The translations under genes and the position numbers were made by a program. 64,000 nt of DNA from Anaerosolibacter sp. (GTDB taxonomy: Bacteria; Bacillota; Clostridia; Peptostreptococcales; Thermotaleaceae). Position 1 is the first letter of the stretch; each line of letters begins with the position of its first letter. The notes under the pieces are model-generated. The model saw nothing but the letters and a program-made list of their open reading frames with translations. It ran no database searches and was not told the origin of the DNA. Positions 1 to 64,000 of the stretch are shown here, piece after piece. The stretch is taken from the NCBI RefSeq assembly GCF_029240175.1, contig NZ_JARBTM010000001.1:124001-188000 (forward strand). The letters run 5' to 3'.

Positions 1-858
1 CAGTATAATTTTATATAGATTCTGAGCCCGCTCTGGATCAATAACCTGTTCTTTTATCTTCTCTGCGATTTCCTCGTAGGTAGCTAATCCTTCTATATCT
101 ACCTTGACAGTCATATACCTACGCTTGCAGATCTCTTGAAAATGCAGGTCACAACGCCCCTTTTCCAATGTTCCCAAGAGTACACCCTTACTGCCTGTCT
201 CGTCAAATCCACGACCTTCTGGATTGCCGCTATAGGCCCAGAAGGTTCCCCCAGCCTTCATGATTCCAGAAAAACTATGCTTATGGCCTAAAGCCAAATA
301 ATCTAATCCACTTTCACTGATGCTCTTTTGCGTTATGGGATTATAATCACTTCCCTGACCTTCAGAGACTACTTCTCCATGGAGTACCATGATATTCATC
401 ATGGTTCTGTCCTCTACCTGAAATCCTTGGAGCAAGGCCTGTTTTTCATGGGATTTAGAGAAACCCGCCCCATAGACCCATAGGTTTAAATCTGGAATGG
501 CAATACCTGTCGCGTGTGAATCAAAGATATGAACATTTTCCGGCCACTGTACAAGATGATAGTAGGATTTTGGGGTATAAGGATCATGATTACCGGGCGA
601 AATAAATATCCGGATGTTAGAAATTTCTTCAAACTTTTTTATGATATGATCTAAGGTAGTTTTCATGACTCGCTCGTTATCAAAAAAATCTCCACTGATC
701 AGCATCACATCTACTGCTTCTTCCTTCGCTATCTGAATAACCCTGCCAAAGGTTTCCCTTAGATCTTCCTTACGTTTCTCAGCCCCTGCACCTGCCAGTT
801 CACGAAAAGGCGTATCAAAATGAAAATCTGCACAATGCAGTATCTTAATCTTCCCCAT
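1..858 (-). CDS. Metallophosphoesterase, SbcD/YhaO-type DNA exonuclease (3' end beyond window)
   Basis: This is a calcineurin-like phosphoesterase of the SbcD/Mre11/YhaO type, a two-metal enzyme that probably cuts DNA in repair, usually with an SMC-like ATPase partner. The 286 visible residues carry the metal ligands in order: CADFHF (Asp11, His13), GDFFDN (about 56-61), GNHDP (about 88-92) and a late HGE...GHKH pair. The ATG at 858 follows TTTGGAGG at good spacing, and a TATAAT-like -10 lies just upstream near 875. The C-terminus runs off the left edge of the window. The family is clear. Calling it YhaO rather than SbcD rests on general resemblance, and the partner ATPase would lie to the left, outside the window. 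Confidence 0.85.
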   Translation of the reverse strand, partial: MGKIKILHCADFHFDTPFRELAGAGAEKRKEDLRETFGRVIQIAKEEAVDVMLISGDFFDNERVMKTTLDHIIKKFEEISNIRIFISPGNHDPYTPKSYYHLVQWPENVHIFDSHATGIAIPDLNLWVYGAGFSKSHEKQALLQGFQVEDRTMMNIMVLHGEVVSEGQGSDYNPITQKSISESGLDYLALGHKHSFSGIMKAGGTFWAYSGNPEGRGFDETGSKGVLLGTLEKGRCDLHFQEICKRRYMTVKVDIEGLATYEEIAEKIKEQVIDPERAQNLYKIIL

Positions 859-915
859 GCCTATGCCTCCAAATATTATAATGAATACTCTCATTCTAAC
901 ACAAAGTAATAAAAC

Positions 916-952
916 ATTGAAATAGGGTGCCCTGTGGGCACCCTATTTCAAT
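916..952 (-). terminator. Intrinsic terminator of cvfB
   Basis: A perfect 17-bp inverted repeat (916-932 with 936-952, 3-nt loop) overlaps the cvfB stop codon. On the minus strand it is followed by TGTTTTATT. Confidence 0.8.
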
Positions 953-1782
953 CGCAATCCATCTTCTGTTTGCTCTACCTTACCTTGCTTTAACAAAGCA
1001 CCTATCGCTCGCTTAAAGGCTGCTTTGCTCATGTTTAAATGATACTTGATCTGTTCGGGGCTGCTGTTGTCATTTAAAGGAATAAAACCATTCTTTTTTT
1101 CCAGCGTTTCCAACAAAGTATCTGCATCTGTCTTCATTTGCTTATAGGCTGCTTTTCGTGGTGAAAGGGTCAATTTGCCATCTTCCCTTGCTTCCACTAC
1201 CCTAGCCTCAACCACATCACCGTTTCTAATGTCATGGAAATATTCGTTCTTGGGTATTAGTCCCACATACTGATTATCCACCGCTACAAAAGCTCCCATG
1301 TCCTTTTTCACCTGATAAACTGTTCCTGTGACCTGATCTCCATTCTTGTAGGGACTATCTGTGGTTAAATATTTTTCAACATCTGTGGTAGAGCTAATGC
1401 GCCCGCTTTTATCAATATATAATCGTACAAGATAACTCCTGCCCTCTTGCACCTTATACTTTTGTTCTCCAAAGGGTAAAAACAAATCCTTTTCCAAGCC
1501 CCAATCTAAAAATGCGCCAATTTCAGAGGTTTCCACCACCTTTAAATATGCCAAGTCTCCCACTTGAGCCAAGGGCTTCTTTCTCGTAGCAATCAATCTG
1601 TCCTTGGAATCCCTATAGATAAATACCTCTAATTCATCACCTTCTCTAACCTCTTCCTCGGGAAGTTGATTGTTCGGTAACAAAATATTATCCTTCGGGT
1701 CATCTGTTCCAGCATCTAAATATACGCCAATTGCTGTGGCATTGGCCACTTTTAATGTATTAAATCTACCGATTTCCACCAT
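943..1782 (-). CDS. cvfB: CvfB/YitL-family S1-like RNA-binding protein
   Basis: This protein of about 279 residues belongs to the CvfB family (conserved virulence factor B in Staphylococcus, YitL in Bacillus), cytoplasmic RNA-binding proteins with serial S1-like OB folds and a C-terminal winged helix. Repeated OB-type segments are visible: AIGVYLDAG near the start, IGAFLDWGL near residue 90 and MGAFVAVDN near 160. The C-terminal helix-turn-helix-like stretch (KYHLNMSKAAFKRAIGALLK) is typical. A longer reading opens with GTG at 1794, but AAGGTGG sits 8 nt before the ATG at 1782, so I use 1782. It is divergent from the deoxynucleoside kinase gene and stands alone. Confidence 0.85.
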   Translation of the reverse strand: MVEIGRFNTLKVANATAIGVYLDAGTDDPKDNILLPNNQLPEEEVREGDELEVFIYRDSKDRLIATRKKPLAQVGDLAYLKVVETSEIGAFLDWGLEKDLFLPFGEQKYKVQEGRSYLVRLYIDKSGRISSTTDVEKYLTTDSPYKNGDQVTGTVYQVKKDMGAFVAVDNQYVGLIPKNEYFHDIRNGDVVEARVVEAREDGKLTLSPRKAAYKQMKTDADTLLETLEKKNGFIPLNDNSSPEQIKYHLNMSKAAFKRAIGALLKQGKVEQTEDGLRLK

Positions 1783-1900
1783 ATATCGTTCCACCTTTTC
1801 TTTTTTCAGCTTTTGTAATAGGTTTTCCTGAACCTAAGACTTTTAATCAAATTCTACCACATATTACCCATATTGCAAATAAATTCATGGGAAGGAAGAA

Positions 1901-1930
1901 TTGATATCCTATTCCATGATTTGATATAAT
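1901..1930 (+). promoter_or_regulatory. Predicted sigma-A promoter of the deoxynucleoside kinase gene
   Basis: TTGATA at 1901-1906 and TATAAT at 1925-1930 are separated by 18 bp, 36 nt before the chosen start codon. Confidence 0.6.
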
Positions 1931-1966
1931 GATACATAATTCATGAATGATCGAAGGAGAGAGAGG

Positions 1967-2575
1967 ATGAATCCAGTGATTTGTATTGATGGTGTTGTAG
2001 GCTGTGGCAAAACGACTTTGGCTGAAATTCTTGAACAAGAACTAAATATTCCAACCTTCCATGAACTGTGTAATCCAGATACGGAAATCCTTTTGGATAA
2101 GTTTTATCGAGATAAAACCCGCTGGGCCTTTACCATGCAAATTCATTTTCTTAACGAAAGATTCCGGATGATTAAGGCAGTCCATAAAAACAACGGCGGT
2201 ATTTTGGATCGTTCCATCTTTGGGGATCGGATTTTCGCCAGTATGCTTTACGAAGATGGTTTTATGAGCAAGGAAGAGTTCACCACCTATGTTACATTGT
2301 TAGACAACATGCTGGAACACGCCCGTCCACCAAGATTGATGATTTATTTAAAGTGTTCTGTGAATCAGGCCATCAAGAATATCGAGACCCGAGGCCGTGA
2401 ATATGAACTCATTGTACCCCGTAGATACTGGGAAAGACTGAATGAAAAATATACCCAGTGGCACCAAAAATATGATTTGTCACCCTTGATTGAAATAGAT
2501 GTGGATGCAGTGGATATTGTACGGGAAAAGGATAAGATTGTAGAAATTATTAAGAAGCATTTAACTTCCTCCTGA
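1967..2575 (+). CDS. Deoxynucleoside kinase (dGK/dAK family)
   Basis: This cytoplasmic nucleotide-salvage enzyme phosphorylates deoxynucleosides (deoxyguanosine or deoxyadenosine in the Bacillus homologues) using ATP. The 202-residue protein has a P-loop near its N-terminus (GVVGCGKTT), the DRS motif (GILDRSIFGDR) that positions substrate and base, and an arginine-rich lid around IETRGREYE. Length fits the family. An upstream in-frame ATG at 1943 lacks a ribosome site, whereas GAAGGAGAG lies about 8 nt before ATG 1967. The substrate cannot be read from sequence alone. The gene is monocistronic and divergent from cvfB. Confidence 0.85.
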   Translation: MNPVICIDGVVGCGKTTLAEILEQELNIPTFHELCNPDTEILLDKFYRDKTRWAFTMQIHFLNERFRMIKAVHKNNGGILDRSIFGDRIFASMLYEDGFMSKEEFTTYVTLLDNMLEHARPPRLMIYLKCSVNQAIKNIETRGREYELIVPRRYWERLNEKYTQWHQKYDLSPLIEIDVDAVDIVREKDKIVEIIKKHLTSS

Positions 2576-2614
2576 ACCACAGTGAAGGATCTCAGGTTTT
2601 AGTTGCCTTCAAGG

Positions 2615-2653
2615 GTTTAAAAAAATAGCCAAAGGGGAAATTACCCTTTGGCT
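2615..2653 (-). terminator. Intrinsic terminator of the DUF4870 gene
   Basis: The stem AGCCAAAGGG/CCCTTTGGCT (2627-2636 with 2644-2653) is followed on the minus strand by a run of seven T, just past the stop of the 2662-2991 gene. It also lies downstream of the convergent kinase gene. Confidence 0.8.
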
Positions 2654-2661
2654 ATTACTAT

Positions 2662-2991
2662 TTAAAATTTTCTTGCGATACTTCCTGTCACTGGATAAGA
2701 ATAATCTACCCCATCACAGGACTTCACCACAGCAATGATTGGGAATATCAATGCACCTACAAGGAGTACCAACAAAAGAGGAATCCCAATCAGCAGGATG
2801 GATAAGACAGCAAATGCAAAGGACAAGACTGCAACACCTATCTGGAAAATTAAAGCTTCCTTTGCTTGATTCTTTACAAAGCTATCATTGGTTAGTACCA
2901 AAATCACCAATGGCGCCAATATAGGTAAAGCCACCATCCACCCTAAGTGAGCGATAGCGCACAATAGTTTTTGTTCTGTGGTCATCATCAT
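2662..2991 (-). CDS. DUF4870 (Tic20-like) small membrane protein
   Basis: A 109-residue integral membrane protein of unknown role that fits DUF4870/Tic20-like proteins. It starts TTEQKLLCAIAHLGWM, has a first hydrophobic helix ending at LVILVL, the conserved FVKNQAKEALIFQI segment, then two more hydrophobic stretches and a short soluble tail. The reading frame can open with GTG at 3000, but AAGGTG followed by AGGAAA places translation at the ATG cluster (2991). It is a single gene with its own terminator. The family assignment is by pattern and no function can be given. Confidence 0.75.
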   Translation of the reverse strand: MMMTTEQKLLCAIAHLGWMVALPILAPLVILVLTNDSFVKNQAKEALIFQIGVAVLSFAFAVLSILLIGIPLLLVLLVGALIFPIIAVVKSCDGVDYSYPVTGSIARKF

Positions 2992-3078
2992 TTTCCTCAC
3001 CTTTCTTATTTAATCTTTATCTTCTATATATTATTACGGATGTTTTCTCTAATTGTCTAATACTATTCTATGAATTTT

Positions 3079-4452
3079 TTATAAATGGAATGTCTCATCT
3101 CTATTTTTCATTCTATCGCTATACCCTTTAAAGGTTTCCATAATCTCAAAATATCCATTCTTGATCTGATCCTTTTCTACTCGGCTGATGCTCACTCTTA
3201 ATCCTGGGTCATGGGCAAAGCTGGGAAGATAATGTTTCTTTACGTCTGATAGGCAAATTCCCTTTGCTGCAAGCTGTTGAAGTACAGTTTCAGTATTGAT
3301 CTGTTTGTGGACCTCCAAGTAAGCAAAAAAACCTGTATTTGGCACATGCCACCGAATATAGGGTATATTCCATTCCTGAGTAAGCCCTCTTAAATATTCC
3401 ATCCTATCATGATAGATTTGCTTTATTTTTCTCCTATGGCTATAGAACATTCCGCTTTTTAAATAAATCTCCAGGGCTCCCTGGGACAGAATAGATGTAT
3501 TGAGATCTGTCCATTTTTTATATTCCTCAAAGACTTTTGTCAATTGTTTTGGAAGAACGACTGCCGAAAGCCTCAATCCAGGCAGTAGAACCTTTGAAAA
3601 GCTTTTAAGATAAATGACTCTTGATGTTACATCAAAGGCATATATAGGGTCCGCTTTCCCGTCTAGCTCCAAATCACTAAGATAATCATCCTCTATAATA
3701 TAGACATCATATTTTGCGGCCAGCTTTGCCAGCTGTTTTTTCTCCCCATTACTATAGGAAATACCCAGTGGATTATGGAATCTAGGTATAGTGTAAAAGA
3801 ACTTCACCTGTCCATTTTGGAAGATGCGCTCCAGTTCATCAAAATCAAGGCCTTTGACAGTTCTGTGTATTCCCATTACAGTAAGTCCATGCTGTAAAAA
3901 GGATTCTAAGGCGCCTTGATAGGTTGGCTGCTCTACCAAAATATTTCTTTTCCCATTGGGAAAGGGCATTCTTCCCAATATGTTAATTGCCTGCTGGGCA
4001 CCGGAAGTAATAAAGATGTTTTCATATTCTGCAAAAATTTGTTCTTCTTGGAGATGCTTCTTCAGTATTTCAACCAATGGGCTCAAACCTTGGGGATGAT
4101 TATATGAAAATAATGTTTCCTTATGTAAATCGATGGCTTGATTCAGACAATGTTGAAATTCCCGATAGGGTAATGCCCTGGTGTCTGGGGAGGCCGATAT
4201 AAAATCAATTTCATGATATCTTTGGGACACTTCTTCTTTTCCCTTACTTTCAAGCAAATAATAACCGCTTTGTGGTATGGAATAAACCAGATGGTTTCTC
4301 TCCATCTCATGATAGGCACGTATAACAGTCCCTTTGCTGCACTGAAACATTTTACAAACATCACGAATTGAAGGAAGCTTGTTTCCTGGCTTTAGCTTCC
4401 CCTTTTCAATTTCTTTATGGATAAATGCATTAATCTCTTGGTATTTTGCCAT
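3079..4452 (-). CDS. MocR-family (GntR-HTH plus aminotransferase fold) transcriptional regulator
   Basis: The 457-residue protein has an N-terminal GntR winged helix (residues about 1-70; LPSIRDVCKMFQCSKGTVIR) and a fold-type I PLP-aminotransferase domain (about 110-450) with the PLP lysine segment YLKSFSKVLLPGLR, the IIEDDYLSDL strand and NPLGISYS. MocR proteins sense PLP or amino-acid derivatives and often act on a divergent target. An ATG exists at 4524, but GGGGTGG four nt before ATG 4452 and the domain start support 4452. The gene is divergent from two GNAT genes and a MATE pump, and a palindrome lies at 4468-4479. Regulation of these neighbours and of itself is inference. Confidence 0.85.
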   Translation of the reverse strand: MAKYQEINAFIHKEIEKGKLKPGNKLPSIRDVCKMFQCSKGTVIRAYHEMERNHLVYSIPQSGYYLLESKGKEEVSQRYHEIDFISASPDTRALPYREFQHCLNQAIDLHKETLFSYNHPQGLSPLVEILKKHLQEEQIFAEYENIFITSGAQQAINILGRMPFPNGKRNILVEQPTYQGALESFLQHGLTVMGIHRTVKGLDFDELERIFQNGQVKFFYTIPRFHNPLGISYSNGEKKQLAKLAAKYDVYIIEDDYLSDLELDGKADPIYAFDVTSRVIYLKSFSKVLLPGLRLSAVVLPKQLTKVFEEYKKWTDLNTSILSQGALEIYLKSGMFYSHRRKIKQIYHDRMEYLRGLTQEWNIPYIRWHVPNTGFFAYLEVHKQINTETVLQQLAAKGICLSDVKKHYLPSFAHDPGLRVSISRVEKDQIKNGYFEIMETFKGYSDRMKNRDETFHL

Positions 4453-4467
4453 TTTTCCACCCCATTT

Positions 4468-4479
4468 TGTACCAGTACA
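4468..4479. promoter_or_regulatory. Candidate MocR operator palindrome
   Basis: TGTAC-CA-GTACA is an inverted repeat with 5-bp arms, 16 nt upstream of the MocR start and within the divergent intergenic region. The position suits an autoregulatory operator. Binding is inferred. Confidence 0.45.
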
Positions 4480-4589
4480 GTTGTGAAATTGTTCACTTTT
4501 TTTAGGAGATTTTCCATTATACACTATAACTGTATCATAGTTTTACCATTCATTATATAAAAATTTGGAGGTAAAGGGGACTTACTTTT

Positions 4590-5081
4590 ATGAAGCAAAT
4601 CCAATATGTTTCAGGTGGCATTGATTTGTTAGATCGGATCTCTCCCCTTTGGGAGCAGTTAAACAGCTATCATAAAACCCATTCTATTCATTTCAAAGGG
4701 AAATACGGGAATCTGAGCTTTCAGTCTAGAAAAGAAAATTTATTGAAAAAATCTCTGCAAGGTGATCTGCATATTATTTTAGCCATGAATGCCGCTTCGA
4801 ATGAAGACATTGGCTATTGTGTAGTCTCTTTATCAGTAGATCGGATTGGTGAAATAGACTCCCTCTTTGTTATTGAATCTTTCAGAAGTCACGGCATTGG
4901 TAAGCAACTTATGGAGCAATCCTTAAATTGGCTTACAACCCATAGTCCGAAAAAGATCATCATAGGCGTTTCAACTGACAATCATGCAGCATTATCGTTC
5001 TATACTCACTTTGGATTCTTTCCATGTATCACCCTGCTGGAACAACCTCCGGATCATGCCAAAACCAATACACTACTTTAA
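4590..5081 (+). CDS. GNAT-family N-acetyltransferase
   Basis: A 163-residue GNAT-fold acetyl-CoA-dependent acyltransferase. Motif A, the acetyl-CoA pyrophosphate loop, is visible as IDSLFVIESFRSHGIGKQLM around residues 90-109, followed by the late motif B pattern NHAALSFYTHFGFF. The substrate is unknown. A purine-rich AAAGGGG lies about 12 nt before the ATG and a better GGAGG lies further upstream, so initiation may be weak. It is the first gene of a probable unit (GNAT, GNAT, MATE) divergent from the MocR regulator, which suggests modification and export of a small toxic or amino-containing compound. Confidence 0.8.
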   Translation: MKQIQYVSGGIDLLDRISPLWEQLNSYHKTHSIHFKGKYGNLSFQSRKENLLKKSLQGDLHIILAMNAASNEDIGYCVVSLSVDRIGEIDSLFVIESFRSHGIGKQLMEQSLNWLTTHSPKKIIIGVSTDNHAALSFYTHFGFFPCITLLEQPPDHAKTNTLL

Positions 5082-5105
5082 TAAAACCAAAAAGGAGATG
5101 TATAT

Positions 5106-5522
5106 ATGAGCCCTCACCTTAATCAATTTACCTTTACCAGTGATTCAAAACAACTAGATCTTGATAGCATCTGCACCATGCTGAATAATTCTTACTGGGC
5201 TTCTACCCGTACCAAGGAGACCATAGAACGCTCCATGAAGAATTCCTTATGCTTTGCTGTGTTTTCCCACTCAAAACAGATTGGCTTTGCACGGGTTGTA
5301 ACAGATCAAGCCACCTTTGCCTATTTATGCGATGTATATATCGATGAGAATTATCGAGGATATGGTCTAGGCAAATCATTCATCCAATATATTTTAGACC
5401 ACCCTGATTTGTGCACCTTACGGAAGTGGCTGCTGCGCACGAAGGATGCCCATGGCCTATATGCACAATTTGACTTTCAATCCTTGAAAAATCCTGAAAT
5501 CTTCATGGAAAGGACGGTATGA
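5106..5522 (+). CDS. GNAT-family N-acetyltransferase
   Basis: A 138-residue compact GNAT enzyme. The N-terminal YWASTRTKETIERSM region and the acetyl-CoA loop VYIDENYRGYGLGKSF (about residues 78-93), followed by WLLRTKDAHGLYAQFDF, resemble the short YjgM-like GNAT proteins seen beside MocR regulators. AAAGGAG precedes the ATG at good spacing. The gene starts 24 nt after the stop of the preceding GNAT gene, so the two are probably cotranscribed. Substrate unknown. Confidence 0.8.
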   Translation: MSPHLNQFTFTSDSKQLDLDSICTMLNNSYWASTRTKETIERSMKNSLCFAVFSHSKQIGFARVVTDQATFAYLCDVYIDENYRGYGLGKSFIQYILDHPDLCTLRKWLLRTKDAHGLYAQFDFQSLKNPEIFMERTV

Positions 5523-5661
5523 TTCTAGACACATCTATCCAGAAATTTCTATCTGCTTTGTAGTAAAGCATCTTGGAGTATGATATGATATTTAGAGAGT
5601 CTAAATGTTTATAATCCATCATATACTCACTATAATTCTTATTTGAAAAGGGATGTTCTTT

Positions 5662-7059
5662 ATGTACAAAATGCTAGAAAAGAAAGAACGATTATTTGCG
5701 CTGCTGTTTTCAAATGCTGTGCGTAAGGATGTTATTACCATCGCATGGCCTGTTTTGACTGAGCTGTTATTGGGCTCCTTGTTTGGAATGATCGATATGA
5801 TGATGCTGGGTAGAATGAATGATCCTGCTGTAGCAGCTGCATCTGTGGCTGCTGTTGGAATCACCAATCAGCCTGTTTTCATCGGATTATCCCTCATTCA
5901 AGCCCTCAATGTAGGGGGAACAGCCATGGTGGCCCGTTATCTTGGCGCCAAGCAGCATGAAAGGGTCGAGAATACCGTAAAGCATATTATTCTACTAAAT
6001 CAACTTTTGTTGGCTTTACCCCTTTCCATATTCGCAATTATTTTTACAGACTCTATCATGGCTTTCGTAGGTGCTAAGGCCGATACCCTGGCCATCGGTA
6101 GAAGTTACTTTAGAATTATCATGATCGGATTCATTTTTCAAGGTTTTACCTTCGCTCTGTCAGCTGCTCTTCGTGGCGCGGGAGATACAAAACTTCCGAT
6201 GAAAGTGAATATTCGGGTAAATCTTTTAAATGTTTTTGGAAATGCCCTGCTTATCTACGGGTTATTTGGCTTTCCCCAGTTAGGTGTAACGGGTGCAGCC
6301 ATCTCTACTGCCATTTCCCATGTACTGGCAAGCATTATCCTCCTCCGATATATTCTGAAAGGCAAGAGTATCATTAAGATTAATCTCTCAAACCCCTTCC
6401 GGTTGAATCGGGATATCATATACAATCTGATAAAAATTGGGGTACCTGCATCCATTGAACAATTGGCCTTAAGAATAGGTATTTTTCTTTTTGTAAAAGT
6501 GGTCGCTGCCCTGGGAACCGTTACTTTCGCAGCCCATCAAATATGCCTGAGTATTTTGGGTCTTTCTTTCCAACCAGGCCAAGCTTTTGGTATAGCAGCT
6601 TCCTCCCTTGTGGGTAGAAGCTTAGGCGCCAAAGAGCCAGATAAGGCCCAGGAATATGCACGGGAAACAAGAAAACTGGGTTCTATTATCTCTTCATTTA
6701 TGGCCTTTATTTTCTTTGTATTTGGTCCTCAAATCGTTGGTTTGTATACAAAAAATCCAGAAATTATTCGAAGTGCCTCTATGGCTTTGAAGGTTATCGC
6801 TTTGGTTCAACCCTTTCAATCCTCTCAGTTTATACTGGCAGGCGGCCTACGTGGTGCTGGTGATACGGTATTCCCCTTGTTTTCTACCTTTATTGGTGTC
6901 TTGGGTGTCCGGGTAGTATTGTCTTACATATTGGTCAGCATCATGGGCTATGGCCTCGTTGGTGCCTGGATGGCTGTATTTGCCGATCAATTGGTCCGAT
7001 GGGCTCTTGTATATTTTCGTTTCCAATCAGGAAAGTGGAAATATGTCACCATCCGCTAA
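5662..7059 (+). CDS. MATE-family multidrug efflux transporter
   Basis: A 465-residue polytopic inner-membrane protein of the MATE family (NorM/DinF type), which exports cationic drugs using a Na+ or H+ gradient. Two homologous six-helix halves can be traced. Each has a hallmark block: IDMMMLGRMNDPAVAAAS and SAALRGAGDTKLP in the first half, LSFQPGQAFGIAASSLVG and LAGGLRGAGDTVFPL in the second. An upstream ATG at 5653 lies directly on the AAAAGGG ribosome site, so I use ATG 5662. A TATAAT-like box near 5630 could give it an independent promoter. Substrate not predictable. Confidence 0.88.
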   Translation: MYKMLEKKERLFALLFSNAVRKDVITIAWPVLTELLLGSLFGMIDMMMLGRMNDPAVAAASVAAVGITNQPVFIGLSLIQALNVGGTAMVARYLGAKQHERVENTVKHIILLNQLLLALPLSIFAIIFTDSIMAFVGAKADTLAIGRSYFRIIMIGFIFQGFTFALSAALRGAGDTKLPMKVNIRVNLLNVFGNALLIYGLFGFPQLGVTGAAISTAISHVLASIILLRYILKGKSIIKINLSNPFRLNRDIIYNLIKIGVPASIEQLALRIGIFLFVKVVAALGTVTFAAHQICLSILGLSFQPGQAFGIAASSLVGRSLGAKEPDKAQEYARETRKLGSIISSFMAFIFFVFGPQIVGLYTKNPEIIRSASMALKVIALVQPFQSSQFILAGGLRGAGDTVFPLFSTFIGVLGVRVVLSYILVSIMGYGLVGAWMAVFADQLVRWALVYFRFQSGKWKYVTIR

Positions 7060-7092
7060 TAGATTAAATTCTCTAAAGATAGACTTAAATAT

Positions 7093-7120
7093 GGCTAACC
7101 GCTAACTGCTAACGACTAAC
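7093..7120. repeat. Solitary GCTAACN repeat tract
   Basis: Four degenerate copies of a 7-bp unit (GCTAACN, last copy ACTAAC) stand in the spacer after the MATE gene. A 20-bp stretch (7094-7113) is identical to 27885-27904, one arm of a full inverted-repeat element. Here only one arm is present. Confidence 0.7.
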
Positions 7121-7138
7121 AGGATCGAGTTCTAGCTT

Positions 7139-7163
7139 TGAATCAACATTTAAGGTTGATTCA
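7139..7163 (+). terminator. Weak hairpin after the MATE gene
   Basis: TGAATCAAC/GTTGATTCA, a 9-bp stem (7139-7147 with 7155-7163), with no clear T-run. It may end the upstream transcript or be part of a decayed repeat. The rest of 7060-7320 holds only the repeat tract and the promoter below. Confidence 0.4.
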
Positions 7164-7243
7164 GCATTAAATAATTGCGTCACATATGCATAGGTCTTTT
7201 ATAGGCACAATATCCTATTTTATTTTTCTGACCTGCTCCCTTA

Positions 7244-7271
7244 TTGAAAAAAAACCATAGTCATATACAAT
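7244..7271 (+). promoter_or_regulatory. Predicted promoter of the small HTH-like gene
   Basis: TTGAAA (7244-7249), 16-bp spacer, TACAAT (7266-7271), about 55 nt before the gene at 7327. Confidence 0.5.
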
Positions 7272-7326
7272 AATAGTAAACCTACTCTCTAAATTTCATT
7301 GTACAGTTCTAAGGAAGGTTATGGTA

Positions 7327-7539
7327 ATGGATAAAATCAGTGTATTAAAAATGATCTATGAAAAAGAGTCTGACCATGATAAAACAGATGGTTCAAACAT
7401 ATCTTTGGACGAACTCATACGAGGTGACCGCAAGCTGCGAAAGCTGATTGGTGACTTACAGAGTGAACAATTGGTACAATATACAAACTCAAAGCTTTCC
7501 CTTACCAACATGGGTAAGTATTTAGCAAAAATTTTATGA
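7327..7539 (+). CDS. Small winged-helix-like protein of unknown function
   Basis: A 70-residue acidic/basic mixed protein. The arrangement resembles half of a winged-helix fold: ISLDELIRGDRKLRKLIGDLQSEQLVQYT, then LSLTNMGKYLAKIL, where a recognition-like helix is followed by a beta wing and final helix. I cannot assign a named family. GGAAGG lies 8 nt before ATG 7327; the alternative ATG at 7321 sits directly on that site. The promoter upstream and the hairpins downstream suggest a single-gene transcript. Confidence 0.55.
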   Translation: MDKISVLKMIYEKESDHDKTDGSNISLDELIRGDRKLRKLIGDLQSEQLVQYTNSKLSLTNMGKYLAKIL

Positions 7540-7576
7540 TTTGTATACCCTTACGAACCCATACCACTCAAACATA

Positions 7577-7613
7577 GACAAGGCTTCCTATATTTTATAT
7601 AGAAAGCCTTGTC
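7577..7613. terminator. Hairpin between convergent genes
   Basis: GACAAGGCTT (7577-7586) pairs perfectly with AAGCCTTGTC (7604-7613), and the loop is itself partly self-complementary. No strong T-run follows, so it is terminator-like rather than canonical. Confidence 0.5.
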
Positions 7614-7630
7614 AACTGTTATGGGAATAA

Positions 7631-7662
7631 GAATGCACACAGATCCGTATCTGTGTGCATTC
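7631..7662. terminator. Perfect 14-bp hairpin between convergent genes
   Basis: GAATGCACACAGAT (7631-7644) and its exact complement (7649-7662) enclose a 4-nt loop. It lies 45 nt past the stop of the minus-strand gene at 7707 and probably ends that transcript. Confidence 0.5.
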
Positions 7663-7706
7663 CTATAATGATCTATATCAACCTCCGCCATGGAGGTGGA
7701 TCGACT

Positions 7707-8093
7707 TTATTCGAATTCGCCCACTTCCTCAGGCATTGTCATCTCTGTAATTTCTACTCTGCCTAAAGCCGTGGATACCTCAACTTCTTCCCTTGTTCCA
7801 TCAATCTCATAGACAATTTTCAACCTTCTGCTGTCAATCATAGATAACTCAAAATGATCAATTTGTTCTTGGTTTATAAAATCCTCACGAATTCTGTCCC
7901 GTAGGCTTTTTACCATGAACACATCAAATCCCGATAATTCTCCTACACATCCAGATATATACTCCTTGAGCCGTTCGTTGACTGTTAGGATATGCCTTAG
8001 TGTCATATCTCTACGGAAGTTTTCCACGGTAACAAATATTATCATTGTAATAAATCCTGCAACAATGATTGAACTCAACATATCCCATCCCAC
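7707..8093 (-). CDS. Uncharacterised membrane-anchored protein
   Basis: A 128-residue protein with one N-terminal transmembrane segment (about residues 6-23; SSIIVAGFITMIIFVTV) and a soluble remainder with alternating charged helices and strands ending in an acidic tail. I do not recognise a family. The soluble part begins with a basic RRDMTLRHIL stretch just inside the membrane, suggesting a cytoplasmic C-terminal domain. The start is uncertain: AGAGGG lies 4 nt before ATG 8093, and a second ATG four codons later is possible. The gene stands alone. Confidence 0.55.
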   Translation of the reverse strand: MGWDMLSSIIVAGFITMIIFVTVENFRRDMTLRHILTVNERLKEYISGCVGELSGFDVFMVKSLRDRIREDFINQEQIDHFELSMIDSRRLKIVYEIDGTREEVEVSTALGRVEITEMTMPEEVGEFE

Positions 8094-8283
8094 CCTCTCT
8101 AAATTTTCTTATTAAGATTTTACCCCAAAAAAACATACAAAAGCAATAAACAGCAAAAAAATTTAGAATATTTTGTTTTTGTCTTTTGTTGTTTTAAAAA
8201 CAACACATTTTTTATTCACTTCGTTGGCAATCTAGAATATGATAGAATATACTATAAATACCAATTTTTCTTAGGAGGTGTCT

Positions 8284-9009
8284 ATGGGTACAGTCGCTGC
8301 TTTTTTTGATATTGATGGAACCCTTTATCGTGATTCTCTCATGGTTGAACATTTCAAGAAGCTCCTTAAATATGAAGTCATTGATGCATCCCTATGGCAT
8401 CATCATGCAAAACATACCTACGAAGACTGGGATAGACGACAGGGTAACTATGATGATTATCTTTTAGAATTGGCCCAAATCTACATTGATTCTATGAAGG
8501 GCTTAAATAGACACAACATAGATTTCATTTCTGATCAGGTAATCAATTTGAAGGGCGATAGAGTCTATCGCTATAGCCGTGCTCGAATTGCCTGGCACAA
8601 ATGCCATGGACATAAGACAATCTTCATCTCTGGGAGTCCCTCATTCCTTGTAGAAAAAATGGCAAAAAAATATGAAATTACGGATTTTAGAGGTACAGAA
8701 TACCTCTTGGATGATCAAGATAATTACACTGGAGAAATCGTCCAGATGTGGGATTCTGAGAACAAACATAAAGCAATCATGGAGTTTGTTAACAAATATG
8801 CAATTGATTTATCCAAAAGCTATTCTTATGGTGATACCAATGGGGATCTTGCCATGTTAAAGCTGGTCGGGCATCCTGTTACCATCAACCCTACCAAAGA
8901 ATTGATCCATAACATTCAGTTAGATGAGGAGCTGAGAAAAAAGATTACCCTCATCGTCGAACGGAAGGATGTAATCTATAAACTGAATGCCGATGTTGAA
9001 GTCCTATAA
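8284..9009 (+). CDS. HAD-IB family phosphatase (SerB-like)
   Basis: A 241-residue haloacid-dehalogenase-superfamily hydrolase of subfamily IB, which includes phosphoserine-phosphatase-like enzymes. All motifs are visible: motif I FFDIDGTLYRDS near the N-terminus with nucleophile and acid Asp residues, motif II FISGSPSF in the middle, and motif III/IV LSKSYSYGDTNGDLAML near residue 190. A helical C1 cap lies between motifs I and II. The substrate is unknown and homologues act on varied phosphomonoesters. AGGAGG with 5-nt spacing favours ATG 8284 over the GTG six nt earlier. The AT-rich 190 nt upstream hold no gene. Confidence 0.82.
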   Translation: MGTVAAFFDIDGTLYRDSLMVEHFKKLLKYEVIDASLWHHHAKHTYEDWDRRQGNYDDYLLELAQIYIDSMKGLNRHNIDFISDQVINLKGDRVYRYSRARIAWHKCHGHKTIFISGSPSFLVEKMAKKYEITDFRGTEYLLDDQDNYTGEIVQMWDSENKHKAIMEFVNKYAIDLSKSYSYGDTNGDLAMLKLVGHPVTINPTKELIHNIQLDEELRKKITLIVERKDVIYKLNADVEVL

Positions 9010-9025
9010 AAGTTCTATACGGGAA

Positions 9026-9060
9026 ACAAGGTGCTGTTTTTGCCGCAGCACCTTGTTCTT
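9026..9060 (+). terminator. Intrinsic terminator of the HAD phosphatase gene
   Basis: An 11-bp perfect stem (9026-9036 with 9046-9056) is followed by TTCTTTT. Confidence 0.85.
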
Positions 9061-9215
9061 TTATTTAATAGGAAAGCTCTCCTTTCCTATTAAATAAAAG
9101 ACAGGGGTGCAGGGGAAGTATTCCCATGCCGTAGTCAGAGGGGTGCTCAGGCTGCATAGCAGCCGTCGAAGGGGAACTAGGTTCCCCTAGCGAAGGCATC
9201 GTTAGATGCTTTTTT
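9057..9215. repeat. Cluster of five hairpins, ending in a terminator-like hairpin
   Basis: This gene-free stretch is packed with palindromes: a perfect 20-bp stem (9057-9076 with 9082-9101), a GCAGGGGAA/TTCCCATGC stem (9109-9129), GGCTGC/GCAGCC (9150-9164), GGGGAAC/GTTCCCC (9171-9187), and GCATC/GATGC (9196-9209) followed by six T. No ORF or known riboswitch core is recognised. It could be a composite intergenic repeat or a structured leader for the peptidase gene downstream. Confidence 0.6.
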
Positions 9216-9284
9216 ATGCAAAATGGAGGATATACTATAGAAGATATCGAATATTTCCTGCAAAGAATGCTAGGAGGTCACCCT

Positions 9285-10910
9285 ATGAAATCAAATATCT
9301 ACAACACCCTGCTTCAGCTTGTTCAGTGTCCAAGTATCACCGAATCACTGGATGAAAAAAATATGGCCCATGTCCTTTATGGTATATTACACGAGATTTC
9401 ATACTTCCATAATAACCCCAATCAACTCATGCTCCACCCTATCCCTGACCATGATCTGTATTCTATCATTGCCCTATGGAAAAACCCTCTCCCTACGAAA
9501 AAAACCGTTATCTTACTCAGCCACTTTGATGTGGTTGCCGTCGATGAATACGGATATCTTAAGGATCATGCTTTCGATCCGGAATTCCTAGCCAAAGAAT
9601 TCCACCAACTGAGCCTCCCCTTCGATGTCCAGGATGATTTAACCTCTGGTGATTGGCTCTTCGGCAGGGGAACCATGGATATGAAATGCGGGCTAGCCAT
9701 AGAAATTGAGGTTCTCCGCTACTATGCTGCCCATCCCGAAAAATTAGACTGCAATCTACTATTGTTGGCGGTACCTGATGAAGAAGGGAACTCCCGGGGT
9801 ATGCTGGGTTCGGCCTCAATGCTCTTGGCTTTAAGGGATACTCACGATTTAGACTATCATTTGGTGATTAACACAGAGCCTTTTTTTCCTTTGTACGCTG
9901 GAGATACAAAAAAATATCTCTATACAGGCTCCATTGGCAAGCTTCTGCCTATGATTTACTGTGCAGGCAAGGAAACCCATGTGGGCGAACCCTATTCAGG
10001 TCTAAATCCCAATCTGATTCTTTCAGAGATTAACCGTCGTATCGAAGCAAACCCACAATTTTGTGAATCTTGGGGTCGCTTTGTTACCCCTCCCCCATCG
10101 TGCCTTAAGCAAAAAGATTTAAAGGATTCGTATTCCGTTCAAATTCCAAGGGCTGCGGTTGCTTATTATAATTGGATGATTTTACGGGACACCCCCCAAG
10201 TTATTCTCAATAAACTCAAAAAGGTTTCCGAAGAAGCCATAGTTTCTGTACTTGAGGAGCGGACAAAGCAAGTAACAGCTTATCTCCGTAAATCCGATTA
10301 TCCCCTTCAAGTGCCTACATGGGATGTGGAGGTAAAAACCTATGATGAGGTCTATCGGAAAGCCCTTGAAACCCATGGCGATGGTTTGATTCAATATCTA
10401 AATCAGCAAATTCCCCAATGGATAGAAAACGGGATCAAAGATGATCGAGAGTTAACCATCAAGATCGTAGATACAGTTTATGCCTATTATCCAGAGAAAA
10501 AACCTTTGGTAATACTGCTTTTTGCGCCACCCTATTACCCCAGCTGTTTTAATGAGGGCACAACCAATCATGAGGCAGCAGCTTTATCCATGGTGGATGA
10601 GCTCATTGCCTACGCCCAGTCTGCCTTTGATACAATCCTTGAGCCCTGTGCCTTTTTCCCAGGTCTCTCCGATAACAGCTACTTTGGCGTTAAAAATGGC
10701 CAATCAATTGTCCACGAATTCAAACCAAATATGCCCCTGTGGGGAATCTCCTATGACATGCCTATAGATACATTGGAACAGATCCATGTTCCCGTTTTGA
10801 ACATCGGCACATTGGGTAAAGATCCCCATAAATACACGGAACGCCTAAATCTTCCGTACTCTCTGACGGTTACACCGGCAATAATCATGAAGTGTTTAGA
10901 GCATATATAA
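9285..10910 (+). CDS. M20-family peptidase, RocB-like
   Basis: A 541-residue zinc-dependent amidohydrolase of the M20 family, closest in layout to RocB (arginine utilisation protein) of Bacillus. Metal-site segments are visible: LLSHFDVV (His), GRGTMDMK (bridging Asp), PDEEGNSRG (catalytic Glu then metal Glu), TEPFF, and the C-terminal LGKDPHKYTERL (His). The long insert between the two halves is typical of RocB rather than of carboxypeptidase G2. An in-frame ATG at 9216 lacks a ribosome site, whereas AGGAGGT is 6 nt before ATG 9285. Whether it acts in arginine metabolism here is inference, as no roc genes are adjacent. Confidence 0.8.
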   Translation: MKSNIYNTLLQLVQCPSITESLDEKNMAHVLYGILHEISYFHNNPNQLMLHPIPDHDLYSIIALWKNPLPTKKTVILLSHFDVVAVDEYGYLKDHAFDPEFLAKEFHQLSLPFDVQDDLTSGDWLFGRGTMDMKCGLAIEIEVLRYYAAHPEKLDCNLLLLAVPDEEGNSRGMLGSASMLLALRDTHDLDYHLVINTEPFFPLYAGDTKKYLYTGSIGKLLPMIYCAGKETHVGEPYSGLNPNLILSEINRRIEANPQFCESWGRFVTPPPSCLKQKDLKDSYSVQIPRAAVAYYNWMILRDTPQVILNKLKKVSEEAIVSVLEERTKQVTAYLRKSDYPLQVPTWDVEVKTYDEVYRKALETHGDGLIQYLNQQIPQWIENGIKDDRELTIKIVDTVYAYYPEKKPLVILLFAPPYYPSCFNEGTTNHEAAALSMVDELIAYAQSAFDTILEPCAFFPGLSDNSYFGVKNGQSIVHEFKPNMPLWGISYDMPIDTLEQIHVPVLNIGTLGKDPHKYTERLNLPYSLTVTPAIIMKCLEHI

Positions 10911-10941
10911 TAATGCCAAGGGGCTATACCCCTTGGCATTA
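10911..10941. terminator. Shared bidirectional terminator, rocB-like / ldcA
   Basis: A 13-bp perfect stem (10911-10923 with 10929-10941) sits between the convergent genes and includes the ldcA stop codon. Confidence 0.75.
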
Positions 10942-11874
10942 TTGCGTTGCCGATTCTACGATCCGAATTTGTCTATCTAAAGCATTTAACTCTCCTTTAA
11001 CCCCCAAGGGAATGGTCAGCTTATGCTTTCCATGACCACATTTCCAACCCATCACAGTGGGTTTATTTAAGGGTACAATCAAATCATGGATGACATTCTC
11101 CAGGGTCAAACTGTCTTCTGGATTTTCTGGTTCGTAGTCGATAAATTCTCCGATAATGATACCTGATGCCTCCTGAAGTTTGCCCGCCAATAACAGCTGG
11201 TTCAGCATCCGATCAATACGGTAAACACCTTCATGGATATCCTCGATAAAAAGTAATTTTCCCCTTGTATCCAGCTCAAAGGCGGTTCCCATGGTGGAAG
11301 AAATCAAAGCTAGATTTCCGCCAACGATTTCTCCATAAGCACGGCCTTCCACCATGGTTTTCATCTCTTCCCTATCAGGATTTTTCAATTCACCCAAAGG
11401 TTTTTCCCAAGAAACAGCTTTTATAAAAGCTTCTTTGCTATATCCATCGAAGCTTTCTTCTATCATATCCGAGGTCACCATGGGCCCATGGAAGGTTATC
11501 AGCTTTGCTTCTTGTAAAAAGGCAATATGCAGTGCCGTAATATCACTATAACCCACAAACACCTTTGGATTTTTTGCAATCGTATCATAGTCAATGCGAT
11601 CCAAGAGCCTTCCCGCTCCATCCCCACCCCGCATACAAACGATTCCTTGAACGTTTTTGTCTCGAAACATTTGGTGGATATCCTTCAATCGAATATGATC
11701 TTCTCCAGCCAAGTATCCTCTTTTATGAAATACCGACTCTCCTAAAACAACCCGAAAGCCCATGTTAACAAGAATTTGAACGCCTTTATCCAATTTTTCT
11801 CTCGTTGATGGTCCACTAGGGGCAATGATACCAATGGTATCCCCTGGCTTTAGCGGCTTTGGCTTTAATTTCAT
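10939..11874 (-). CDS. ldcA: S66-family LD-carboxypeptidase
   Basis: A 311-residue serine peptidase of family S66 (LdcA/MccF fold). LD-carboxypeptidases remove the terminal D-Ala from murein tetrapeptides during cell-wall recycling. Visible marks are GDTIGIIAPSG at the N-terminus, the nucleophile elbow FVGYSDIT (Ser110), GGNLALISS in the middle, and the catalytic His in KCGHGKHKLTIPLG near the C-terminus. Its start overlaps the stop of the NhaC gene by 4 nt (ATGA), indicating translational coupling in a dapF-nhaC-ldcA operon. The cell-wall theme (DapF makes meso-diaminopimelate) supports the murein role. Microcin-type resistance is the alternative. Confidence 0.82.
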   Translation of the reverse strand: MKLKPKPLKPGDTIGIIAPSGPSTREKLDKGVQILVNMGFRVVLGESVFHKRGYLAGEDHIRLKDIHQMFRDKNVQGIVCMRGGDGAGRLLDRIDYDTIAKNPKVFVGYSDITALHIAFLQEAKLITFHGPMVTSDMIEESFDGYSKEAFIKAVSWEKPLGELKNPDREEMKTMVEGRAYGEIVGGNLALISSTMGTAFELDTRGKLLFIEDIHEGVYRIDRMLNQLLLAGKLQEASGIIIGEFIDYEPENPEDSLTLENVIHDLIVPLNKPTVMGWKCGHGKHKLTIPLGVKGELNALDRQIRIVESATQ

Positions 11875-13559
11875 CCCTTCTCCTCCTGTTGTACAAGCTC
11901 TATTTCAATAGGCTTTGACATCACCCTAAATAGTACGAGGGTTACACCCGCTGCCAATATCAGATTTACCAATACAGGTAAGCCCATAGCCACGCCTACG
12001 TATCCCATAGCAGCGCCTGCAGCCCCCATTAAAGCATAGGGGATTTGGGTGTTTACATGGTCCATATGATCTGACCCCGTAAACATGGAGGACATGATGG
12101 TTGTATCTGAAATAGGACTGCAATGGTCTCCAAAAACAGAGCCTCCGAATACAGCACCAATCGTAGCAAAAAGGAAAGTCATGGGATCAATGGCTGCTGC
12201 CATGGATGATTCGTGAATCATGGGTAATACGATAGGCATCATCACAGCAATGGTTCCATAGGTAGTCCCCGTGGAGAAAGAAATCATACTGGCCACGATA
12301 AATGTAATCAGAGGTATGACCCCTGGAGAAATGACCCCTTGGGTAATACTAACGATAAATTTGGCTGTGCCTACTTCTTTAATGGCTGACCCGATACTCC
12401 ATGCAAAAATCAAAATCAGTGTTCCATAGACAATGGCGCGCATTCCCTCCATGCAGCCTTTAAATATCTTGCTGGTAGATGCAAGGTTCTGGATTCGATA
12501 GAGTACGATGGTAATAAACAATGCACCAAAAGATCCCCAGCATAAAGCAACAGACGTTCCTGCATCGGCTATGGCTGCCGTAATCGATACCTCAGGCCAG
12601 CCGCCTGTCTTTAACATGAGGAAAAGAATCAAGCAAACCAAAGAACCAATAGGAATGAAGAAATTTACCAACCTTCTTGGGCATTGATCTGAGGGTGTCA
12701 ATTCTTCATCCATCTTTGTGGCACTTAGGGGTTGAGCGCCATCTCGAAGGATTTTCCCTGTAGAGATCGCTCTTCTTTCAGCTGCCAGCATCGGTCCATA
12801 GTCTCGCCCTGACCAAATCACATAGGTAAGCAGGATAAGGGAAACAATGTTATAAAAAATATAGGGAATCGATTTTACATAGGCGCCATAGGTGGAATAG
12901 GTGATTCCTAATGCATCAAATTGCGCCCCTATTTGGCCCGTCATATAAGCAATCCAGGAAGATACCAAAGCAATACACGCAATTGGAGCCGCTGTGGCGT
13001 CTACAATATAGGAAAGCTTTTCTTTGGAAATTCTGTAATCGGCTGTAATAGGACTCATGGCAGTTCCCACCACCAAAGTATTCACATAATCCTCATAAAA
13101 AACGATAAATCCTGCAAGCTCCGTGGCCAGTAATGCACCCTTTCTGCTTTTAATCTTAGAGGTAATCCATTGCACCACTGCATCGATACCTCCGCCAACC
13201 CACATAATACCTACTAATCCTCCCATGGCCAAGCCTGTCAGTACAATACGGGCTCCCCAAGGGTCCCCTAGATTGGTCCATAGCATTTCTACCGTCTTTC
13301 CGAAACCAGATACTGGATTTCCTCCTGTCAGCATGGTAGCGGCCACCCAAATTCCGATAAATAACGATGGCAATACTTCCTTTGTAACGAGACATAATAT
13401 AATTGCAATCAATGGAGGCAGTAAAGAAAATATGCCAAAGCTTGGTGCAGGAGCACTCTCACCACCATCTGCAAAGATCATACCTCCCATAGCCATCACA
13501 AAAACAGCCATGACCATCACAAGTACTAAGCCCATTCTCCTGATTTTCACATTTTTCAT
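11871..13559 (-). CDS. nhaC: NhaC-family Na+/H+ antiporter
   Basis: A 562-residue polytopic membrane protein of the NhaC antiporter family, exchanging cytoplasmic Na+ (or a dicarboxylate/amino-acid pair in some members) for H+. The N-terminus has a hydrophobic signal-like stretch (about residues 9-31, ending MIFADGGES). At least ten further hydrophobic helices follow, with family-typical polar segments GGSVFGDHCSPISDTTIMSS near residue 475 and FSTGTTYGTIAVMMP near 435. GGAGGG lies 5 nt before ATG 13559. It is the middle gene of the dapF-nhaC-ldcA unit, an uncommon company for an antiporter. Substrate specificity is not fixed by sequence. Confidence 0.85.
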   Translation of the reverse strand: MKNVKIRRMGLVLVMVMAVFVMAMGGMIFADGGESAPAPSFGIFSLLPPLIAIILCLVTKEVLPSLFIGIWVAATMLTGGNPVSGFGKTVEMLWTNLGDPWGARIVLTGLAMGGLVGIMWVGGGIDAVVQWITSKIKSRKGALLATELAGFIVFYEDYVNTLVVGTAMSPITADYRISKEKLSYIVDATAAPIACIALVSSWIAYMTGQIGAQFDALGITYSTYGAYVKSIPYIFYNIVSLILLTYVIWSGRDYGPMLAAERRAISTGKILRDGAQPLSATKMDEELTPSDQCPRRLVNFFIPIGSLVCLILFLMLKTGGWPEVSITAAIADAGTSVALCWGSFGALFITIVLYRIQNLASTSKIFKGCMEGMRAIVYGTLILIFAWSIGSAIKEVGTAKFIVSITQGVISPGVIPLITFIVASMISFSTGTTYGTIAVMMPIVLPMIHESSMAAAIDPMTFLFATIGAVFGGSVFGDHCSPISDTTIMSSMFTGSDHMDHVNTQIPYALMGAAGAAMGYVGVAMGLPVLVNLILAAGVTLVLFRVMSKPIEIELVQQEEKG

Positions 13560-13602
13560 AAATACCCTCCTTCTCCTTACTATATTTTGCTGAATGAACC
13601 TA

Positions 13603-14454
13603 TCACCACCTTTCTTCTATCTTCCTTAAGCCTTCATCCAAAATCTTACCCTCTGCTACAAAGGCAGTGTGCCCCTTTAAATAAATGTGCTGTACCCTTG
13701 GAACGAATTGCCCAATGGTTATCTCAAGTACCCCTCCCAGCGTTAATATTTTTATCTTGGGCCCTTTCATGATCCCTTCCAAGACCAAAGCGATAGCCAC
13801 GGAGGCTGCCCCAGTGCCGCAAGCCATTGTGATATCTTCCACACCCCTTTCGTAGGTTCTTACCAACACATGATCATCTTCTAATTTCTCATAAAAATTA
13901 ACATTGGTGCCTTTAGGAAATCCTTGATGATACCGAAGCTGTCTTCCCAAAACCAGTAATTCTGTCAATGGCGTATCCGTAAGACCATTGAATGGTACAA
14001 CCACATGGGGCACCCCAGGATCCCCTAACTCTATATATATACAAGTTAAGGCTTTATCGATAAAAATGTTTTTCTTCTTTTCTACAATAGAAGGATCATT
14101 TAACTTGATTGCTACTTCACTTCCTTTTACCGCGGCTTCTACTTTTCCCGCCAAGGTGTCAAAAACCATGTGTTCCTTTGCAATCCCCTTTTCATAAGCA
14201 TATCTAGCGATGCATCGGGCACCATTGCCACACATCTCACCTTCACTGCCATCGGCATTGAAAATCCGCATAGTAAAATCCGTATCTGTTTTAGGAAGTT
14301 CAATCAAAAGAAGTCCATCTGCGCCCAAACCAAATCTTCTTCTACATACTGATATTGCTATGTCCTTCAACGATCCTTCTGCAAATTTCTCGTGTCGATG
14401 ATCAAGCACGATAAAATCATTTCCTGCGCCATTCATTTTTGTAAATGGAATCAA
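13603..14454 (-). CDS. dapF: Diaminopimelate epimerase
   Basis: DapF converts LL- to meso-diaminopimelate, the precursor of lysine and of the peptidoglycan cross-link. Both catalytic cysteines are present: Cys75 in MCGNGARC and Cys212 in ACGTGAAS. The N-terminal FTKMNGAGNDFI signature is complete only if translation starts at the TTG at 14454, which has GGGGGG six nt upstream. Starting at the next ATG would remove part of that signature. Length (283 residues) is normal. It is the first gene of a minus-strand operon with nhaC and ldcA and is divergent from dapL, whose product makes its substrate. Confidence 0.93.
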   Translation of the reverse strand: MIPFTKMNGAGNDFIVLDHRHEKFAEGSLKDIAISVCRRRFGLGADGLLLIELPKTDTDFTMRIFNADGSEGEMCGNGARCIARYAYEKGIAKEHMVFDTLAGKVEAAVKGSEVAIKLNDPSIVEKKKNIFIDKALTCIYIELGDPGVPHVVVPFNGLTDTPLTELLVLGRQLRYHQGFPKGTNVNFYEKLEDDHVLVRTYERGVEDITMACGTGAASVAIALVLEGIMKGPKIKILTLGGVLEITIGQFVPRVQHIYLKGHTAFVAEGKILDEGLRKIEERW

Positions 14455-14643
14455 CGGCTTCCCCCCTTAAAGAAACATTATTATTAGTATATGTGTCCCT
14501 ATGTAGGGATTTGACCTGTATTTTTAAGCTTTGTCTCCTCCTTCCCATTGAACACTTTTCGTTCCCTGGGAATATGATAGTAAAAGGTATACTTATTCCT
14601 ATTGTTTTGGATCACAGGTTCAATGGAAAGGGGACGACTTGCA

Positions 14644-15876
14644 ATGTATTTTATCCGTAATAAAATAGCCGACCGCCTAGGCGGTAAGGATTTCGATACA
14701 TCTAAAAAGAGCTATAAATTTATGAAAATAAAAAAAGCCAAGGCTGAAGCCATGGCCGATCACCCAGAAATTCCCATTATAGACCTTGGTGTAGGAGAAC
14801 CTGATCTACCTGCAGATCCTATGGTGGTAAACACCTTGGCTGCTGAGGCTGGTCATCGGGAAAACAGATGGTATGCGGACAATGGCATTCCAGTATTTCA
14901 AGAAGCTGCCGCCAAGTATTTACAGAATACCTATGGACTGCAAAACATAAATCCCGACTCAGAACTGCTTCATGGGATCGGAGCAAAATCTATTTTGGCC
15001 TTGCTCCCACTGTGCTTTATCAATCCTGGAGACATCACCCTTGCCACAGTCCCTGGATATCCAGTCATTGCCACCAATACCAAACACTTAGGGGGCGAAG
15101 TATATAACTTGCCCTTGTACAAAGAAAACAACTTCTACCCCGATTTCTCAAGGATCCCCGATCATGTTTTGGGAAGGGCAAAACTTTTATATATTAACTA
15201 TCCTAATAATCCCACCGGCCAAGTAGCGACTGCAGAGTTTTATAAGCATGTGGTGGATTTCGCCTATAGAAATGATATCGTCGTCATCTCCGATGCCTCC
15301 TATGGTGCCATCACCTTCGATGGCTACCAGCCCCTAAGCTTTCTATCGGTGGATGGCGCCAAAGAAGTTGGTGCTGAGATTCACTCCCTATCCAAAGCCT
15401 TCAATATGACGGGCTGGCGCCTTGCCTTTATCGCGGGGAATGCCAAGATTATCGAGGCCTATGGTAATGTAAAGAACAACGCAGATTCAGGACAATTTAT
15501 GGCTATCCAAAAAGCTGGGATCACTGCCCTAGCGCATCCAGAGATCACCCAGGCTAACTGTGAACGCTATTCCAGAAGATTCGATTTGTTAATAGAAACT
15601 TTGCAAGAAATAGGGTTTGACGCGAGAAAACCTAAAGGTACCTTCTACTGCTATGTGGCAATTCCCAAGGGAACCAAATCAGGGCTTATATTTGAAAATG
15701 CCGAACAGGTCTCAAACTACTTGATCAAAGAAGCCCACATCTCCACCGTGCCATGGGACGATGCAGGTGCATTCCTAAGATTATCTGTTACCTTTGAAGC
15801 AAAGGATTATGAAGAAGAAAAGCTGATTATGGAGGAGTTGAAGGATAGACTATCAAGGCTTGAGTTAGTATTTTAA
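14644..15876 (+). CDS. dapL: LL-diaminopimelate aminotransferase
   Basis: DapL makes LL-diaminopimelate directly from tetrahydrodipicolinate and glutamate, bypassing the acyl-blocked branch. The 410-residue fold-type I PLP enzyme shows IIDLGVGEPDLP, the NYPNNPTGQ substrate/PLP loop, the SDASYGAI aspartate-tyrosine segment, and the Schiff-base lysine in SLSKAFNMTGWR (Lys251). The N-terminal MYFIRNKIADRL favours ATG 14644, with AAAGGGG about 10 nt upstream. The longer frame from 14602 has no ribosome site. It is divergent from dapF across about 190 nt in which I see no riboswitch. The call as DapL rather than another class I aminotransferase is supported by the dapF neighbour. Confidence 0.85.
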   Translation: MYFIRNKIADRLGGKDFDTSKKSYKFMKIKKAKAEAMADHPEIPIIDLGVGEPDLPADPMVVNTLAAEAGHRENRWYADNGIPVFQEAAAKYLQNTYGLQNINPDSELLHGIGAKSILALLPLCFINPGDITLATVPGYPVIATNTKHLGGEVYNLPLYKENNFYPDFSRIPDHVLGRAKLLYINYPNNPTGQVATAEFYKHVVDFAYRNDIVVISDASYGAITFDGYQPLSFLSVDGAKEVGAEIHSLSKAFNMTGWRLAFIAGNAKIIEAYGNVKNNADSGQFMAIQKAGITALAHPEITQANCERYSRRFDLLIETLQEIGFDARKPKGTFYCYVAIPKGTKSGLIFENAEQVSNYLIKEAHISTVPWDDAGAFLRLSVTFEAKDYEEEKLIMEELKDRLSRLELVF

Positions 15877-15908
15877 GATAATTTAAATTATTTATCCCAT
15901 AGACAACA

Positions 15909-15958
15909 AAGGATCTTGCATTCCTCAGTTGAGGAATGCAAGATCCTTGTGTTTTGTG
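15909..15958 (+). terminator. Intrinsic terminator of dapL
   Basis: A perfect 19-bp stem (15909-15927 with 15930-15948) is followed by GTGTTTTGTG. Confidence 0.8.
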
Positions 15959-16048
15959 TATATAAGTTTCACAGTTCTATAGTTAAATGGTAATATAAAT
16001 ACAAGTAATTTCATAGTTGTAGTAAGATGCGGCACAAATCCCGCAGAT

Positions 16049-16183
16049 TAAGATCGAGATCCAGATTGAAACCCGTAGGGGCAGGGTCATCCTGCCCTTC
16101 TTCTGCTGATCTCTTGGGTCTTCGGGCGGGGAAACCCGCGCCCCTACCGTCTTTACTCGATCTCAATCTTGATCTCGATCTTA
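16049..16183. repeat. Inverted-repeat element A, GATCNAG-type arms with a GTAGGGGC core
   Basis: Outer arms are 21-bp inverted repeats with one mismatch (16049-16069 with 16163-16183), built from degenerate 6-bp units such as AGATCG, AGATCC, AGATTG. Inside lie GTAGGGGC (16075-16082) and GCCCCTAC (16140-16147) as a second inverted repeat, plus local hairpins GGGCAGG/CCTGCCC and CGGGC/GCCCG types. No ORF. The flanks 15960-16048 and 16184-16341 hold no recognisable gene. Confidence 0.75.
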
Positions 16184-16341
16184 CGTCGCAATATTTATTA
16201 AATGTGTCTTAATCACTATCATTGCTTCCATGAATATCTTAAATTATCCAGTCCCTAAAATCATCTCCTATTTTCTTCTGCTCATCGCAGGGATACACTT
16301 TTTCTTTCTATTTAGCGGAAAATACAGATAAACATAACGCC

Positions 16342-17379
16342 CTATAACACACCAGCTTCTGTGATGGTGAGTGTACCCTCTTCACAATTGATCTCTGCCA
16401 TGGCGCCGTAGGGTAATGTGATCATCGGTGCTGTATGCCCAAAATTCATATTATATAGAATGGGCAAATCATGGAGCTTAAGTTCATCTCTCACAACGGT
16501 GAAAAGTGCTTTTTTATACTCCTCATAATACATATTGCCATAGGGTTTTGCGAAAAGGATTCCACTTATTTTCTGTAATATTCCTTGAGAACCATAGTTT
16601 CTTAGCCAGTACTCCACATATTCTGGGCTGGGTCTATCTTCTGAGGTTTCTAAGAACAGTATTTTGTTCTGCCACGCATCAGCGGAAGGCCATATTTCTG
16701 TCCCTTTCAGCATTTCTAGGACATCCATGCAGCCGCCGATTAATCTCCCGCCAGAGATTCCTTGGCCTTGGAGTACCTCGTATCCATTGTTAGGCTGCAC
16801 TTCCCTCTTTGTATGCTTATTTTGCTCTTCCCATGGTAAGTATTCACTGGTCCAAATAGGGGATGGATCGATTTTTCCAATTGTATTGTTATCAAATAGC
16901 GTCTTTTCAATCCAATGCTGGGTATATGAAAACATTTCTACGTTCTCAGCAAACTCTGCGAGGATAGACGGTCCATAAAAACTAGAGATGCCTGCCTTAT
17001 GGCAAATCATGTGGGCCACGGTCGTATCAGAATACCCCATAAGGATTTTGGGATTATTCTTGATTACATCAAAATCAATATATGGCAGCATTCTGACACT
17101 TTCATATCCGCCGATACACGAAAAGATAGCCTTTATCGATGGATCTGCAAAAGCTTTCATCAAATCTGCCGCACGTTCCTCAGGGTGGTCGTATACGTAT
17201 TGTGAACCCTTTAAGGTAGTAGGCATTTCCACAACCTCAAGACCAAACACTTCCTGCAGCCGTTGTTTACCAATATGATAGCGCCATAGAATGTCGCTGT
17301 CCCCTGCACCACCCCATGACAAGCTCACCGTTGCAACTTTATCTCCACGATTTAGTTTTTTTGGTTTTATTAAGTTCAT
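16342..17379 (-). CDS. S66-family serine peptidase, MccF-like
   Basis: A 345-residue S66 peptidase closer to MccF (microcin C7 immunity peptidase) than to LdcA. MccF cleaves the amide bond of processed microcin C and related aminoacyl-nucleotides. It has the nucleophile elbow ILMGYSDTT (Ser117), the GGRLIGGCMDVL segment with the glutamate-bearing region nearby, and the catalytic His in NFGHTAPM. GGAGGG lies 7 nt before ATG 17379. It is 16 nt downstream of a GNAT gene, so the two are cotranscribed. The physiological substrate is unknown. Cell-wall carboxypeptidase activity is the alternative. Confidence 0.82.
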   Translation of the reverse strand: MNLIKPKKLNRGDKVATVSLSWGGAGDSDILWRYHIGKQRLQEVFGLEVVEMPTTLKGSQYVYDHPEERAADLMKAFADPSIKAIFSCIGGYESVRMLPYIDFDVIKNNPKILMGYSDTTVAHMICHKAGISSFYGPSILAEFAENVEMFSYTQHWIEKTLFDNNTIGKIDPSPIWTSEYLPWEEQNKHTKREVQPNNGYEVLQGQGISGGRLIGGCMDVLEMLKGTEIWPSADAWQNKILFLETSEDRPSPEYVEYWLRNYGSQGILQKISGILFAKPYGNMYYEEYKKALFTVVRDELKLHDLPILYNMNFGHTAPMITLPYGAMAEINCEEGTLTITEAGVL

Positions 17380-17395
17380 CGTTCTTCCCTCCTGT

Positions 17396-18166
17396 CTATA
17401 GCTGTATCTTCAATAACCTAGTCTGGCTGAATAAGCCTGCCTTTTCTAAGGTTTTCTTAGAATGATGATTATAGTACCAGCAGCCTGCAATTGGTGTGAT
17501 TCCTTCTTCATAGCATAATTCCTTTAATGCAATAATCATATTGGTACCGATACCCTGCTGTCTACCTTCCGCTATTGTAAACATACCTATGCTGGCGACT
17601 TGATCATAGAGCTTACTTTTTTCAATGATACCAAAGGCTGCTACTTTTCCTTCTATTTCTCCAATATACAACTCTCTATTCTTTATATGTCGGTCCACAT
17701 CATCGAAGAAATCTCCTGACTTTTCTCTGATAAATTCTATGTCCCTTTCTGTTGCTTGTTTACAGACGAAATTAGGTATCTTTATATGCTTAACGTCCCT
17801 TTTTGAATCTTTAAAAAAGTATGCTTGTATGTCGATTTTCCTTGCATACTCTAACCCATGGGATAAAAAGAATTCGTCACTGGTTGGAACATATGCATGC
17901 TGGATTTCCTCACTTTTTCTGATCTTGTGGAAAACCTCTTGCCCATGCTGTCGGTAATCTTTGTCTAGATAAAACTGTGTCAGTAAACCTTTATTAAATA
18001 TTGAGAAATAGCCAATACCCTCTGTATCCTTCATGACTCGATAGTGTTGGGCATTCACAATGTGGCTTTCTAAATATGAATCAAAACAACTTACAAATCC
18101 CATAATGTTTTCTAGTAACATAGGCTGAATTTCTGATAATTCAACTGCCTTTATCTTGATATCCAT
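17396..18166 (-). CDS. GNAT-family N-acetyltransferase (partner of MccF-like gene)
   Basis: A 256-residue protein with an N-terminal domain of about 130 residues and a C-terminal GNAT domain whose acetyl-CoA loop is seen in IGMFTIAEGRQQGIGTNMI, followed by GCWYYNHHSKKTLEKAGLF. The two-part layout suggests a tandem GNAT protein with a degenerate first copy. The substrate is unknown. An upstream TTG frame start (18190) lies in the ribosome site, whereas GGGGGAG is 9 nt before ATG 18166. It forms a two-gene unit with the MccF-like peptidase. In microcin C systems an acetyltransferase domain (MccE) and MccF are alternative detoxifying enzymes, which makes the pairing suggestive. Confidence 0.78.
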   Translation of the reverse strand: MDIKIKAVELSEIQPMLLENIMGFVSCFDSYLESHIVNAQHYRVMKDTEGIGYFSIFNKGLLTQFYLDKDYRQHGQEVFHKIRKSEEIQHAYVPTSDEFFLSHGLEYARKIDIQAYFFKDSKRDVKHIKIPNFVCKQATERDIEFIREKSGDFFDDVDRHIKNRELYIGEIEGKVAAFGIIEKSKLYDQVASIGMFTIAEGRQQGIGTNMIIALKELCYEEGITPIAGCWYYNHHSKKTLEKAGLFSQTRLLKIQL

Positions 18167-18248
18167 GGTTCTCTTCTCCCCCTTTTCCAATCTTTAATAC
18201 GTATATGCCCTATCGAATTCTCTCAATAATTTATTCTTTACCAGCAAA

Positions 18249-19841
18249 TCACCTTGCTGATACATAGCCTGTTTTCTCAATAAGGTTCTGCCCCTCATCG
18301 GACAAGACCCATTCCAAAAACTTGCTCACATTTTCATTGGTATTTGATTTCAGCGTTACAGCATATACTGGAACGGTAAATGGATATTCCTTATTTCGAA
18401 CGGTTTCAGGCGTTGGCTTCACCCCATTAACAGAAATATATTTGATCTGGTTGTTTTTGATCATGGAGGAAGAATAGTACATAAAGGAATATCCAATGGC
18501 GTTTTTGGCATTTTTATAGTTGGATACTTGGCTAATGATCTCTCCCATCCCTCCAGCATAGGTTTCCTTGGTGGGCTCCAACATTGTTCTATCCTTCATT
18601 ACTTTATTCTCCATAACAGTCTGACTGCCTGAATTCTCAGGCCGCTGATAAGGTAATATCTTCTTATTTGCTCCCCCAACATCTCTCCAGTTGGTGATCT
18701 TTCCAGCATAAATATCCTGTATTTCCTGGATGCTGAGATTCTCTACGGGATTTTTTATATTTGTGAAGAATACAAAAGCTTCATATCCGATGGGTGTCAA
18801 TACAAATTCATCACCCTTTTCTTTGCTCATCTCAACCTGGGCCTTTGATGGCTCTGCAACAAAGATTATATCGGTTTGCCCGTTAATCAATCGCTCATAG
18901 GCACCATTGGTCTTTGAGCACTGGACAATGTTGAAGGGATACTGCTTACTTTCCACGAAAGCCATATACACATCCTTCTCATGGCTGTCTTTATTTGCTT
19001 CATAGTATTCACCTAGCCCCTTATATACGGATTCCACAAATGCTCCATACACGGGATAGGCTGCGGTCGCCCCGTCGAGCCGGGGCATTTCTTCGAGTTC
19101 TTCAAATTGAAGGGACGCTTCACCATCTAACCTAGCCAATCCATTGTTCTCCTTAAAGGGAGCAATCTTAATTAGGTCAAATTCCGTCAAATCATTTCCC
19201 ACCGTTACCTCTCCATAACGTAATTCAAGGAAGCCATTTCCGATAATCTCTCTGTTACTGGCACCTAGGAAGATCACCACAAGAATGCTTACACCAGCAA
19301 GGATAATTTTTAATTTTTTCCCCATTTCGTTTTTTATGGATGCTTTTGTTGCCCTTTCATTGAGAAGGAGTCCCCCAACAAAACCTAGATATCCAGATAG
19401 CTCTGCCACTGGCATAACAAAGTGCAGGCCCATAAAGGCAATGATAAAATCAAAGATAATAAAAAATGGATTTTTGAATGCATAGATGCCCCACCACTGG
19501 GAGTTATAGTTTCCTTTGGAAAGGGTCACCGCCAGTACTGCAAAGATCAATGCGTACAGGATAGGAAATAAGGGTGTTAAATACCTGACCTTTGGAGATT
19601 CGGGTTTCTCTTTAGATCTTTTTGAGAAAACATACCCGACTGTGCCACCGACGACAAAAGGACCAAAAAAAGCCGCTAAAATGGCAATAAGCCTGAAAGT
19701 ACTTTTGCCGAGCTGTGCTAGACCCGGAAATTGACCCGCGATACTTAGCATGGCAATAAACAGGGGTGTGAGTATGACAGGAATCATAATCATCTGGGCA
19801 GCCAAAGAAGAAACGATATAGCTTCTATTTGATTTCATCAT
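18249..19841 (-). CDS. Membrane-anchored PstS-like phosphate-binding protein
   Basis: A 530-residue protein with an N-terminal membrane part of about 210 residues (four to six hydrophobic helices, including IVSSLAAQMIMIPVILTPLF and the last near KIILAGVSILVVIFLGA) and an extracytoplasmic C-terminal PstS-type solute-binding domain (about 245-530). The binding domain shows RLDGATAAYPVYGAFVE, TDIIFVAEPSK, IQDIYAGKITNWRDVGG and RPENSGSQT, all typical of periplasmic phosphate-binding proteins. No pstCAB genes are near. A sensory or scavenging role rather than classic ABC transport is inferred. GGAAAG lies just before the ATG pair at 19841. Confidence 0.78.
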   Translation of the reverse strand: MMKSNRSYIVSSLAAQMIMIPVILTPLFIAMLSIAGQFPGLAQLGKSTFRLIAILAAFFGPFVVGGTVGYVFSKRSKEKPESPKVRYLTPLFPILYALIFAVLAVTLSKGNYNSQWWGIYAFKNPFFIIFDFIIAFMGLHFVMPVAELSGYLGFVGGLLLNERATKASIKNEMGKKLKIILAGVSILVVIFLGASNREIIGNGFLELRYGEVTVGNDLTEFDLIKIAPFKENNGLARLDGEASLQFEELEEMPRLDGATAAYPVYGAFVESVYKGLGEYYEANKDSHEKDVYMAFVESKQYPFNIVQCSKTNGAYERLINGQTDIIFVAEPSKAQVEMSKEKGDEFVLTPIGYEAFVFFTNIKNPVENLSIQEIQDIYAGKITNWRDVGGANKKILPYQRPENSGSQTVMENKVMKDRTMLEPTKETYAGGMGEIISQVSNYKNAKNAIGYSFMYYSSSMIKNNQIKYISVNGVKPTPETVRNKEYPFTVPVYAVTLKSNTNENVSKFLEWVLSDEGQNLIEKTGYVSAR

Positions 19842-19936
19842 AATCTTTCCTTTCTTATCTTATAATTCTTACATATTAGACAAATCAATAGAAAATACCT
19901 TCATAATTTCTAAAAAAAGGAAATAAAAGCAAACCC

Positions 19937-19965
19937 TTGAAAGTTTTTTATAGATATGATATCAT
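19937..19965 (+). promoter_or_regulatory. Promoter of the his leader / hisS transcript
   Basis: TTGAAA (19937-19942), 17-bp spacer, TATCAT (19960-19965). Transcription would start near 19972, just before the leader ribosome site AAGGAG at 19978-19983. Confidence 0.7.
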
Positions 19966-19991
19966 TCTTAATAATTTAAGGAGTGAAGGCA

Positions 19992-20042
19992 ATGAATCAG
20001 TCAAAACTAATCAATCTGTTTATCCATCATCATCACAGCTAA
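19992..20042 (+). CDS. Histidine leader peptide (16 residues, four His in a row)
   Basis: The ORF reads MNQSKLINLFIHHHHS followed by TAA. AAGGAG lies 8 nt before the ATG, a near-ideal ribosome site. Codons 12-15 are CAT CAT CAT CAC (20025-20036). A run of four histidines in sixteen residues, positioned between a consensus promoter and an intrinsic terminator in front of hisS, is the signature of ribosome-mediated transcription attenuation. The ribosome stalls here when charged tRNA-His is scarce. The His codons also pair with 20107-20117 in the RNA, so ribosome occupancy changes the downstream fold. The peptide probably has no other function. Confidence 0.85.
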   Translation: MNQSKLINLFIHHHHS

Positions 20043-20176
20043 GGCTTGTTTTATGGAAAAGAGCTTTCCATAGATACAGGCCTATAGGTATTTGTAGGTA
20101 TTGTATCTGTGGTGATGGGACTCGATGATTTCGTATATATACACCCATGCAGATACAATGACTGTATGGGTTTTTT
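20028..20176 (+). promoter_or_regulatory. hisS transcription attenuator (alternative RNA structures plus terminator)
   Basis: Competing pairings can be read directly. (1) His-codon segment 20028-20038 with 20107-20117, 11 bp including one G-U. (2) Hairpin 20052-20059 with 20065-20072, 8 bp. (3) 20068-20078 with 20102-20112, 11 bp. (4) Antiterminator 20100-20109 with 20150-20159, 10 bp perfect. (5) Terminator 20143-20152 with 20162-20171, 10 bp with one G-U, then six U. Pairing 4 removes the 5' arm of the terminator, and pairings 1 and 3 remove the 5' strand of the antiterminator. A ribosome stalled on the His codons blocks pairing 1, favouring readthrough. The mechanism is inference from complementarity. 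Confidence 0.8.
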
Positions 20177-20200
20177 ATTTGAAAAAAGGAGTGATATGTT

Positions 20201-21415
20201 ATGAAGTTTAGTGCAAAACCAGTAAAAGGAACCTTTGATGTTTTACCCGGGGATATGGAGCTTCGCAATTGGGTTCGAAACGTAATTAGCAATGCTTACC
20301 TTTCCAGGGGATATACCCAGATTGAAACCCCTTGTATTGAAAACTTAGATCTATTGACCAACAGTGAAGGGGGAGAAAACCTCAGTCTTTTGTTTAAGAT
20401 TCTTAAACGGGGCGAAAAGTTAGACTTCCAGGAGCTATCCGAAAATTCCCTATGCGATTTAGGCCTAAGATTTGATCTCACTTTGCCTTTAAGCAGATTC
20501 TATGCCAATAATCGAAATGAACTGCCTATGCCCTTTAAAGCTTTTCAAACCGGCTATGTTTGGAGGGCTGAAAGACCACAAAAAGGCAGGTTCCGTCAGT
20601 TTACCCAATGTGACATAGACATCATCGGTGACAAGACCATCTATGCAGAAATTGACTTAATGCTGACTGTACCAAAAGCATTGTATGATCTAGGATTTAA
20701 AAACTTTACCATAAAGATCAATGATAGACGTCTGTTGAAGCAGTTGGTATTGGCTGCTGGATTTGAAGAGAGCCAATTTGATACCGTTTGCATCACCTTA
20801 GATAAAACAGACAAAATAGGCACCGAAGGCGTCATCAACGATTTACAATCCAAAGGCTTTGAAAATGATAAGATTCAACAATTGCTCACCAGCTTAGAAA
20901 CTGATTTGGGAAGCTTTGATAGCTCTTATGCCCAAGATTTGAAAAAGATTATAGATACTACCGGAAAGTATTATTCCATTATATTTGACCCTACCTTGGT
21001 AAGGGGCATGGGCTATTACACAGGGCCTATCTTCGAAATTGTCAGTGATGAATTTAAAGGCTCCATCGCTGGGGGGGGAAGGTATGACAATTTGCTGAGT
21101 AAGTTTCAAAACGAATCCATCCCTGCCGTTGGCTTCTCCATAGGATTTGAACGAATCATTGGGATATTAAAGGAAAGGGGCTTTACGATACCTAACCAAA
21201 AAAGAAAGATTGCCCTTGTCGTTCTGGATGAAATGTTTGCCGAAAAGGCCATTGACCTTTCAGAAAGCTTAATTTGCCAAGGAAATATTGTTGTGATTCA
21301 TTATTTGAATAAGAAAAAATTAGGGAAGAAGATGGATGTTTTAGAGAAGGATGGCTACGAAATCATTCAAATCGTCGATGCGGAAACTACAGAAGATAGC
21401 TTTAGAAAACAATAA
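20201..21415 (+). CDS. hisS: Histidyl-tRNA synthetase (class II)
   Basis: This enzyme charges tRNA-His with histidine using ATP. The 404-residue protein has KPVKGTFDVLPGDM at the start, class II motif 2 in WRAERPQKGRFRQFTQCDID (about 122-141), the histidine-specific loop LVRGMGYYTGPIFE (about 266-279), GGGRYD, and motif 3 in VGFSIGFERI (about 310-319). These retain catalytic arginines, so I call HisS rather than the regulatory paralogue HisZ. The C-terminal anticodon domain (from about 335) is short, roughly 70 residues. AAAGGAG precedes ATG 20201. Expression is predicted to be controlled by the His leader attenuator directly upstream. It may be a second HisS copy. Confidence 0.82.
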   Translation: MKFSAKPVKGTFDVLPGDMELRNWVRNVISNAYLSRGYTQIETPCIENLDLLTNSEGGENLSLLFKILKRGEKLDFQELSENSLCDLGLRFDLTLPLSRFYANNRNELPMPFKAFQTGYVWRAERPQKGRFRQFTQCDIDIIGDKTIYAEIDLMLTVPKALYDLGFKNFTIKINDRRLLKQLVLAAGFEESQFDTVCITLDKTDKIGTEGVINDLQSKGFENDKIQQLLTSLETDLGSFDSSYAQDLKKIIDTTGKYYSIIFDPTLVRGMGYYTGPIFEIVSDEFKGSIAGGGRYDNLLSKFQNESIPAVGFSIGFERIIGILKERGFTIPNQKRKIALVVLDEMFAEKAIDLSESLICQGNIVVIHYLNKKKLGKKMDVLEKDGYEIIQIVDAETTEDSFRKQ

Positions 21416-21418
21416 AGT

Positions 21419-21463
21419 TAAAAGGATTATATGTCGTTTATACTGGACATATAATCCTTTTTC
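21419..21463 (+). terminator. Intrinsic terminator of hisS
   Basis: A 15-bp perfect stem (21421-21435 with 21446-21460) is followed by a short T-run. Confidence 0.8.
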
Positions 21464-21507
21464 AATGGCATTAAGTATTACGATTATTACCAAAACTTTT
21501 CTTCGGC

Positions 21508-21602
21508 TGTCATTCTGAGCGGTAGCGAAGAATCTTGGTTTAGCAGGTCTACCTTTAGGGTCTTAGATCCTTCGGCTCCGTTTCACTTCGCTCAGGATGA
21601 CA
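21508..21602. repeat. Inverted repeat of the TGTCATTCTGAGCG...CGCTCAGGATGACA type
   Basis: The ends TGTCATTCTGAGC (21508-21520) and GCTCAGGATGACA form an imperfect inverted repeat, continued inward by CGAAGAATCT against AGATCCTTCG. The pattern resembles a widely dispersed intergenic repeat of bacterial genomes. No ORF inside. Copy number in this genome cannot be seen. Confidence 0.7.
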
Positions 21603-21650
21603 AATTATGTTTTTAGTTAACGCTTATGCGTCTGCTCCTACGAAAATTTC

Positions 21651-22214
21651 TTATATTTTTCTTTCTTCGCACCGCTCCTTCAATACCATTCCAAAGTCTT
21701 CTCGAATTTTTCCTCCATTATTCTTCGCACATTTTCCGCAGTATATGGGCCGCTGTATTCTTCGGGTGCTCTTATAGATGCTTCCACATTGCTTACACCC
21801 ATAGGTATATTGATACATATCCTCGTTAAATTTTGCCATCATACAGTAGCTGTTAAAAACATGCTCCAGGGTTTTTCTAAAAATCTCCCCATGTCCATGT
21901 TTCATTTTCCCCCGTTTGTAGAGATAATAATGGGTCAGCTCATGCTTTAAAATTTCGATCAATTCCTGTCTTCCAAATTTATCTACATAGGCTTTGTTCA
22001 CATGGATCATGGCCAAATCGAACTTCGGTTGATACCGAATATTTGCGCCGGACGTTTTCAATCGATTCGACCAGGTTACTTCTCCAATATATTCTCCCTG
22101 TGCATAATAGCTATAGATTTTTTTTGTTATCCACAGCAAATCTCGCTCATGGATCTCTTCGATTTCTAAAACCTCTTGCAGCAATGCCTCTGTAAAAAGA
22201 TCCCTTTGCTCCAA
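21651..22214 (-). CDS. SprT-like zinc metalloprotease
   Basis: A 187-residue SprT-family protein with the metalloprotease signature LKHELTHYYLY (HELTH, residues 91-95), a further zinc-binding region GHGEIFR, and a C-terminal zinc ribbon with CKQC (about 140) and CGKC (about 160). Bacterial SprT-like proteins are poorly characterised, and eukaryotic Spartan relatives digest DNA-protein cross-links. The start is TTG at 22214 with AAGGAG nine nt upstream. The gene is divergent from the small basic ORF at 22318. A protease role is inferred from the motif only. Confidence 0.82.
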   Translation of the reverse strand: MEQRDLFTEALLQEVLEIEEIHERDLLWITKKIYSYYAQGEYIGEVTWSNRLKTSGANIRYQPKFDLAMIHVNKAYVDKFGRQELIEILKHELTHYYLYKRGKMKHGHGEIFRKTLEHVFNSYCMMAKFNEDMYQYTYGCKQCGSIYKSTRRIQRPIYCGKCAKNNGGKIREDFGMVLKERCEERKI

Positions 22215-22317
22215 TGTTGCTCTCTCCTTATGTTGTGAATGTTTCTGTTTCCCTTGTGCATAATAATAGTATCACATTCTGAAAAGAATTGTTGAATACT
22301 TTTTAAGGAGGATGGCT

Positions 22318-22482
22318 ATGACAAGAAAAACGAAAAAAGGGATTGTCGGCAAAAAAATACCAACCCTTCATAATCGTGAAGACGTCGGCGTGGGCATGAG
22401 CTTTACCCATGAGCATGTATCCGATGGGGATGCCATTGAAAACCGTGTAGAGAAAAAGAAAAAAGAACAAGGCTTAGAATAA
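22318..22482 (+). CDS. Small basic protein of unknown function (54 residues)
   Basis: A short ORF starting MTRKTKKGIVGKK and ending EKKKKEQGLE, preceded by AAGGAGG six nt before ATG 22318. It is lysine-rich at both ends with a central neutral stretch (VGVGMSFTHEHVSDGDAIE). The strong ribosome site and the palindrome after the stop support real expression. I do not recognise a family. It is divergent from the SprT-like gene. Confidence 0.6.
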   Translation: MTRKTKKGIVGKKIPTLHNREDVGVGMSFTHEHVSDGDAIENRVEKKKKEQGLE

Positions 22483-22500
22483 AAAATACAAAAAAAAATT

Positions 22501-22520
22501 TGGGCACGATATCGTGCCCA
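22501..22520. terminator. Perfect 20-bp palindrome between convergent genes
   Basis: TGGGCACGAT followed by its exact reverse complement, flanked by an A-run on the left and TTTCC on the right. It is a likely bidirectional terminator for the 54-residue ORF and the nuclease gene. 22521-22640 holds nothing else. Confidence 0.65.
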
Positions 22521-22640
22521 TTTCCATAGCAGTTTTCCGAACTTGAAAGAAAGGAGTAATTTCTTTCATACTCTATTAATTCTATTCATTTTTAAAAATT
22601 CCTTCTGACTTTTCTAAAAATTAAAATAAATCATTCTACT

Positions 22641-23420
22641 TCATTCGCCATCCTCTTCCTGTTGATATGAAATCATGTCATAATTTCCAGGTTCTTTGTG
22701 ACATATGCCATGATATTCACAGTATTTACAGACTTTCCTATCGGTTTGCTCTTTGTCAAAGGCATCAAAGTCAAATCCCTTTATCTCTCCAATCAGGTTC
22801 TCTAGAAATCTTTTGTCCTGCTCATATAATGCATCTGAGTATCTAATCTTAATGGCTTCCCCGGGATGATTGGGCTGCCAATAGATCATGCTCACATGTT
22901 GGGGTTGAATGGCTCCTCCAATTACTGCAGCCCCGGCTTCCACCATCAAAAACCGATACAAAATAGTTTGAAAGCTCCCCTGCACCTTGGAAGGAGAAAG
23001 AAGCTTCTCTTCGGTCTTCCAATCATAAATCGTAATGTTTCTCTCCTGATCTACTCGAATGAGGTCATACTTTCCTTGAAGCTTCAATTCCCCTTTGTTT
23101 AGTCTCAGCTCAAATTCAGGAAAATATTGATTGTCTGGGATCACTGGTGCAAACTGCTTTAGTGCCGCGATCCATTGATGCAGCATCTTCTCCTGAGGTA
23201 TATTCTCAATGCCCGTAGGAATACCTAAAAAATAGCGTTCTGCCAAGAGATGAAAGCGCCTGCCCTGCTCCTGCCCCCGGAGCACATCGGGATTCGCCAA
23301 CCGATTTAATTTCCAAGTAAGCCCCTCAAAATATCTTCTTTGAAATCGCAGTGGACAGCTTTGGAACAGCTGGAGTCCATATTGACTAAAATAAAGGTGT
23401 TCAAATCTAGTTTCCTTCAT
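22641..23420 (-). CDS. PD-(D/E)XK nuclease with Fe-S cysteines (AddB C-terminus/Cas4-like)
   Basis: A 259-residue stand-alone nuclease. The PD-(D/E)XK core is seen as GKYDLI (Asp119) and IYDWKT (Asp133, Lys135). One N-terminal Cys (SCPLRF, Cys22) plus the C-terminal group CKYCEYHGIC (Cys231, 234, 240) reproduce the four-cysteine iron-sulfur clasp of AddB and Cas4. The frame can open with TTG at 23438, but GAGGAG is about 10 nt before ATG 23420. It overlaps the end of the upstream helicase gene by 14 nt, so the two are coupled. Predicted role: nuclease subunit of a helicase complex processing DNA ends. Confidence 0.8.
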   Translation of the reverse strand: MKETRFEHLYFSQYGLQLFQSCPLRFQRRYFEGLTWKLNRLANPDVLRGQEQGRRFHLLAERYFLGIPTGIENIPQEKMLHQWIAALKQFAPVIPDNQYFPEFELRLNKGELKLQGKYDLIRVDQERNITIYDWKTEEKLLSPSKVQGSFQTILYRFLMVEAGAAVIGGAIQPQHVSMIYWQPNHPGEAIKIRYSDALYEQDKRFLENLIGEIKGFDFDAFDKEQTDRKVCKYCEYHGICHKEPGNYDMISYQQEEDGE

Positions 23421-25617
23421 TGCTTCGTTTCTCCTCAATATAATTTTTCAGCACATGAAAATAGTGGGAAGGTGTCACATTTTTTCGCCCAAAGTCTGAA
23501 TCATAGGCTTCATGACAGGAAAACAGCAGATTTTCCTTGGCCCTGGTAATCCCCACATAAAGGAGCCGCAGCCTTTCCTGAATGGTATCAACCCGTGCCT
23601 TCTCGATGGGAGATAAAGCATGGGCCTCGCCCATACGCATGTCCAGCTCCGCCTTAGCCACAGCCGTAGGATTCTTGTAATCATGTTTGAGAAACCAATA
23701 ATCACTTCTGAATTTATCCTCTAGCTTTGCTGGAAATTCCTCAGAGGTCATACAGGTAAGGTATACTGTATCAAACTCTAACCCTTTACTCTTGTGATAG
23801 GTAATGAGGTTAATGGTGCCAGGTTCAGCCGTAAATCCGTTTCGTTCATAGACCAAATTGGCGAAATAATTATAGGTATTTCTTATGTACTTTAACTGGG
23901 CAGCCAACTCGGCCATTCTCCAATTCGGGTTAAGCTGCATCATGTATTGAATATCTAAAGCCACCTTTTGGGCAATGGCCATCTGTTCTTCATCAAAGTG
24001 CAGCGATTCAGCAATATGCAACACTAAGGCTTCTGGTTCCACGGTACTGGCTTCCATAAACCTCTTCAACACTTCAATATTTTCTAATAACTGCTTCCCG
24101 TTAGGACTGCTCAAAATCTCCCGGGGTACTTCTCTTTCTAGGGTATCTTGGTCTGCTGGGTAGAAAATATTCTCTAGGTAGCAGCTTCCTAAAAATCCTA
24201 AAAGCTCCTCATCTTCCTTTGTTTCTTCCTGTAGGTATTGGGTTAACAAGTGGATAAATTTCTCCTGATCATCGGGGTGGGCGATGAAATCAAGGATACA
24301 GCCCAAAGCCTCCGTGGCTCTCGCCCGCTCTTTTGGGAAGCTGCTGACCTCCCTGTAGGGAATATCCTGCTGATCCATGATCTCCTTTATCTCATCCATG
24401 ATGTAACCATTTGGAATCAACACGGCGATAGTTTTGTCTTTATCCCGTTGTTTCTCAGCATTCTTTGCAATCTTTAACAGCTCTTCCCGCCTCGTTTTGG
24501 CTAGGATTTTTCCTATGGTATAGACCTGGGGTTTAGGATTTGGGAATGGGTCATCACCTCCTACGGGTGAAATCAGTTGGGGTTCAAGACTATCCCGGCA
24601 TAATTCCGTAGGATGAAGTTCTTGAGACCATTCCACCAAGTAGTTGGCCGTGTCAATAATATCCTTTGAGTTTCTACTGGAAACCAGAATTTTACTGACC
24701 TGGGTTCCTTTCTGTTCACAATATCGTTTAAATAGTTTTGGGTCCGATACAGTAAAAGTAGACATGATGCTCTGATTGCTGTCTCCTACCCGGGCTAAGT
24801 TTCCGCTTTTTTCTGAAAGTATGCGCAATAGCTCCTCTTGGAGTATGCTTGAATCTTGGGCTTCATCTTCAAAAATATACGTATATTTCTCTTGAAACCT
24901 TTCTCTGAGACCATCATCGATCTTTAGCAAATCAATAGATTTCACAATCAGGTCATCAAAATCGATCATGCCCATGTGCCGCAAGTAACGTTCATATTTT
25001 TCATATACATCAAGGGTCATTCTTAAGAGGGAGTGTTGGGGAAGTCCTTTCAACAGATCCGGAACACGATGAATATCGATGCCTTTACATTTAAAGTAGG
25101 AGATCATTTCCTTACACACATTGTTGATTTTTTTTGTCCATTGATCGATCTTTGATTTTACCTGGAAGCTTTTATCCTTCTCATTAAACGCAATGAAGCT
25201 CTTGAAAACAGCGTCATTTTCTTCGATCCATTGACTCGTTTCCCGCTGTAGAATTCGGTTTTGCTCAATTTCATCCAAGGGGATAAATTCATCGGTTAGA
25301 AGCAAAACCTCTGGCTTTTCTTTGATAATCTTCATGGCCAAGCTGTGAAGGGTCATCACTTCAAAGCCCTTATTCCTGGGGAGACCCTTCTCTTCCAGTA
25401 GATCCCCTATCCGCATTTTAAAGTTTGTCACCGCTGAATTCATATAAGTAACAATCAGAATCTTTCCCGGCAAATGTCGCTCCTCTTTGATGAGATTTGC
25501 CGTCAAGACAGCCAAAGTAAAGGTCTTTCCAGCCCCTGGCACGGACGGTACTCCTAGAAAGCCCCCTCGGTAATCACAAACCTCTTTTTGACCTGGTCTT
25601 AATCGAATATCCGCCAT
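23407..25617 (-). CDS. UvrD/AddA-like superfamily I DNA helicase
   Basis: A 736-residue SF1A helicase. Motif I VPGAGKTFTL (Walker A about 28-32), motif Ia VTYMNSAVTNF, motif II FEDEAQDS (DEAQ box), motif III ARVGDSNQSI, motif V LITYHKSKGLEFDTVYL and motif VI RLLYVGITRAKENL are all intact, so it should be an active ATP-driven 3'-5' translocase. It lacks the C-terminal nuclease domain of AddA and is much shorter (AddA is about 1,200 residues). It sits between a P-loop protein and a separate Fe-S nuclease in a tight operon, suggesting one multi-subunit exonuclease. Confidence 0.85.
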   Translation of the reverse strand: MADIRLRPGQKEVCDYRGGFLGVPSVPGAGKTFTLAVLTANLIKEERHLPGKILIVTYMNSAVTNFKMRIGDLLEEKGLPRNKGFEVMTLHSLAMKIIKEKPEVLLLTDEFIPLDEIEQNRILQRETSQWIEENDAVFKSFIAFNEKDKSFQVKSKIDQWTKKINNVCKEMISYFKCKGIDIHRVPDLLKGLPQHSLLRMTLDVYEKYERYLRHMGMIDFDDLIVKSIDLLKIDDGLRERFQEKYTYIFEDEAQDSSILQEELLRILSEKSGNLARVGDSNQSIMSTFTVSDPKLFKRYCEQKGTQVSKILVSSRNSKDIIDTANYLVEWSQELHPTELCRDSLEPQLISPVGGDDPFPNPKPQVYTIGKILAKTRREELLKIAKNAEKQRDKDKTIAVLIPNGYIMDEIKEIMDQQDIPYREVSSFPKERARATEALGCILDFIAHPDDQEKFIHLLTQYLQEETKEDEELLGFLGSCYLENIFYPADQDTLEREVPREILSSPNGKQLLENIEVLKRFMEASTVEPEALVLHIAESLHFDEEQMAIAQKVALDIQYMMQLNPNWRMAELAAQLKYIRNTYNYFANLVYERNGFTAEPGTINLITYHKSKGLEFDTVYLTCMTSEEFPAKLEDKFRSDYWFLKHDYKNPTAVAKAELDMRMGEAHALSPIEKARVDTIQERLRLLYVGITRAKENLLFSCHEAYDSDFGRKNVTPSHYFHVLKNYIEEKRSNEGN

Positions 25618-25664
25618 CGTAAAAATCCTTTCTTCATGGTTGTTTCTTTAACCCATGATGACAA

Positions 25665-27680
25665 TTATTTCTTGCTGCAAGTTCCCTGTAATTCAATACC
25701 TAACAGCCCCTCTTGCTCATAGCCGTGTTTGCTATAAAGGCTCTGGGCAGCAATAATTCTCTCACCACATCGGTTTATCAATCTATTCACTGTAATACCT
25801 AGTTTTCTCTTTCTAAAATACGCTCCTGTATCATCATTCCATGGCTGACTAGGATTCCACTTGGGAGAAAATACATAGGGATTGGTCAACGCTTTCACAT
25901 CGCTGCTGGCCCACTCTTCTGACAGAACGTCGCTCCAAATCTGAACCTTTCTTTGATATCCAAAGGATAAATAGGTATAGGGCGTCACCAGAATCACATC
26001 TTCACAGTATCGTTTATGATGAATCTCTTCCTGGCTTTCTCCAGTCTTCATCCCCTTCTTGATGGCATCAATGAACCGTCGATTGATATCTATGCCCTCA
26101 TTGCCAAGGGAAGCCATGACCATACGAAAGTTTCCCGCCGAATCGATCAACTGTTTACAGACAATCCCTTGTTTCTCCCCATGGGGCAGAAAAATAAGGA
26201 CTTCTCCAAAGAATTTTTGAAAAAAATATTCAATATCATAGATTCCACCTGTCATGTAATCGTTGAGCCAACGCCTTAGGCTTTCATATTTCTTCAAAGG
26301 CCCTTGACCAATTCTTCTTTTCACAACCTCATCGATGTGTTGTTCTGGGGGAAGTTGGTAAGGCCTTTGCTTCATGATTTCCTTTGTCAGCAGATGACAT
26401 CGAATAGGATCTATATCCAGAATTACCGATATGGTTACAGCCAAATCTTCGGGATTCGTATAGCAATCCCACTGGGGGTGGGCAATGGATGCCATGGTAA
26501 CCAACGCTTTGACATATACCTGGTCGATGGCCCGTTTATTTCTTGCAATGCTTTCAACCCCATATCCTCCTTTTTCTAACTGACGCCGCAAGGTGTATTC
26601 TGTTACGCTGTCAGCCACGGGACATATGACTGCAATTTCTCTGGGTTTTACACCATCCTGTAATAAGGTTAAAACCTTTTCTCCTAGCCGATTGAGCATC
26701 TCGCTTCTCAGCTCAGCTTCCAATAATTCGATACAGCCAATGGCTGTTTCAACAGGTTGTTTATCAAATACTATGATATTTTTTATTTGTCCACCCATCC
26801 CTTTAAAGTGCTTGCCACGGGTGTAACATTCTTTTAACTCCACTTGGGTACATAACGGGAAAATAGTTTCCTCTATCAACTCAGGACATGCCCCTAAGGC
26901 CCTTGTCATTTCCCCATCTGTATTATAGGTCAATGCGCTCCCCTTGGCCCCTTCCAAAAGGTCAAGGATCAATGCTGCTTCTGCAGGCACCGCCTCTTCT
27001 AAATCATCTACAATCATAAAAGCATTTTGCTTCCGTAACAGGGCGCTATAGTCCTTATTATTCCTTAAATATCGGTCATAGAGATAGACCGTCATTCCAT
27101 AATCAAGCACACCTTTTTCCAAGGTTTCTTCCATATATTGATCACAAATTTCCTGGATCTCCCGATAGACAAGGGGAGGTATTTTTCCCTGCTCCCCTTG
27201 GGTGCCGTAGAGGATTTCCCCAATCTGATCAAGGGCTACGCTGCCCATGGCTGCTTTCGATAAATTATGAATCAATTCCATGGCAATACGGTCCTGGGCA
27301 GCACCCACATCTAACAGCTTTCCCCTTCTCCGATGCTCATCTACAATCTGTTCCATGATACTTTGAGAGGTTTCTATAGTCATAAACACAGGCTCTAATC
27401 GCTGGTATTCCTGCCATGGTATTTCCTGCTGAACCAAGGGCCAATACTTTCTCAGTTCTTCCTGAACAAAGCCAAAATATGAGAACAGCTTAAGCTTTGC
27501 AGAATAACTGGGTTGGATGGACTCCTTCCACAGCTGAGACTGCCGCCGATTTCGCAGCAGTACCAATATTTGATGGGAGGCAACCCCCTGGTCCATCCAG
27601 CGCTGGTATTGGTTCATCAGCAGAGTGGTTTTGCCGCTGCCAGTTATGCCCTTGTATAAAGTAATCTTTCCTGCATGCAT
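25665..27680 (-). CDS. Helicase-like P-loop protein (AddB N-terminal-like)
   Basis: A 671-residue protein with an intact Walker A (YKGITGSGKTTL, about 9-20) and a Walker B-like FMIVDDLEEA, then helicase-like segments without clear later SF1 motifs. This resembles the helicase-fold part of AddB/RecC-type subunits, which recognise DNA rather than translocate. The Fe-S nuclease domain of AddB is absent here and is instead encoded by the third gene of the operon. It is 47 nt upstream of the UvrD-like helicase. The start at 27680 has a weak site (TAGGGAT). Family placement is tentative. Confidence 0.6.
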   Translation of the reverse strand: MHAGKITLYKGITGSGKTTLLMNQYQRWMDQGVASHQILVLLRNRRQSQLWKESIQPSYSAKLKLFSYFGFVQEELRKYWPLVQQEIPWQEYQRLEPVFMTIETSQSIMEQIVDEHRRRGKLLDVGAAQDRIAMELIHNLSKAAMGSVALDQIGEILYGTQGEQGKIPPLVYREIQEICDQYMEETLEKGVLDYGMTVYLYDRYLRNNKDYSALLRKQNAFMIVDDLEEAVPAEAALILDLLEGAKGSALTYNTDGEMTRALGACPELIEETIFPLCTQVELKECYTRGKHFKGMGGQIKNIIVFDKQPVETAIGCIELLEAELRSEMLNRLGEKVLTLLQDGVKPREIAVICPVADSVTEYTLRRQLEKGGYGVESIARNKRAIDQVYVKALVTMASIAHPQWDCYTNPEDLAVTISVILDIDPIRCHLLTKEIMKQRPYQLPPEQHIDEVVKRRIGQGPLKKYESLRRWLNDYMTGGIYDIEYFFQKFFGEVLIFLPHGEKQGIVCKQLIDSAGNFRMVMASLGNEGIDINRRFIDAIKKGMKTGESQEEIHHKRYCEDVILVTPYTYLSFGYQRKVQIWSDVLSEEWASSDVKALTNPYVFSPKWNPSQPWNDDTGAYFRKRKLGITVNRLINRCGERIIAAQSLYSKHGYEQEGLLGIELQGTCSKK

Positions 27681-27841
27681 TCGATATCCCTACTTTTCCA
27701 ATGGTTTTCTAGCTTCTATTTTACCATAACTTCACATCTTTGGTATCAGTATTCCTGTCATGGGCAATAATACTGACAAGCTCATATATGGGTACGCATC
27801 ATCAAGCTTTTAACTTTCAACTCAAATATCTTTTAACCCTC

Positions 27842-27906
27842 TGGTTAGCAGTTAGCCGTTAGCAGGTCCATCATTTTTTATACCGCTAACCGCTAACTGC
27901 TAACCA
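27842..27906. repeat. Inverted-repeat element with GCTAACN-repeat arms
   Basis: Left arm 27842-27863 and right arm 27885-27906 are 22-bp inverted repeats with one mismatch, and each arm consists of three 7-bp GTTAGCN/GCTAACN units around an AT-rich 21-nt loop. The right arm shares 20 identical bases with 7094-7113. The remaining spacer 27681-27841 and 27907-27992 contains no gene I can support. Confidence 0.75.
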
Positions 27907-27992
27907 TATAAAGTAGTGATTCAGTTGGTGAAATCCATATAAAGATAAACACAAACTTAGCAACTATCATCAAATACGGAGAGGATTTTTTC

Positions 27993-29417
27993 ATGGAACA
28001 GCCAATCATACACAGCTATAAAATGTATTTTATTCATCCATTCATCTACGAGGATAGTAATTATGCCAATATTATCAAGTGTCTGCTCCAAGAAGAAAGC
28101 CAATGGCAGCTAACGGTGTATAAGAGCGAAAAAGATGAAGATCATATCCGTACTGAGTACTTCCTTCCCCATATTATCAAGTTTTTATATCCCACCATGT
28201 ATTTAAATGAAAAGGAAAAAAAAGAAGTGGACTCCATAGCCCCCCATATACTTAAAGAGTTGAGCAGTCTGGATTTTGTCCTTAAGCCAAATCTATTGGA
28301 AACTTATCAATCCTTTGATATCCTATGCGACGAAGCATCTTACACCTTAAATTTTGAAAATATACATTTAAAAATATTCCACGGTGGTGTAGGTTTTCTA
28401 TACTTCTCCGTCATCAGTAAAGAAAACGAGTTGACATTGAATGATATGATCAGAATCAATCAGCTGATACGCCCCATTCGTCCCTTATACAAGGACTATC
28501 CCATGGCCCACCTTCGATTTCACAAGGATATACCCCTGTATACGCTAAAAGATCTTTTGGATACCCTTCTGGGTGAGATCAATGCCTTTGATCACAAGGA
28601 AAAGATCTATAACATCTACATTGATCGATTGATTTTCTACAGCTACGCATGTTTAAAAAAAGAATCCCTGGCTGCGGATCAATGGGTATATGAACGGAAA
28701 GACCTTGTAGAAGCCCTAAGAAGCTGCAGTCTTTATGAACCAGATAAGGAGAATATGATTCTATTAAGTTCAACGGACCAGGAACAGGTCTATTTTTCCC
28801 GTCACAAATCCTCCATTTACGGCTTTAGTAAAGAAGGCGGTGTTTTACTGACCATAGATAAGGATTTGAAAGGAGAGGAAATACTGCCCAATATCTGTGA
28901 AGCCTATATTCCCAGCTATTTTTCTACCTATTATTTGGATATCTTAATTCTCGCCCTATATCAACGCATCTCACTGATAAACTATTGTAGAAAACTAAGC
29001 ATGCTTAAATCCCTCATTCATTATAAGCAGAAGATTGAGCACATTCGCTTTGAAATTCTTAAGTTTACAAATACTGCTTGGTTTACCCAAATTACCAATT
29101 CAGAACTGGGCATGGCTATCTGGAAGCATTGGTTTACATTGTTTGAGAATGAAGCCCTATACTGTGAGGTAAAGCAGGGCCTTGAAGAACTGGATGATTT
29201 CCTGGAGAGCAAAAGACAACATCGATTCAGCCTTAAGTTAGGCTTGATTACTGCCATAACCATACCCCCTACCTTAATATTCAGCTATGTGGGAAATGAT
29301 TTTGATCGATTGTCCTTTTGGGACCTGCTTCATCCAAGGTTCTTAAGCAGCTCTTTCTTTCTATTCTTAGGTATGTTGGGTTTACTCTTTGCCATTGATA
29401 GATTTCATAAAACGTAA
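27993..29417 (+). CDS. Unknown protein with two C-terminal transmembrane helices
   Basis: A 474-residue protein whose first 400 residues look soluble and helical and whose end carries two closely spaced transmembrane helices (about 411-427 and 446-465) separated by a short loop containing YVGNDFDRLS. This layout, a large cytoplasmic domain with paired C-terminal helices, recalls CorA-type or DUF155-like membrane proteins, but the CorA GMN motif is absent. CGGAGAGGA lies 7 nt before ATG 27993. The gene is monocistronic with its own terminator. No function can be assigned. Confidence 0.6.
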   Translation: MEQPIIHSYKMYFIHPFIYEDSNYANIIKCLLQEESQWQLTVYKSEKDEDHIRTEYFLPHIIKFLYPTMYLNEKEKKEVDSIAPHILKELSSLDFVLKPNLLETYQSFDILCDEASYTLNFENIHLKIFHGGVGFLYFSVISKENELTLNDMIRINQLIRPIRPLYKDYPMAHLRFHKDIPLYTLKDLLDTLLGEINAFDHKEKIYNIYIDRLIFYSYACLKKESLAADQWVYERKDLVEALRSCSLYEPDKENMILLSSTDQEQVYFSRHKSSIYGFSKEGGVLLTIDKDLKGEEILPNICEAYIPSYFSTYYLDILILALYQRISLINYCRKLSMLKSLIHYKQKIEHIRFEILKFTNTAWFTQITNSELGMAIWKHWFTLFENEALYCEVKQGLEELDDFLESKRQHRFSLKLGLITAITIPPTLIFSYVGNDFDRLSFWDLLHPRFLSSSFFLFLGMLGLLFAIDRFHKT

Positions 29418-29448
29418 TGAAGGAATGTCCCATGGGACATTCCTTCAT
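29417..29448. terminator. Shared bidirectional terminator
   Basis: A perfect 15-bp stem (29417-29431 with 29434-29448) fills the gap between the convergent genes ending at 29417 and 29449. Confidence 0.8.
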
Positions 29449-31197
29449 TTATATTCCATATTTCCAGATCTTCTCATATAGGCTGGACCGACTGATATTT
29501 AATATTCGAGCCGTTTCTGTCCGGTTACCGCCCGTATTTTTTAAGCATTCGATAATCGCGTCTTTTTCAGCTTCCTCTAAAATATCCTTTAGTTCCCTTT
29601 TCCCACTGCTATGAACACTGATTTCTGACTTTTTTAGGTATCTTGGTAAGTGATTCATCTGGATTTCTTTTCCATAGTCGGCCAAGTTCACAGCTCGTTC
29701 CAAAACATTTTCCAGTTCTCGGACATTTCCCGGCCATCCATGACTTCTCATCTGCTTCATGGCTTGGGATGATATGCCTGTCACATAGTTACCAACCTGC
29801 TCACAGATTTTAATCATCAGATGCTGAATCAATACCTCTATATCTTCGGGTCTTTCTCGAAGGGGCGGAATCGTTATGGTCATTACATTCAAACGATAGT
29901 ATAAATCCTCACGAAACTCTCCCTTTTCCACCATTTCTTCCAGATTTCTATTGGTGGCAGCAATGATTCTTACATTTAAAGGAATGTTCTCTACACCGCC
30001 TACCCGCTCAATTTCTTTTTCTTGAAGAACCCGCAGCAATTTCGCCTGCATATTATGGGGCATGTCCCCAATTTCGTCTAAGAAAATACTCCCTCCGTTG
30101 GCCAACTCAAACTTTCCCTTTTTTCCCCCTCTTTTTGCCCCTGTAAAAGCCCCTTCCTCATAGCCAAAGAGTTCAGATTCCAAAAGTTCAGCTGGTATGG
30201 CAGCACAGTTTACCTTGATAAAGGCGCCCATGGCACGGTTGCTTCGACTATGGATTGCGTGGGCAAAAAGTTCTTTACCTGTACCGCTTTCGCCTCGAAT
30301 CAACACATTAGAATTGGTATGGGCTGCTTTTTCCCCTAGATATTTCGCTTCCTGCATCTTGTCGCTGGTCCCTACAATGCTGTCAAAATTATATTTAACA
30401 CCACTTACCTGTTGCAATGCATCCTTATAGTACTTTAATTCCTTTTGGATCGTATTGATTTTGTTTGCCAAAATCCCCACTTCTTTAACATCTTTAAACA
30501 TAATTTTTCCGACAACTGCTACCACTTTTCCTTCTTTTATGATGGGTATACGCATAACAACAATATTTTTACCCTTAATGTTTTGGATTTCCCCAATTTC
30601 TTCTCTGCCTGTCTTGGCTACAATATGAAGCCGACTGCTCTCAATTACCTCCGTGACGTGCCTTCCAACCACTTCATCCTTCTTTACACCAAGATAATCG
30701 GCATAGGCATTGTTCATCATGGTGACGATCCCATGCTCATCTACTACCACAATACCATCATATGCATTTTCTAATATGGTCTTTAGGATTTCTGAAATAT
30801 GCTTTTCCATTTCTAGTTCTTGGGTAACTCGCTTTAAATCTGTAATATCCTGAAACACCGCCACTGCCCCAATAATTTCTTCACCTTTTTTAATGGGCGT
30901 TCGGTGAATTATCAATTGTCTATCATTGAAAATTTCTACTTTTTCCAGTTCCTTTTGTCCGCTTTTTATTACCTCAGGCAGCTTAGAGTTCGGCAGCACT
31001 TGATATATGCCTCGACCTAGACTTTCTTCAACCTTTGCGCCTAGTATTTTTTCAGCAAAATTATTATAAACAACAATTTCATTTTTTTTATTGATCGCAA
31101 TAATGGCATTGTCTGCAGCGTCAAGAATGGCATTTAATATATCGTCATATTCATTTAAAAATATCTTCCTATCATCCAAATGGTCTTTCACTAGCAT
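29449..31197 (-). CDS. PAS-PAS sigma-54-dependent transcriptional activator
   Basis: A 582-residue bacterial enhancer-binding protein. Two PAS domains (about 20-120 and 138-235) precede an AAA+ domain with Walker A GESGTGKE (302-309), the sigma-54 contact loop GAFTGA (349-354) and Walker [11 protein letters not shown] Fis-type HTH ends the protein ([19 protein letters not shown]). It remodels RNA polymerase-sigma54 at promoters it binds, in response to a ligand sensed by PAS. No receiver domain is present, so it is not two-component controlled. GGGAGG precedes ATG 31197. I see no -24/-12 promoter next to it, so its target is unknown. Confidence 0.88.
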
Positions 31198-31416
31198 ACA
31201 ACATGCCTCCCTAAATGTACCAAGCTTATAACCTCATTATATCATAATTATAAAATTTTTCCCTTTTCTATAATTTTTGGTGCTATAGTCAACCATTGCT
31301 TTCATAGAACTTAAATATTGAGTGAATACTAAAATATATCTATAAATTTTATAGGTATAATCCCATTGACCTTTGTCTTCCAAGACAATTGATTCATCCA
31401 AAAGGAGGGATAACGG

Positions 31417-31957
31417 ATGAAAAAAGTGCATCAATCATGGATCACATTGGCATTGGCTTTCATGATCGTCGGCGGCGGTGTAACCAATGCCTTCACCCCC
31501 ACCGAAACCAAAGAACTAGTATATGATTGTGAAACCATATCACAAGATGAAGGTTCATTGCATTCCAGGCAATGTTAGTCGTTCTTCCTTTCGCTATTCC
31601 TGTACAGAAGAAGAATATCATCTTCTCGCAGCCTTGATCCATGCAGAGGCAAGAGGAGAAAATTTTATGGGAAAAGTTGCTGTAGGTAGCGTTGTCTTAA
31701 ATCGATTAAAAAGTGAAGAGTTTCCTCGAACAATAAAGGATGTCATTTTTCAACCTAACCAGTTTACAGCGATTTCTGATGGACAAATTCATTTGATTCC
31801 TGAAAATGAATCTTATTTGGCGGCAGAGCTTGCCCTAAAGGGACATGACCCTACCGAGGGATGTTTATACTATTATAATCCTAAAATTTCTACTTCCAGA
31901 TGGATATTTAACCGTAAAATCATCAAAGTTATTGGCAACCATCGATTTGCCATATAG
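31417..31957 (+). pseudogene. SleB-like cell-wall hydrolase, reading frame broken
   Basis: AAAGGAGGG and ATG 31417 begin a frame encoding a signal peptide (MKKVHQSWITLALAFMIVGG...) that ends at TAG 31576. The catalytic domain lies in the +1 frame, from about 31523 to 31957, with YHLLAALIHAEARGENF (catalytic Glu), KVAVGSVVLNRL and AISDGQIHLIP, the pattern of SleB/CwlJ lytic transglycosylases that degrade spore cortex. The two halves would make a normal secreted hydrolase if one base were skipped between 31523 and 31578. It may be a pseudogene, a sequencing error, or translated by an internal start without export. Confidence 0.65.
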
Positions 31958-32037
31958 CCATATATAGAATATAATACGCATATTACTGTCCTAGCTATTA
32001 AGTATTTCCAATCGTCTATTGGCAGTGAATATGTTAA

Positions 32038-32080
32038 AACAAAAATATCTTGTGACGAAAATCACAGGGTATTTTTGTTT
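32038..32080 (+). terminator. Intrinsic terminator before feoA
   Basis: AACAAAAATA (32038-32047) pairs with TATTTTTGTT (32070-32079), with an inner TGTGA/TCACA stem. It ends the sleB-like transcript and precedes the feo promoter. Confidence 0.7.
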
Positions 32081-32087
32081 TACAATA

Positions 32088-32116
32088 TTGACAGTCATTC
32101 TCACTAAGTGTATGAT
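32088..32116 (+). promoter_or_regulatory. Consensus promoter of feoAB
   Basis: TTGACA (32088-32093), 17-bp spacer, TATGAT (32111-32116). Confidence 0.8.
32089..32103. promoter_or_regulatory. Second, weaker Fur-box-like site over the -35
   Basis: Aligned to the 7-1-7 Fur consensus TGATAATNATTATCA, 11 of 14 defined positions match. It overlaps the -35 hexamer, a position that would block RNA polymerase. Confidence 0.4.
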
Positions 32117-32154
32117 TATTTTGTAACATCAATGAAAAATTATGCTATTTTGAT

Positions 32155-32173
32155 GATAATGATTTTCATTATA
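32155..32173. promoter_or_regulatory. Fur box of feoAB
   Basis: 16 of 19 positions match the classical Fur consensus GATAATGATAATCATTATC. It lies about 40 nt downstream of the -10 and 44 nt before feoA, consistent with iron-dependent repression. Confidence 0.8.
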
Positions 32174-32216
32174 GAATTGTATTAATTATTAATTTTATTT
32201 ATAGGGGGTACATAGT

Positions 32217-32435
32217 ATGACATTAGATTTAGCCATGAGAGGACAAATGATTGAGGTTGTTACCATTCCTGACGCGACGATCAGAGCCCAAGCTATTCGA
32301 TTGGGTATTTATGAAGGTGCCAAACTTATTTGTTCAGAAAAACTCCCTGCAGGCCCTGTGATTTTACAAAATAGAATGCAGGAAATTGCCATAGGAAGGA
32401 ATTTAGCAAAGAAAATAGCAATAAAGGCTTTATAA
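32217..32435 (+). CDS. feoA: Ferrous iron transport protein FeoA
   Basis: A 72-residue SH3-like cytoplasmic protein that supports the FeoB permease. Typical features are the short length, the IRAQAIRLGIYEGAKLICSE turn (family pattern RLxxLGxxxG) and the final IALGR-like segment VILQNRMQEIAIGRNLAKKI. AGGGGG lies about 9 nt before ATG 32217. It is 21 nt upstream of feoB and shares the Fur-controlled promoter. Confidence 0.88.
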   Translation: MTLDLAMRGQMIEVVTIPDATIRAQAIRLGIYEGAKLICSEKLPAGPVILQNRMQEIAIGRNLAKKIAIKAL

Positions 32436-32456
32436 TAACAAGGAGGTACTCGAATC

Positions 32457-34316
32457 ATGCACTGTCATAATCCTGTTTGCACCATGGAAATTCCAGAAGG
32501 GGCTCGGAAAATTGTTCTCGCTGGAAATCCAAACGTAGGAAAATCCGTATTCTTTAATGCTTTAACTGGCATGTATGTAGATGTTTCAAACTTCCCTGGT
32601 ACAACCGTCGATATAAGCATTGGTAAATATAAAGATGATGTGGTCATGGACACACCTGGTGTTTACGGTGTTTCCTCATTTAATGATGAAGAACGGGTAG
32701 CCCGTGATGTGATCCTTTTCGCCGATGTCATCCTCAATGTGGTGGATGCAGTTCATCTTGAGCGGGATTTATTTTTAACCCAACAGATTATCGATATGGG
32801 CATCCCTATGGTGATTGCCTTAAATATGATGGATGAAGTAAAACGAAATGGATTAAACATTGATATAGACCTTCTTTCCAAGGAGCTGGGCGTAGAAATT
32901 ATTCCTACAACAGCCATTAAGAAGGAAGGTATGGAAGAAATGAAAGCTGCCCTGGCTAGGGCAAAGGTAGGGAACCGAATTCCTAAAGTAAAAACCCTCA
33001 TGGAAAAAGTCGTTGATCAGGTAGATGTGGATGCAGAAGCCCTCCTTGTGGTGGAAGAAGATGAAAACGTTCTTGAACGACATGATTTGAAAAATCAATA
33101 TGGAAACCGTGAAGAAATCTATAAGCTTAGAAGAAATCGAATCGATGAAGTTATCAATGCTGTTGTCACAACCACAAATCAAGGTGCTTCTTTCCGTACC
33201 AAACTCGGTCGGTGGATGTTAAAGCCAATCACGGGTATTCCAATTCTTTTTGTCGCATTGTATCTAACTTACCAAGCCATCGGCGTATTCGTTGCCCAGA
33301 CAGTGGTAGGTATCACAGAAGAAGTTATCATGGGACAGTACTATTATGATTTCATCATGGGTATTATGACGAGGCTTGTCAGCGAGACCTCCTTCATAGG
33401 TCAATTGCTCATTGGTGAATTTGGTATTCTTACCATGGCGCCTATTTATCTTTTAGGTTTGTTGTTGCCCTTGGTAGTTGGTTTCTATTTCATTTTATCG
33501 ATCATGGAGGATTCAGGTTATTTGCCTAGGATCGCAGCCTTGGTAGACCGTTTACTTACAGGATTAGGCCTCAATGGCCGCGCCATCATTCCCATGATTC
33601 TTGGTTTTGGCTGTGTCACCATGGCTACGATTACGACGAGATTATTAGGTTCCAAAAGGGAACGATTTATCGCAACCATGCTTTTGGGCTTAGCAATTCC
33701 TTGTTCTGCCCAGCTGGGTGTTATAGTAGGGTTAATTGCACCTCTAGGCGGAAAAATCGTTCTGCTATATGCTTCAACCATCTTTGTTGTATTTGTATTA
33801 ACGGGAACTGCCTTAAACAAAATTATGCCTGGAGAGTCCACGGATTTATTGATTGACCTTCCACCGTTAAGAATACCTGTTGCAACAAATGTCTTGAGAA
33901 AAACCTATATTAAGTCTAAGATGTTCATCATGGAAGCTGGACCACTCTTTGTCTTGGGTGCAGTGGTGGTGACTATGCTACAATACAGCGGCACATTGGA
34001 AAGCATCATGGATACTTTTGCCCCAGTCACAGAAGGCTTCTTAAAGCTGCCAAAGGAAACAGCCCAAACCTTTATTATGGGTATCATCCGTCGTGACTTC
34101 GGCGCTGCTGGATTAAACGATTTGGTTTCCCAAGGATTATTAAATCCCTTACAAACGGTGATTGCCCTTGTTGTGATTACATTGTTCGTGCCTTGTATCG
34201 CAGCGATCATGGTCATTTTCAAAGAAAGAAGCTGGCAGGAATCAGCCCTGATTTGGATTGGAAGCTTTGTGATTTCCTTCCTGGCCGGCGGTGTATTGGC
34301 CCAATTGGTGTTATAA
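32457..34316 (+). CDS. feoB: Ferrous iron transporter FeoB
   Basis: A 619-residue Fe2+ permease with an N-terminal GTPase domain: G1 GNPNVGKS (23-30), G2 region FPGTTVD, G3 DTPG (65-68), G4 NMMD. A helical linker (about 160-250) follows, then a membrane domain with the two gate regions, including GCVTMATITTRLLGSKRER and the cysteine in IPCSAQLGVI. CHNPVC at the extreme N-terminus is a small cysteine pair that could bind metal. AAGGAGG precedes ATG 32457. No feoC is present. The transporter imports ferrous iron, consistent with an anaerobic lifestyle and Fur control. Confidence 0.95.
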   Translation: MHCHNPVCTMEIPEGARKIVLAGNPNVGKSVFFNALTGMYVDVSNFPGTTVDISIGKYKDDVVMDTPGVYGVSSFNDEERVARDVILFADVILNVVDAVHLERDLFLTQQIIDMGIPMVIALNMMDEVKRNGLNIDIDLLSKELGVEIIPTTAIKKEGMEEMKAALARAKVGNRIPKVKTLMEKVVDQVDVDAEALLVVEEDENVLERHDLKNQYGNREEIYKLRRNRIDEVINAVVTTTNQGASFRTKLGRWMLKPITGIPILFVALYLTYQAIGVFVAQTVVGITEEVIMGQYYYDFIMGIMTRLVSETSFIGQLLIGEFGILTMAPIYLLGLLLPLVVGFYFILSIMEDSGYLPRIAALVDRLLTGLGLNGRAIIPMILGFGCVTMATITTRLLGSKRERFIATMLLGLAIPCSAQLGVIVGLIAPLGGKIVLLYASTIFVVFVLTGTALNKIMPGESTDLLIDLPPLRIPVATNVLRKTYIKSKMFIMEAGPLFVLGAVVVTMLQYSGTLESIMDTFAPVTEGFLKLPKETAQTFIMGIIRRDFGAAGLNDLVSQGLLNPLQTVIALVVITLFVPCIAAIMVIFKERSWQESALIWIGSFVISFLAGGVLAQLVL

Positions 34317-34342
34317 AAACAAATTTACTAGATATTAAAATC

Positions 34343-34372
34343 AGCCTAACCATCAAAGATGGTTAGGCTTTT
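34343..34372 (+). terminator. Intrinsic terminator of feoAB
   Basis: A 12-bp perfect stem (34343-34354 with 34358-34369) with a T-run. Confidence 0.85.
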
Positions 34373-34396
34373 ATCATATAAATTCCATCTAGCTGT

Positions 34397-35432
34397 CTAT
34401 AGCTTCACGGACTTCCCTGTCTTTGCTGACTCATAGATGGCCAAAATCAATGACAGGGCTTTCTTCCCTTCTTCACCAGTTACAAAAGGTTCTCGTCCCT
34501 CTTCTATGGCGTCTATCATATCCTGTATCTGCAGCTTATGGGCCTTAAAGTCAATCGCCATGGGGTCTGAGGCGCCAGTCTCTACCGAGGCTGTATCCTT
34601 TCCTTTCCCAGTTTCTTCTTTCCCTACCTCATAGCGCACTAACTGATCCCTTCGTGCCATGGATCTCCAACCGAGCTGGCAAACCTGGATGTACACAGGT
34701 TGAACCGATAATGGTGCCTAGTGCTCCATTTTTAAATCTCAATGCGGCAGTTGCCATATCCTCCACTTCAATTCTTTCATGGCCTAGAGTACTGCAGTAT
34801 CCAAAGACTGATTCTACATCCCCCATGACATGAAGCAATAAATCAATGGTGTGGATGCCTTGATTGATCAAGACGCCTCCACCATCCATTCCCCACGTGC
34901 CCCTCCATGCCCCGCTGTCATAGTAATCCTGAGATCTGTACCACTTAATATGGGCATCTCCCAGTATCAATTTTCCTAGATTTCCCTGATCTACAGCATC
35001 CTTAAGGAACTGGGTCGATTCATCAAAGCGATGCTGGAAAATAATTCCAAGCTTTACATGACTGTCTTTGCAGGCATTTATTAATGCATCTGCTTTATCC
35101 AGGGAAATATCAATGGGTTTTTCAATAATGACATGTTTACCTGCTTGGGCAGCCGCAATACCGATCTCAGCATGGGTGCCATTGGGTGTTAAGATGCAAA
35201 CAATGTCTAGGTCATCTCGCTGCAGCATTTCATGGTAATCGGTGTAAATATAGTCTACCCCAAAGTCTATCGCCAGAGCCCTTGCTTTATCTGTATTTGT
35301 GCTACAAACCGCCAGTAATCGCGCCTTTCCTATTTCTGCTATTGCCTTTGCATGGATTTTTGAAACATTTCCAGCACCAATGATGCCAAAATTATAAATT
35401 TTATCTGTCTTGATGTTCATCATCCCTTTCAT
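34397..35432 (-). pseudogene. Gfo/Idh/MocA oxidoreductase, frameshifted
   Basis: An NAD(P)-dependent sugar dehydrogenase of the Gfo/Idh/MocA family split between two frames. The N-terminal part (35432 to 34629) has the Rossmann GIIGAGNVSKIHAKA, the EKP motif VIIEKPIDIS, and the substrate-domain GGGVLINQGIHTIDLL with its catalytic-type His. The C-terminal part (from about 34660 down to 34397; LVRYEVGKEE ... IYESAKTGKSVKL) is in another frame. The break is near 34640-34660, after EIHGTKGS, where the family normally has a few more residues, so a small deletion is likely. It lies 35 nt after the tagaturonate-epimerase-like gene, suggesting a damaged sugar-acid pathway. Translation probably starts at the ATG pair near 35420. 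Confidence 0.7.
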
Positions 35433-35467
35433 TCTCCAGGTATTATAGTCTTTTAAAGCCTTAACCC

Positions 35468-36958
35468 CTATTTCCCCAATAGTGCAATATGCTTTCCAAT
35501 ATGCGTTATTAAAGCTTTATCGTATTCTTCTTCATAGATTTCCAATGTCTTAAAAAATTCGTCTTTAAATAAGTACTCCCCGTTCTTATTCACAGCTTGC
35601 AGCAAAATACCATAGGTGATGTGGATCAGTTGTCTTGCATTGTTCTCATCCATATAAGTAGGTAAGTCCTCATCGGTCACGTTTTCTAATGGCGTAATCC
35701 TTTGGATATCTGTGGTGACATGGTAATAGGCCTTTGCTTCTTGGAAATGATCCAATGCATATTGGTGCATTCTTCTATATAGACTAGGATTTACCTTTGC
35801 CATCACCCTCATGGCTTCCAGCCAATTGGTTCCAGCTGTTTTCACGTGAAACCGTCCCTTGGTATATTGTTCTATAATAGGGTATACACTGAACTTGTCA
35901 CTTCCAGAATGGATACTCACCTTGTACCCAAAGGTATCCGCAATCTCCTTGTGAACTTTAAACTCCCTTTCAAACTGTGCCAGATCCCCAATATAATCAA
36001 TGGCCTTTTGGAATTCACCGCAGAATCTCGGGGCCATGCTGGTAATGCTCACGTCCTTTGAATAGATTTCCCGGGCTACAAAATAGTGGGCTTCCGGCGT
36101 AGTGGGGGTTTCTGTCTCATCAATGGAGATTTCAAAGTCTATTTGTCTTCCTGCCTTCATGATATATGTGTTATAAATGGATATCATAAAATCTATGGCT
36201 TTTTCATATATCAATACATTCTTCATGAGGGTTTCCCGATCAAAATATAAAGTGTCTCCCATCAGTTGAAATTCTTTATTCAAATAATACGCCTCATACT
36301 GTTTTCTCAATGCACTAGGGAGAAGTTCGTATTTTTGTTGAATTTCCCTTATGGACAGCTGTGATATGGTATTGTCAATTTTTTCAGAGCAGTCCAGGGT
36401 AATCATGGTAAATCCAAGATCTAAGGCCATCTTTATATCTTCTGGGGTCTTTAGATGGTCCCCATCTGCGCCAAAGCCGTCTTGGTATCCTTCTTGAAAT
36501 ACTGCAAAGCTTGCAGCATCTAATACGTCCTGGTAGGTTCTACCCGTTAAATTCAACTCCCGTATACTCTGCTGTGCCAGAACAGGCCGTATCTCTTTTC
36601 CTTTAATTGTCTTGATATGGCCCGGGGATGCAAGTCCCAGCCGATCTCCAAAACCCATGGTTGCCATCTCTTGTCCAAAAGCTCTGGGGACCGTGAAATC
36701 GAAATATTTGTTCAATGTCCGCCTATTTTCATGGATTAGGGGGCAAATCTTATACCCATTCTCTTCCTGTCCTTGCAGGTCATTGCATAGCTGTCCCTCT
36801 CCAACTGCCAAGAGTACCTTCTCTCCTTGCAGCTTGGCCATCATTACCTTGACGCCGTCCTTACATTGAAAAGAATTCTTATACAACTTGATCCCTTCTA
36901 TCCTTACATCCATATTACCGTTTCTCATTCCTTCTATAATCACATGGATATCCTTCAC
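35468..36958 (-). CDS. Tagaturonate epimerase-like protein (UxaE family)
   Basis: A 496-residue protein resembling UxaE, the enzyme that epimerises D-tagaturonate to D-fructuronate in the galacturonate pathway of Thermotoga and some Firmicutes. Recognisable segments are DGFGADGDHLK, the acidic FEISIDETETPTTP, ITSMAPRFCGEFQ and the conserved SIHSGSDKFSVYP. The barrel-like fold and metal-type His/Asp/Glu residues fit. The start is GTG at 36958 with AGGAGG six nt upstream. It forms an operon with the broken Gfo/Idh gene. No other uronate genes are in the window, so the substrate assignment is tentative. Confidence 0.6.
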   Translation of the reverse strand: MKDIHVIIEGMRNGNMDVRIEGIKLYKNSFQCKDGVKVMMAKLQGEKVLLAVGEGQLCNDLQGQEENGYKICPLIHENRRTLNKYFDFTVPRAFGQEMATMGFGDRLGLASPGHIKTIKGKEIRPVLAQQSIRELNLTGRTYQDVLDAASFAVFQEGYQDGFGADGDHLKTPEDIKMALDLGFTMITLDCSEKIDNTISQLSIREIQQKYELLPSALRKQYEAYYLNKEFQLMGDTLYFDRETLMKNVLIYEKAIDFMISIYNTYIMKAGRQIDFEISIDETETPTTPEAHYFVAREIYSKDVSITSMAPRFCGEFQKAIDYIGDLAQFEREFKVHKEIADTFGYKVSIHSGSDKFSVYPIIEQYTKGRFHVKTAGTNWLEAMRVMAKVNPSLYRRMHQYALDHFQEAKAYYHVTTDIQRITPLENVTDEDLPTYMDENNARQLIHITYGILLQAVNKNGEYLFKDEFFKTLEIYEEEYDKALITHIGKHIALLGK

Positions 36959-37040
36959 AATATTCCTCCTTCATCCTTTCGTTTAATGCACACGTGAACA
37001 ACTTGCTTTTCAAGCTTTCCCCTTGAAACATCGAAACCAA

Positions 37041-37101
37041 TGATAAAACGCTTGGGGGTGACCTTTCGCTAAACGATGGATCACCTCCAAGCGTTTTATC
37101 A
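37041..37101 (-). terminator. Long hairpin between the PfpI-like and epimerase genes
   Basis: A 21-bp stem with one mismatch position (37041-37061 with 37081-37101). On the minus strand it lies after the PfpI gene and before the epimerase gene, so it may end the first or attenuate the second. The 3' arm ends in GTTTTATCATT. Confidence 0.55.
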
Positions 37102-37126
37102 TCATTCAATATAGTTATTATATCCT

Positions 37127-37648
37127 TTATTTCCCTAAAACATCTATATATGCCTTCATGTACTCTGGCAAATCCGGTGGCCGACGGCTGGATACGATGT
37201 GGCCGTCCACGATCACAGGTACATCAAACCAGATAGCCCCTGCATTTTCCATATCATCCCGAATACCAGGCGTACTAGTGACCTTTTTGCCATTGAGAAT
37301 CTTGGCAGATATAAGCACCCATCCCCCATGACAAATCTGTCCGATGGGTTTCTGTGCTTCATCCATTTTTTTGATCATCTCTAACACTTCAGGAAATCTT
37401 CTCAACTTGTCGGGTGCCCATCCCCCAGGTACAAGGATACCATCGTACTGGTCTGAGTCTACTTCCCCAAAGCTATAATCTGAATAGGCTGGCACACCAT
37501 ATTTGCCAATATACTGCTCCTTTGCCTTTTCCCCTACGACATCAACCTGAACGCCCTCTTCCCTCAATCTTAATATGGGATACCAGAGCTCTAAATCTTC
37601 AAAATCATGATGTATTAATGCGATTACCTTCTTTTTTTCTCCACTCAT
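37127..37648 (-). CDS. DJ-1/PfpI family protein
   Basis: A 173-residue class I glutamine-amidotransferase-like protein of the DJ-1/PfpI family. The nucleophile elbow GQICHGGWVLISA (Cys about 106) and the nearby acidic DFEDLELWYP segment, which supplies the activating Glu, are visible, as is VPGGWAPDKLRR. Homologues are reported as glyoxalases, deglycases or proteases, and the true activity is debated. GGGGGTG precedes ATG 37648. The gene is alone, upstream of the hairpin at 37041-37101. Confidence 0.85.
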   Translation of the reverse strand: MSGEKKKVIALIHHDFEDLELWYPILRLREEGVQVDVVGEKAKEQYIGKYGVPAYSDYSFGEVDSDQYDGILVPGGWAPDKLRRFPEVLEMIKKMDEAQKPIGQICHGGWVLISAKILNGKKVTSTPGIRDDMENAGAIWFDVPVIVDGHIVSSRRPPDLPEYMKAYIDVLGK

Positions 37649-37763
37649 CTTCTACACCCCCGAAATATTTAGCCTTTAGTCCTCTCTTTTTCTTCTTATT
37701 TCTTCATAGATATCTCTTTTCCTTCATCCCTATGGCATTTCATATGACTTTATTCCTTTTGTT

Positions 37764-39017
37764 TTATACACCTTGATTTTCCAATACTCCTAATTGCTTC
37801 TTTTCCTCTTTCTGCTCTAGTATAAACATCAAAATCGTAAAAATCATTCCTATTCCTCCCATAAGGAGCCATGCTGGTTCAATACCGGTATAGGTCAAAA
37901 TTTGACCCATGCCTATGGGTCCCAAGGTTTGCCCCATGCCGAAAATCATGGGAATCACAGCACTCATTCTTCCCCTATGGGATGCGGGCGTATGATTGGC
38001 AATAAAAGGCGCAGTGCTGATGGCTAGTAAAATCTCGCCCAGGGTAAAAATGAAAGCTGATATAAAGAAGTGGACTAATCCATTAAACAGCCCTAGCATA
38101 CCGAATCCTATAGCATAAAGAAATCCTCCATAAACCATTCGTCGTATGCTTTTCGATTTTTGAAAATAATAGGTAATCAGTGGTGTAAACAGAATGACGA
38201 TTAGTCCGTTAAAGCTAGCGAGGCTACCATAATACTCAGCCTTATGGGCAGGAAACTTCTCTAGCATATGAATGGGAATCAAAAAAGACCATTGGGAATA
38301 CACAAAGTTAAAGCCAAATATAATCAACGCAAAATAAATCAAAACAGGCCTTTTTATAAGAACAGAAAAGATAGACCCCTGTTCACGTTTCTCCAATACA
38401 CGGCTTTCATCGGTAATCTCCTCCTCTGTCTTATGGATGGTTTCCTTAATGAATAGGACCACCAAACTAAGGGATAACAGCGCAGTAACCGCATCCCCGA
38501 GAAAGACCAATGGAAGATATTTCTCATACAACATTCCACCGACAAATGGTCCAATGGCAAAACCTAGATTCCATCCCATGTAGGAAAGGGCATAGGCACT
38601 TTCTCGGTTTTGTGGGGTCGTGATATCCGCCATGAGAGAATCATGGGCAGGCCCTGCTGTCACCAAGCAGGCAGCGGCTGCCATAATCACATAAATCATT
38701 TTCATGGAAGGTATCATAAAACTACAGGAAATGTAGAGCACTGCCGCCATAGAGTCGAAAAGTATGATAACCTTTTTTCTTCCAATGGTATCCGCTAGTT
38801 TACCTCCAATCATAGACGCTGGTAAGAATAGCAGCCCTGCTGCACTGATATACACGCCTGTCAGTTGATCTGACAAGCCTATGCTGTCCTTTAGTATAAT
38901 GGTCATCAAAGGCATGACAAAACAGCCCAATGCATTAATGATTCTCGCCACAAAGATTACATAGACCTCTTTGGGCAATCCTTTGTATGGTGTAAACAAT
39001 TGTTTTAAATATTTCAT
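37764..39017 (-). CDS. MFS-type efflux transporter under a leader-peptide attenuator
   Basis: A 417-residue, twelve-helix major facilitator. The A-like motif GGKLADTIGRKKVI after helix 2 and the helix-5 region with GWNLGFAIGPFVGG mark it as a drug/H+ antiporter-type MFS exporter (DHA1-like). AGGAGGG lies about 10 nt before ATG 39017. Upstream on the same strand are a promoter (39359-39388), a 25-codon leader ORF (39240-39317) and two terminators (39181-39216 and 39105-39160), so expression is probably inducible by compounds that stall ribosomes. The substrate is unknown. An antibiotic is the natural inference from this layout. Confidence 0.85.
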   Translation of the reverse strand: MKYLKQLFTPYKGLPKEVYVIFVARIINALGCFVMPLMTIILKDSIGLSDQLTGVYISAAGLLFLPASMIGGKLADTIGRKKVIILFDSMAAVLYISCSFMIPSMKMIYVIMAAAACLVTAGPAHDSLMADITTPQNRESAYALSYMGWNLGFAIGPFVGGMLYEKYLPLVFLGDAVTALLSLSLVVLFIKETIHKTEEEITDESRVLEKREQGSIFSVLIKRPVLIYFALIIFGFNFVYSQWSFLIPIHMLEKFPAHKAEYYGSLASFNGLIVILFTPLITYYFQKSKSIRRMVYGGFLYAIGFGMLGLFNGLVHFFISAFIFTLGEILLAISTAPFIANHTPASHRGRMSAVIPMIFGMGQTLGPIGMGQILTYTGIEPAWLLMGGIGMIFTILMFILEQKEEKKQLGVLENQGV

Positions 39018-39040
39018 TTTTCCAGCTCCCTCCTTGTAGG

Positions 39041-39105
39041 GTTAAAAGTTAGAGGTTAGAGGTTTTTGGTTTTGACTTCTAACCTCTATCCACTAACCAA
39101 AAACA
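39041..39105. repeat. Imperfect inverted repeat with TTAGAGG/CCTCTAA arms
   Basis: Degenerate units GTTAGAG, GTTAGAGG (39041-39069) face TAACCTC, TAACC units (39078-39105) in inverted order, the same style of repeat-arm hairpin as at 27842. It lies between the second terminator and the MFS ribosome site. Confidence 0.5.
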
Positions 39106-39160
39106 AAAAGCCATAGTTCACCCCATGCTCTAGAAACACTGGGATATACCATGACTTTTT
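39105..39160 (-). terminator. Terminator T2 in the MFS leader
   Basis: On the minus strand, 39160-39149 pairs with 39116-39105 over 12 bp (some G-U), with an inner CCCA/UGGG stem, followed by UUUUUGUUUUU. Confidence 0.7.
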
Positions 39161-39180
39161 ATTACTTAATTAAGAAATAT

Positions 39181-39216
39181 AAAAAGCCATAGGATCAAAA
39201 CGACCCTATGACTTAA
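39181..39216 (-). terminator. Terminator T1 in the MFS leader
   Basis: A 13-bp stem (39214-39202 with 39196-39184) is followed by UUUUU. Its 5' arm and loop (39197-39207) are complementary to the end of the leader ORF (39255-39265). Confidence 0.75.
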
Positions 39217-39239
39217 AATATCAAAAGCAAAACAATACT

Positions 39240-39317
39240 TTAATCCCTTTGATGAAGGTCGTTTCTATTATTCAAAAAAGTAAATACCCTTGCGCTCCAT
39301 ACACTACTGTTTCTCAT
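39240..39317 (-). CDS. Leader peptide of the MFS transporter (25 residues)
   Basis: The ORF begins MRNSSVWSARVFTFLNNRN and ends DLHQRD before TAA at 39240. AAGGAGG lies about 9 nt before the ATG at 39317, and a promoter (TTGACT, 18 bp, TATATT) is 42 nt upstream. The last third of the ORF RNA (39255-39265) can pair over 11 bp, two of them G-U, with the 5' side of terminator T1. A ribosome stalled early in the ORF would leave this segment free to act as antiterminator, whereas a ribosome finishing translation would cover it. The peptide resembles no known leader, and its function is inferred from position. Confidence 0.65.
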   Translation of the reverse strand: MRNSSVWSARVFTFLNNRNDLHQRD

Positions 39318-39358
39318 GAATCACGACCTCCTTCTCACAAAAATTTATTTTCATATAG

Positions 39359-39388
39359 AATATACCATAATTTGGTATTATCAGTCAA
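39359..39388 (-). promoter_or_regulatory. Promoter of the MFS leader transcript
   Basis: On the minus strand TTGACT (39388-39383), 18-bp spacer, TATATT (39364-39359), located after the stop of the upstream ThpR gene. Confidence 0.6.
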
Positions 39389-39425
39389 TCTTTTTATTTC
39401 ATCAACTTCTTCAGCAGAGGATATG

Positions 39426-39971
39426 TTATTGTAGATTCCTACGATATATGGGTACATAGGTTAAAACGCCTTGAATACGGGTGCTCTCCATCAATGTAAT
39501 CCCTTTTACTTCGATGTTTTTTTCCTCCACTGCTATTTCTTCCTTTAGTTCATCAAAAGGCTTCTTTAGAATAACTTCTCTGCCTAAGGTAATATGGGGC
39601 TTTAATCCTTTTTCCTCTCGAGAGTAGCCCTTCTCTTCAAGACATTTCTCTAACGCTTGAAAGAGCTGCTGCAGGGCTGGCTGTCCTTGATGTATACCCA
39701 TCCATAATATTTTCTTGTTTCCCCTGGGGAACTCCCCTAATGTTCCCAATGTCATTGGAAAGGCGTTTATCTCCTCTGCTGTGGCTGCCATGGCCTCCTT
39801 TATTTTCTCTATCCCTTGGTTTGGCACCTCTCCCATAAACCGCAGGGTAAGATGAAGATTTTCTAATCGTGTAAAATTTCCCTTTTCACTATGGGTTCTT
39901 ACCTCCTGCTGTTTCTCTCCTATGTATGCTTTCAATCCATCTTCAAGCTCTATTGCAATAAAAACACGCAT
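39426..39971 (-). CDS. thpR: RNA 2',3'-cyclic 3'-phosphodiesterase (ThpR/LigT)
   Basis: A 181-residue 2H phosphoesterase with both catalytic HxTL motifs, HLTL in the first half and HITL in the second. The family opens RNA 2',3'-cyclic phosphates and can ligate tRNA half-molecules in vitro. The N-terminal MRVFIAIEL is standard for the family, favouring ATG 39971 (GGAG nine nt upstream) over the TTG at 39986. It is a single gene upstream of the MFS leader promoter. Confidence 0.88.
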   Translation of the reverse strand: MRVFIAIELEDGLKAYIGEKQQEVRTHSEKGNFTRLENLHLTLRFMGEVPNQGIEKIKEAMAATAEEINAFPMTLGTLGEFPRGNKKILWMGIHQGQPALQQLFQALEKCLEEKGYSREEKGLKPHITLGREVILKKPFDELKEEIAVEEKNIEVKGITLMESTRIQGVLTYVPIYRRNLQ

Positions 39972-39994
39972 CTTCTCACACTCCAATCAACTAA

Positions 39995-40168
39995 GACTCG
40001 TTCAGATGGAGTTTGCACCCGCGGGCACAGGTAACTCCACCTGAACGTCAAGTCGTGTTATCCAGGGGCTGTACAACTCTTGTCTCCCGCTTGTATAAGC
40101 AGAGATCATAAATCTTTGATTTATTGATCATCGCTTACACAGCGTGCAAGCGGGAGTCTTAGAGTTGT
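39995..40168. repeat. Pair of large hairpins, possible non-autonomous IS200/IS605-like element
   Basis: Hairpin 1: 39995-40054, stem CGTTCAG.TGGAGTT against AACTCCA.CTGAACG, loop with the palindrome CCCGCGGG. Hairpin 2: 40073-40168, outer ACAACTCT/AGAGTTGT, middle CTCCCGCTTG/CAAGCGGGAG, then TAAGC/GCTTA and an inner GATC...GATC stem. No ORF. The CAAGCGGGAG...CGGATGAA context reminds me of right ends of IS200/IS605 TnpB elements, but this is a resemblance from memory. The rest of 39972-40298 holds no gene. Confidence 0.5.
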
Positions 40169-40298
40169 TAGCCATCGGATGAAATTCTTTTTATTTTCAT
40201 TATTTCCATTTTCTAATCAAATTCTAATCTTTCTTTAAAGATCCTTTAATCCCTCTATTTTATACTAATTATATCAAACAATACATGGAGGGATAAAG

Positions 40299-40775
40299 AT
40301 GTCAATCTCATTAGAAAGAATCGATTTATTAAGGGAAAGAGCCAATGTAAGCTATCAGGATGCTAAAGATGCATTAGAGAAGTGTAACGATGATATTGTG
40401 GAAGCATTGGTGTATTTAGAAAAGGAAAGCAAGCTTCGACCTGAAAGAAAGTCTAAGTGTGAAGGAAAGTTTATGGCCACTGTAAAGGATATCCTTCGAA
40501 AAGGAAATGAAACAAAGTTTATCATCAAAAAAGATGATGAAAACATCATTAATCTACCAGTTACAGCCGCTGTCCTCATCGGTATCGTAGCTACCCCAGT
40601 TTTGGTGATTGGCTTACCCGTAGCCCTGCTGACAAAGCATAAGATCAAGATTGAAAAGGAAGATGGAGGAGACCTACAGATCAATAAAGTACTAGATAAG
40701 GTGTCCAACGCCGTAGATGATATGACGGATAAGCTTCGCACGGAGACTGCTCCTGAACAAGGAACAGAGAAATAA
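40299..40775 (+). CDS. UBA-like plus DUF4342 protein
   Basis: A 158-residue protein with an N-terminal UBA/Ts-N-like three-helix domain (about 1-45; LLRERANVSYQDAKDALEKCNDDIVEALVYL) and a DUF4342-type region with one hydrophobic segment (about 88-112; LPVTAAVLIGIVATPVLVIGL) followed by a charged tail. The UBA part resembles that of elongation factor Ts. Its function is unknown, and a membrane-associated role is likely. GGAGGG lies 6 nt before ATG 40299. It is followed by its own terminator and then the two-component system. Confidence 0.78.
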   Translation: MSISLERIDLLRERANVSYQDAKDALEKCNDDIVEALVYLEKESKLRPERKSKCEGKFMATVKDILRKGNETKFIIKKDDENIINLPVTAAVLIGIVATPVLVIGLPVALLTKHKIKIEKEDGGDLQINKVLDKVSNAVDDMTDKLRTETAPEQGTEK

Positions 40776-40797
40776 AGAATCTTACTACCTTACCCCT

Positions 40798-40828
40798 AAT
40801 AACCTACATGGACATGTAGGTTATTTAT
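40798..40828 (+). terminator. Intrinsic terminator of the DUF4342 gene
   Basis: A perfect 12-bp stem (40798-40809 with 40814-40825), followed by TATG. Confidence 0.65.
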
Positions 40829-40892
40829 GTTTAATTATAATGAAATGAGATATAATGGAAAAAAGAGTTTCGTTGAATAGGAGTGAACGGTA

Positions 40893-41576
40893 TTGGATGC
40901 ACCTAGGATTTTGATCGTGGAAGATGAAGTAAAGATTGCCCGTTTTTTAGAACTGGAACTGAAATATGAAGGTTATCATGTGACCTTAGCCTATGATGGT
41001 CGATCGGGCTTACAAGAAAGTCTCCAAGGCACCTTCGACCTTATTATACTAGATGTGATGCTGCCAAGTCTCAATGGCATGGAGGTTTGCCGCCGTATTC
41101 GTCAGACCATGGAAACACCGATCATCATGCTAACTGCCAAGGATGATACCATGGATAAGGTGATGGGATTGGACTTGGGTGCTGATGATTATGTCACGAA
41201 ACCATTTGCCATCGAAGAATTATTGGCTAGAATTCGGGTAGCCCTAAAGCGTAAAAAAAATCTGACGCATTCTTCAAAACCTCTTTCTATTAATGGTTTG
41301 AAGCTGGATTTAGAGCAGCATTTGGTAACATATCAAGATGAGACCGTTGACTTGACCAAAAGGGAATTCGATTTATTGAGATACCTTATGGAAAACCAGA
41401 ATATCGTTTTGACCCGGGACAAAATCCTTGAAGCTGTATGGGGATACGACTATCTTGGAGATACCAATGTGGTGGATGTATATATCCGATATCTGAGAAG
41501 CAAAATTGATGAAAAATACAACCAGAAGTTCATCCATACCATTCGAGGGGTGGGATACCTTTTCAAAGATGAATAG
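40893..41576 (+). CDS. OmpR/PhoB-family response regulator
   Basis: A 227-residue response regulator. The receiver domain (1-120) has the acidic pair ED at the N-terminus, the phospho-acceptor Asp54 in LIILDVMLP, and the conserved Thr/Lys (MLTAKDD, VTKPF). The C-terminal OmpR winged helix (about 130-227) includes LTKREFDLLRYLMENQN and VVDVYIRYLRSKID. The start is TTG at 40893, with AGGAG nine nt upstream. Its stop overlaps the kinase start by 8 nt, so the pair is translationally coupled. Target genes unknown. Confidence 0.9.
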   Translation: MDAPRILIVEDEVKIARFLELELKYEGYHVTLAYDGRSGLQESLQGTFDLIILDVMLPSLNGMEVCRRIRQTMETPIIMLTAKDDTMDKVMGLDLGADDYVTKPFAIEELLARIRVALKRKKNLTHSSKPLSINGLKLDLEQHLVTYQDETVDLTKREFDLLRYLMENQNIVLTRDKILEAVWGYDYLGDTNVVDVYIRYLRSKIDEKYNQKFIHTIRGVGYLFKDE

Positions 41577-43101
41577 TCTAAAAAAAATCTTTCGACTGCT
41601 GTATCAGCTTATTTTATTTCTGTTTTACGGCATAAAGATATTGATCAAAGGCCTTCCCTATCTCTTTGAAGGTATTGGTTGGATATTTCAATCCTTTGGG
41701 AAGATTTTCAAGGGTGCTAGACAACGGATTCGAAGGCTTTTCCGCTTTTCTATCACCTTTAAAATCACCGTGGTTTACGCCTTGATTATATCTATTCTGT
41801 TGCTCCTCTCCAACGCCAGTATCCTCCTGGGCTTTCGTTTCTTTCTCTTGGAGCAGGTTCGCAAGGATGTAGAACGAAATACCCAATTTATCTTAGCCTA
41901 TTATACAGATGAAAACGGCCAAATCGCCCAAGAAAACATTGTTGATCTTGCAAAGCAGGAAGATCTAGAGATTCATATTTTTGACAGGGAAAATATCATT
42001 GTATATAGTACGGAGGAGGATCACGCCAATATCCAATTGTTCTTACAACTGGATTCTCCCACAGTCCTGGATCAAAATTATGGTCAATACATGGTACTAA
42101 CAAAGTCTATCCCCACAAGCACTAAAAATCACTTTATTCAAGTGGAAAAAAATATGAAAACTGACAACGCATATATTCAGATTCTTGGCCTTGTACTATT
42201 GGCTGTAAACGGTATTGGTATTGTCATGATTCTAATCATCGGCTCCAGTATCAGCAGGAGAATGCTAAAGCCCATTGAAACCATGACTGAAACCGTTAAG
42301 AATATTAATATTTATGATTTAAATCGCCGATTAGATGTGAGGGGCTCTCAGGATGAATTGAAAGAGCTGGCAGAAACCTTTAATGAGATGTTCGATGGTA
42401 TTCAAGCCTCCTATGATCGACAAAATCAATTTGTATCAGACGCTTCCCATGAACTGAGAACACCTATTGCTGTGATTCAAGGCTATGCCAATCTATTGGA
42501 TCGTTGGGGAAAGGATGACCGCGCAGTGTTGGAAGAGTCCATTTATGCCATCAAGGGAGAGGCAGAAAACATGCAGTCCCTTATGGAGAAACTTCTGTTT
42601 TTAGCTAGAAGCGACAAGGGTTTACAAAAGCTGGACATCGAAGAATTTGTGCTCAACGATTTGCTGGACGAGGTGACCAAAGAAACGCGACTAATTGATG
42701 ATAACCACGACATTCAATACACCTCAAAAGAAAAGATCAGCATTCAGGCTGATCGCAAAAATCTAAAACAGGCATTACGGGTTTTTATAGACAATAGTGT
42801 AAAGTTTACACCATCTGGCGGCGTCATTCATCTTGAGACCTTTCTTCAGAAAAAGCATGCTGTTATCGTCATTGAGGATACGGGTGCAGGCATACCGAAA
42901 GAAGACATACCCCATATTTTTGATCGTTTCTATCGCTCAGATAAATCCAGAACGAAGGCCAGTGGTGGTCACGGTCTTGGTCTATCTATTGCTAAGCTGA
43001 TCATTGATCGTCACAAGGGGCATATTGAAGTAGAAAGCACTGTCCAAGTAGGTACCAAGATAAGGATTTATTTGCCTTTACCAAAGGTGAAAAAAATGTA
43101 G
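41569..43101 (+). CDS. Sensor histidine kinase
   Basis: A 510-residue membrane sensor kinase. An unusual basic, amphipathic N-terminal extension (about 1-60) precedes TM1 (about 66-90). Then come an extracytoplasmic sensor region, TM2 (about 203-228), HAMP (about 229-282), HisKA with phospho-acceptor His294 in SDASHELRTPI, and HATPase_c with N box, DTGAGIP and GHGLGLS. ATG 41569 overlaps the response-regulator stop. The longer frame from 41506 is ruled out by that overlap. The stop TAG (43099-43101) is formed by the first bases of the repeat element at 43098, so the native C-terminus may have been altered by its insertion. Confidence 0.88.
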   Translation: MNSLKKIFRLLYQLILFLFYGIKILIKGLPYLFEGIGWIFQSFGKIFKGARQRIRRLFRFSITFKITVVYALIISILLLLSNASILLGFRFFLLEQVRKDVERNTQFILAYYTDENGQIAQENIVDLAKQEDLEIHIFDRENIIVYSTEEDHANIQLFLQLDSPTVLDQNYGQYMVLTKSIPTSTKNHFIQVEKNMKTDNAYIQILGLVLLAVNGIGIVMILIIGSSISRRMLKPIETMTETVKNINIYDLNRRLDVRGSQDELKELAETFNEMFDGIQASYDRQNQFVSDASHELRTPIAVIQGYANLLDRWGKDDRAVLEESIYAIKGEAENMQSLMEKLLFLARSDKGLQKLDIEEFVLNDLLDEVTKETRLIDDNHDIQYTSKEKISIQADRKNLKQALRVFIDNSVKFTPSGGVIHLETFLQKKHAVIVIEDTGAGIPKEDIPHIFDRFYRSDKSRTKASGGHGLGLSIAKLIIDRHKGHIEVESTVQVGTKIRIYLPLPKVKKM

Positions 43102-43237
43102 GGGCGAACAGTGTTCGCCCGCTATTTATTCGATACAGCCTGTAGGTGTTGCATAGTATCTGTGGTCTGCGGGCGATTCGTGAATCGCCCCTACTCTTTT
43201 AACCTCAACCTTAGCCTTAACCTCGATCTTCCCCTAC
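43098..43237. repeat. Inverted-repeat element B filling the gap between two convergent genes
   Basis: The core GTAGGGGCGA...TCGCCCCTAC (43098-43193) contains two hairpins (GGGCGAA/TTCGCCC and GGGCGATTC/GAATCGCCC). A tail of AACCTC, AACCTTAGCC, TTAACC units follows, then a last CCCCTAC (43231-43237). The left GTAG gives the kinase stop, and the right CTAC gives the stop of the opposite gene. Confidence 0.75.
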
Positions 43238-44127
43238 GATACCACCCAATATACCCGATTGTTTTCTATCTGGGATCGGATTTTCTTTTGATCGGATAAG
43301 GCACTGATATGGGCCATGATGGCTGTATGAAACAGATAATATTGCCCTAGGTTGGTACAGTGAATTTCATAGGCATCACAGACATGCTGCACCAGCTCTT
43401 CCGTAGTCTGGGGCTCTGCCAAAAGGGTGCCAATACACTGATCAATCTCATCCAACACCTGAAAATTTATGTCCACCACTTCTTTCACATCCTGGATCGG
43501 CCCACTATGGGATGGGATGTACCATTCATAGTTCGTCCCTTTCAACCAATGCAAAGTATCCCGGTGTTTTTGAATATCCATATTAAAAGGAATCTTATGC
43601 TTCTTCAATATCTCCTCCGCAACGAAGACATCGCCGCAGAATATGACGTTATCCATTTCAATGCCGATTTGATTCATGGAATGCCCTGGTAAAGAACGAA
43701 CCCTAAGGGACAGTCCCAGAATCTCCAAGGTCTCTTCTTCACTGCCAATGACATAATCCACAGGGGAAGGCTTTCCCATCAGGAATTTGTTGTGTAGTTC
43801 TTTCACAGGGTTTGCCCCTGAGAAGAGGTACATGGGTTCAAAATACGGGTATTTTATGGCTGCCTCTTCAATGGCAGGGGCGTAGATCATAGCCCCTGTT
43901 TTTTCCTTTATGTAGGCATTCCCGCCAAAATGGTCTGCATGGGAATGGGTGTTGATCACCGCTTTTACATCAAGCCCTTCTTTTTCCAATAAATTTATGA
44001 TCTTCTTCCCTACAGCGTCCTCTAGTCCTGTGTCGATAAGAATAACATCATTCCCCTGAACAATGCAGCCTATATTCACCACATTGGGTATGTAATAAAT
44101 CTGACCTTTGATTTTCTTTAACTCCAT
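43234..44127 (-). CDS. Metallo-beta-lactamase-fold hydrolase
   Basis: A 297-residue MBL-fold protein with the metal-binding THSHADHFGG (His, Asp, His), LPGHSMNQIG (third His), FCGDVF (bridging Asp) and IPSHSGP (last His). A C-terminal helical/winged-helix-like region (about 215-297) resembles the extension of glyoxalase II-like or LACTB2-like enzymes. Substrate unknown. GGAGGA precedes ATG 44127. The stop codon lies inside element B, so the last residues (RVYWVVS) may be affected by that repeat. Confidence 0.82.
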   Translation of the reverse strand: MELKKIKGQIYYIPNVVNIGCIVQGNDVILIDTGLEDAVGKKIINLLEKEGLDVKAVINTHSHADHFGGNAYIKEKTGAMIYAPAIEEAAIKYPYFEPMYLFSGANPVKELHNKFLMGKPSPVDYVIGSEEETLEILGLSLRVRSLPGHSMNQIGIEMDNVIFCGDVFVAEEILKKHKIPFNMDIQKHRDTLHWLKGTNYEWYIPSHSGPIQDVKEVVDINFQVLDEIDQCIGTLLAEPQTTEELVQHVCDAYEIHCTNLGQYYLFHTAIMAHISALSDQKKIRSQIENNRVYWVVS

Positions 44128-44201
44128 CTATTTTCCTCCATTTCCAAATACCCTTAAAAATTATTCCCCTGTCTATATCATTGCCATATCTTTCTCCATC
44201 A

Positions 44202-45101
44202 CTACATGAACAATAGAGAAACTCCAACCACGGTAATCAACGCGCCAATAATCTCCTTCATCGATACCTTCTCCTTAAATATAAGAATTGCGGCAGGAAT
44301 AATCAATATTCGATTGATGGACATTATGGTAGACGCAACCCCAGTTGTTGTATGCTGCACCGCCAAAAGGGAAAAAGATACACCCACAAAGGGACCAAAG
44401 AATGCGCCTATGGTTGTATTTTTCATGGCATTCAGATCTTTCAATGATTCATAGATTTTACCCCAGCTTTTTGCAAAGGTAACGACTACAGCAAAGCCAA
44501 TGATACCAGCGATAATTCTAATCTGAGTAGCAGCGAAGGCATCATAAGCCCCCATACCATATTTACTTAGAATCAATCCAAAGGCTTGACCCAAGGCACC
44601 AATGAAGGCATAGACTAATCCCTTTAAGGGATGGGAAAGTTCTACTTTCTTTTCTTCTGTAGATCCCCTTACCAGAACCACTAAGGCGATCCCGCCTATG
44701 GTGATAAACATACCTAATAAGTCTACCAAGGTCAAGGTTTCTCCCATAAGAATGAATCCTGCCAATGCCGTGATTGGCGGCACTGTAGCCATAATCAGCA
44801 TAGAAATTCTAGAACCTATTTCTACATAGGCCTGAAACAAAAATAGGTCTCCTATGACAAAGCCCACCATCCCAGACAATGTCAGCCAAATCCATGCCTC
44901 TCTGGTGGCATCCAAGGGTAGAAACATTCCTCTTGAAAAGGTGGTATATAAACCAATCAAAACAAAAGCCATCACAAGACGAATAATATTTACTGATAGA
45001 GAACCTATTCTGCGTCCCGCCTTTTCAAAAGCTACTGCCGTAATGGTCCAGCATACTGCGGTAATAAAGGATGCAATTTCCCCAAAATGTCCTTGAATCA
45101 T
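44202..45101 (-). CDS. EamA/DMT-family transporter
   Basis: A 299-residue, ten-helix membrane protein made of two EamA repeats. Characteristic pieces are FITAVCWTITAVAFEKAGRR at the start, MATVPPITALAGFILMGETL closing the first repeat, and IMSINRILIIPAAILIFKEKV closing the second. DMT proteins export amino acids or metabolites, and the substrate cannot be read. GGGGGA is 7 nt before ATG 45101. It lies upstream of the MBL gene on the same strand with a 74-nt gap. Confidence 0.85.
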   Translation of the reverse strand: MIQGHFGEIASFITAVCWTITAVAFEKAGRRIGSLSVNIIRLVMAFVLIGLYTTFSRGMFLPLDATREAWIWLTLSGMVGFVIGDLFLFQAYVEIGSRISMLIMATVPPITALAGFILMGETLTLVDLLGMFITIGGIALVVLVRGSTEEKKVELSHPLKGLVYAFIGALGQAFGLILSKYGMGAYDAFAATQIRIIAGIIGFAVVVTFAKSWGKIYESLKDLNAMKNTTIGAFFGPFVGVSFSLLAVQHTTTGVASTIMSINRILIIPAAILIFKEKVSMKEIIGALITVVGVSLLFM

Positions 45102-45205
45102 ATATTTCCCCCATTTCTCAAATGACCTAATCTCCTTTGTGCTAGATCACTATTTCGATATACGAATGATTACAGTAAAAAAATTTTATGTACGCAAAGA
45201 CCCAT

Positions 45206-45817
45206 CTACATCATCTTCATAAAATCATATAATAGCTTTAAGCCATAATAAATGATGATACTTCCACAAATCCAATTGATCCACCGTAACACTTTGCTAT
45301 TGATTAAGTTTCTAAAAATAGAAACGATGGTTGCAAGGCCCATGAACCATGTAAAAGATGCAGCACAGACACCATAAATGAATATCCTAGACGCCTCTAT
45401 GGGCAAAGATGCACGGAAACCACCTAAAAGAAGGGACCCATCTATCAATGCCTGGGGATTGAGCCAGGTTACAGCAAAGCAAATTCCTGCTGTTTCTAAA
45501 AGTGTCTTATTTACATTCACCCCTTGTTGAATCTCTGGCACTGATTTTACCAAGTTAACCCCAATATAAACTACGGCTGCCCCACCCACCAAGAGGATTC
45601 CCTTTTTTAAAAGGACAAATTGGTCCATCAATAATCCCATTCCAAAAAAGCAAGCAATTGCAAGGGAAATATCAAAAAAAATCGTAATGAATGCAACTTG
45701 ATATGCTCTAATTCTTTTCATACTTACTGCTGTGTTGATTACATATAGGTTCTGCATTCCTATGGGTGCCACATAAGCAAGTCCTAGCATAAAACCCTGT
45801 AATAGATATGAAACCAT
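45206..45817 (-). CDS. LysE/ArgO-family amino acid exporter
   Basis: A 203-residue, six-helix exporter of the LysE superfamily, close in layout to LysE/ArgO, which secrete basic amino acids. The conserved GLAYVAPIGMQNLYVIN near the N-terminus and TWLNPQALIDGSLLLGG in the middle are diagnostic. AAGGGGGAG is about 6 nt before ATG 45817. It follows azlCD on the same strand with a 37-nt gap, suggesting an amino-acid export cluster. No lysine riboswitch is seen upstream. Confidence 0.88.
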   Translation of the reverse strand: MVSYLLQGFMLGLAYVAPIGMQNLYVINTAVSMKRIRAYQVAFITIFFDISLAIACFFGMGLLMDQFVLLKKGILLVGGAAVVYIGVNLVKSVPEIQQGVNVNKTLLETAGICFAVTWLNPQALIDGSLLLGGFRASLPIEASRIFIYGVCAASFTWFMGLATIVSIFRNLINSKVLRWINWICGSIIIYYGLKLLYDFMKMM

Positions 45818-45854
45818 GTTTCTCCCCCTTCTCTTCCAATAATCTGATCTGGCA

Positions 45855-46175
45855 CTACATAATCATACCAAAACCTGACGATAAAATCATCCAGGTAGCG
45901 ATGATAGACCCTAATACGGGAATAATAATCCCTCCCCTAAACCATCCATATAATCCAGCGAAGAGTATTCCTACCATGGCTGCAGATGGCATGTCAGGCG
46001 TGGCTGAAAAAGCACCAGGGATAATGAGCGCACCTAGGGCTGCATAGGGAATAAACTGCAGGAATCTTTGGATTCTTTTGGACAGCTTCGTTTGAGAAAC
46101 AATAAAGAATGGAATCACCCTGGGTAGATAGGTAACTGCCATCATTCCCACAATCAATACAAGCATATCATTCAT
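45855..46175 (-). CDS. azlD: AzlD-family branched-chain amino acid export subunit
   Basis: A 106-residue protein with three to four membrane helices of the AzlD family, the small partner of AzlC. The family segment VTYLPRVIPFFIVSQTKLSK is present. Start: ATG 46175 overlaps the azlC stop (46168) by 8 nt, so the pair is coupled, and the longer frame from 46199 is inside azlC. Together they are expected to export branched-chain amino acids or analogues such as 4-azaleucine. Confidence 0.85.
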   Translation of the reverse strand: MNDMLVLIVGMMAVTYLPRVIPFFIVSQTKLSKRIQRFLQFIPYAALGALIIPGAFSATPDMPSAAMVGILFAGLYGWFRGGIIIPVLGSIIATWMILSSGFGMIM

Positions 46176-46881
46176 CCCTCTCCACTTCCTCTCCGTCAAA
46201 TATCCATGCCCCAGCAGCTGCCACCAAAAGAATTGTAAGAATTAGACTCCATCCTGAAGTTACAATCCTGGAATAACTCAGCACTGTATTCAATATTCCT
46301 GCTCCAAGAGCTAGGATTGTGACCACCTTCGATTTACGAACGGCTGGTACCAAAATTGCTGTAAACATGGCATACAGGGCAACCCCCATACTAGCTTTTA
46401 CTAATTCCGGTAATGCGCTGCCTAAAAGGTAGCCAAGGGCAGTTCCTCCTAGCCAAGACCCATAGGCAGCATACTCCATGGGCAATAGATAGTTTAACGT
46501 TAGCGTCCCTTGCCTTAAAGCCGCCACGGAAAAGGTCTCGTCGGTGACAGCGAAAGCTGCCAGCGGGATCCATCGCTTCCTTCGATCCTCCAATTTGGCT
46601 GCGAGAGAAGCACTCATCAGAAAATGACGGAAATTCATAAGCAGTGTTGCCAGGATAATTTCCCCCGCGCCTACACCTACAGCCAGTAAATTTAAGGCCA
46701 TAAATTGACTCGCTCCAGCAAAGACCAATACTGAAAACAGCATGGTATCCAAGAGAGAGACACCTTCTGTTTTCGCTAGAATACCAAAGGCCATGGCAAT
46801 GGGTATATAGCCAATCACTATGGGCACCCCGCTCTTTAGGCCCTCCTTGATATCTAACAGTTTCTGTTCTCCAAGCTCCAA
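46168..46881 (-). CDS. azlC: AzlC-family branched-chain amino acid export permease
   Basis: A protein of about 237 residues with several membrane helices, of the AzlC family. It shows GVPIVIGYIPIAMAFGILA near the N-terminus and FAGASQFMALNLLAVGVG, both family hallmarks. ATG 46896 lacks a ribosome site, but GGGAGGG sits six nt before an in-frame TTG at 46881, which I prefer. Both are possible. It is the first gene of azlC-azlD-lysE. Confidence 0.85.
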   Translation of the reverse strand: MELGEQKLLDIKEGLKSGVPIVIGYIPIAMAFGILAKTEGVSLLDTMLFSVLVFAGASQFMALNLLAVGVGAGEIILATLLMNFRHFLMSASLAAKLEDRRKRWIPLAAFAVTDETFSVAALRQGTLTLNYLLPMEYAAYGSWLGGTALGYLLGSALPELVKASMGVALYAMFTAILVPAVRKSKVVTILALGAGILNTVLSYSRIVTSGWSLILTILLVAAAGAWIFDGEEVERDE

Positions 46882-46965
46882 AGAAATCCCTCCCATCCCA
46901 GTTGATCAACAATACATATTGTAGTAATTATAGTAGTGCCTCGGCGGGATGTCAATAACATTCAA

Positions 46966-46990
46966 AAGACGCCTATAAAAGGCGTCTTCC
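46966..46990 (-). terminator. Intrinsic terminator of the ABC transporter operon
   Basis: AAGACGCC/GGCGTCTT stem (46966-46973 with 46981-46988) with a T-run on the minus strand, just past the permease stop at 47000. Confidence 0.8.
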
Positions 46991-46999
46991 TATGGATAT

Positions 47000-48349
47000 T
47001 TACTCGGAGCGAATGGCTTCTAAGGCACTCAGATTCATGGCCCTCCTTGCTGGTGAGAATCCAGAAACAAGTCCTACTATCGTTGAGAAAGCCAGCGCTG
47101 CCATGGCTAACTGAAAGGGAATCACCGAAATTCCAGTGTTCCCACCCATACCACCAAGGAATCCTCCACCAATCTTATTTAATCCAAGGGAAATCAAATA
47201 GCTTAGTACAAGACCCAGCAAACCGCCACCAAAGCCAATCATACCTGCTTCCAGTAGAAATAGCTTTCGAATATCTGTCAAATCTGCACCTAACACCTTC
47301 ATGACTCCAATTTCTCGCGTTCTTTCATAAATACTCATTACCATGGTATTAGTAATGCCAATGGCTGCAACAAATAAACTCACAGCGCCGATACCACCTA
47401 AAATAGCCTGCATCTTTCTTGAGGTTTCTTTCATAGATTTAAGCATATCTGTCAAACTGAAAGGCTGAAAACCCATGGTTTTAATTTGTTCCTGTACAGC
47501 TTCCACTTGGTTAATATCTTCTACCTTTACACTGACTCGCTCATACTGATCATTCTGTTGGCTTCCCCTTCGTCTCTGCCCTTCCCCCTGCTCAGTTCTT
47601 TGGCTTTCCTCAAGAATTTTCTGAAGCGTATCCATATGCATATAGGCGTTATAGTCTTTCTCACTTTGACTTTCTTGAAGAATACCTACCCCCTTCACCT
47701 TATAAAGTTTCGGCGGTTTCTGGTTAGGATCCCTTTCTACACCTGCCATTCGCCTTTCCCCGTATTCCATACTCGTGGTTAAAATCAGCTTATTGTTCAT
47801 CAGATCAATCTTAGGAGGCTCTGGTCCCATGGGTCCAAACTGTGGATTACGAAGACGTGGATTATAAAAATTCATGGTTATTTGTTTACCAAAAACAATT
47901 GCATCCTTATCAGAAGCCATAAGCAAGCGCCCTGTCTCCACTTTAAAGTCAAAGACCTCCATAAGTTCGGGTTGAATGCCGATAACAGGAAGATTACCCA
48001 TCATTTTTCCTGCCACAATTCGAACATAAGCAGTCTTGATAGGCATAACGCCTTGAACCCCTTGAATTTGGCGGATACTGTTCACCGCATGGTCATCAAG
48101 CTTTAAGTCTTTTCCACCACCAGGTGCTATACCCTCTCCATAAAATCCATAGTTGTTCACGTCGATCAAATTTAAACTACCCATTCTAGAAAGCTGCTCT
48201 TTAAAGCTATAATCCATGGCAATACCTAATGACAGCATAACAACAATGGAACTGGTGCCAATCACCACACCTAAAATCGTGAGCAATGTTCTAGTTTTCC
48301 TCCGCAGCAAGTTGCCTAAGGCCATCTTGATTAAGTCCAGATTATTCAT
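47000..48349 (-). CDS. MacB-like ABC transporter permease
   Basis: A 449-residue permease with the MacB layout: one N-terminal helix (NLLRRKTRTLLTILGVVIGTSSIVV), a large extracytoplasmic domain (about 50-310) and three C-terminal helices of the FtsX type (LGGIGAVSLFVAAIGITNTM; SIYERTREIGVMKVLGA; FSPARRAMNLSALEAIRSE). Type VII ABC systems use mechanotransmission to expel substrates or drive envelope events. It overlaps the preceding gene by 8 nt. With the ATPase and the CARDB-like protein it makes a three-gene operon. Confidence 0.87.
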   Translation of the reverse strand: MNNLDLIKMALGNLLRRKTRTLLTILGVVIGTSSIVVMLSLGIAMDYSFKEQLSRMGSLNLIDVNNYGFYGEGIAPGGGKDLKLDDHAVNSIRQIQGVQGVMPIKTAYVRIVAGKMMGNLPVIGIQPELMEVFDFKVETGRLLMASDKDAIVFGKQITMNFYNPRLRNPQFGPMGPEPPKIDLMNNKLILTTSMEYGERRMAGVERDPNQKPPKLYKVKGVGILQESQSEKDYNAYMHMDTLQKILEESQRTEQGEGQRRRGSQQNDQYERVSVKVEDINQVEAVQEQIKTMGFQPFSLTDMLKSMKETSRKMQAILGGIGAVSLFVAAIGITNTMVMSIYERTREIGVMKVLGADLTDIRKLFLLEAGMIGFGGGLLGLVLSYLISLGLNKIGGGFLGGMGGNTGISVIPFQLAMAALAFSTIVGLVSGFSPARRAMNLSALEAIRSE

Positions 48350-50378
48350 CGGCTGTCACTTCCTCCAGCTTTTTCTTCCGCTTTTTACGCCAAACTACCC
48401 CGACTCCACCAATACCCAATAAGAAAATACTCATAAGGATCCAAGCTTTCATTGACAATCCCTGCTGTGGTTTGGGCATCTCCATGGATGGATCTGGCAT
48501 TGGAGGTGCAGGCATTTCCATGGCTTGAATTTGAAATTCCTTTTCAATGGCATAATGTTCACCAATTTCATTATCATATTCAAATATTACTTTCCCAGCC
48601 AAATTTCCAGTCTTGCCAGGAATGACAGTTACATCATAATAATTGTCCTTACCAGCTTCTAGATTTCCTATGTATAAGCTTCCATCTCTTATTTCAAAGT
48701 CTCCTTCGGTTCGAATCATCAAATTCCGGATGAGTGCCCGACCTACATTGTAAAAGTCCATTGTAACACCCACAGCGCTGCCCACTAAATTTTCAGTGGG
48801 TACTTCTGCATCGGAGATTAATAGCTTCGTTTCTTGAATGACTGGAATACTGATGACCTCCTTAGCCGCAAGCTTTTCTCCTTTATGATCCTCATATTCT
48901 ATGTCTGCAGCGATGTTATAGGTCTTATAACTTGCATCGATCTTTGGCTTTAGGATGAGGCTCTTTTCCACTCTTCCCCCAGCAGAAATCTCTCCGATAT
49001 AAAAGGAGCTGCTGCTGCCCACTGGAGAAAATACACCCTCGTCAGCACTAAGACTTACCTTCACATTTCGCACAGCGCTTCCCTTGTTGGTATTGAAAAA
49101 AGAGATGTTTAAAGGGAAATTCTCTCCCGCTTTTACAAATTCTCCATTATAGTCATAATTATCAATAATGATTTTCGGTACGCCGCTTTTGTCTCCTTGA
49201 TCATTGACCAATATGCCCACATATTGGCTGATACTTTGGGTAGTCTTGGATCTTCCATTCATTACATCATAGGCTACGTTGATTTTCACTGGATAGTTTT
49301 TGGACTCAATGCCGTCCTTGGCAAATAAAACAAACTCGAAACTTCTACTTTCACCTGGGGGTAATCCTTTTATATTTCTCACCGGGGATGATTTGGGCAA
49401 TATTTCATTTCCTCCATCAATGCTTACCTGAAGGCCTTCTGTCTCTGCATTACCAACATTCTTCAAATCAAAAGAAATCTTAAAGTCATTATTTGTCCCA
49501 ACGATTCCACCAGGATATGTTAGATTTTCAAAAGAAAAGTTCGTTTCTTTTAAACCTGCCCCATCCACAGGAAGATATATCTTCGTTTCATTTTTGTAGA
49601 CTTTGTTGTACTCATCCTTATAATCCATGGTAAGGTCTAAGCTATAGGTTCCGTCTTCCATGGTGGAAGCCGCAGAAATTTTAAAAATAACACTTTGCTG
49701 TTTGCCGCCCTCTAATGTCTTTATTTTTTGAGTATCTACGGTAGAACCTAAGATGAGACCGTCGTTTGAAAATCCACCTAAGCGCACGTCCACATCTTTA
49801 ACAGTCAAATCTCCTGTGTTTTCTATATGCAGTGTTACAGATTTTGTTCTGCCACTGGTTAAAGCATCTCCTTCTATACTTACCTTATTAACTTGTAAAG
49901 AGGGTATCTTAAGATTGTTTTCTATTTTTACATTTACCGTGTCAGCTTGATTAAATGAACCCCCGCTTAGACTAGTACACTCGATATTAAATTTGAGTGG
50001 ATATATCTTTCCTTCCACATTTGATTTTACTTTAAAGTAGAAAACAGCCTCCTCCTTACCGTGACCGTTTATCTCATGGATTCTCCTTTTTGTCGCCATT
50101 TCATCAATATCAAAGGGATAACTATTTGGATCGTCAATGACCGGCGTAACGATTACATTCCTTGCAGTGCCCACATTGGTATTCTCAATGGGAATTGCAA
50201 GTCTTGCTTCTTCTCCTGCTTTAAATATAGGCATTTTTGTGTTTCTTCCAATCACAAGGTTTGGACTTCCCATGTAAGGATCTACATCTGTTTCCGTTTC
50301 TGTGACAGCATAGCTTGTAGGATAAACGCCCATTAAGATAATGATAAACACAAGTATGTAAAGAAATGAATTTTTCAT
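48342..50378 (-). CDS. Secreted CARDB/COG1361-like protein, ABC transporter accessory
   Basis: A 678-residue exported protein: signal peptide (about 1-25), then four to five beta-sandwich repeats of CARDB/COG1361 type (recurring patterns such as LHIENTGDLTVKDVDVRL, ISFNLKNVGN-like and FFNTNKGSAVRNVKVSL), a proline/methionine-rich linker (MPAPPMPDPSMEMPKP) and a C-terminal membrane helix with a basic cytoplasmic tail. It starts inside the ATPase stop (ATGA overlap) and ends inside the permease start. It occupies the operon position of the MacA adaptor, so it may act as an extracytoplasmic partner. That role is inference. Confidence 0.75.
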   Translation of the reverse strand: MKNSFLYILVFIIILMGVYPTSYAVTETETDVDPYMGSPNLVIGRNTKMPIFKAGEEARLAIPIENTNVGTARNVIVTPVIDDPNSYPFDIDEMATKRRIHEINGHGKEEAVFYFKVKSNVEGKIYPLKFNIECTSLSGGSFNQADTVNVKIENNLKIPSLQVNKVSIEGDALTSGRTKSVTLHIENTGDLTVKDVDVRLGGFSNDGLILGSTVDTQKIKTLEGGKQQSVIFKISAASTMEDGTYSLDLTMDYKDEYNKVYKNETKIYLPVDGAGLKETNFSFENLTYPGGIVGTNNDFKISFDLKNVGNAETEGLQVSIDGGNEILPKSSPVRNIKGLPPGESRSFEFVLFAKDGIESKNYPVKINVAYDVMNGRSKTTQSISQYVGILVNDQGDKSGVPKIIIDNYDYNGEFVKAGENFPLNISFFNTNKGSAVRNVKVSLSADEGVFSPVGSSSSFYIGEISAGGRVEKSLILKPKIDASYKTYNIAADIEYEDHKGEKLAAKEVISIPVIQETKLLISDAEVPTENLVGSAVGVTMDFYNVGRALIRNLMIRTEGDFEIRDGSLYIGNLEAGKDNYYDVTVIPGKTGNLAGKVIFEYDNEIGEHYAIEKEFQIQAMEMPAPPMPDPSMEMPKPQQGLSMKAWILMSIFLLGIGGVGVVWRKKRKKKLEEVTADE

Positions 50379-51079
50379 TCTATTCCCGCCCCTTTCATCA
50401 AACCTTTTTCTTCTACTTTTTCAATGTTTCCATCTAAAATATACACGATTCGATCTGCAAATTCAGCAATACTCTTATCATGGGTAACAAGAATCAATGT
50501 CTGCTTATATTCTCGGGCCATATTCAGCATGAGGGACATGACTTCTTCTGTTGTTTTTGAATCAAGATTTCCCGTGGGCTCATCTGCAAAGACAATAGGG
50601 GGTTTGCTCACAAAAGCTCTGGCAATTCCTACTCTCTGCTGCTGCCCTCCACTCATTTGAGATGGCTTGTGGGCAATATGTTTTTTGAGGCCTACTGACT
50701 CTAACATTTCCATGGCTATTCGATCACGCATATTTTTCGGCACTCCCCGGAATGTCAAGGGAAGACTTACATTTTCCAATGCGGTCAGAGATGGAAGAAG
50801 GTTATAGGACTGAAAGACGAACCCAATATTTTTTTGTCTAAATTTAGTGACTTCCTTTTCGCTCATTTTTTCTATTTTCTTCCCCTGAATTGTGATGGTT
50901 CCCTTTGTAGGCTTCTCTAAACCAGCCATAATATTTAAAAGAGTTGATTTCCCTGAACCAGAGGTGCCTAGAAAACAACATATCTCCTCTGGATGAATCT
51001 TCAAGGAAATATCATTTAATGCTACAACCCGTTCTTCTCCTATTTTGTATACTTTCCGCACATTCTGGATATTCACCAT
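50375..51079 (-). CDS. ABC transporter ATP-binding protein (MacB/LolD type)
   Basis: A 234-residue ATPase with Walker A GTSGSGKST (about 38-46), Q-loop FVFQSYNLLPSLT, signature SGGQQQR, Walker B IVFADEPTGNLDS and the switch VTHDKSIAEFADR. The GNLDSKT ending is typical of the LolD/MacB/FtsE group. AGAGGG lies about 11 nt before ATG 51079. First gene of the ATPase / CARDB-like / permease operon, with 4-nt overlap to the next gene. Confidence 0.92.
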   Translation of the reverse strand: MVNIQNVRKVYKIGEERVVALNDISLKIHPEEICCFLGTSGSGKSTLLNIMAGLEKPTKGTITIQGKKIEKMSEKEVTKFRQKNIGFVFQSYNLLPSLTALENVSLPLTFRGVPKNMRDRIAMEMLESVGLKKHIAHKPSQMSGGQQQRVGIARAFVSKPPIVFADEPTGNLDSKTTEEVMSLMLNMAREYKQTLILVTHDKSIAEFADRIVYILDGNIEKVEEKGLMKGAGIE

Positions 51080-51242
51080 ACCAATAATAACCCTCTCCCT
51101 CCTTAAACCGCAGCCTGTATGCTATATCATCAAATCTGCTGGTCTGGGTGCTATGTAATACATTCCTTTTTAAAGACGTAAAATCTAATGATTTTGTTTC
51201 ACTTTTACAAGAAATAATTGGAAATTTTAATTATAAATAAAA

Positions 51243-51261
51243 CCCTTGAATCCTTCAAGGG
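51243..51261 (-). terminator. Intrinsic terminator of the GNAT gene at 51310
   Basis: CCCTTGAA/TTCAAGGG with a 3-nt loop, followed on the minus strand by TTTTATTT. The rest of 51080-51309 holds no gene. Confidence 0.75.
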
Positions 51262-51309
51262 CGATCTTCTAAGTAGATTTAGATACTCTGTGGGCTTATT
51301 CCCTTCCAT

Positions 51310-52062
51310 TTATTCCTTTGGATTACCCGCTACGATGCCAAACCATATGACTTTCCCACATTCAACAAAACCACACTTCTTTGCCAAACCAGGTGACATA
51401 TTATTTCCTTCCACGATCTGTAAGTATGGAACCTTTCCCTTTTTCATCATCTTTGATGCCAGATCAATGGTCACATCCACTGCATATCCCTTTTTCCTAT
51501 GATTCTCCTTGGTATACATGATACCCATGGAATCATCATCATGGACGAGAACCCAACAGGCGATTTCTCCATCCACATAGATCGCTGAAGAAGGACGTTC
51601 TTCTATATCCTTTCGGATGGCTTCTAAACTGTACTCGTTCCGATAGGTATAAAAATGATCTATAATATCAGCGTCCTCCAGTGCGATCGACTGGACAGAA
51701 TGCTTCATCAGTTTCATATTTAAGTTTTCCGTTGGCATATAATAAAGGGTGCACGGACTGGTCCAGTCCACATGATATTTTTCCATAATCTTTTTCCCAA
51801 TGGATAATTCCACCCCCGAAAATCCATAGAATCCTTCCTGCAAGAACTGATTCATCACAGCCTCTATGAATTGGTCTTCTTTGGTATACAGATAATGAAA
51901 ATAGCCTTTCTTTATAAATACACCCCTGGGTTTCTCCACATGGTCTACATAGATTTCTATGTGGGGAACATTATCTATGATTCCTAGCAGGTTCAGATTC
52001 ACTGGCAAATCTGCCCTTAAGAAGTCCAAAATCGATTGCGTTATCTCCGTTTTGACTAACAT
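51310..52062 (-). CDS. GNAT-family N-acetyltransferase
   Basis: A 250-residue protein with a C-terminal GNAT domain; the acetyl-CoA region is MGIMYTKENHRKKGYAVDV followed by NNMSPGLAKKCGFVECGKV. The N-terminal 130 residues may be a degenerate first GNAT repeat. The frame extends to 52095, but CAGGGGGAG is 7 nt before ATG 52062. That start lies four nt after the stop of the polysaccharide deacetylase gene, so the two are one transcript. Acetylation of a cell-wall or small-molecule amine is possible. Substrate unknown. Confidence 0.78.
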   Translation of the reverse strand: MLVKTEITQSILDFLRADLPVNLNLLGIIDNVPHIEIYVDHVEKPRGVFIKKGYFHYLYTKEDQFIEAVMNQFLQEGFYGFSGVELSIGKKIMEKYHVDWTSPCTLYYMPTENLNMKLMKHSVQSIALEDADIIDHFYTYRNEYSLEAIRKDIEERPSSAIYVDGEIACWVLVHDDDSMGIMYTKENHRKKGYAVDVTIDLASKMMKKGKVPYLQIVEGNNMSPGLAKKCGFVECGKVIWFGIVAGNPKE

Positions 52063-52066
52063 TGGT

Positions 52067-52981
52067 CTACTCCCCCTGTTTCCCTTCCTCCACATTTATC
52101 ACAGTATCCTCTTCCAAACCTAAAACCTCTGGTACGGTTACAAATACATATCCCTTTTCCTTGGCCAGTTGGATAATCTGGGGCAGTGATGCCAGCATGT
52201 TTTCCATGGCCTGCTTCCTGCCGCTGCTGTGCATGAGGATAATTCCCCCAGGCTTTAACTGCATTTTAACATAATACAAAATCTTTGATACCGGCGTACC
52301 ACTCCAGTCCTTTGTGTCTACAGACCAATTGACCACGTTATAACCTGCAGCGTTTACCAGCTCTAGGGTTTTTTTATTCATTGTACCAAAGGGCGGCCTA
52401 AAAATATTGAAATGATAGCCAGTAATGGAATCAATCAAATCCCCTGTCTTCTCCAATTCACTTTGAATATCCGTTGGTGAAAGCCATGTAAACTTTTTAT
52501 GCCCCCAGCTGTGGTTTCCGATCCCATGACCTTCTTCCGCAATACGGGCTGCTACGTCAGGATATTTTTCTATATGGGTGCCTATCAGAAAAAAGGTTGC
52601 TTTGACCTCATGCTCCTTTAAAATATCCAGAACCTTCCCTGTATAATAGGGGTCAGGTCCATCATCAAAGGTAAGCGCAATCTTTGACGCTTGCCCGCCG
52701 CCTTTATAAAATACATGATTCTTGATGCTGTAAGATATCCTGTTCTCGCTATTGGTTTGGATTTGATCAATCTCTTCCCCGTTAGTAGGTGCCCCATCCA
52801 ATTCTTCTAACGCTGGACTATTGTCCTGCCCTTCTGCAGAAGAAATAATCGCCGAGGCTATAGGCGTTTCAATCTGAACATCGGCAGCCTGCACCTTTTC
52901 CTCCACCATTTTAAACTGAATAAACCACACAAAACCCATGATCATCATATACAAAACAATGTATTTATTTATCCTTTTCAT
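52067..52981 (-). CDS. Polysaccharide (NodB-type) deacetylase
   Basis: A 304-residue extracytoplasmic enzyme with an N-terminal membrane anchor (about 8-24) and a linker of about 70 residues. The NodB domain follows, with TFDDGPDP (metal and catalytic Asp), GNHSWGHKKF (metal His pair), RPPFGTMN and LMHSSGRKQA (catalytic His region). The family removes N-acetyl groups from peptidoglycan or related polymers, often in sporulation. The frame opens with TTG at 52984, and the adjacent ATG 52981 is the better start (GGTGAG upstream). Cotranscribed with the following GNAT gene. Confidence 0.88.
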   Translation of the reverse strand: MKRINKYIVLYMMIMGFVWFIQFKMVEEKVQAADVQIETPIASAIISSAEGQDNSPALEELDGAPTNGEEIDQIQTNSENRISYSIKNHVFYKGGGQASKIALTFDDGPDPYYTGKVLDILKEHEVKATFFLIGTHIEKYPDVAARIAEEGHGIGNHSWGHKKFTWLSPTDIQSELEKTGDLIDSITGYHFNIFRPPFGTMNKKTLELVNAAGYNVVNWSVDTKDWSGTPVSKILYYVKMQLKPGGIILMHSSGRKQAMENMLASLPQIIQLAKEKGYVFVTVPEVLGLEEDTVINVEEGKQGE

Positions 52982-53077
52982 CAAACACTCACCATTTTTT
53001 ATAGATTTTAAGGAAACGTTACAAACAATCCTTAATCATTAACTATATATCCAAATTCCCTATATTCTACCATTATT

Positions 53078-54442
53078 TTATCTCTTTCTTATATTCCAAA
53101 AAATTACAAATACGAATATGACGATTCCCATATTGAACACGATAAATCCTTTATAGGAAAAGGCCTCTTGCTTCTTGGATGGGGTCTTTGACTGTTCTTT
53201 TATAGATTCTTGGGACTCTGTAATCTTCAGTTCACTATCCGTGATACCATATTTCACTTTTATACCTTGGGGCAATCCCTGCTGTTCTTGATAGGCCCAA
53301 ATTCTTAACACATTTCCGTATACATTTCCTTTGATCATTCGATTTAACATTTGTATATATTGATCGTGATTGCCGGTGGTCTTATAGAGCTGACTTAAAA
53401 GATATACATTCCTATCCTGTAATAACCCATTGAGTTTTAGGTAATAAATAGCCCCCTTGGTATCCCCTTGTTTCATATGGATAAGCCCCCGATAATAGTC
53501 AAGATAATTGGCTGCTTCTAAGGCATAGCTGGCTACTTCCTTATCCCCGTGTTCCTTATAGCTATTGACTTTTTTGATTGCCTCCAAAGCCTCTTCATCA
53601 TCACCAGCCATGTAGGCTTTGTATGCTGTTAAGCCATGGTTCTTCACCATATTCTTTTCCTTGCTCGCTCCATCCTCTACCCCATCAAAAATCAAATGGT
53701 ATTGTCTTTCCATAGGCTCTTGATAATACAATCCGATATTAAAGTCAGGCTCTACATCAAAAAACTCCCAAAGGATTTGGTTGTTTTCAGGATATACCTT
53801 TACCTTTACATTGGGATGATTTTCATAGCCTTGGTAATCTATAATGCTCCAATTCTGTGGATCCATCTTTTGATCAAAGTGAACGTTCACCTTTCCATAT
53901 CCAATTTTATTTTTCCATGTAGCGCCCGTATCCAATATATATTTTATTGTTTTTCCTCCAATAGAGTCATAGGCATTTTTTATACGATACGTATTGATTA
54001 CCCTTCTTTCCTGCCCTTTATCAAATGTCATCTCCCACACATGCCAATTGGCATAATACATACTTCCTTGATTGTTTCCTTCTTCCTTTAAGCCTTCCTT
54101 TATAACTGTCTTCACTTCTTGTCCATCCACATAGGTTTGAAAGTCATAAAGCTTTTCATCATCTTCAAAGGCAGCTCGATGCTCCAAGGGCGGTAATGTG
54201 CCATAGGCTGGAAATCCTACCGTAATCGTTTCCTTCTCCCCGGTATTTCTAAAAAGAAACTCGCACCGTACAAGGGAATAGTCTCCCTGTACTTCAATAT
54301 CTATTTTCTCAGACAGCATTTCTACCTGGGTATCATATATGGGATAAACAGTATTCCCACTGCCGCCCAATACAGCATCATCTCCATAAACAGCTGATCC
54401 CATAGATAACAGCAGTAAACATACGATCATGATTCTTCTCAT
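53078..54442 (-). CDS. Secreted protein of unknown function with a C-terminal membrane helix
   Basis: A 454-residue protein: signal peptide (about 1-20, ending VYGDD), a beta-rich domain (about 30-250) resembling DUF4424-type domains, a helical TPR-like part (about 270-380; ALEAIKKVNSYKEHGDKE, GDTKGAIYYLKLNGL), a polar linker and one transmembrane helix (about 430-450) with a basic end. It is therefore probably surface-exposed and anchored. GAGGGAG is 8 nt before ATG 54442. No close function can be named. It lies upstream of the deacetylase gene on the same strand. Confidence 0.65.
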   Translation of the reverse strand: MRRIMIVCLLLLSMGSAVYGDDAVLGGSGNTVYPIYDTQVEMLSEKIDIEVQGDYSLVRCEFLFRNTGEKETITVGFPAYGTLPPLEHRAAFEDDEKLYDFQTYVDGQEVKTVIKEGLKEEGNNQGSMYYANWHVWEMTFDKGQERRVINTYRIKNAYDSIGGKTIKYILDTGATWKNKIGYGKVNVHFDQKMDPQNWSIIDYQGYENHPNVKVKVYPENNQILWEFFDVEPDFNIGLYYQEPMERQYHLIFDGVEDGASKEKNMVKNHGLTAYKAYMAGDDEEALEAIKKVNSYKEHGDKEVASYALEAANYLDYYRGLIHMKQGDTKGAIYYLKLNGLLQDRNVYLLSQLYKTTGNHDQYIQMLNRMIKGNVYGNVLRIWAYQEQQGLPQGIKVKYGITDSELKITESQESIKEQSKTPSKKQEAFSYKGFIVFNMGIVIFVFVIFWNIRKR

Positions 54443-54553
54443 TTTCGATTCTCCCTCAATTTTTTCTGTTTCCTGACCTTAAACAATTCTACACACTCAA
54501 GTCTTCTTCCTCTTTTTCCGTAAGAGATGAAAACCATAATTCCTGTATGTATG

Positions 54554-54578
54554 AAAAAAGCCTGAGGTCTACTCAAGC
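54554..54578 (-). terminator. Intrinsic terminator of the gene at 54580
   Basis: GCTTGAG/CTCAGGC stem (54578-54572 with 54566-54560, one G-U) followed by six T on the minus strand. Confidence 0.75.
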
Positions 54579-54579
54579 T

Positions 54580-55191
54580 CTATTGTATGATCTGGGTAAT
54601 AAAACGCCATTGATCATTTTCCTTCTTTAATTTTAGCTGATAGGATGCTGTGGTCTTCGTATAGGTCTCTGTGACGTTTACCAAAGTCATTCCATTCTTT
54701 TCATGAATAGCCTCGGAAAACTGTATCCCTTGCAGCACATTTTCTTGATCCTTTCTGTGCTTGATAACACTTCTTAACCAATAGGGTGAAAATGTTTCTG
54801 GCAGGTTTCTTTTATAAACCTCCCCAGATATTGAATACAGTAATTTCCCAGCCATTTCCTGAGATAACTCTCCTTTAGCTACTTGAAACATGATTTCCTT
54901 CCAAATATCTAAGGCTTGGTGCAATTCCCCCATCTGCTCGGTTTGAATTGTTTTCAGCGGCTGTACCGGTTCCCCAGGACTATCTATTTTTACTTCTTCA
55001 TTCTCAGTATTCACTCGTTTCTCATTGCTTTGTTCAAACTCCTGTTCAAGGGTCTTAAATTGCTTCGCCTCTGCCTCTACGCTGGCTGCACTGTTCATCA
55101 AATAGTAGCTGGTTGCCATGCCCACAGTACCACCCATTAGTACCATGGTCAGGATTACGATCATCCCGGCAATTGCCTTGTCCCCCTTCAT
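54580..55191 (-). CDS. Membrane-anchored protein of unknown function
   Basis: A 203-residue protein with one N-terminal transmembrane helix (about 7-31), a polar, Glu/Gln-rich linker containing a likely coiled coil (AEAKQFKTLEQEFEQSNEKR), and a small extracytoplasmic alpha+beta domain (about 95-203) that ends in VNVTETYTKTTASYQLKL...WRFITQIIQ, a layout seen in NTF2-like or DUF4829-like domains. I cannot assign a family. GGTGAAGGT is directly before ATG 55191. Confidence 0.6.
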   Translation of the reverse strand: MKGDKAIAGMIVILTMVLMGGTVGMATSYYLMNSAASVEAEAKQFKTLEQEFEQSNEKRVNTENEEVKIDSPGEPVQPLKTIQTEQMGELHQALDIWKEIMFQVAKGELSQEMAGKLLYSISGEVYKRNLPETFSPYWLRSVIKHRKDQENVLQGIQFSEAIHEKNGMTLVNVTETYTKTTASYQLKLKKENDQWRFITQIIQ

Positions 55192-55302
55192 ACCTTCACC
55201 CTTTCGTCTATATGTATTGCATATATGGATTTTTTATTTTCAACCTACACAAGACATATTTTACCACAATTCAGCAATTTGCGCATTCTTTTATATTAAA
55301 AT

Positions 55303-55330
55303 AAAAAACGCTTAGATCTAAGCGTTTTTT
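55303..55330. terminator. Palindromic terminator
   Basis: A perfect 28-bp palindrome A6-CGCTTAGATCTAAGCG-T6, with A- and T-runs on both sides, so it can act in both directions. It ends the holin-like gene, whose stop codon it overlaps. Confidence 0.85.
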
Positions 55331-55694
55331 AAAACACTCCCTTTCCAGGGATGATCATGTTGACGATACCAATGGCTAATGCTCCCAATATAGCACCCAT
55401 AAAACCTACAGTTACACCAGCAACCAAATATCCTGTCAGATAAATGATAATTGCTGCAACAATAAATCCTGTGATGCCTCTGCCAAAAGGCGTCGCGTCA
55501 AATCCTGTAAATCTTTCAATCAGATAGTCCAACGCACCAATTATTACTGCGGCCAAAAGTAATGGTACAAATCCTGTAATTGAAAAATAAGGGGTAAAAA
55601 ATGCCACAACTGCAAGTACAATCATGGAAACCAGAATTCGTACAAACATTTGGCCTATATTTAGCTGACCCTGCTCTCTTCTTTTTTCAACCAT
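55329..55694 (-). CDS. Holin-like / YvlD-type small membrane protein
   Basis: A 121-residue protein with three to four hydrophobic helices (about 18-60, 75-90, 95-115) of the family annotated as phage holin family 4 superfamily or YvlD-like (VPLLLAAVIIGALDYLIERFTG and IVNMIIPGKG). Host members are not phage holins and probably stabilise the membrane under stress. GGAGGTG precedes ATG 55694. There are no phage genes nearby, so I do not call it phage. The spacer 55695-55959 shows no gene. Confidence 0.72.
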   Translation of the reverse strand: MVEKRREQGQLNIGQMFVRILVSMIVLAVVAFFTPYFSITGFVPLLLAAVIIGALDYLIERFTGFDATPFGRGITGFIVAAIIIYLTGYLVAGVTVGFMGAILGALAIGIVNMIIPGKGVF

Positions 55695-55959
55695 TGATTA
55701 CACCTCCATATTTGTATATAAACATTATTCTCCCCTTGATACCTTTTTATGTATACATTTCAGTTCAACTACACTTCTACAACAATATCACCTTGAACCA
55801 AAGCTTGCCATGCTCATCGCAGATTTTTCCCAAGAAATAGGAAACCATATTTTCCAACCTATTCACATATAATACAAGTGAAATATTTTCTCTGATTAGA
55901 GTGATGTCTTTGTAGGTATATGTAAAGCATGTGAAAAAATCCACAGAGGAGTGATCATT

Positions 55960-57693
55960 TTGATAAAACAACTAACCCTCATGCTTGGCGGTATCCAAGG
56001 TGAGGGAATCGTTAGCGTTGGAGATACCCTGATCCGTGCTCTTTCTCAAGCAGGATATTATGCCTTTGGCTATAGAACCTTTTCTTCTAGAATAAAGGGT
56101 GGACATACAAATTATGTCATCGATATTTCAACCCACAAAACCTTAAGCTGTGATGATTCTTTGGACATCTTGATTGCCTTTGACCAAGATTCTATCGAAA
56201 TAAATCTTCCTAAGCTTAAAAAAGGCGGTTTGCTCGTCTATGATGACATCGTCTCTGTGAAAGAACTGCTAGCATCCATTGCGCCCTCATCCTATATCAT
56301 TCTTCCGATCCCTTTTACGAGCATTGCAAAGCAGTATGGGAATACCCTCATGAAAAATACTGGCGTAGTAGGGTTCTTAGGACAATTGTTTCATATGCCT
56401 ATCGAATCCGTAAGCCGTGTGATTTCAAAGAATTTCAACGGTAAAGGAGAAGAAATTGTTGCAAACAATATGAAGGTCCTGACAGCATGTTATGAACTGC
56501 CTTTGGAAAACAATTCCCTCTCCCATCAGTACAGATTATCACCCGTACAAAACAATCAAAAAAAAGCATCCATGCTTGGGAATGAAGCGATAGCCTTTGG
56601 TGCTCTCATGGCAGGATGCCGATTTATGGCAGCATATCCCATCACTCCATCCTCTGAGGTTATGGAATACTTAACAAAAAAGTTTCCAGGTTTTAATGGT
56701 GTCATGATCCAAACAGAAGATGAAATCTCTGCCATTACCATGACAGTAGGTGCAGCCTACGGTGGCGTCAGAAGCATGACTGCCACATCTGGTCCTGGAT
56801 TATCCTTAATGATGGAGGGTATTGGCCTTGCAGCCATGACTGAGATCCCTGTGGTCATCGCAGATATACAGCGGGGAGGTCCAAGCACTGGCTTGCCTAC
56901 AAAGCACGAGCAAAGTGATATAGACTTTCTATATTATGGTGCCCATGGTGAAATACCTATCATCATCCTTTCTCCATATACTGTGGAAGGATGCTTTTAT
57001 CAAACCATAGATGCCTTTAATTTGGCAGAACAGTATCAATGTCCTGTAATGATTTTGAGCGACCTCCACTTGGGCCTGTCTAGACAGACCATTGATCCAT
57101 TAGATTCTTCAAAAATTCAGATAGATCGGGGAAAACTTCTGAATTCCAATGAGTTTACAGAATCAGATATGCCCTTTAAGCGCTTTGCTTTTACAGATGA
57201 TGGGGTATCTTCTAGGATTATTCCAGGGCAGCCCTTCGGTATGCACCACATCACAGGTATAGAGCACATGGAAACCGGTAAACCCTTTGAAGGCAATGAT
57301 AACAGAAAAAAGATGATGGACAAGAGATTGAAAAAACTCCAAGGATTAAAAGAGTTAGACCATATCGATCTTTATGGTCAGTTGGAAAGTGATTTGCTCA
57401 TTCTTTCCGTTGGTTCCAATTTCGGTATGATTCAACGGGTAGTAGAAGGAGAACAACTTCCTGCGACTTATGGCATGTTTAAGATGATTAAGCCTATGCC
57501 CATTAAACAACTGGAAGAATTATGTGCAAAGTATAACAAGATATTGGTGATCGAAGGAAATGCCACTGGTCAATTGGCAGCTATCATCAAATCAGAAGTT
57601 GGCTTTCATAGGAAAATAGAAAGTCTCCTTAAGTATGATGGTACACCCTTTAAATATGAAGAAATCCATAACAAGATCAAGGAGCTGATATAA
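55960..57693 (+). CDS. korA: 2-oxoacid:ferredoxin oxidoreductase, fused gamma-alpha subunit
   Basis: A 577-residue fused gamma-alpha subunit of a 2-oxoacid:ferredoxin oxidoreductase (KorA type), which with KorB decarboxylates a 2-oxoacid to acyl-CoA and reduces ferredoxin. The N-terminal gamma domain (about 1-180) starts QLTLMLGGIQGEGIVSVGD. The alpha domain (about 200-577) has GNEAIAFGALMAGCRFMAAYPITPSSE, TEDEISAITM and GPSTGLPTKHEQSD. The frame opens with GTG at 55951, which lies in the ribosome site, so TTG 55960 is preferred. It overlaps korB by one base. No separate ferredoxin-like subunit is encoded. Confidence 0.85.
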   Translation: MIKQLTLMLGGIQGEGIVSVGDTLIRALSQAGYYAFGYRTFSSRIKGGHTNYVIDISTHKTLSCDDSLDILIAFDQDSIEINLPKLKKGGLLVYDDIVSVKELLASIAPSSYIILPIPFTSIAKQYGNTLMKNTGVVGFLGQLFHMPIESVSRVISKNFNGKGEEIVANNMKVLTACYELPLENNSLSHQYRLSPVQNNQKKASMLGNEAIAFGALMAGCRFMAAYPITPSSEVMEYLTKKFPGFNGVMIQTEDEISAITMTVGAAYGGVRSMTATSGPGLSLMMEGIGLAAMTEIPVVIADIQRGGPSTGLPTKHEQSDIDFLYYGAHGEIPIIILSPYTVEGCFYQTIDAFNLAEQYQCPVMILSDLHLGLSRQTIDPLDSSKIQIDRGKLLNSNEFTESDMPFKRFAFTDDGVSSRIIPGQPFGMHHITGIEHMETGKPFEGNDNRKKMMDKRLKKLQGLKELDHIDLYGQLESDLLILSVGSNFGMIQRVVEGEQLPATYGMFKMIKPMPIKQLEELCAKYNKILVIEGNATGQLAAIIKSEVGFHRKIESLLKYDGTPFKYEEIHNKIKELI

Positions 57694-58553
57694 TGGGAAA
57701 TGCAAAGAATTATAGTAACCAAACGACACCGACCTGGTGCCCCGGCTGTGGTGATTTTTCCGTCCTTCGCTCCCTACAAGCTGCAGCAGCCCACCTTGAT
57801 ATTGAACCCCACAACCTAGCTGTTGTTTCTGGCATTGGCTGCTCTGGGCGAATCTCAGGCTACCTAAATGCCTATGGCTTTCACAGCATCCATGGAAGGG
57901 CCTTACCTGTAGCCCAAGGCATTAAGCTGGTAAATCCGGAACTTACCGTGGTGGCCTCAGGAGGCGATGGTGATGGCTTTGCCATCGGAACAGCCCATAC
58001 CATCCATGCTTTCCGCAGGAATATTGATATGACATACATTGTTATGAACAATCAAATTTATGGTCTTACAAAGGGTCATACTTCTCCATTAAGCCAGACG
58101 GGCTTTGTTACGAAAAGTACGCCCCATGGTTCCATCGAAGCACCGATAAAACCAGGGCTCTTAGCCCTATCTGCTGGTGCAACCTTTGTGGCCCAAGGGT
58201 TTTCTGCCTACCAGGACCAACTGGTGGATATCATCACAAAAGCCATTCAGCATAAGGGTTTCTCCTTTGTTAATGTATTCAGCCCATGTGTAACCTTTAA
58301 TAAAACCAATACCTATCAATGGTTTAGGGATCACCTGGTCAATCTGGATGATGAAGGGAACCATAACACTGCAGATTTTCAAAAAGCCATGAATAAATAC
58401 ATCGAAACAGATGGGCTCTTCACGGGCATTCTCTATCAAAATACAGATCCAGATTATTACAGCAAACTCCCCGGAGAGCGAGGAACCCCTGTGGTTCAGC
58501 AGGATCTAGACATACGTCATAAGTTTGATGAACTCATGGAGGAGTTTATGTAA
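57693..58553 (+). CDS. korB: 2-oxoacid:ferredoxin oxidoreductase, beta (TPP-binding) subunit
   Basis: A 286-residue TPP subunit. It has TWCPGCGDFSVLR near residue 15 and IGCSGRISGYLNAYGFHSIHGRALP, whose cysteines are iron-sulfur or structural ligands, and the TPP motif GGDGDGFAIG...VMNNQIYGLTKG. The C-terminal part includes INVFSPC-like NVFSPCVTFN. ATG 57693 shares its A with the korA stop. The alpha/beta pair could use 2-oxoglutarate or another 2-oxoacid. The exact acid is not fixed by sequence. Confidence 0.87.
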   Translation: MGNAKNYSNQTTPTWCPGCGDFSVLRSLQAAAAHLDIEPHNLAVVSGIGCSGRISGYLNAYGFHSIHGRALPVAQGIKLVNPELTVVASGGDGDGFAIGTAHTIHAFRRNIDMTYIVMNNQIYGLTKGHTSPLSQTGFVTKSTPHGSIEAPIKPGLLALSAGATFVAQGFSAYQDQLVDIITKAIQHKGFSFVNVFSPCVTFNKTNTYQWFRDHLVNLDDEGNHNTADFQKAMNKYIETDGLFTGILYQNTDPDYYSKLPGERGTPVVQQDLDIRHKFDELMEEFM

Positions 58554-58563
58554 GGAGATTAAT

Positions 58564-58717
58564 GCGTAGCAAAGCTACGCAAGGTTGAGGCTAAGGTTAA
58601 GGTTGATAGGGACGTCAATTAGGGCCCTAAAAACCGACAATAAAAATGGGCGAACATTATTCGCCCATTGGTTTTTCTTAACCTTAACCTTAACCTCAAC
58701 CTGTGCACTCCGTGCAC
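58564..58717. repeat. Inverted-repeat element C with AAGGTT-repeat arms
   Basis: Left arm 58581-58606 (AAGGTTGAGGCTAAGGTTAA...) faces right arm 58677-58702 in inverted orientation with few mismatches. Inside are a GGGCGAA/TTCGCCC hairpin, the palindromes GACGTC and TTAGGGCCCTAA, and AAAAACC/GGTTTTT. Small hairpins flank the arms: GCGTAGC/GCTACGC (58564-58580) and GTGCAC/GTGCAC (58703-58717). It occupies nearly the whole spacer between korB and panD. Confidence 0.75.
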
Positions 58718-59101
58718 TTATTTTATTTCTCCATGCTTTTCAATTTCTGCCAACTCTAGAATTCTATTGTCTTCATCCACAAATACGATACTTGGCTTTA
58801 ATGTTTTTGCTTCTTCAGGGCTTACCCAGCAGTAGGCAATGATGATTACATTGTCTCCCGGCTGAACCAATCTGGCGGCTGCGCCGTTTAAGCAGATCAC
58901 ACCGCTGTTGGCCTCTCCCTCAATCACATAGGTCTCTAAGCGGGCACCATTGTAATTATTTACAATCTGAACCTTCTCACCAGGGAGAATATTGGCTGCA
59001 TCAAGAAGGGTTTTATCTATGGTAATACTTCCCACATAATTTAGGTTTGCCTCTGTGACTGTAGCCCGGTGAATCTTTGATTTAAACATATTCAACAACA
59101 T
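58718..59101 (-). CDS. panD: Aspartate 1-decarboxylase
   Basis: PanD makes beta-alanine for pantothenate. The 127-residue proenzyme has the N-terminal [19 protein letters not shown] segment; self-cleavage at Gly-Ser (about residues 24-25) generates the pyruvoyl cofactor. Later segments [15 protein letters not shown] and [13 protein letters not shown] are typical. It starts four nt after the panC stop, with GGAGGT inside the panC end serving as its ribosome site. Last gene of the panG-like/panB/panC/panD operon. Confidence 0.93.
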
Positions 59102-59105
59102 GGTT

Positions 59106-59951
59106 TTATACCTCCAAGCGTATATTATCGATTAGCCTTGTCTTTCCAATTCTCACTGCCAAAGCAATGAGAACATCTCCCTTGATTTCTTCAATCTCCT
59201 CCAAGGTCACAGCATCCACAATTTCTACATAATCTATCTTTGCCAAAGGCTCAGTCTGAATGTTTTCCTTGATCCACAGTCCTAGCTTTCCTGCATCATG
59301 CTCCCCATGATCAATCCTGCCCTGGGCTTCAAAAAGGGATTTTGAGAGTATGAGGGCAGCTTGTCTTTCTGATGGATTCAAATAGGTGTTTCTTGAACTC
59401 ATGGCCAATCCATCTGCTTCTCTCACAATGGGGCAGGGTACGATCTCAATATCCATATTCAGATCCCTTACCATCTGCTGAATAACAGCAACCTGCTGGG
59501 CATCCTTTTGACCGAAATAGGCACGATCTGCCTTTACCATATGGAAAAGCTTGCTGACAATGGTTGTTACACCTCTGAAGTGTCCTGGTCGAGATGCGCC
59601 ACACAGCTTACTGGTGATACCTTCTACATCCACATATGTTCTATATCCTAAAGGATACATTTCACCCACAGTAGGGTGAAAAATGATATTTGCCCCTGCC
59701 TGTTCTGCAATCTCACTATCCCGCTCCAAATCCCTAGGATAGGTTTCAAAATCCTCACCCACGCCAAACTGGGTAGGATTCACAAAAATACTTACCACCA
59801 CAAACTCATTTTCTGCCTTTGCCCTTTGAATCAGAGAAGCATGCCCCTCATGAAGATATCCCATGGTAGGCACAAATCCTACCTTTTTTCCTTCTTGTCT
59901 AGCCCTTGCTACTTCTTCTCTTATCTGTTTAACCGTTTCAACAATCTTCAT
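59106..59951 (-). CDS. panC: Pantothenate synthetase
   Basis: PanC condenses pantoate with beta-alanine using ATP. The 281-residue enzyme shows the HxGH-like ATP site in [53 protein letters not shown] and the KMSKS-type AMSSRNTYL. Normal length for the family. It lies 17 nt after panB and 4 nt before panD on the same strand. Confidence 0.95.
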
Positions 59952-59968
59952 TGCCTAGCCTCCTGCCA

Positions 59969-60808
59969 TTAATACAATTTTGACAACACGTCCTCATCCA
60001 TGGCAAAGGTGTGCTCCTTGCTTGGAAACTCCATGTCCCTCATTTCTTCGATATACTGCTTACATGCTATTTTCATATCCTCCCCTAATTGAGCATACTG
60101 CTTCACAAATTTAGGCTTAAAATCAGAAAACATGCCCAGCATATCCTGGGTTACCAATACCTGTCCATCACAATACTTCCCTGCACCTATGCCTATGGTA
60201 GGGATGTCTAACTTCTCTGTAATCAATTTAGCCAAGGGCTCTGGCACACACTCCAACACAATAGCAAATACACCTGCTTCTTGAAGCAATAAAGCATCCT
60301 GAATCATTTTTTTTGCCTGTTCTTCACTTTTTCCCTGTACCTTAAAACCGCCGAAAAGATTTACGGACTGGGGTGTCAAGCCTAGGTGACCAATCACAGG
60401 AATTTGTGCTTTAACGATGGCCCTCACCTTGTCTATTACTTCTTCTCCTCCCTCCAGCTTCACTGCATGGGCATTTCCTTCTTGAATCATCCGTCCAGCA
60501 TTACGTACGCTTTCCTCTACACTAACATGATAGGATAGAAAAGGCATGTCGGCAATCACTAAGGCTCTTTTCACACCCCTTGCCACTGCCCTACAATGAT
60601 GAACAATATCCTCTACAGTTACCTGAAGGGTATTTTCATATCCCAGTACAACCATCCCCAATGAATCTCCTACCAACAGACTGTCTACCCCTGCCTCGTC
60701 CAAAAGCTTCGCTGTCGAATAGTCATAGGCAGTGAGCATTGAAATTTTCTCATTTTTCTTTTTAGCTTCTATAAACGACGAAGTTGTAAATTTTTTTCCT
60801 GACATCAT
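59969..60808 (-). CDS. panB: Ketopantoate hydroxymethyltransferase
   Basis: PanB adds a hydroxymethyl group from methylene-tetrahydrofolate to 2-oxoisovalerate. The 279-residue protein has [38 protein letters not shown] (metal Asp), [21 protein letters not shown] and ECVPEPLA...[15 protein letters not shown]. The first ATG (60808) overlaps the stop of the panG-like gene by one base. A second ATG follows immediately. GAGGTG upstream serves either. Confidence 0.95.
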
Positions 60809-61674
60809 TACACCTCTTTCAATATATTTTCTAAAGCTGAAATCTTTTTTATATCCTTTAATTTTTCACCAGAAGCAATATCCAAGGTCATCTGACCCAT
60901 TCGCTTATAAAACATCACAGACTCCGGCAATTCCTTTTCAAGAATCTCAATATGTTTTTCTACAGTCAACTGATCCCCTCTCACAATGGGTCCTGTCAGC
61001 GCCTTGGTTGTCCCCATGGCGTCAATATTATGCAGCGTTCCAAGCATCAGAGGCAGCACAGCCTTAAATCCCTCTTCTCGATTAATACCAATGGCATCTA
61101 AATACGTCAAACCCTCATCTATCAATGACACCAAATAATTGGAAAATACACATGCCGCTGCATGATAGAGTCCCTTATGCTCTGTTGAAAGTTTAAAGAT
61201 GGGGTTTCCAAGCTTTTCAAATAAGTCCTCAATGATTGAGATTTTTTCTATATCTCCCTCAAGACCAAAATAAGTATTCTCTAAATCCTTTACTGCTTTC
61301 TCGATCTCAGCAAAAGATTGAAGTGGATGAATAGAATAAATGTAACAGCCTTCTTTGTGAGCTTCTTCTAAATGTGTTGATGGTGCTGCTCCGCTCATGT
61401 GGGCAACAATCTGTCCTTTTCGAAAAAGTTTTCTTTTTGCCAAAGAATTGCATACTTCTTTGATTTCATCATCGGGCGTTGTAATCCATAAAAAATCTAT
61501 TTCACGAAGCAGCTGTTCTTCTTCCTTATAGGCATGGCTATTTGTTTTTGCCGCTGCAATCTGCGCAGACATGAAATTTCTACTAAAATATCCCTGTATA
61601 TGAAAGCCTTTTTTTCTTAAATACATGCCAAAGGCTATTCCGACCTTACCTGCACCAATAAACCCAAATTTCAT
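60808..61674 (-). CDS. Rossmann/DUF2520 oxidoreductase, probable ketopantoate reductase (PanG-like)
   Basis: A 288-residue protein with an N-terminal Rossmann fold ([20 protein letters not shown]) and a helical DUF2520-like C-terminal domain with IHPLQSFA and [18 protein letters not shown]. As first gene of the pantothenate operon, one base before panB, and with no panE in the window, it is the natural candidate for the missing step, reduction of ketopantoate to pantoate. From memory, a PanG family of this type has been reported as an alternative ketopantoate reductase. I rely mainly on context. AAGGAAG precedes ATG 61674. Confidence 0.7.
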
Positions 61675-61695
61675 TTACTCACTTCCTTATAGCAG

Positions 61696-61795
61696 AAATC
61701 ACACTCCACTGCCAGCATCGCAAAACAGTGAAGTGTGATTTTAGTTTTCCCAAAAAGGCAACAAAAAAGCCTTTCTGAGCATCACACAAAAAGGC
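61696..61795 (-). promoter_or_regulatory. Pantothenate operon leader: terminator and competing hairpin
   Basis: On the minus strand a terminator-like stem (61795-61790 with 61774-61769) is followed by six U (61768-61763). Closer to the gene is a 16-bp hairpin (61741-61726 with 61711-61696). GUGUGAU in the loop of the first is complementary to AUCACAC in the 5' arm of the second, so the two can exclude each other. The gene-free stretch 61796-62042 upstream shows no known riboswitch core. Confidence 0.45.
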
Positions 61796-62042
61796 ATTAT
61801 CATCCAAATTTACCTTTCCTGTCTCGGTCCTATTGGCTCAGAGCAGAATCCATTAATTTTCATCATTGATCTCGTTGGTATAGTTCTTTCGATACTATCC
61901 GCCCTTATTTTAACACATTCAGATTTCCTTAACAAGAAAAAAAACATTTCATAGATTTTCCATGATTTTTTAAAATACTGTAGAATTTCTTTGCTCATAC
62001 TAATAGTAGTCTTTCTAACTTAAAAGAAAAGAGGTGATATAC

Positions 62043-62279
62043 ATGACAAAACGACCAATGGTACCTGAAGCTAGAGCCGCGCTCAATGAATTCAAAGCAG
62101 AAATCGCAGGAGAACTCCATATGGATATGACCAACAAAACCTTTGGCGGTGAAATCACATCTCGACAAGCAGGCCAAATGGGTGGACAGCTTGGTGGTGA
62201 AATGACCAAGAGACTGGTTGAAAACGCATCAAATGGCATGGTTTATACAAACGATCAACTCCCTCAAGACCTAGATTAA
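62043..62279 (+). CDS. Alpha/beta-type small acid-soluble spore protein
   Basis: A 78-residue SASP that coats and protects DNA in dormant spores. The conserved pattern is visible: VPEARAALNEFKAEIAGEL in the first half and GEITSRQAGQMGGQLGGEMTKRLVE in the second, with the GPR protease-type site at the start of the first block. AAAGAGGTG lies 6 nt before ATG 62043. It establishes spore formation. Expression in such genes is normally by sigma-G, but I did not identify the promoter with confidence. Confidence 0.9.
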   Translation: MTKRPMVPEARAALNEFKAEIAGELHMDMTNKTFGGEITSRQAGQMGGQLGGEMTKRLVENASNGMVYTNDQLPQDLD

Positions 62280-62338
62280 TATTTTTTTACGATAAAACGG
62301 ACATATACGGTATGTCCGTTTTATCGTAAAAAAATATT
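62278..62338 (+). terminator. Exceptionally long perfect terminator hairpin after the SASP gene
   Basis: A perfect 28-bp stem (62278-62305 with 62311-62338) with a 5-nt loop. It contains the stop codon and ends in A/T runs, so it could act in both directions. Confidence 0.8.
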
Positions 62339-62411
62339 TTTATAACAATATGAAACTTTTTCCTATTTTTTACGTCTATATATATAGGGGAACCAATCGG
62401 GGGGTAAAATC

Positions 62412-62828
62412 ATGAAGAAGATACTGCTATTTTTTGTGCTAAGCGCCGTTTGTGTGTTTGGGCTCATAGGCTGCGATGAAGATGAATTGACCAGCAGCAT
62501 GAAGGATTTTAAAATTATCTATGATGTGGATCAGCTCGACCCTGATGTGCAGGAATGGATTGAAGCTACCCAAGAAAGTACAGGTATTTATAAGAATCAA
62601 TTTAGCTGTGGTAATTTCATCCTTATTAGTTTAGGAGATCATCATGATCACTTGATAAAAAATATTGAAGTTAAGAAAGATAATTATGGCTACATCTTTA
62701 ATATCACTTTGAAAGAATCTAGCAGCGATCGACAGTTATTGGATCGTATGCTGATTTCTCCTATCGTCTTAGAAGCTGATGCTGATGATGGTAGCACCAG
62801 ATATGATGTAAAAGTAATTTATCAATAA
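62412..62828 (+). CDS. Small lipoprotein of unknown function
   Basis: A 138-residue lipoprotein: signal peptide with lipobox LIGC (lipidated Cys about residue 21), then an acidic linker and a small alpha+beta domain with two further cysteine-free strands and HDHLIKNIEVKKDNYGYIFNITL. GGGGGG lies about 8 nt before ATG 62412. I do not recognise a family. It is followed by a shared bidirectional terminator. Confidence 0.65.
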   Translation: MKKILLFFVLSAVCVFGLIGCDEDELTSSMKDFKIIYDVDQLDPDVQEWIEATQESTGIYKNQFSCGNFILISLGDHHDHLIKNIEVKKDNYGYIFNITLKESSSDRQLLDRMLISPIVLEADADDGSTRYDVKVIYQ

Positions 62829-62854
62829 ACATGCCTCCTTTACTACATATATAT

Positions 62855-62906
62855 GATATAACAGAAGCATGTCAGCGTATCTAAGCTGACATGCTTTTGT
62901 TATATC
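62855..62906. terminator. Bidirectional terminator
   Basis: Two stacked perfect stems (9 bp and 12 bp; 62855-62863 with 62898-62906 and 62865-62876 with 62885-62896) lie between the convergent genes and include the stop of the minus-strand gene. Confidence 0.8.
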
Positions 62907-63409
62907 AATTCGCTGATTTTCTTTGTTGTCTTTAGCTTCCATTTCCCCTTTTCCCATATAAATAATAAATCTTCCACCTCTTTCCCATGAAGGGTTTCCT
63001 CGTTATCCTTTTCCAAAGAGTACACCTTTAATGCACGAACCCATATGCCATCTGATGTGGGATAATAAATATCTACCTTATAATTCAAATGTTGGTATCT
63101 GTATTCATTCCATTCATACTGCAAGGAATCTTTTAGCAGATCATAGTCTCTCGTTTTATCGTCCCTATATACTGATGCAATATTCTTCATATATCCATTT
63201 AAATTCTTCTTCAGTATGTTGTCTTTCTGCTCTTCAAGTACGTTCCATATGTCTTTCTTAATCTTCATAAAATAAGCTTCATCTTGGTTGGCCTTAAGAT
63301 ACATATCAGCCAACTGATCCTGGTCAGGATAAAGGCTTTGAATATCCATGTTCATAGCAAGAGCGATTAAGAGAATAATGGTGGTTATTAATAAGTAGAA
63401 TTTTTTCAT
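62900..63409 (-). CDS. Exported protein of unknown function
   Basis: A 169-residue protein with an N-terminal signal or anchor helix (about 4-20) and a soluble helical part that ends in two strands (VWVRALKVYSLEKD; DLLFIWEKGKWKLKTTKKI), like many small NTF2-type extracytoplasmic domains. AAAGGAAAA lies just before ATG 63409. The frame extending to 63433 lacks a better site. No function can be given. Confidence 0.6.
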   Translation of the reverse strand: MKKFYLLITTIILLIALAMNMDIQSLYPDQDQLADMYLKANQDEAYFMKIKKDIWNVLEEQKDNILKKNLNGYMKNIASVYRDDKTRDYDLLKDSLQYEWNEYRYQHLNYKVDIYYPTSDGIWVRALKVYSLEKDNEETLHGKEVEDLLFIWEKGKWKLKTTKKISELI

Positions 63410-63435
63410 AAAGTTTTCCTTTCTATTTAACAATA

Positions 63436-63466
63436 AAAGCTATAGAAGATCATTCTTCTATAGCTT
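63436..63466 (-). terminator. Intrinsic terminator of the acidic-protein gene
   Basis: A stem of about 13 bp (AAGCTATAGAAGA-type arms) followed on the minus strand by TTTTATT. Confidence 0.75.
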
Positions 63467-63484
63467 TCCTCAAAAGGCAAATAT

Positions 63485-63910
63485 TTAGTCTCCTACAACC
63501 GTAATCAATCGATTCCCTACATCTCTTAGCTTTAGCTCTCCAAGGGATTCAAAGGAAATGACCAAAATTGTCTTGATTACTCCTTCATCCTCATCATACT
63601 CAAAAGCATAATAATAGGCCAATAAATCTTCTGGCAATACTTCTTCAATCTCTACTGCATATTCATCGGCTTTGTTCATCAGCTCTGAAATAAAGGCTTC
63701 CTCATCTTCATCGATGTCCAATTCCAATTCTTCTTCCTCTAAATCCTTTTTTAATGCTTCTGCATCACATTGTAAAATAAAAGCCAATACATCCTCCCGC
63801 TTTGTTCGGGAAGAAATGTCCATGGTTACATCAAACTCTGTATTATCCTTAATCAGCTTAGATAATTCATCAAATGTATATTGCTTTTTTCCCTCTCGAA
63901 TATCACTCAT
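63485..63910 (-). CDS. Acidic protein of unknown function (141 residues)
   Basis: A strongly acidic cytoplasmic protein (about one third Asp/Glu) with a central run of acidic residues (DLEEEELELDIDEDEEAFI) and a final LRDVGNRLITVVGD. No signal peptide or membrane helix. ATG 63910 follows GAGGG at about 7 nt. The frame remains open to the window edge, but the upstream part matches the end of another gene in a different frame, so I use 63910. No family recognised. Confidence 0.6.
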   Translation of the reverse strand: MSDIREGKKQYTFDELSKLIKDNTEFDVTMDISSRTKREDVLAFILQCDAEALKKDLEEEELELDIDEDEEAFISELMNKADEYAVEIEEVLPEDLLAYYYAFEYDEDEGVIKTILVISFESLGELKLRDVGNRLITVVGD

Positions 63911-63920
63911 ATAACATCCC

Positions 63921-64000
63921 TCATCTTTCGTATATTTTAAGAAACTGAAATTCTTCCATCTCCAGCGATTTAATAAATTGTACCATATTCTCAGATCCAT
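63921..64000 (-). CDS. C-terminal end of an upstream gene (5' part beyond window)
   Basis: A frame entering from the right edge encodes GSENMVQFIKSLEMEEFQF...IYER and stops with TGA at 63921, ten nt before the next start codon. The amphipathic composition and the tight spacing to a ribosome site suggest a real gene end. Only 26 residues are visible, so nothing can be said about function. Confidence 0.35.
   Translation of the reverse strand, partial: GSENMVQFIKSLEMEEFQFLKIYER

Follow-up and report, generated by a model that had tools for sequence, protein, structure and literature searches.

A putative His-codon attenuator upstream of a second histidyl-tRNA synthetase gene in Anaerosolibacter and its relation to the trpB motif

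T-boxes are the usual control of aminoacyl-tRNA synthetase genes in Firmicutes. In the his leader of E. coli and Salmonella, alternating and mutually exclusive stems follow a leader peptide with a run of His codons. Leader peptides with His codons have been predicted in bacilli upstream of hisS* and hisZ (Naville and Gautheret 2010, PMC2965389), and His attenuators of his operons are reported from Peptostreptococcaceae, Lutispora, the B. cereus group and Erysipelotrichales (Ashniev 2022, PMC9413887). On a synthetase gene, a leader-peptide attenuator is reported from Rhodobacterales, the cysS leader uORFC-8-2 (PMC8632094). On the strength of covariation and gene context, the trpB motif (RF04312), with more than 900 representatives, was described as a strong riboswitch candidate, its authors not excluding a classic attenuator (Narunsky 2024, PMC11109978).

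Here we analyze an element in a stretch of 64,000 nucleotides from Anaerosolibacter sp., hereafter the window. Judged by its scaffold and logic, and in the absence of expression data, it is very probably a ribosome-mediated transcription attenuator that senses charged tRNA-His, controls the downstream gene hisS2 and belongs to a modular class that includes the trpB motif. The first-pass annotation had likened it to the enterobacterial his leader. The logic is indeed common to both, but the element has no sequence match to that leader (no covariance-model match to RF00514), and its scaffold resembles that of Firmicutes leaders with Trp and Tyr/Phe codons. With the bacilli hisS*/hisZ leaders it has in common a His-run ORF and a terminator on a hisS paralogue, in company with a hisS that has a T-box, and the difference is that those leaders come from Bacilli (PMC2965389); the genomes searched here yielded no Bacillus hisS* leader. 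The his-operon attenuators likewise have three to five consecutive His codons, an antiterminator and a terminator, but control biosynthesis and not a synthetase (PMC9413887), while uORFC-8-2 has Cys codons and belongs to another phylum (PMC8632094). The arrangement had been called unusual in Clostridia, which it remains; unprecedented would go too far, given the predicted His leaders on bacilli hisS*/hisZ (PMC2965389) and on his operons (PMC9413887).

The regulated gene, hisS2 (20201-21415, plus strand), encodes a second histidyl-tRNA synthetase of 404 aa, identified by TIGR00442 (313.9 bits, cut-off 286.75), motifs and a tree. A hisZ identity was rejected, as TIGR00443 reaches only 173.3 bits, below its cut-off, while TIGR00442 is above its own. 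Alignments to solved HisRS retain RaERPqkGRFRqF, RGmgYYTG and GGGRYdnL, and we take the conserved Arg-bearing HisRS motifs kept in the protein to be catalytic. In hisS2 proteins the C-terminal end is short and diverged relative to canonical HisRS; tRNA recognition may differ. The closest named relative is Anaerosolibacter carboniphilus DSM 103526 (L063), with 87% identity over residues 1-402. The gene had been read simply as hisS, and the HisRS identity was right, but it is not the sole copy: the genome also has hisZ and a canonical hisS (423 aa) with a T-box immediately upstream. The hisZ-like gene adjoins a hisG-like gene, both named by eye. The tree sets hisS2 off from canonical hisS and from hisZ, and the program flagged long branches in it. 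This genome has two HisRS genes that seem to answer to different sensors, one to a T-box and the other to a translating ribosome. The divergent neighbor (18249-19841, minus strand) is extended at its N terminus and PstS-like in its C-terminal part, below the family cut-off.

All parts of the element lie on the plus strand. The promoter (19937-19965) consists of TTGAAA at 19937-19942, a 17-nt spacer and TATCAT at 19960-19965; by reading of the sequence, the -10 hexamer is preceded by TG-A, an extended -10. Taken alone, the promoter scan falls short of significance (2 hits vs 3.0 expected in shuffles), and the leaders of two related loci, L034 and L035, have TTGAAA, 17 nt and a TATA-like box at the same upstream place. 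A Shine-Dalgarno sequence AAGGAG (19978-19983), retained in L034, precedes a leader ORF of 16 codons (19992-20042) that runs from ATG at 19992 to the stop TAA at 20040-20042 and encodes MNQSKLINLFIHHHHS. Four regulatory His codons, CAT CAT CAT CAC, occupy 20025-20036. Exact four-His-codon strings occur 33 times on both strands of the 3.87-Mb genome, and none of the 30 other entries examined, three of which overlap one another, falls within a short SD-led ORF (up to 60 codons); two further sites fell outside those 30.

Behind the leader peptide lie five strands, S0, S1, S2, T5 and T3, in which every strand is complementary to its successor. Neighboring pairings in this chain are mutually exclusive, and S2 has an additional partner in the His codons. 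S0 (20042-20057) begins at the leader stop and is defined by the S0:S1 duplex and covariation; that duplex has -21.7 kcal/mol, equalled in 0/200 shuffles. S1 (TCCATAGATACAGGCCT, 20067-20083) is defined by the first stem of RF04312, S1:S2, and covariation. S2 (20100-20117) has three partners: S1, in the helix 20068-20077 with 20103-20112; the His codons, in 11 pairs of which one is G-U (20028-20038 with 20107-20117); and the terminator 5' region, where ATTGTATCTG (20100-20109) and CAGATACAAT (20150-20159) form an antiterminator of 10 perfect pairs. The segment 20144-20159 holds both the terminator 5' arm CCCATGCAG (20144-20152) and the 3' strand of the antiterminator, which extends into the terminator loop. 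The terminator 3' arm CTGTATGGG (20162-20170) and a six-U tract (20171-20176) complete the element at 20162-20176. A simple terminator scan reported none; its loop limit was 8, and the loop here is 9 nt. The leader fold is more favorable than those of dinucleotide shuffles, with a z of -3.03, and was matched in 1/200.

These readings bear out what the first-pass annotation had described, namely the promoter with its spacing, AAGGAG and the 16-codon ORF with its four consecutive His codons, the terminator with six U, the perfect 10-bp antiterminator overlapping the terminator 5' arm, and the 11-bp pairing of the His codons. Its set of stems was incomplete, as the S1:S2 helix had been missed. 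With an SD-led short ORF carrying a cognate codon run, an intrinsic terminator upstream of hisS2, and mutually exclusive antiterminator and anti-antiterminator, the element has the sequence features expected of a ribosome-mediated leader-peptide attenuator.

The proposed mechanism runs as follows. When charged tRNA-His is scarce, the ribosome would stall on the His codons and hide their pairing with S2. S0 would then take S1, a pairing that we infer for a ribosome delayed at these codons, and S2 would be left to capture T5, so that no terminator forms and hisS2 is transcribed. When charged tRNA-His is ample, the ribosome at the stop would hide S0, S1:S2 and T5:T3 would form, and transcription would end upstream of hisS2. 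Without a ribosome, the His codons would pair with S2 and the terminator would form; we infer that this is a protector pairing, which blocks S2 in the absence of ribosome cover.

At a relaxed threshold, cmscan aligned 20067-20181 to RF04312 with 49.6 bits (E 3.4e-6 on 351 nt). The gathering cut-off is 59 bits, so the window element is not a member by score. Nevertheless the alignment spans positions 1-107 of 107, the consensus stem and terminator are present, and S1:S2 and T5:T3 are helices of the RF04312 model. The trpB motif and our element have in common the S1:S2 stem, an antiterminator in its right shoulder and the terminator; they differ in that the motif is listed as a riboswitch candidate, with no leader ORF described in the available part of its publication (PMC11109978). 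The 30 loci above the cut-off that we examined carry Trp-codon leaders.

A search of 398 genomes of the phylum for RF04312 gave one match only at E<=1e-7, and the order of that genome was then searched. We assembled two sets of loci: 30 from 36 matches (E<=1e-5, 31/247 genomes) in the order to which the window belongs, none above the cut-off, and 30 above-cut-off loci examined out of 59 matches (E<=1e-6, 56/198 genomes) in another order, where 41 genomes have a match above the cut-off. At 59 of the 60 loci, the motif has an SD-led ORF that ends no more than 35 nt to its 5' side, vs 8.2% of 12,000 shuffles; the remaining locus, L100, has a His-run ORF without an SD by the rule used. That rule (GGAG, AGGA, GAGG, AAGG, GGGG or GGTG 4-17 nt from the start) is loose and was applied to the shuffles of the 60 loci as well. 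Codon clusters are present in most of these leaders: HHH in 18, W..W in 27 and three consecutive aromatic codons in 8, at shuffle rates of 0, 0.00025 and 0.0012, respectively. For L149 and L150 we took the second SD-led ORF, which contains WNSW, in place of a longer ORF without Trp.

In the proteins checked, the codons go with the genes. In the second set all 30 leaders contain Trp (a single one in three of them), and at the 27 loci where the downstream gene was within reach it looks like TrpX or TrpB by eye; L137 and L142 were checked. Of the proteins checked, TrpX, TrpB and HisS score above their family cut-offs. His leaders of the first set precede hisZ-like genes (L092 has HisZ as its best family, below cut-off), amino-acid ABC binding proteins (L078, SBP_bac_3), a 440-aa HisRS (L099, checked) and hisS2, and aromatic leaders precede BrnQ-like carriers (L080, checked, TIGR00796). 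Two leaders labeled YF, L088 and L094, stand upstream of an ABC permease and have scattered Phe only.

After removal of redundancy, 42 of the 60 loci served to build a model, R1. At E<=1e-5 it matched in 16/391 genomes of the class to which the window belongs and in 14/398 of a second class; removal of overlaps with the 60-locus set (2/20 and 8/24 matches) left 34 further loci. All 34 have an SD-led ORF at the 5' end of the model, a count without a shuffle control, and 33 have codon clusters by eye: 8 His, 5 Trp and 20 aromatic, of which the second class contributes 5 Trp, 1 His and 10 aromatic. The genes behind the YYFSYFR leaders of L203 and L207 encode shikimate dehydrogenase, with AroE above cut-off. 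Some of the 34 are closely related to training loci, and many loci of the class are close relatives, so the counts are not independent events. The one unclear leader, L186, has three consecutive Leu codons, no His, Trp, Tyr or Phe cluster and a sodium symporter-like gene behind it; perhaps this is a further specificity. Carriers of the branched-chain amino acid family stand behind the Tyr/Phe leaders of L080, L082, L086 and L168 (L080 checked, the others by eye), and these leaders therefore suggest transport of aromatic amino acids.

Covariation was scored on a MAFFT alignment of the 42 loci that was not structure-fitted, with helices set by eye from row L137, which favors them over slid versions. 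S0:S1 is 91.5% paired with a covariation score of 0.312 (shuffled 0.147), S1:S2 95.9% with 0.189 (0.135), S2:T5 90.5% with 0.259 (0.215) and T5:T3 93.9% with 0.382 (0.211). Each of these four mutually exclusive helices scores higher than any of its 500 shuffles and any slid version. S2:T5 is the weakest: 17/500 shuffles reached it for pairs changed on both sides and 14/500 for pair types, and on these 2 of 5 measures a single slid version also did at least as well. The tool warns that relatedness can inflate covariation counts. At single loci, S0:S1 complementarity reaches p<=0.01 in 56/60, and pairing of the regulatory codons with S2 beats shuffles (p<=0.05) in 50/60, comprising 18/19 His, 22/30 Trp and 10/11 Tyr/Phe loci. 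The codon pairing seen in the window therefore seems to be typical of the class as a whole. Because the codons themselves pair with S2, a change of specificity would have to be matched in the RNA.

We also folded the RNA downstream of a modeled ribosome, beginning 12 nt beyond the first base of the A site. With the window transcript taken to the end of the terminator, a ribosome with His codon 12 in the A site left 9.7 expected S2:T5 pairs, and Ile codon 11 left 8.8, so the antiterminator is formed there too. Codons 13-14 gave a mixture (5.3 and 4.9 S2:T5 pairs), and codons 15-17 gave 0.0 S2:T5 and 15.1 S1:S2 pairs; the contrast is thus lost already at His codon 15. Without a ribosome there were 10.8 His:S2 pairs and 0.0 of the antiterminator. 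The intervals scored as T5 and T3 in this element lie two to three bases late, so the T5:T3 figures are low and S2:T5 may miss the pairs of 20144-20146.

Shorter transcripts behaved differently. The window transcript cut at 20163 had the antiterminator in every ribosome state. In transcripts cut just before T5, placing the ribosome at the first regulatory codon rather than at the stop left S2 freer by more than 0.3 in just 5/60 loci. In those ending with T5, a ribosome at the first regulatory codon gave more antiterminator than one at the stop in 27/30 Trp, 13/19 His and 6/11 Tyr/Phe loci. At the last regulatory codon the antiterminator mean was high for Trp only, and the contrast vanished on average for His and Tyr/Phe; in this 60-locus folding the T5 of the window was cut short. 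Because transcripts cut at 20163 or just before T5 do not bring out the contrast, the switch must rely on co-transcriptional order or on the pull of the terminator, and equilibrium folding cannot settle co-transcriptional order. The idea of a ribosome-mediated His attenuator, already put forward in the first-pass annotation, thus draws support from recurrence of the His run, covariation and folding of the full transcript, but not from folding of cut transcripts.

The leader ORF might instead act in another way, by an effect on mRNA stability or by translational coupling, with a constitutive terminator; in favor of this, folding of shorter transcripts by itself favors no switch. We consider this highly improbable: the antiterminator and anti-antiterminator pairings covary, and the leader stop lies 158 nt upstream of hisS2 with the terminator in between. 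Alternatively, the gene might respond to a DNA-binding repressor or, through a T-box, to uncharged tRNA, and the leader would be merely a remnant; this would be in keeping with the T-box of canonical hisS and with those found at five hisS2 loci of one clade. The window element itself gave no covariance-model match to the T-box family RF00230, in agreement with the first-pass annotation, and we regard this reading as scarcely credible, though that negative bears on the T-box alone.

A metabolite riboswitch with an incidental short ORF, as proposed for the trpB motif, has in its favor that RF04312 was published as a strong candidate (PMC11109978) and that S1:S2 and T5:T3 are the helices of its model. 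Against it stand the SD-led ORFs beside the motif (59/60 and 34/34 loci), most with codon clusters that fit the gene, and the covariation of S0, located at the leader stop, with S1. A single ligand pocket, moreover, would not serve His, Trp and aromatic genes on one scaffold, and the authors of the motif themselves left a classic attenuator possible in the part of the paper available (PMC11109978). A riboswitch is therefore very unlikely. We think it probable instead that the trpB motif, rather than being a riboswitch, provides the RNA half of leader-peptide attenuators, and that it shares with the hisS2 leader a single modular class in Firmicutes, with one conserved five-strand scaffold and exchangeable codons, a ribosome-read counterpart of the T-box that alternates with it upstream of hisS2. 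As part of that reading, His codons would be assigned to his operons and HisRS paralogues, Trp codons to trpX/trpB, and Tyr/Phe codons to aroE and probable aromatic transporters.

The alternation was seen by considering hisS2 in relatives. An hisS2-like match at E<=1e-60 is present in 33/148 relatives' genomes, our own included. A search of genome contigs gave 7 loci, of which 4 are hisS2-like (L063-L066); L067-L069 were dropped at 28-30% identity. In all, 34 hisS2 loci (L001, L034-L066) were scanned for His leaders, 33 of them distinct, as L063 is the locus of the sister species again. A short SD-led His-run leader is found at 5/33: the window, the sister species (L034, leader MKRSKQSNNLFIHHHHS), another genus of the family (L035, MNTIKGLLLHHHMHH), and two genera of another family (L053, L058). 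The ORFs at L039, L042 and L061, of 35-46 codons with a mere HH pair, were not counted. Five other loci of one clade (L047-L051) have T-boxes, and at 23/33 distinct loci neither leader nor T-box was found by these scans. Because five loci have a His leader and five a T-box, hisS2 alternates between two sensors, comparable to the hisS-gene switches reported in bacilli (PMC2965389).

The His run and the pairings are conserved in the sister species and the second genus, as the first-pass annotation would have them. L035 retains the stems and matches R1 at E 2.8e-7 though it lies outside the training loci. L053 and L058, two of the five hisS2 leaders, gave no match to R1 at E<=1, and their scaffold has therefore diverged or is another one. 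The genome of L053 (G109) also holds L105; there hisS2 and a hisZ-like gene each stand behind a His-run leader, and only L105 is among the RF04312 matches. Two other RNAs were noted. Clostridiales-2 RNA (RF02937) occurs in the window at 9095-9176, and in L035 another copy (2761-2845) separates the His attenuator from hisS2 and looks like an insertion; a pan motif RNA (RF01749) at 61815-61901 (minus strand) is upstream of oxidoreductase-like and PanB-like ORFs, both named by eye.

Taken by itself, the window element is a further example of published His leaders; what is new is a scaffold common to His, Trp and Tyr/Phe leaders, with exchangeable codons. Judging from gene context, the his-operon loci found here probably overlap the Peptostreptococcaceae cases of PMC9413887. 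The available part of that paper makes no link to the trpB motif, which was published later, and we found none between the motif and leader peptides or His attenuators in open-access papers, with preprints and supplements outside the scope of our search. If our reading is true, it would answer what the orphan trpB motif senses, and leader-peptide attenuation would be a recurrent, re-targetable system in Firmicutes. Leader codons would then predict the substrates of poorly annotated transporters, for example aromatic amino acids for BrnQ-like carriers.
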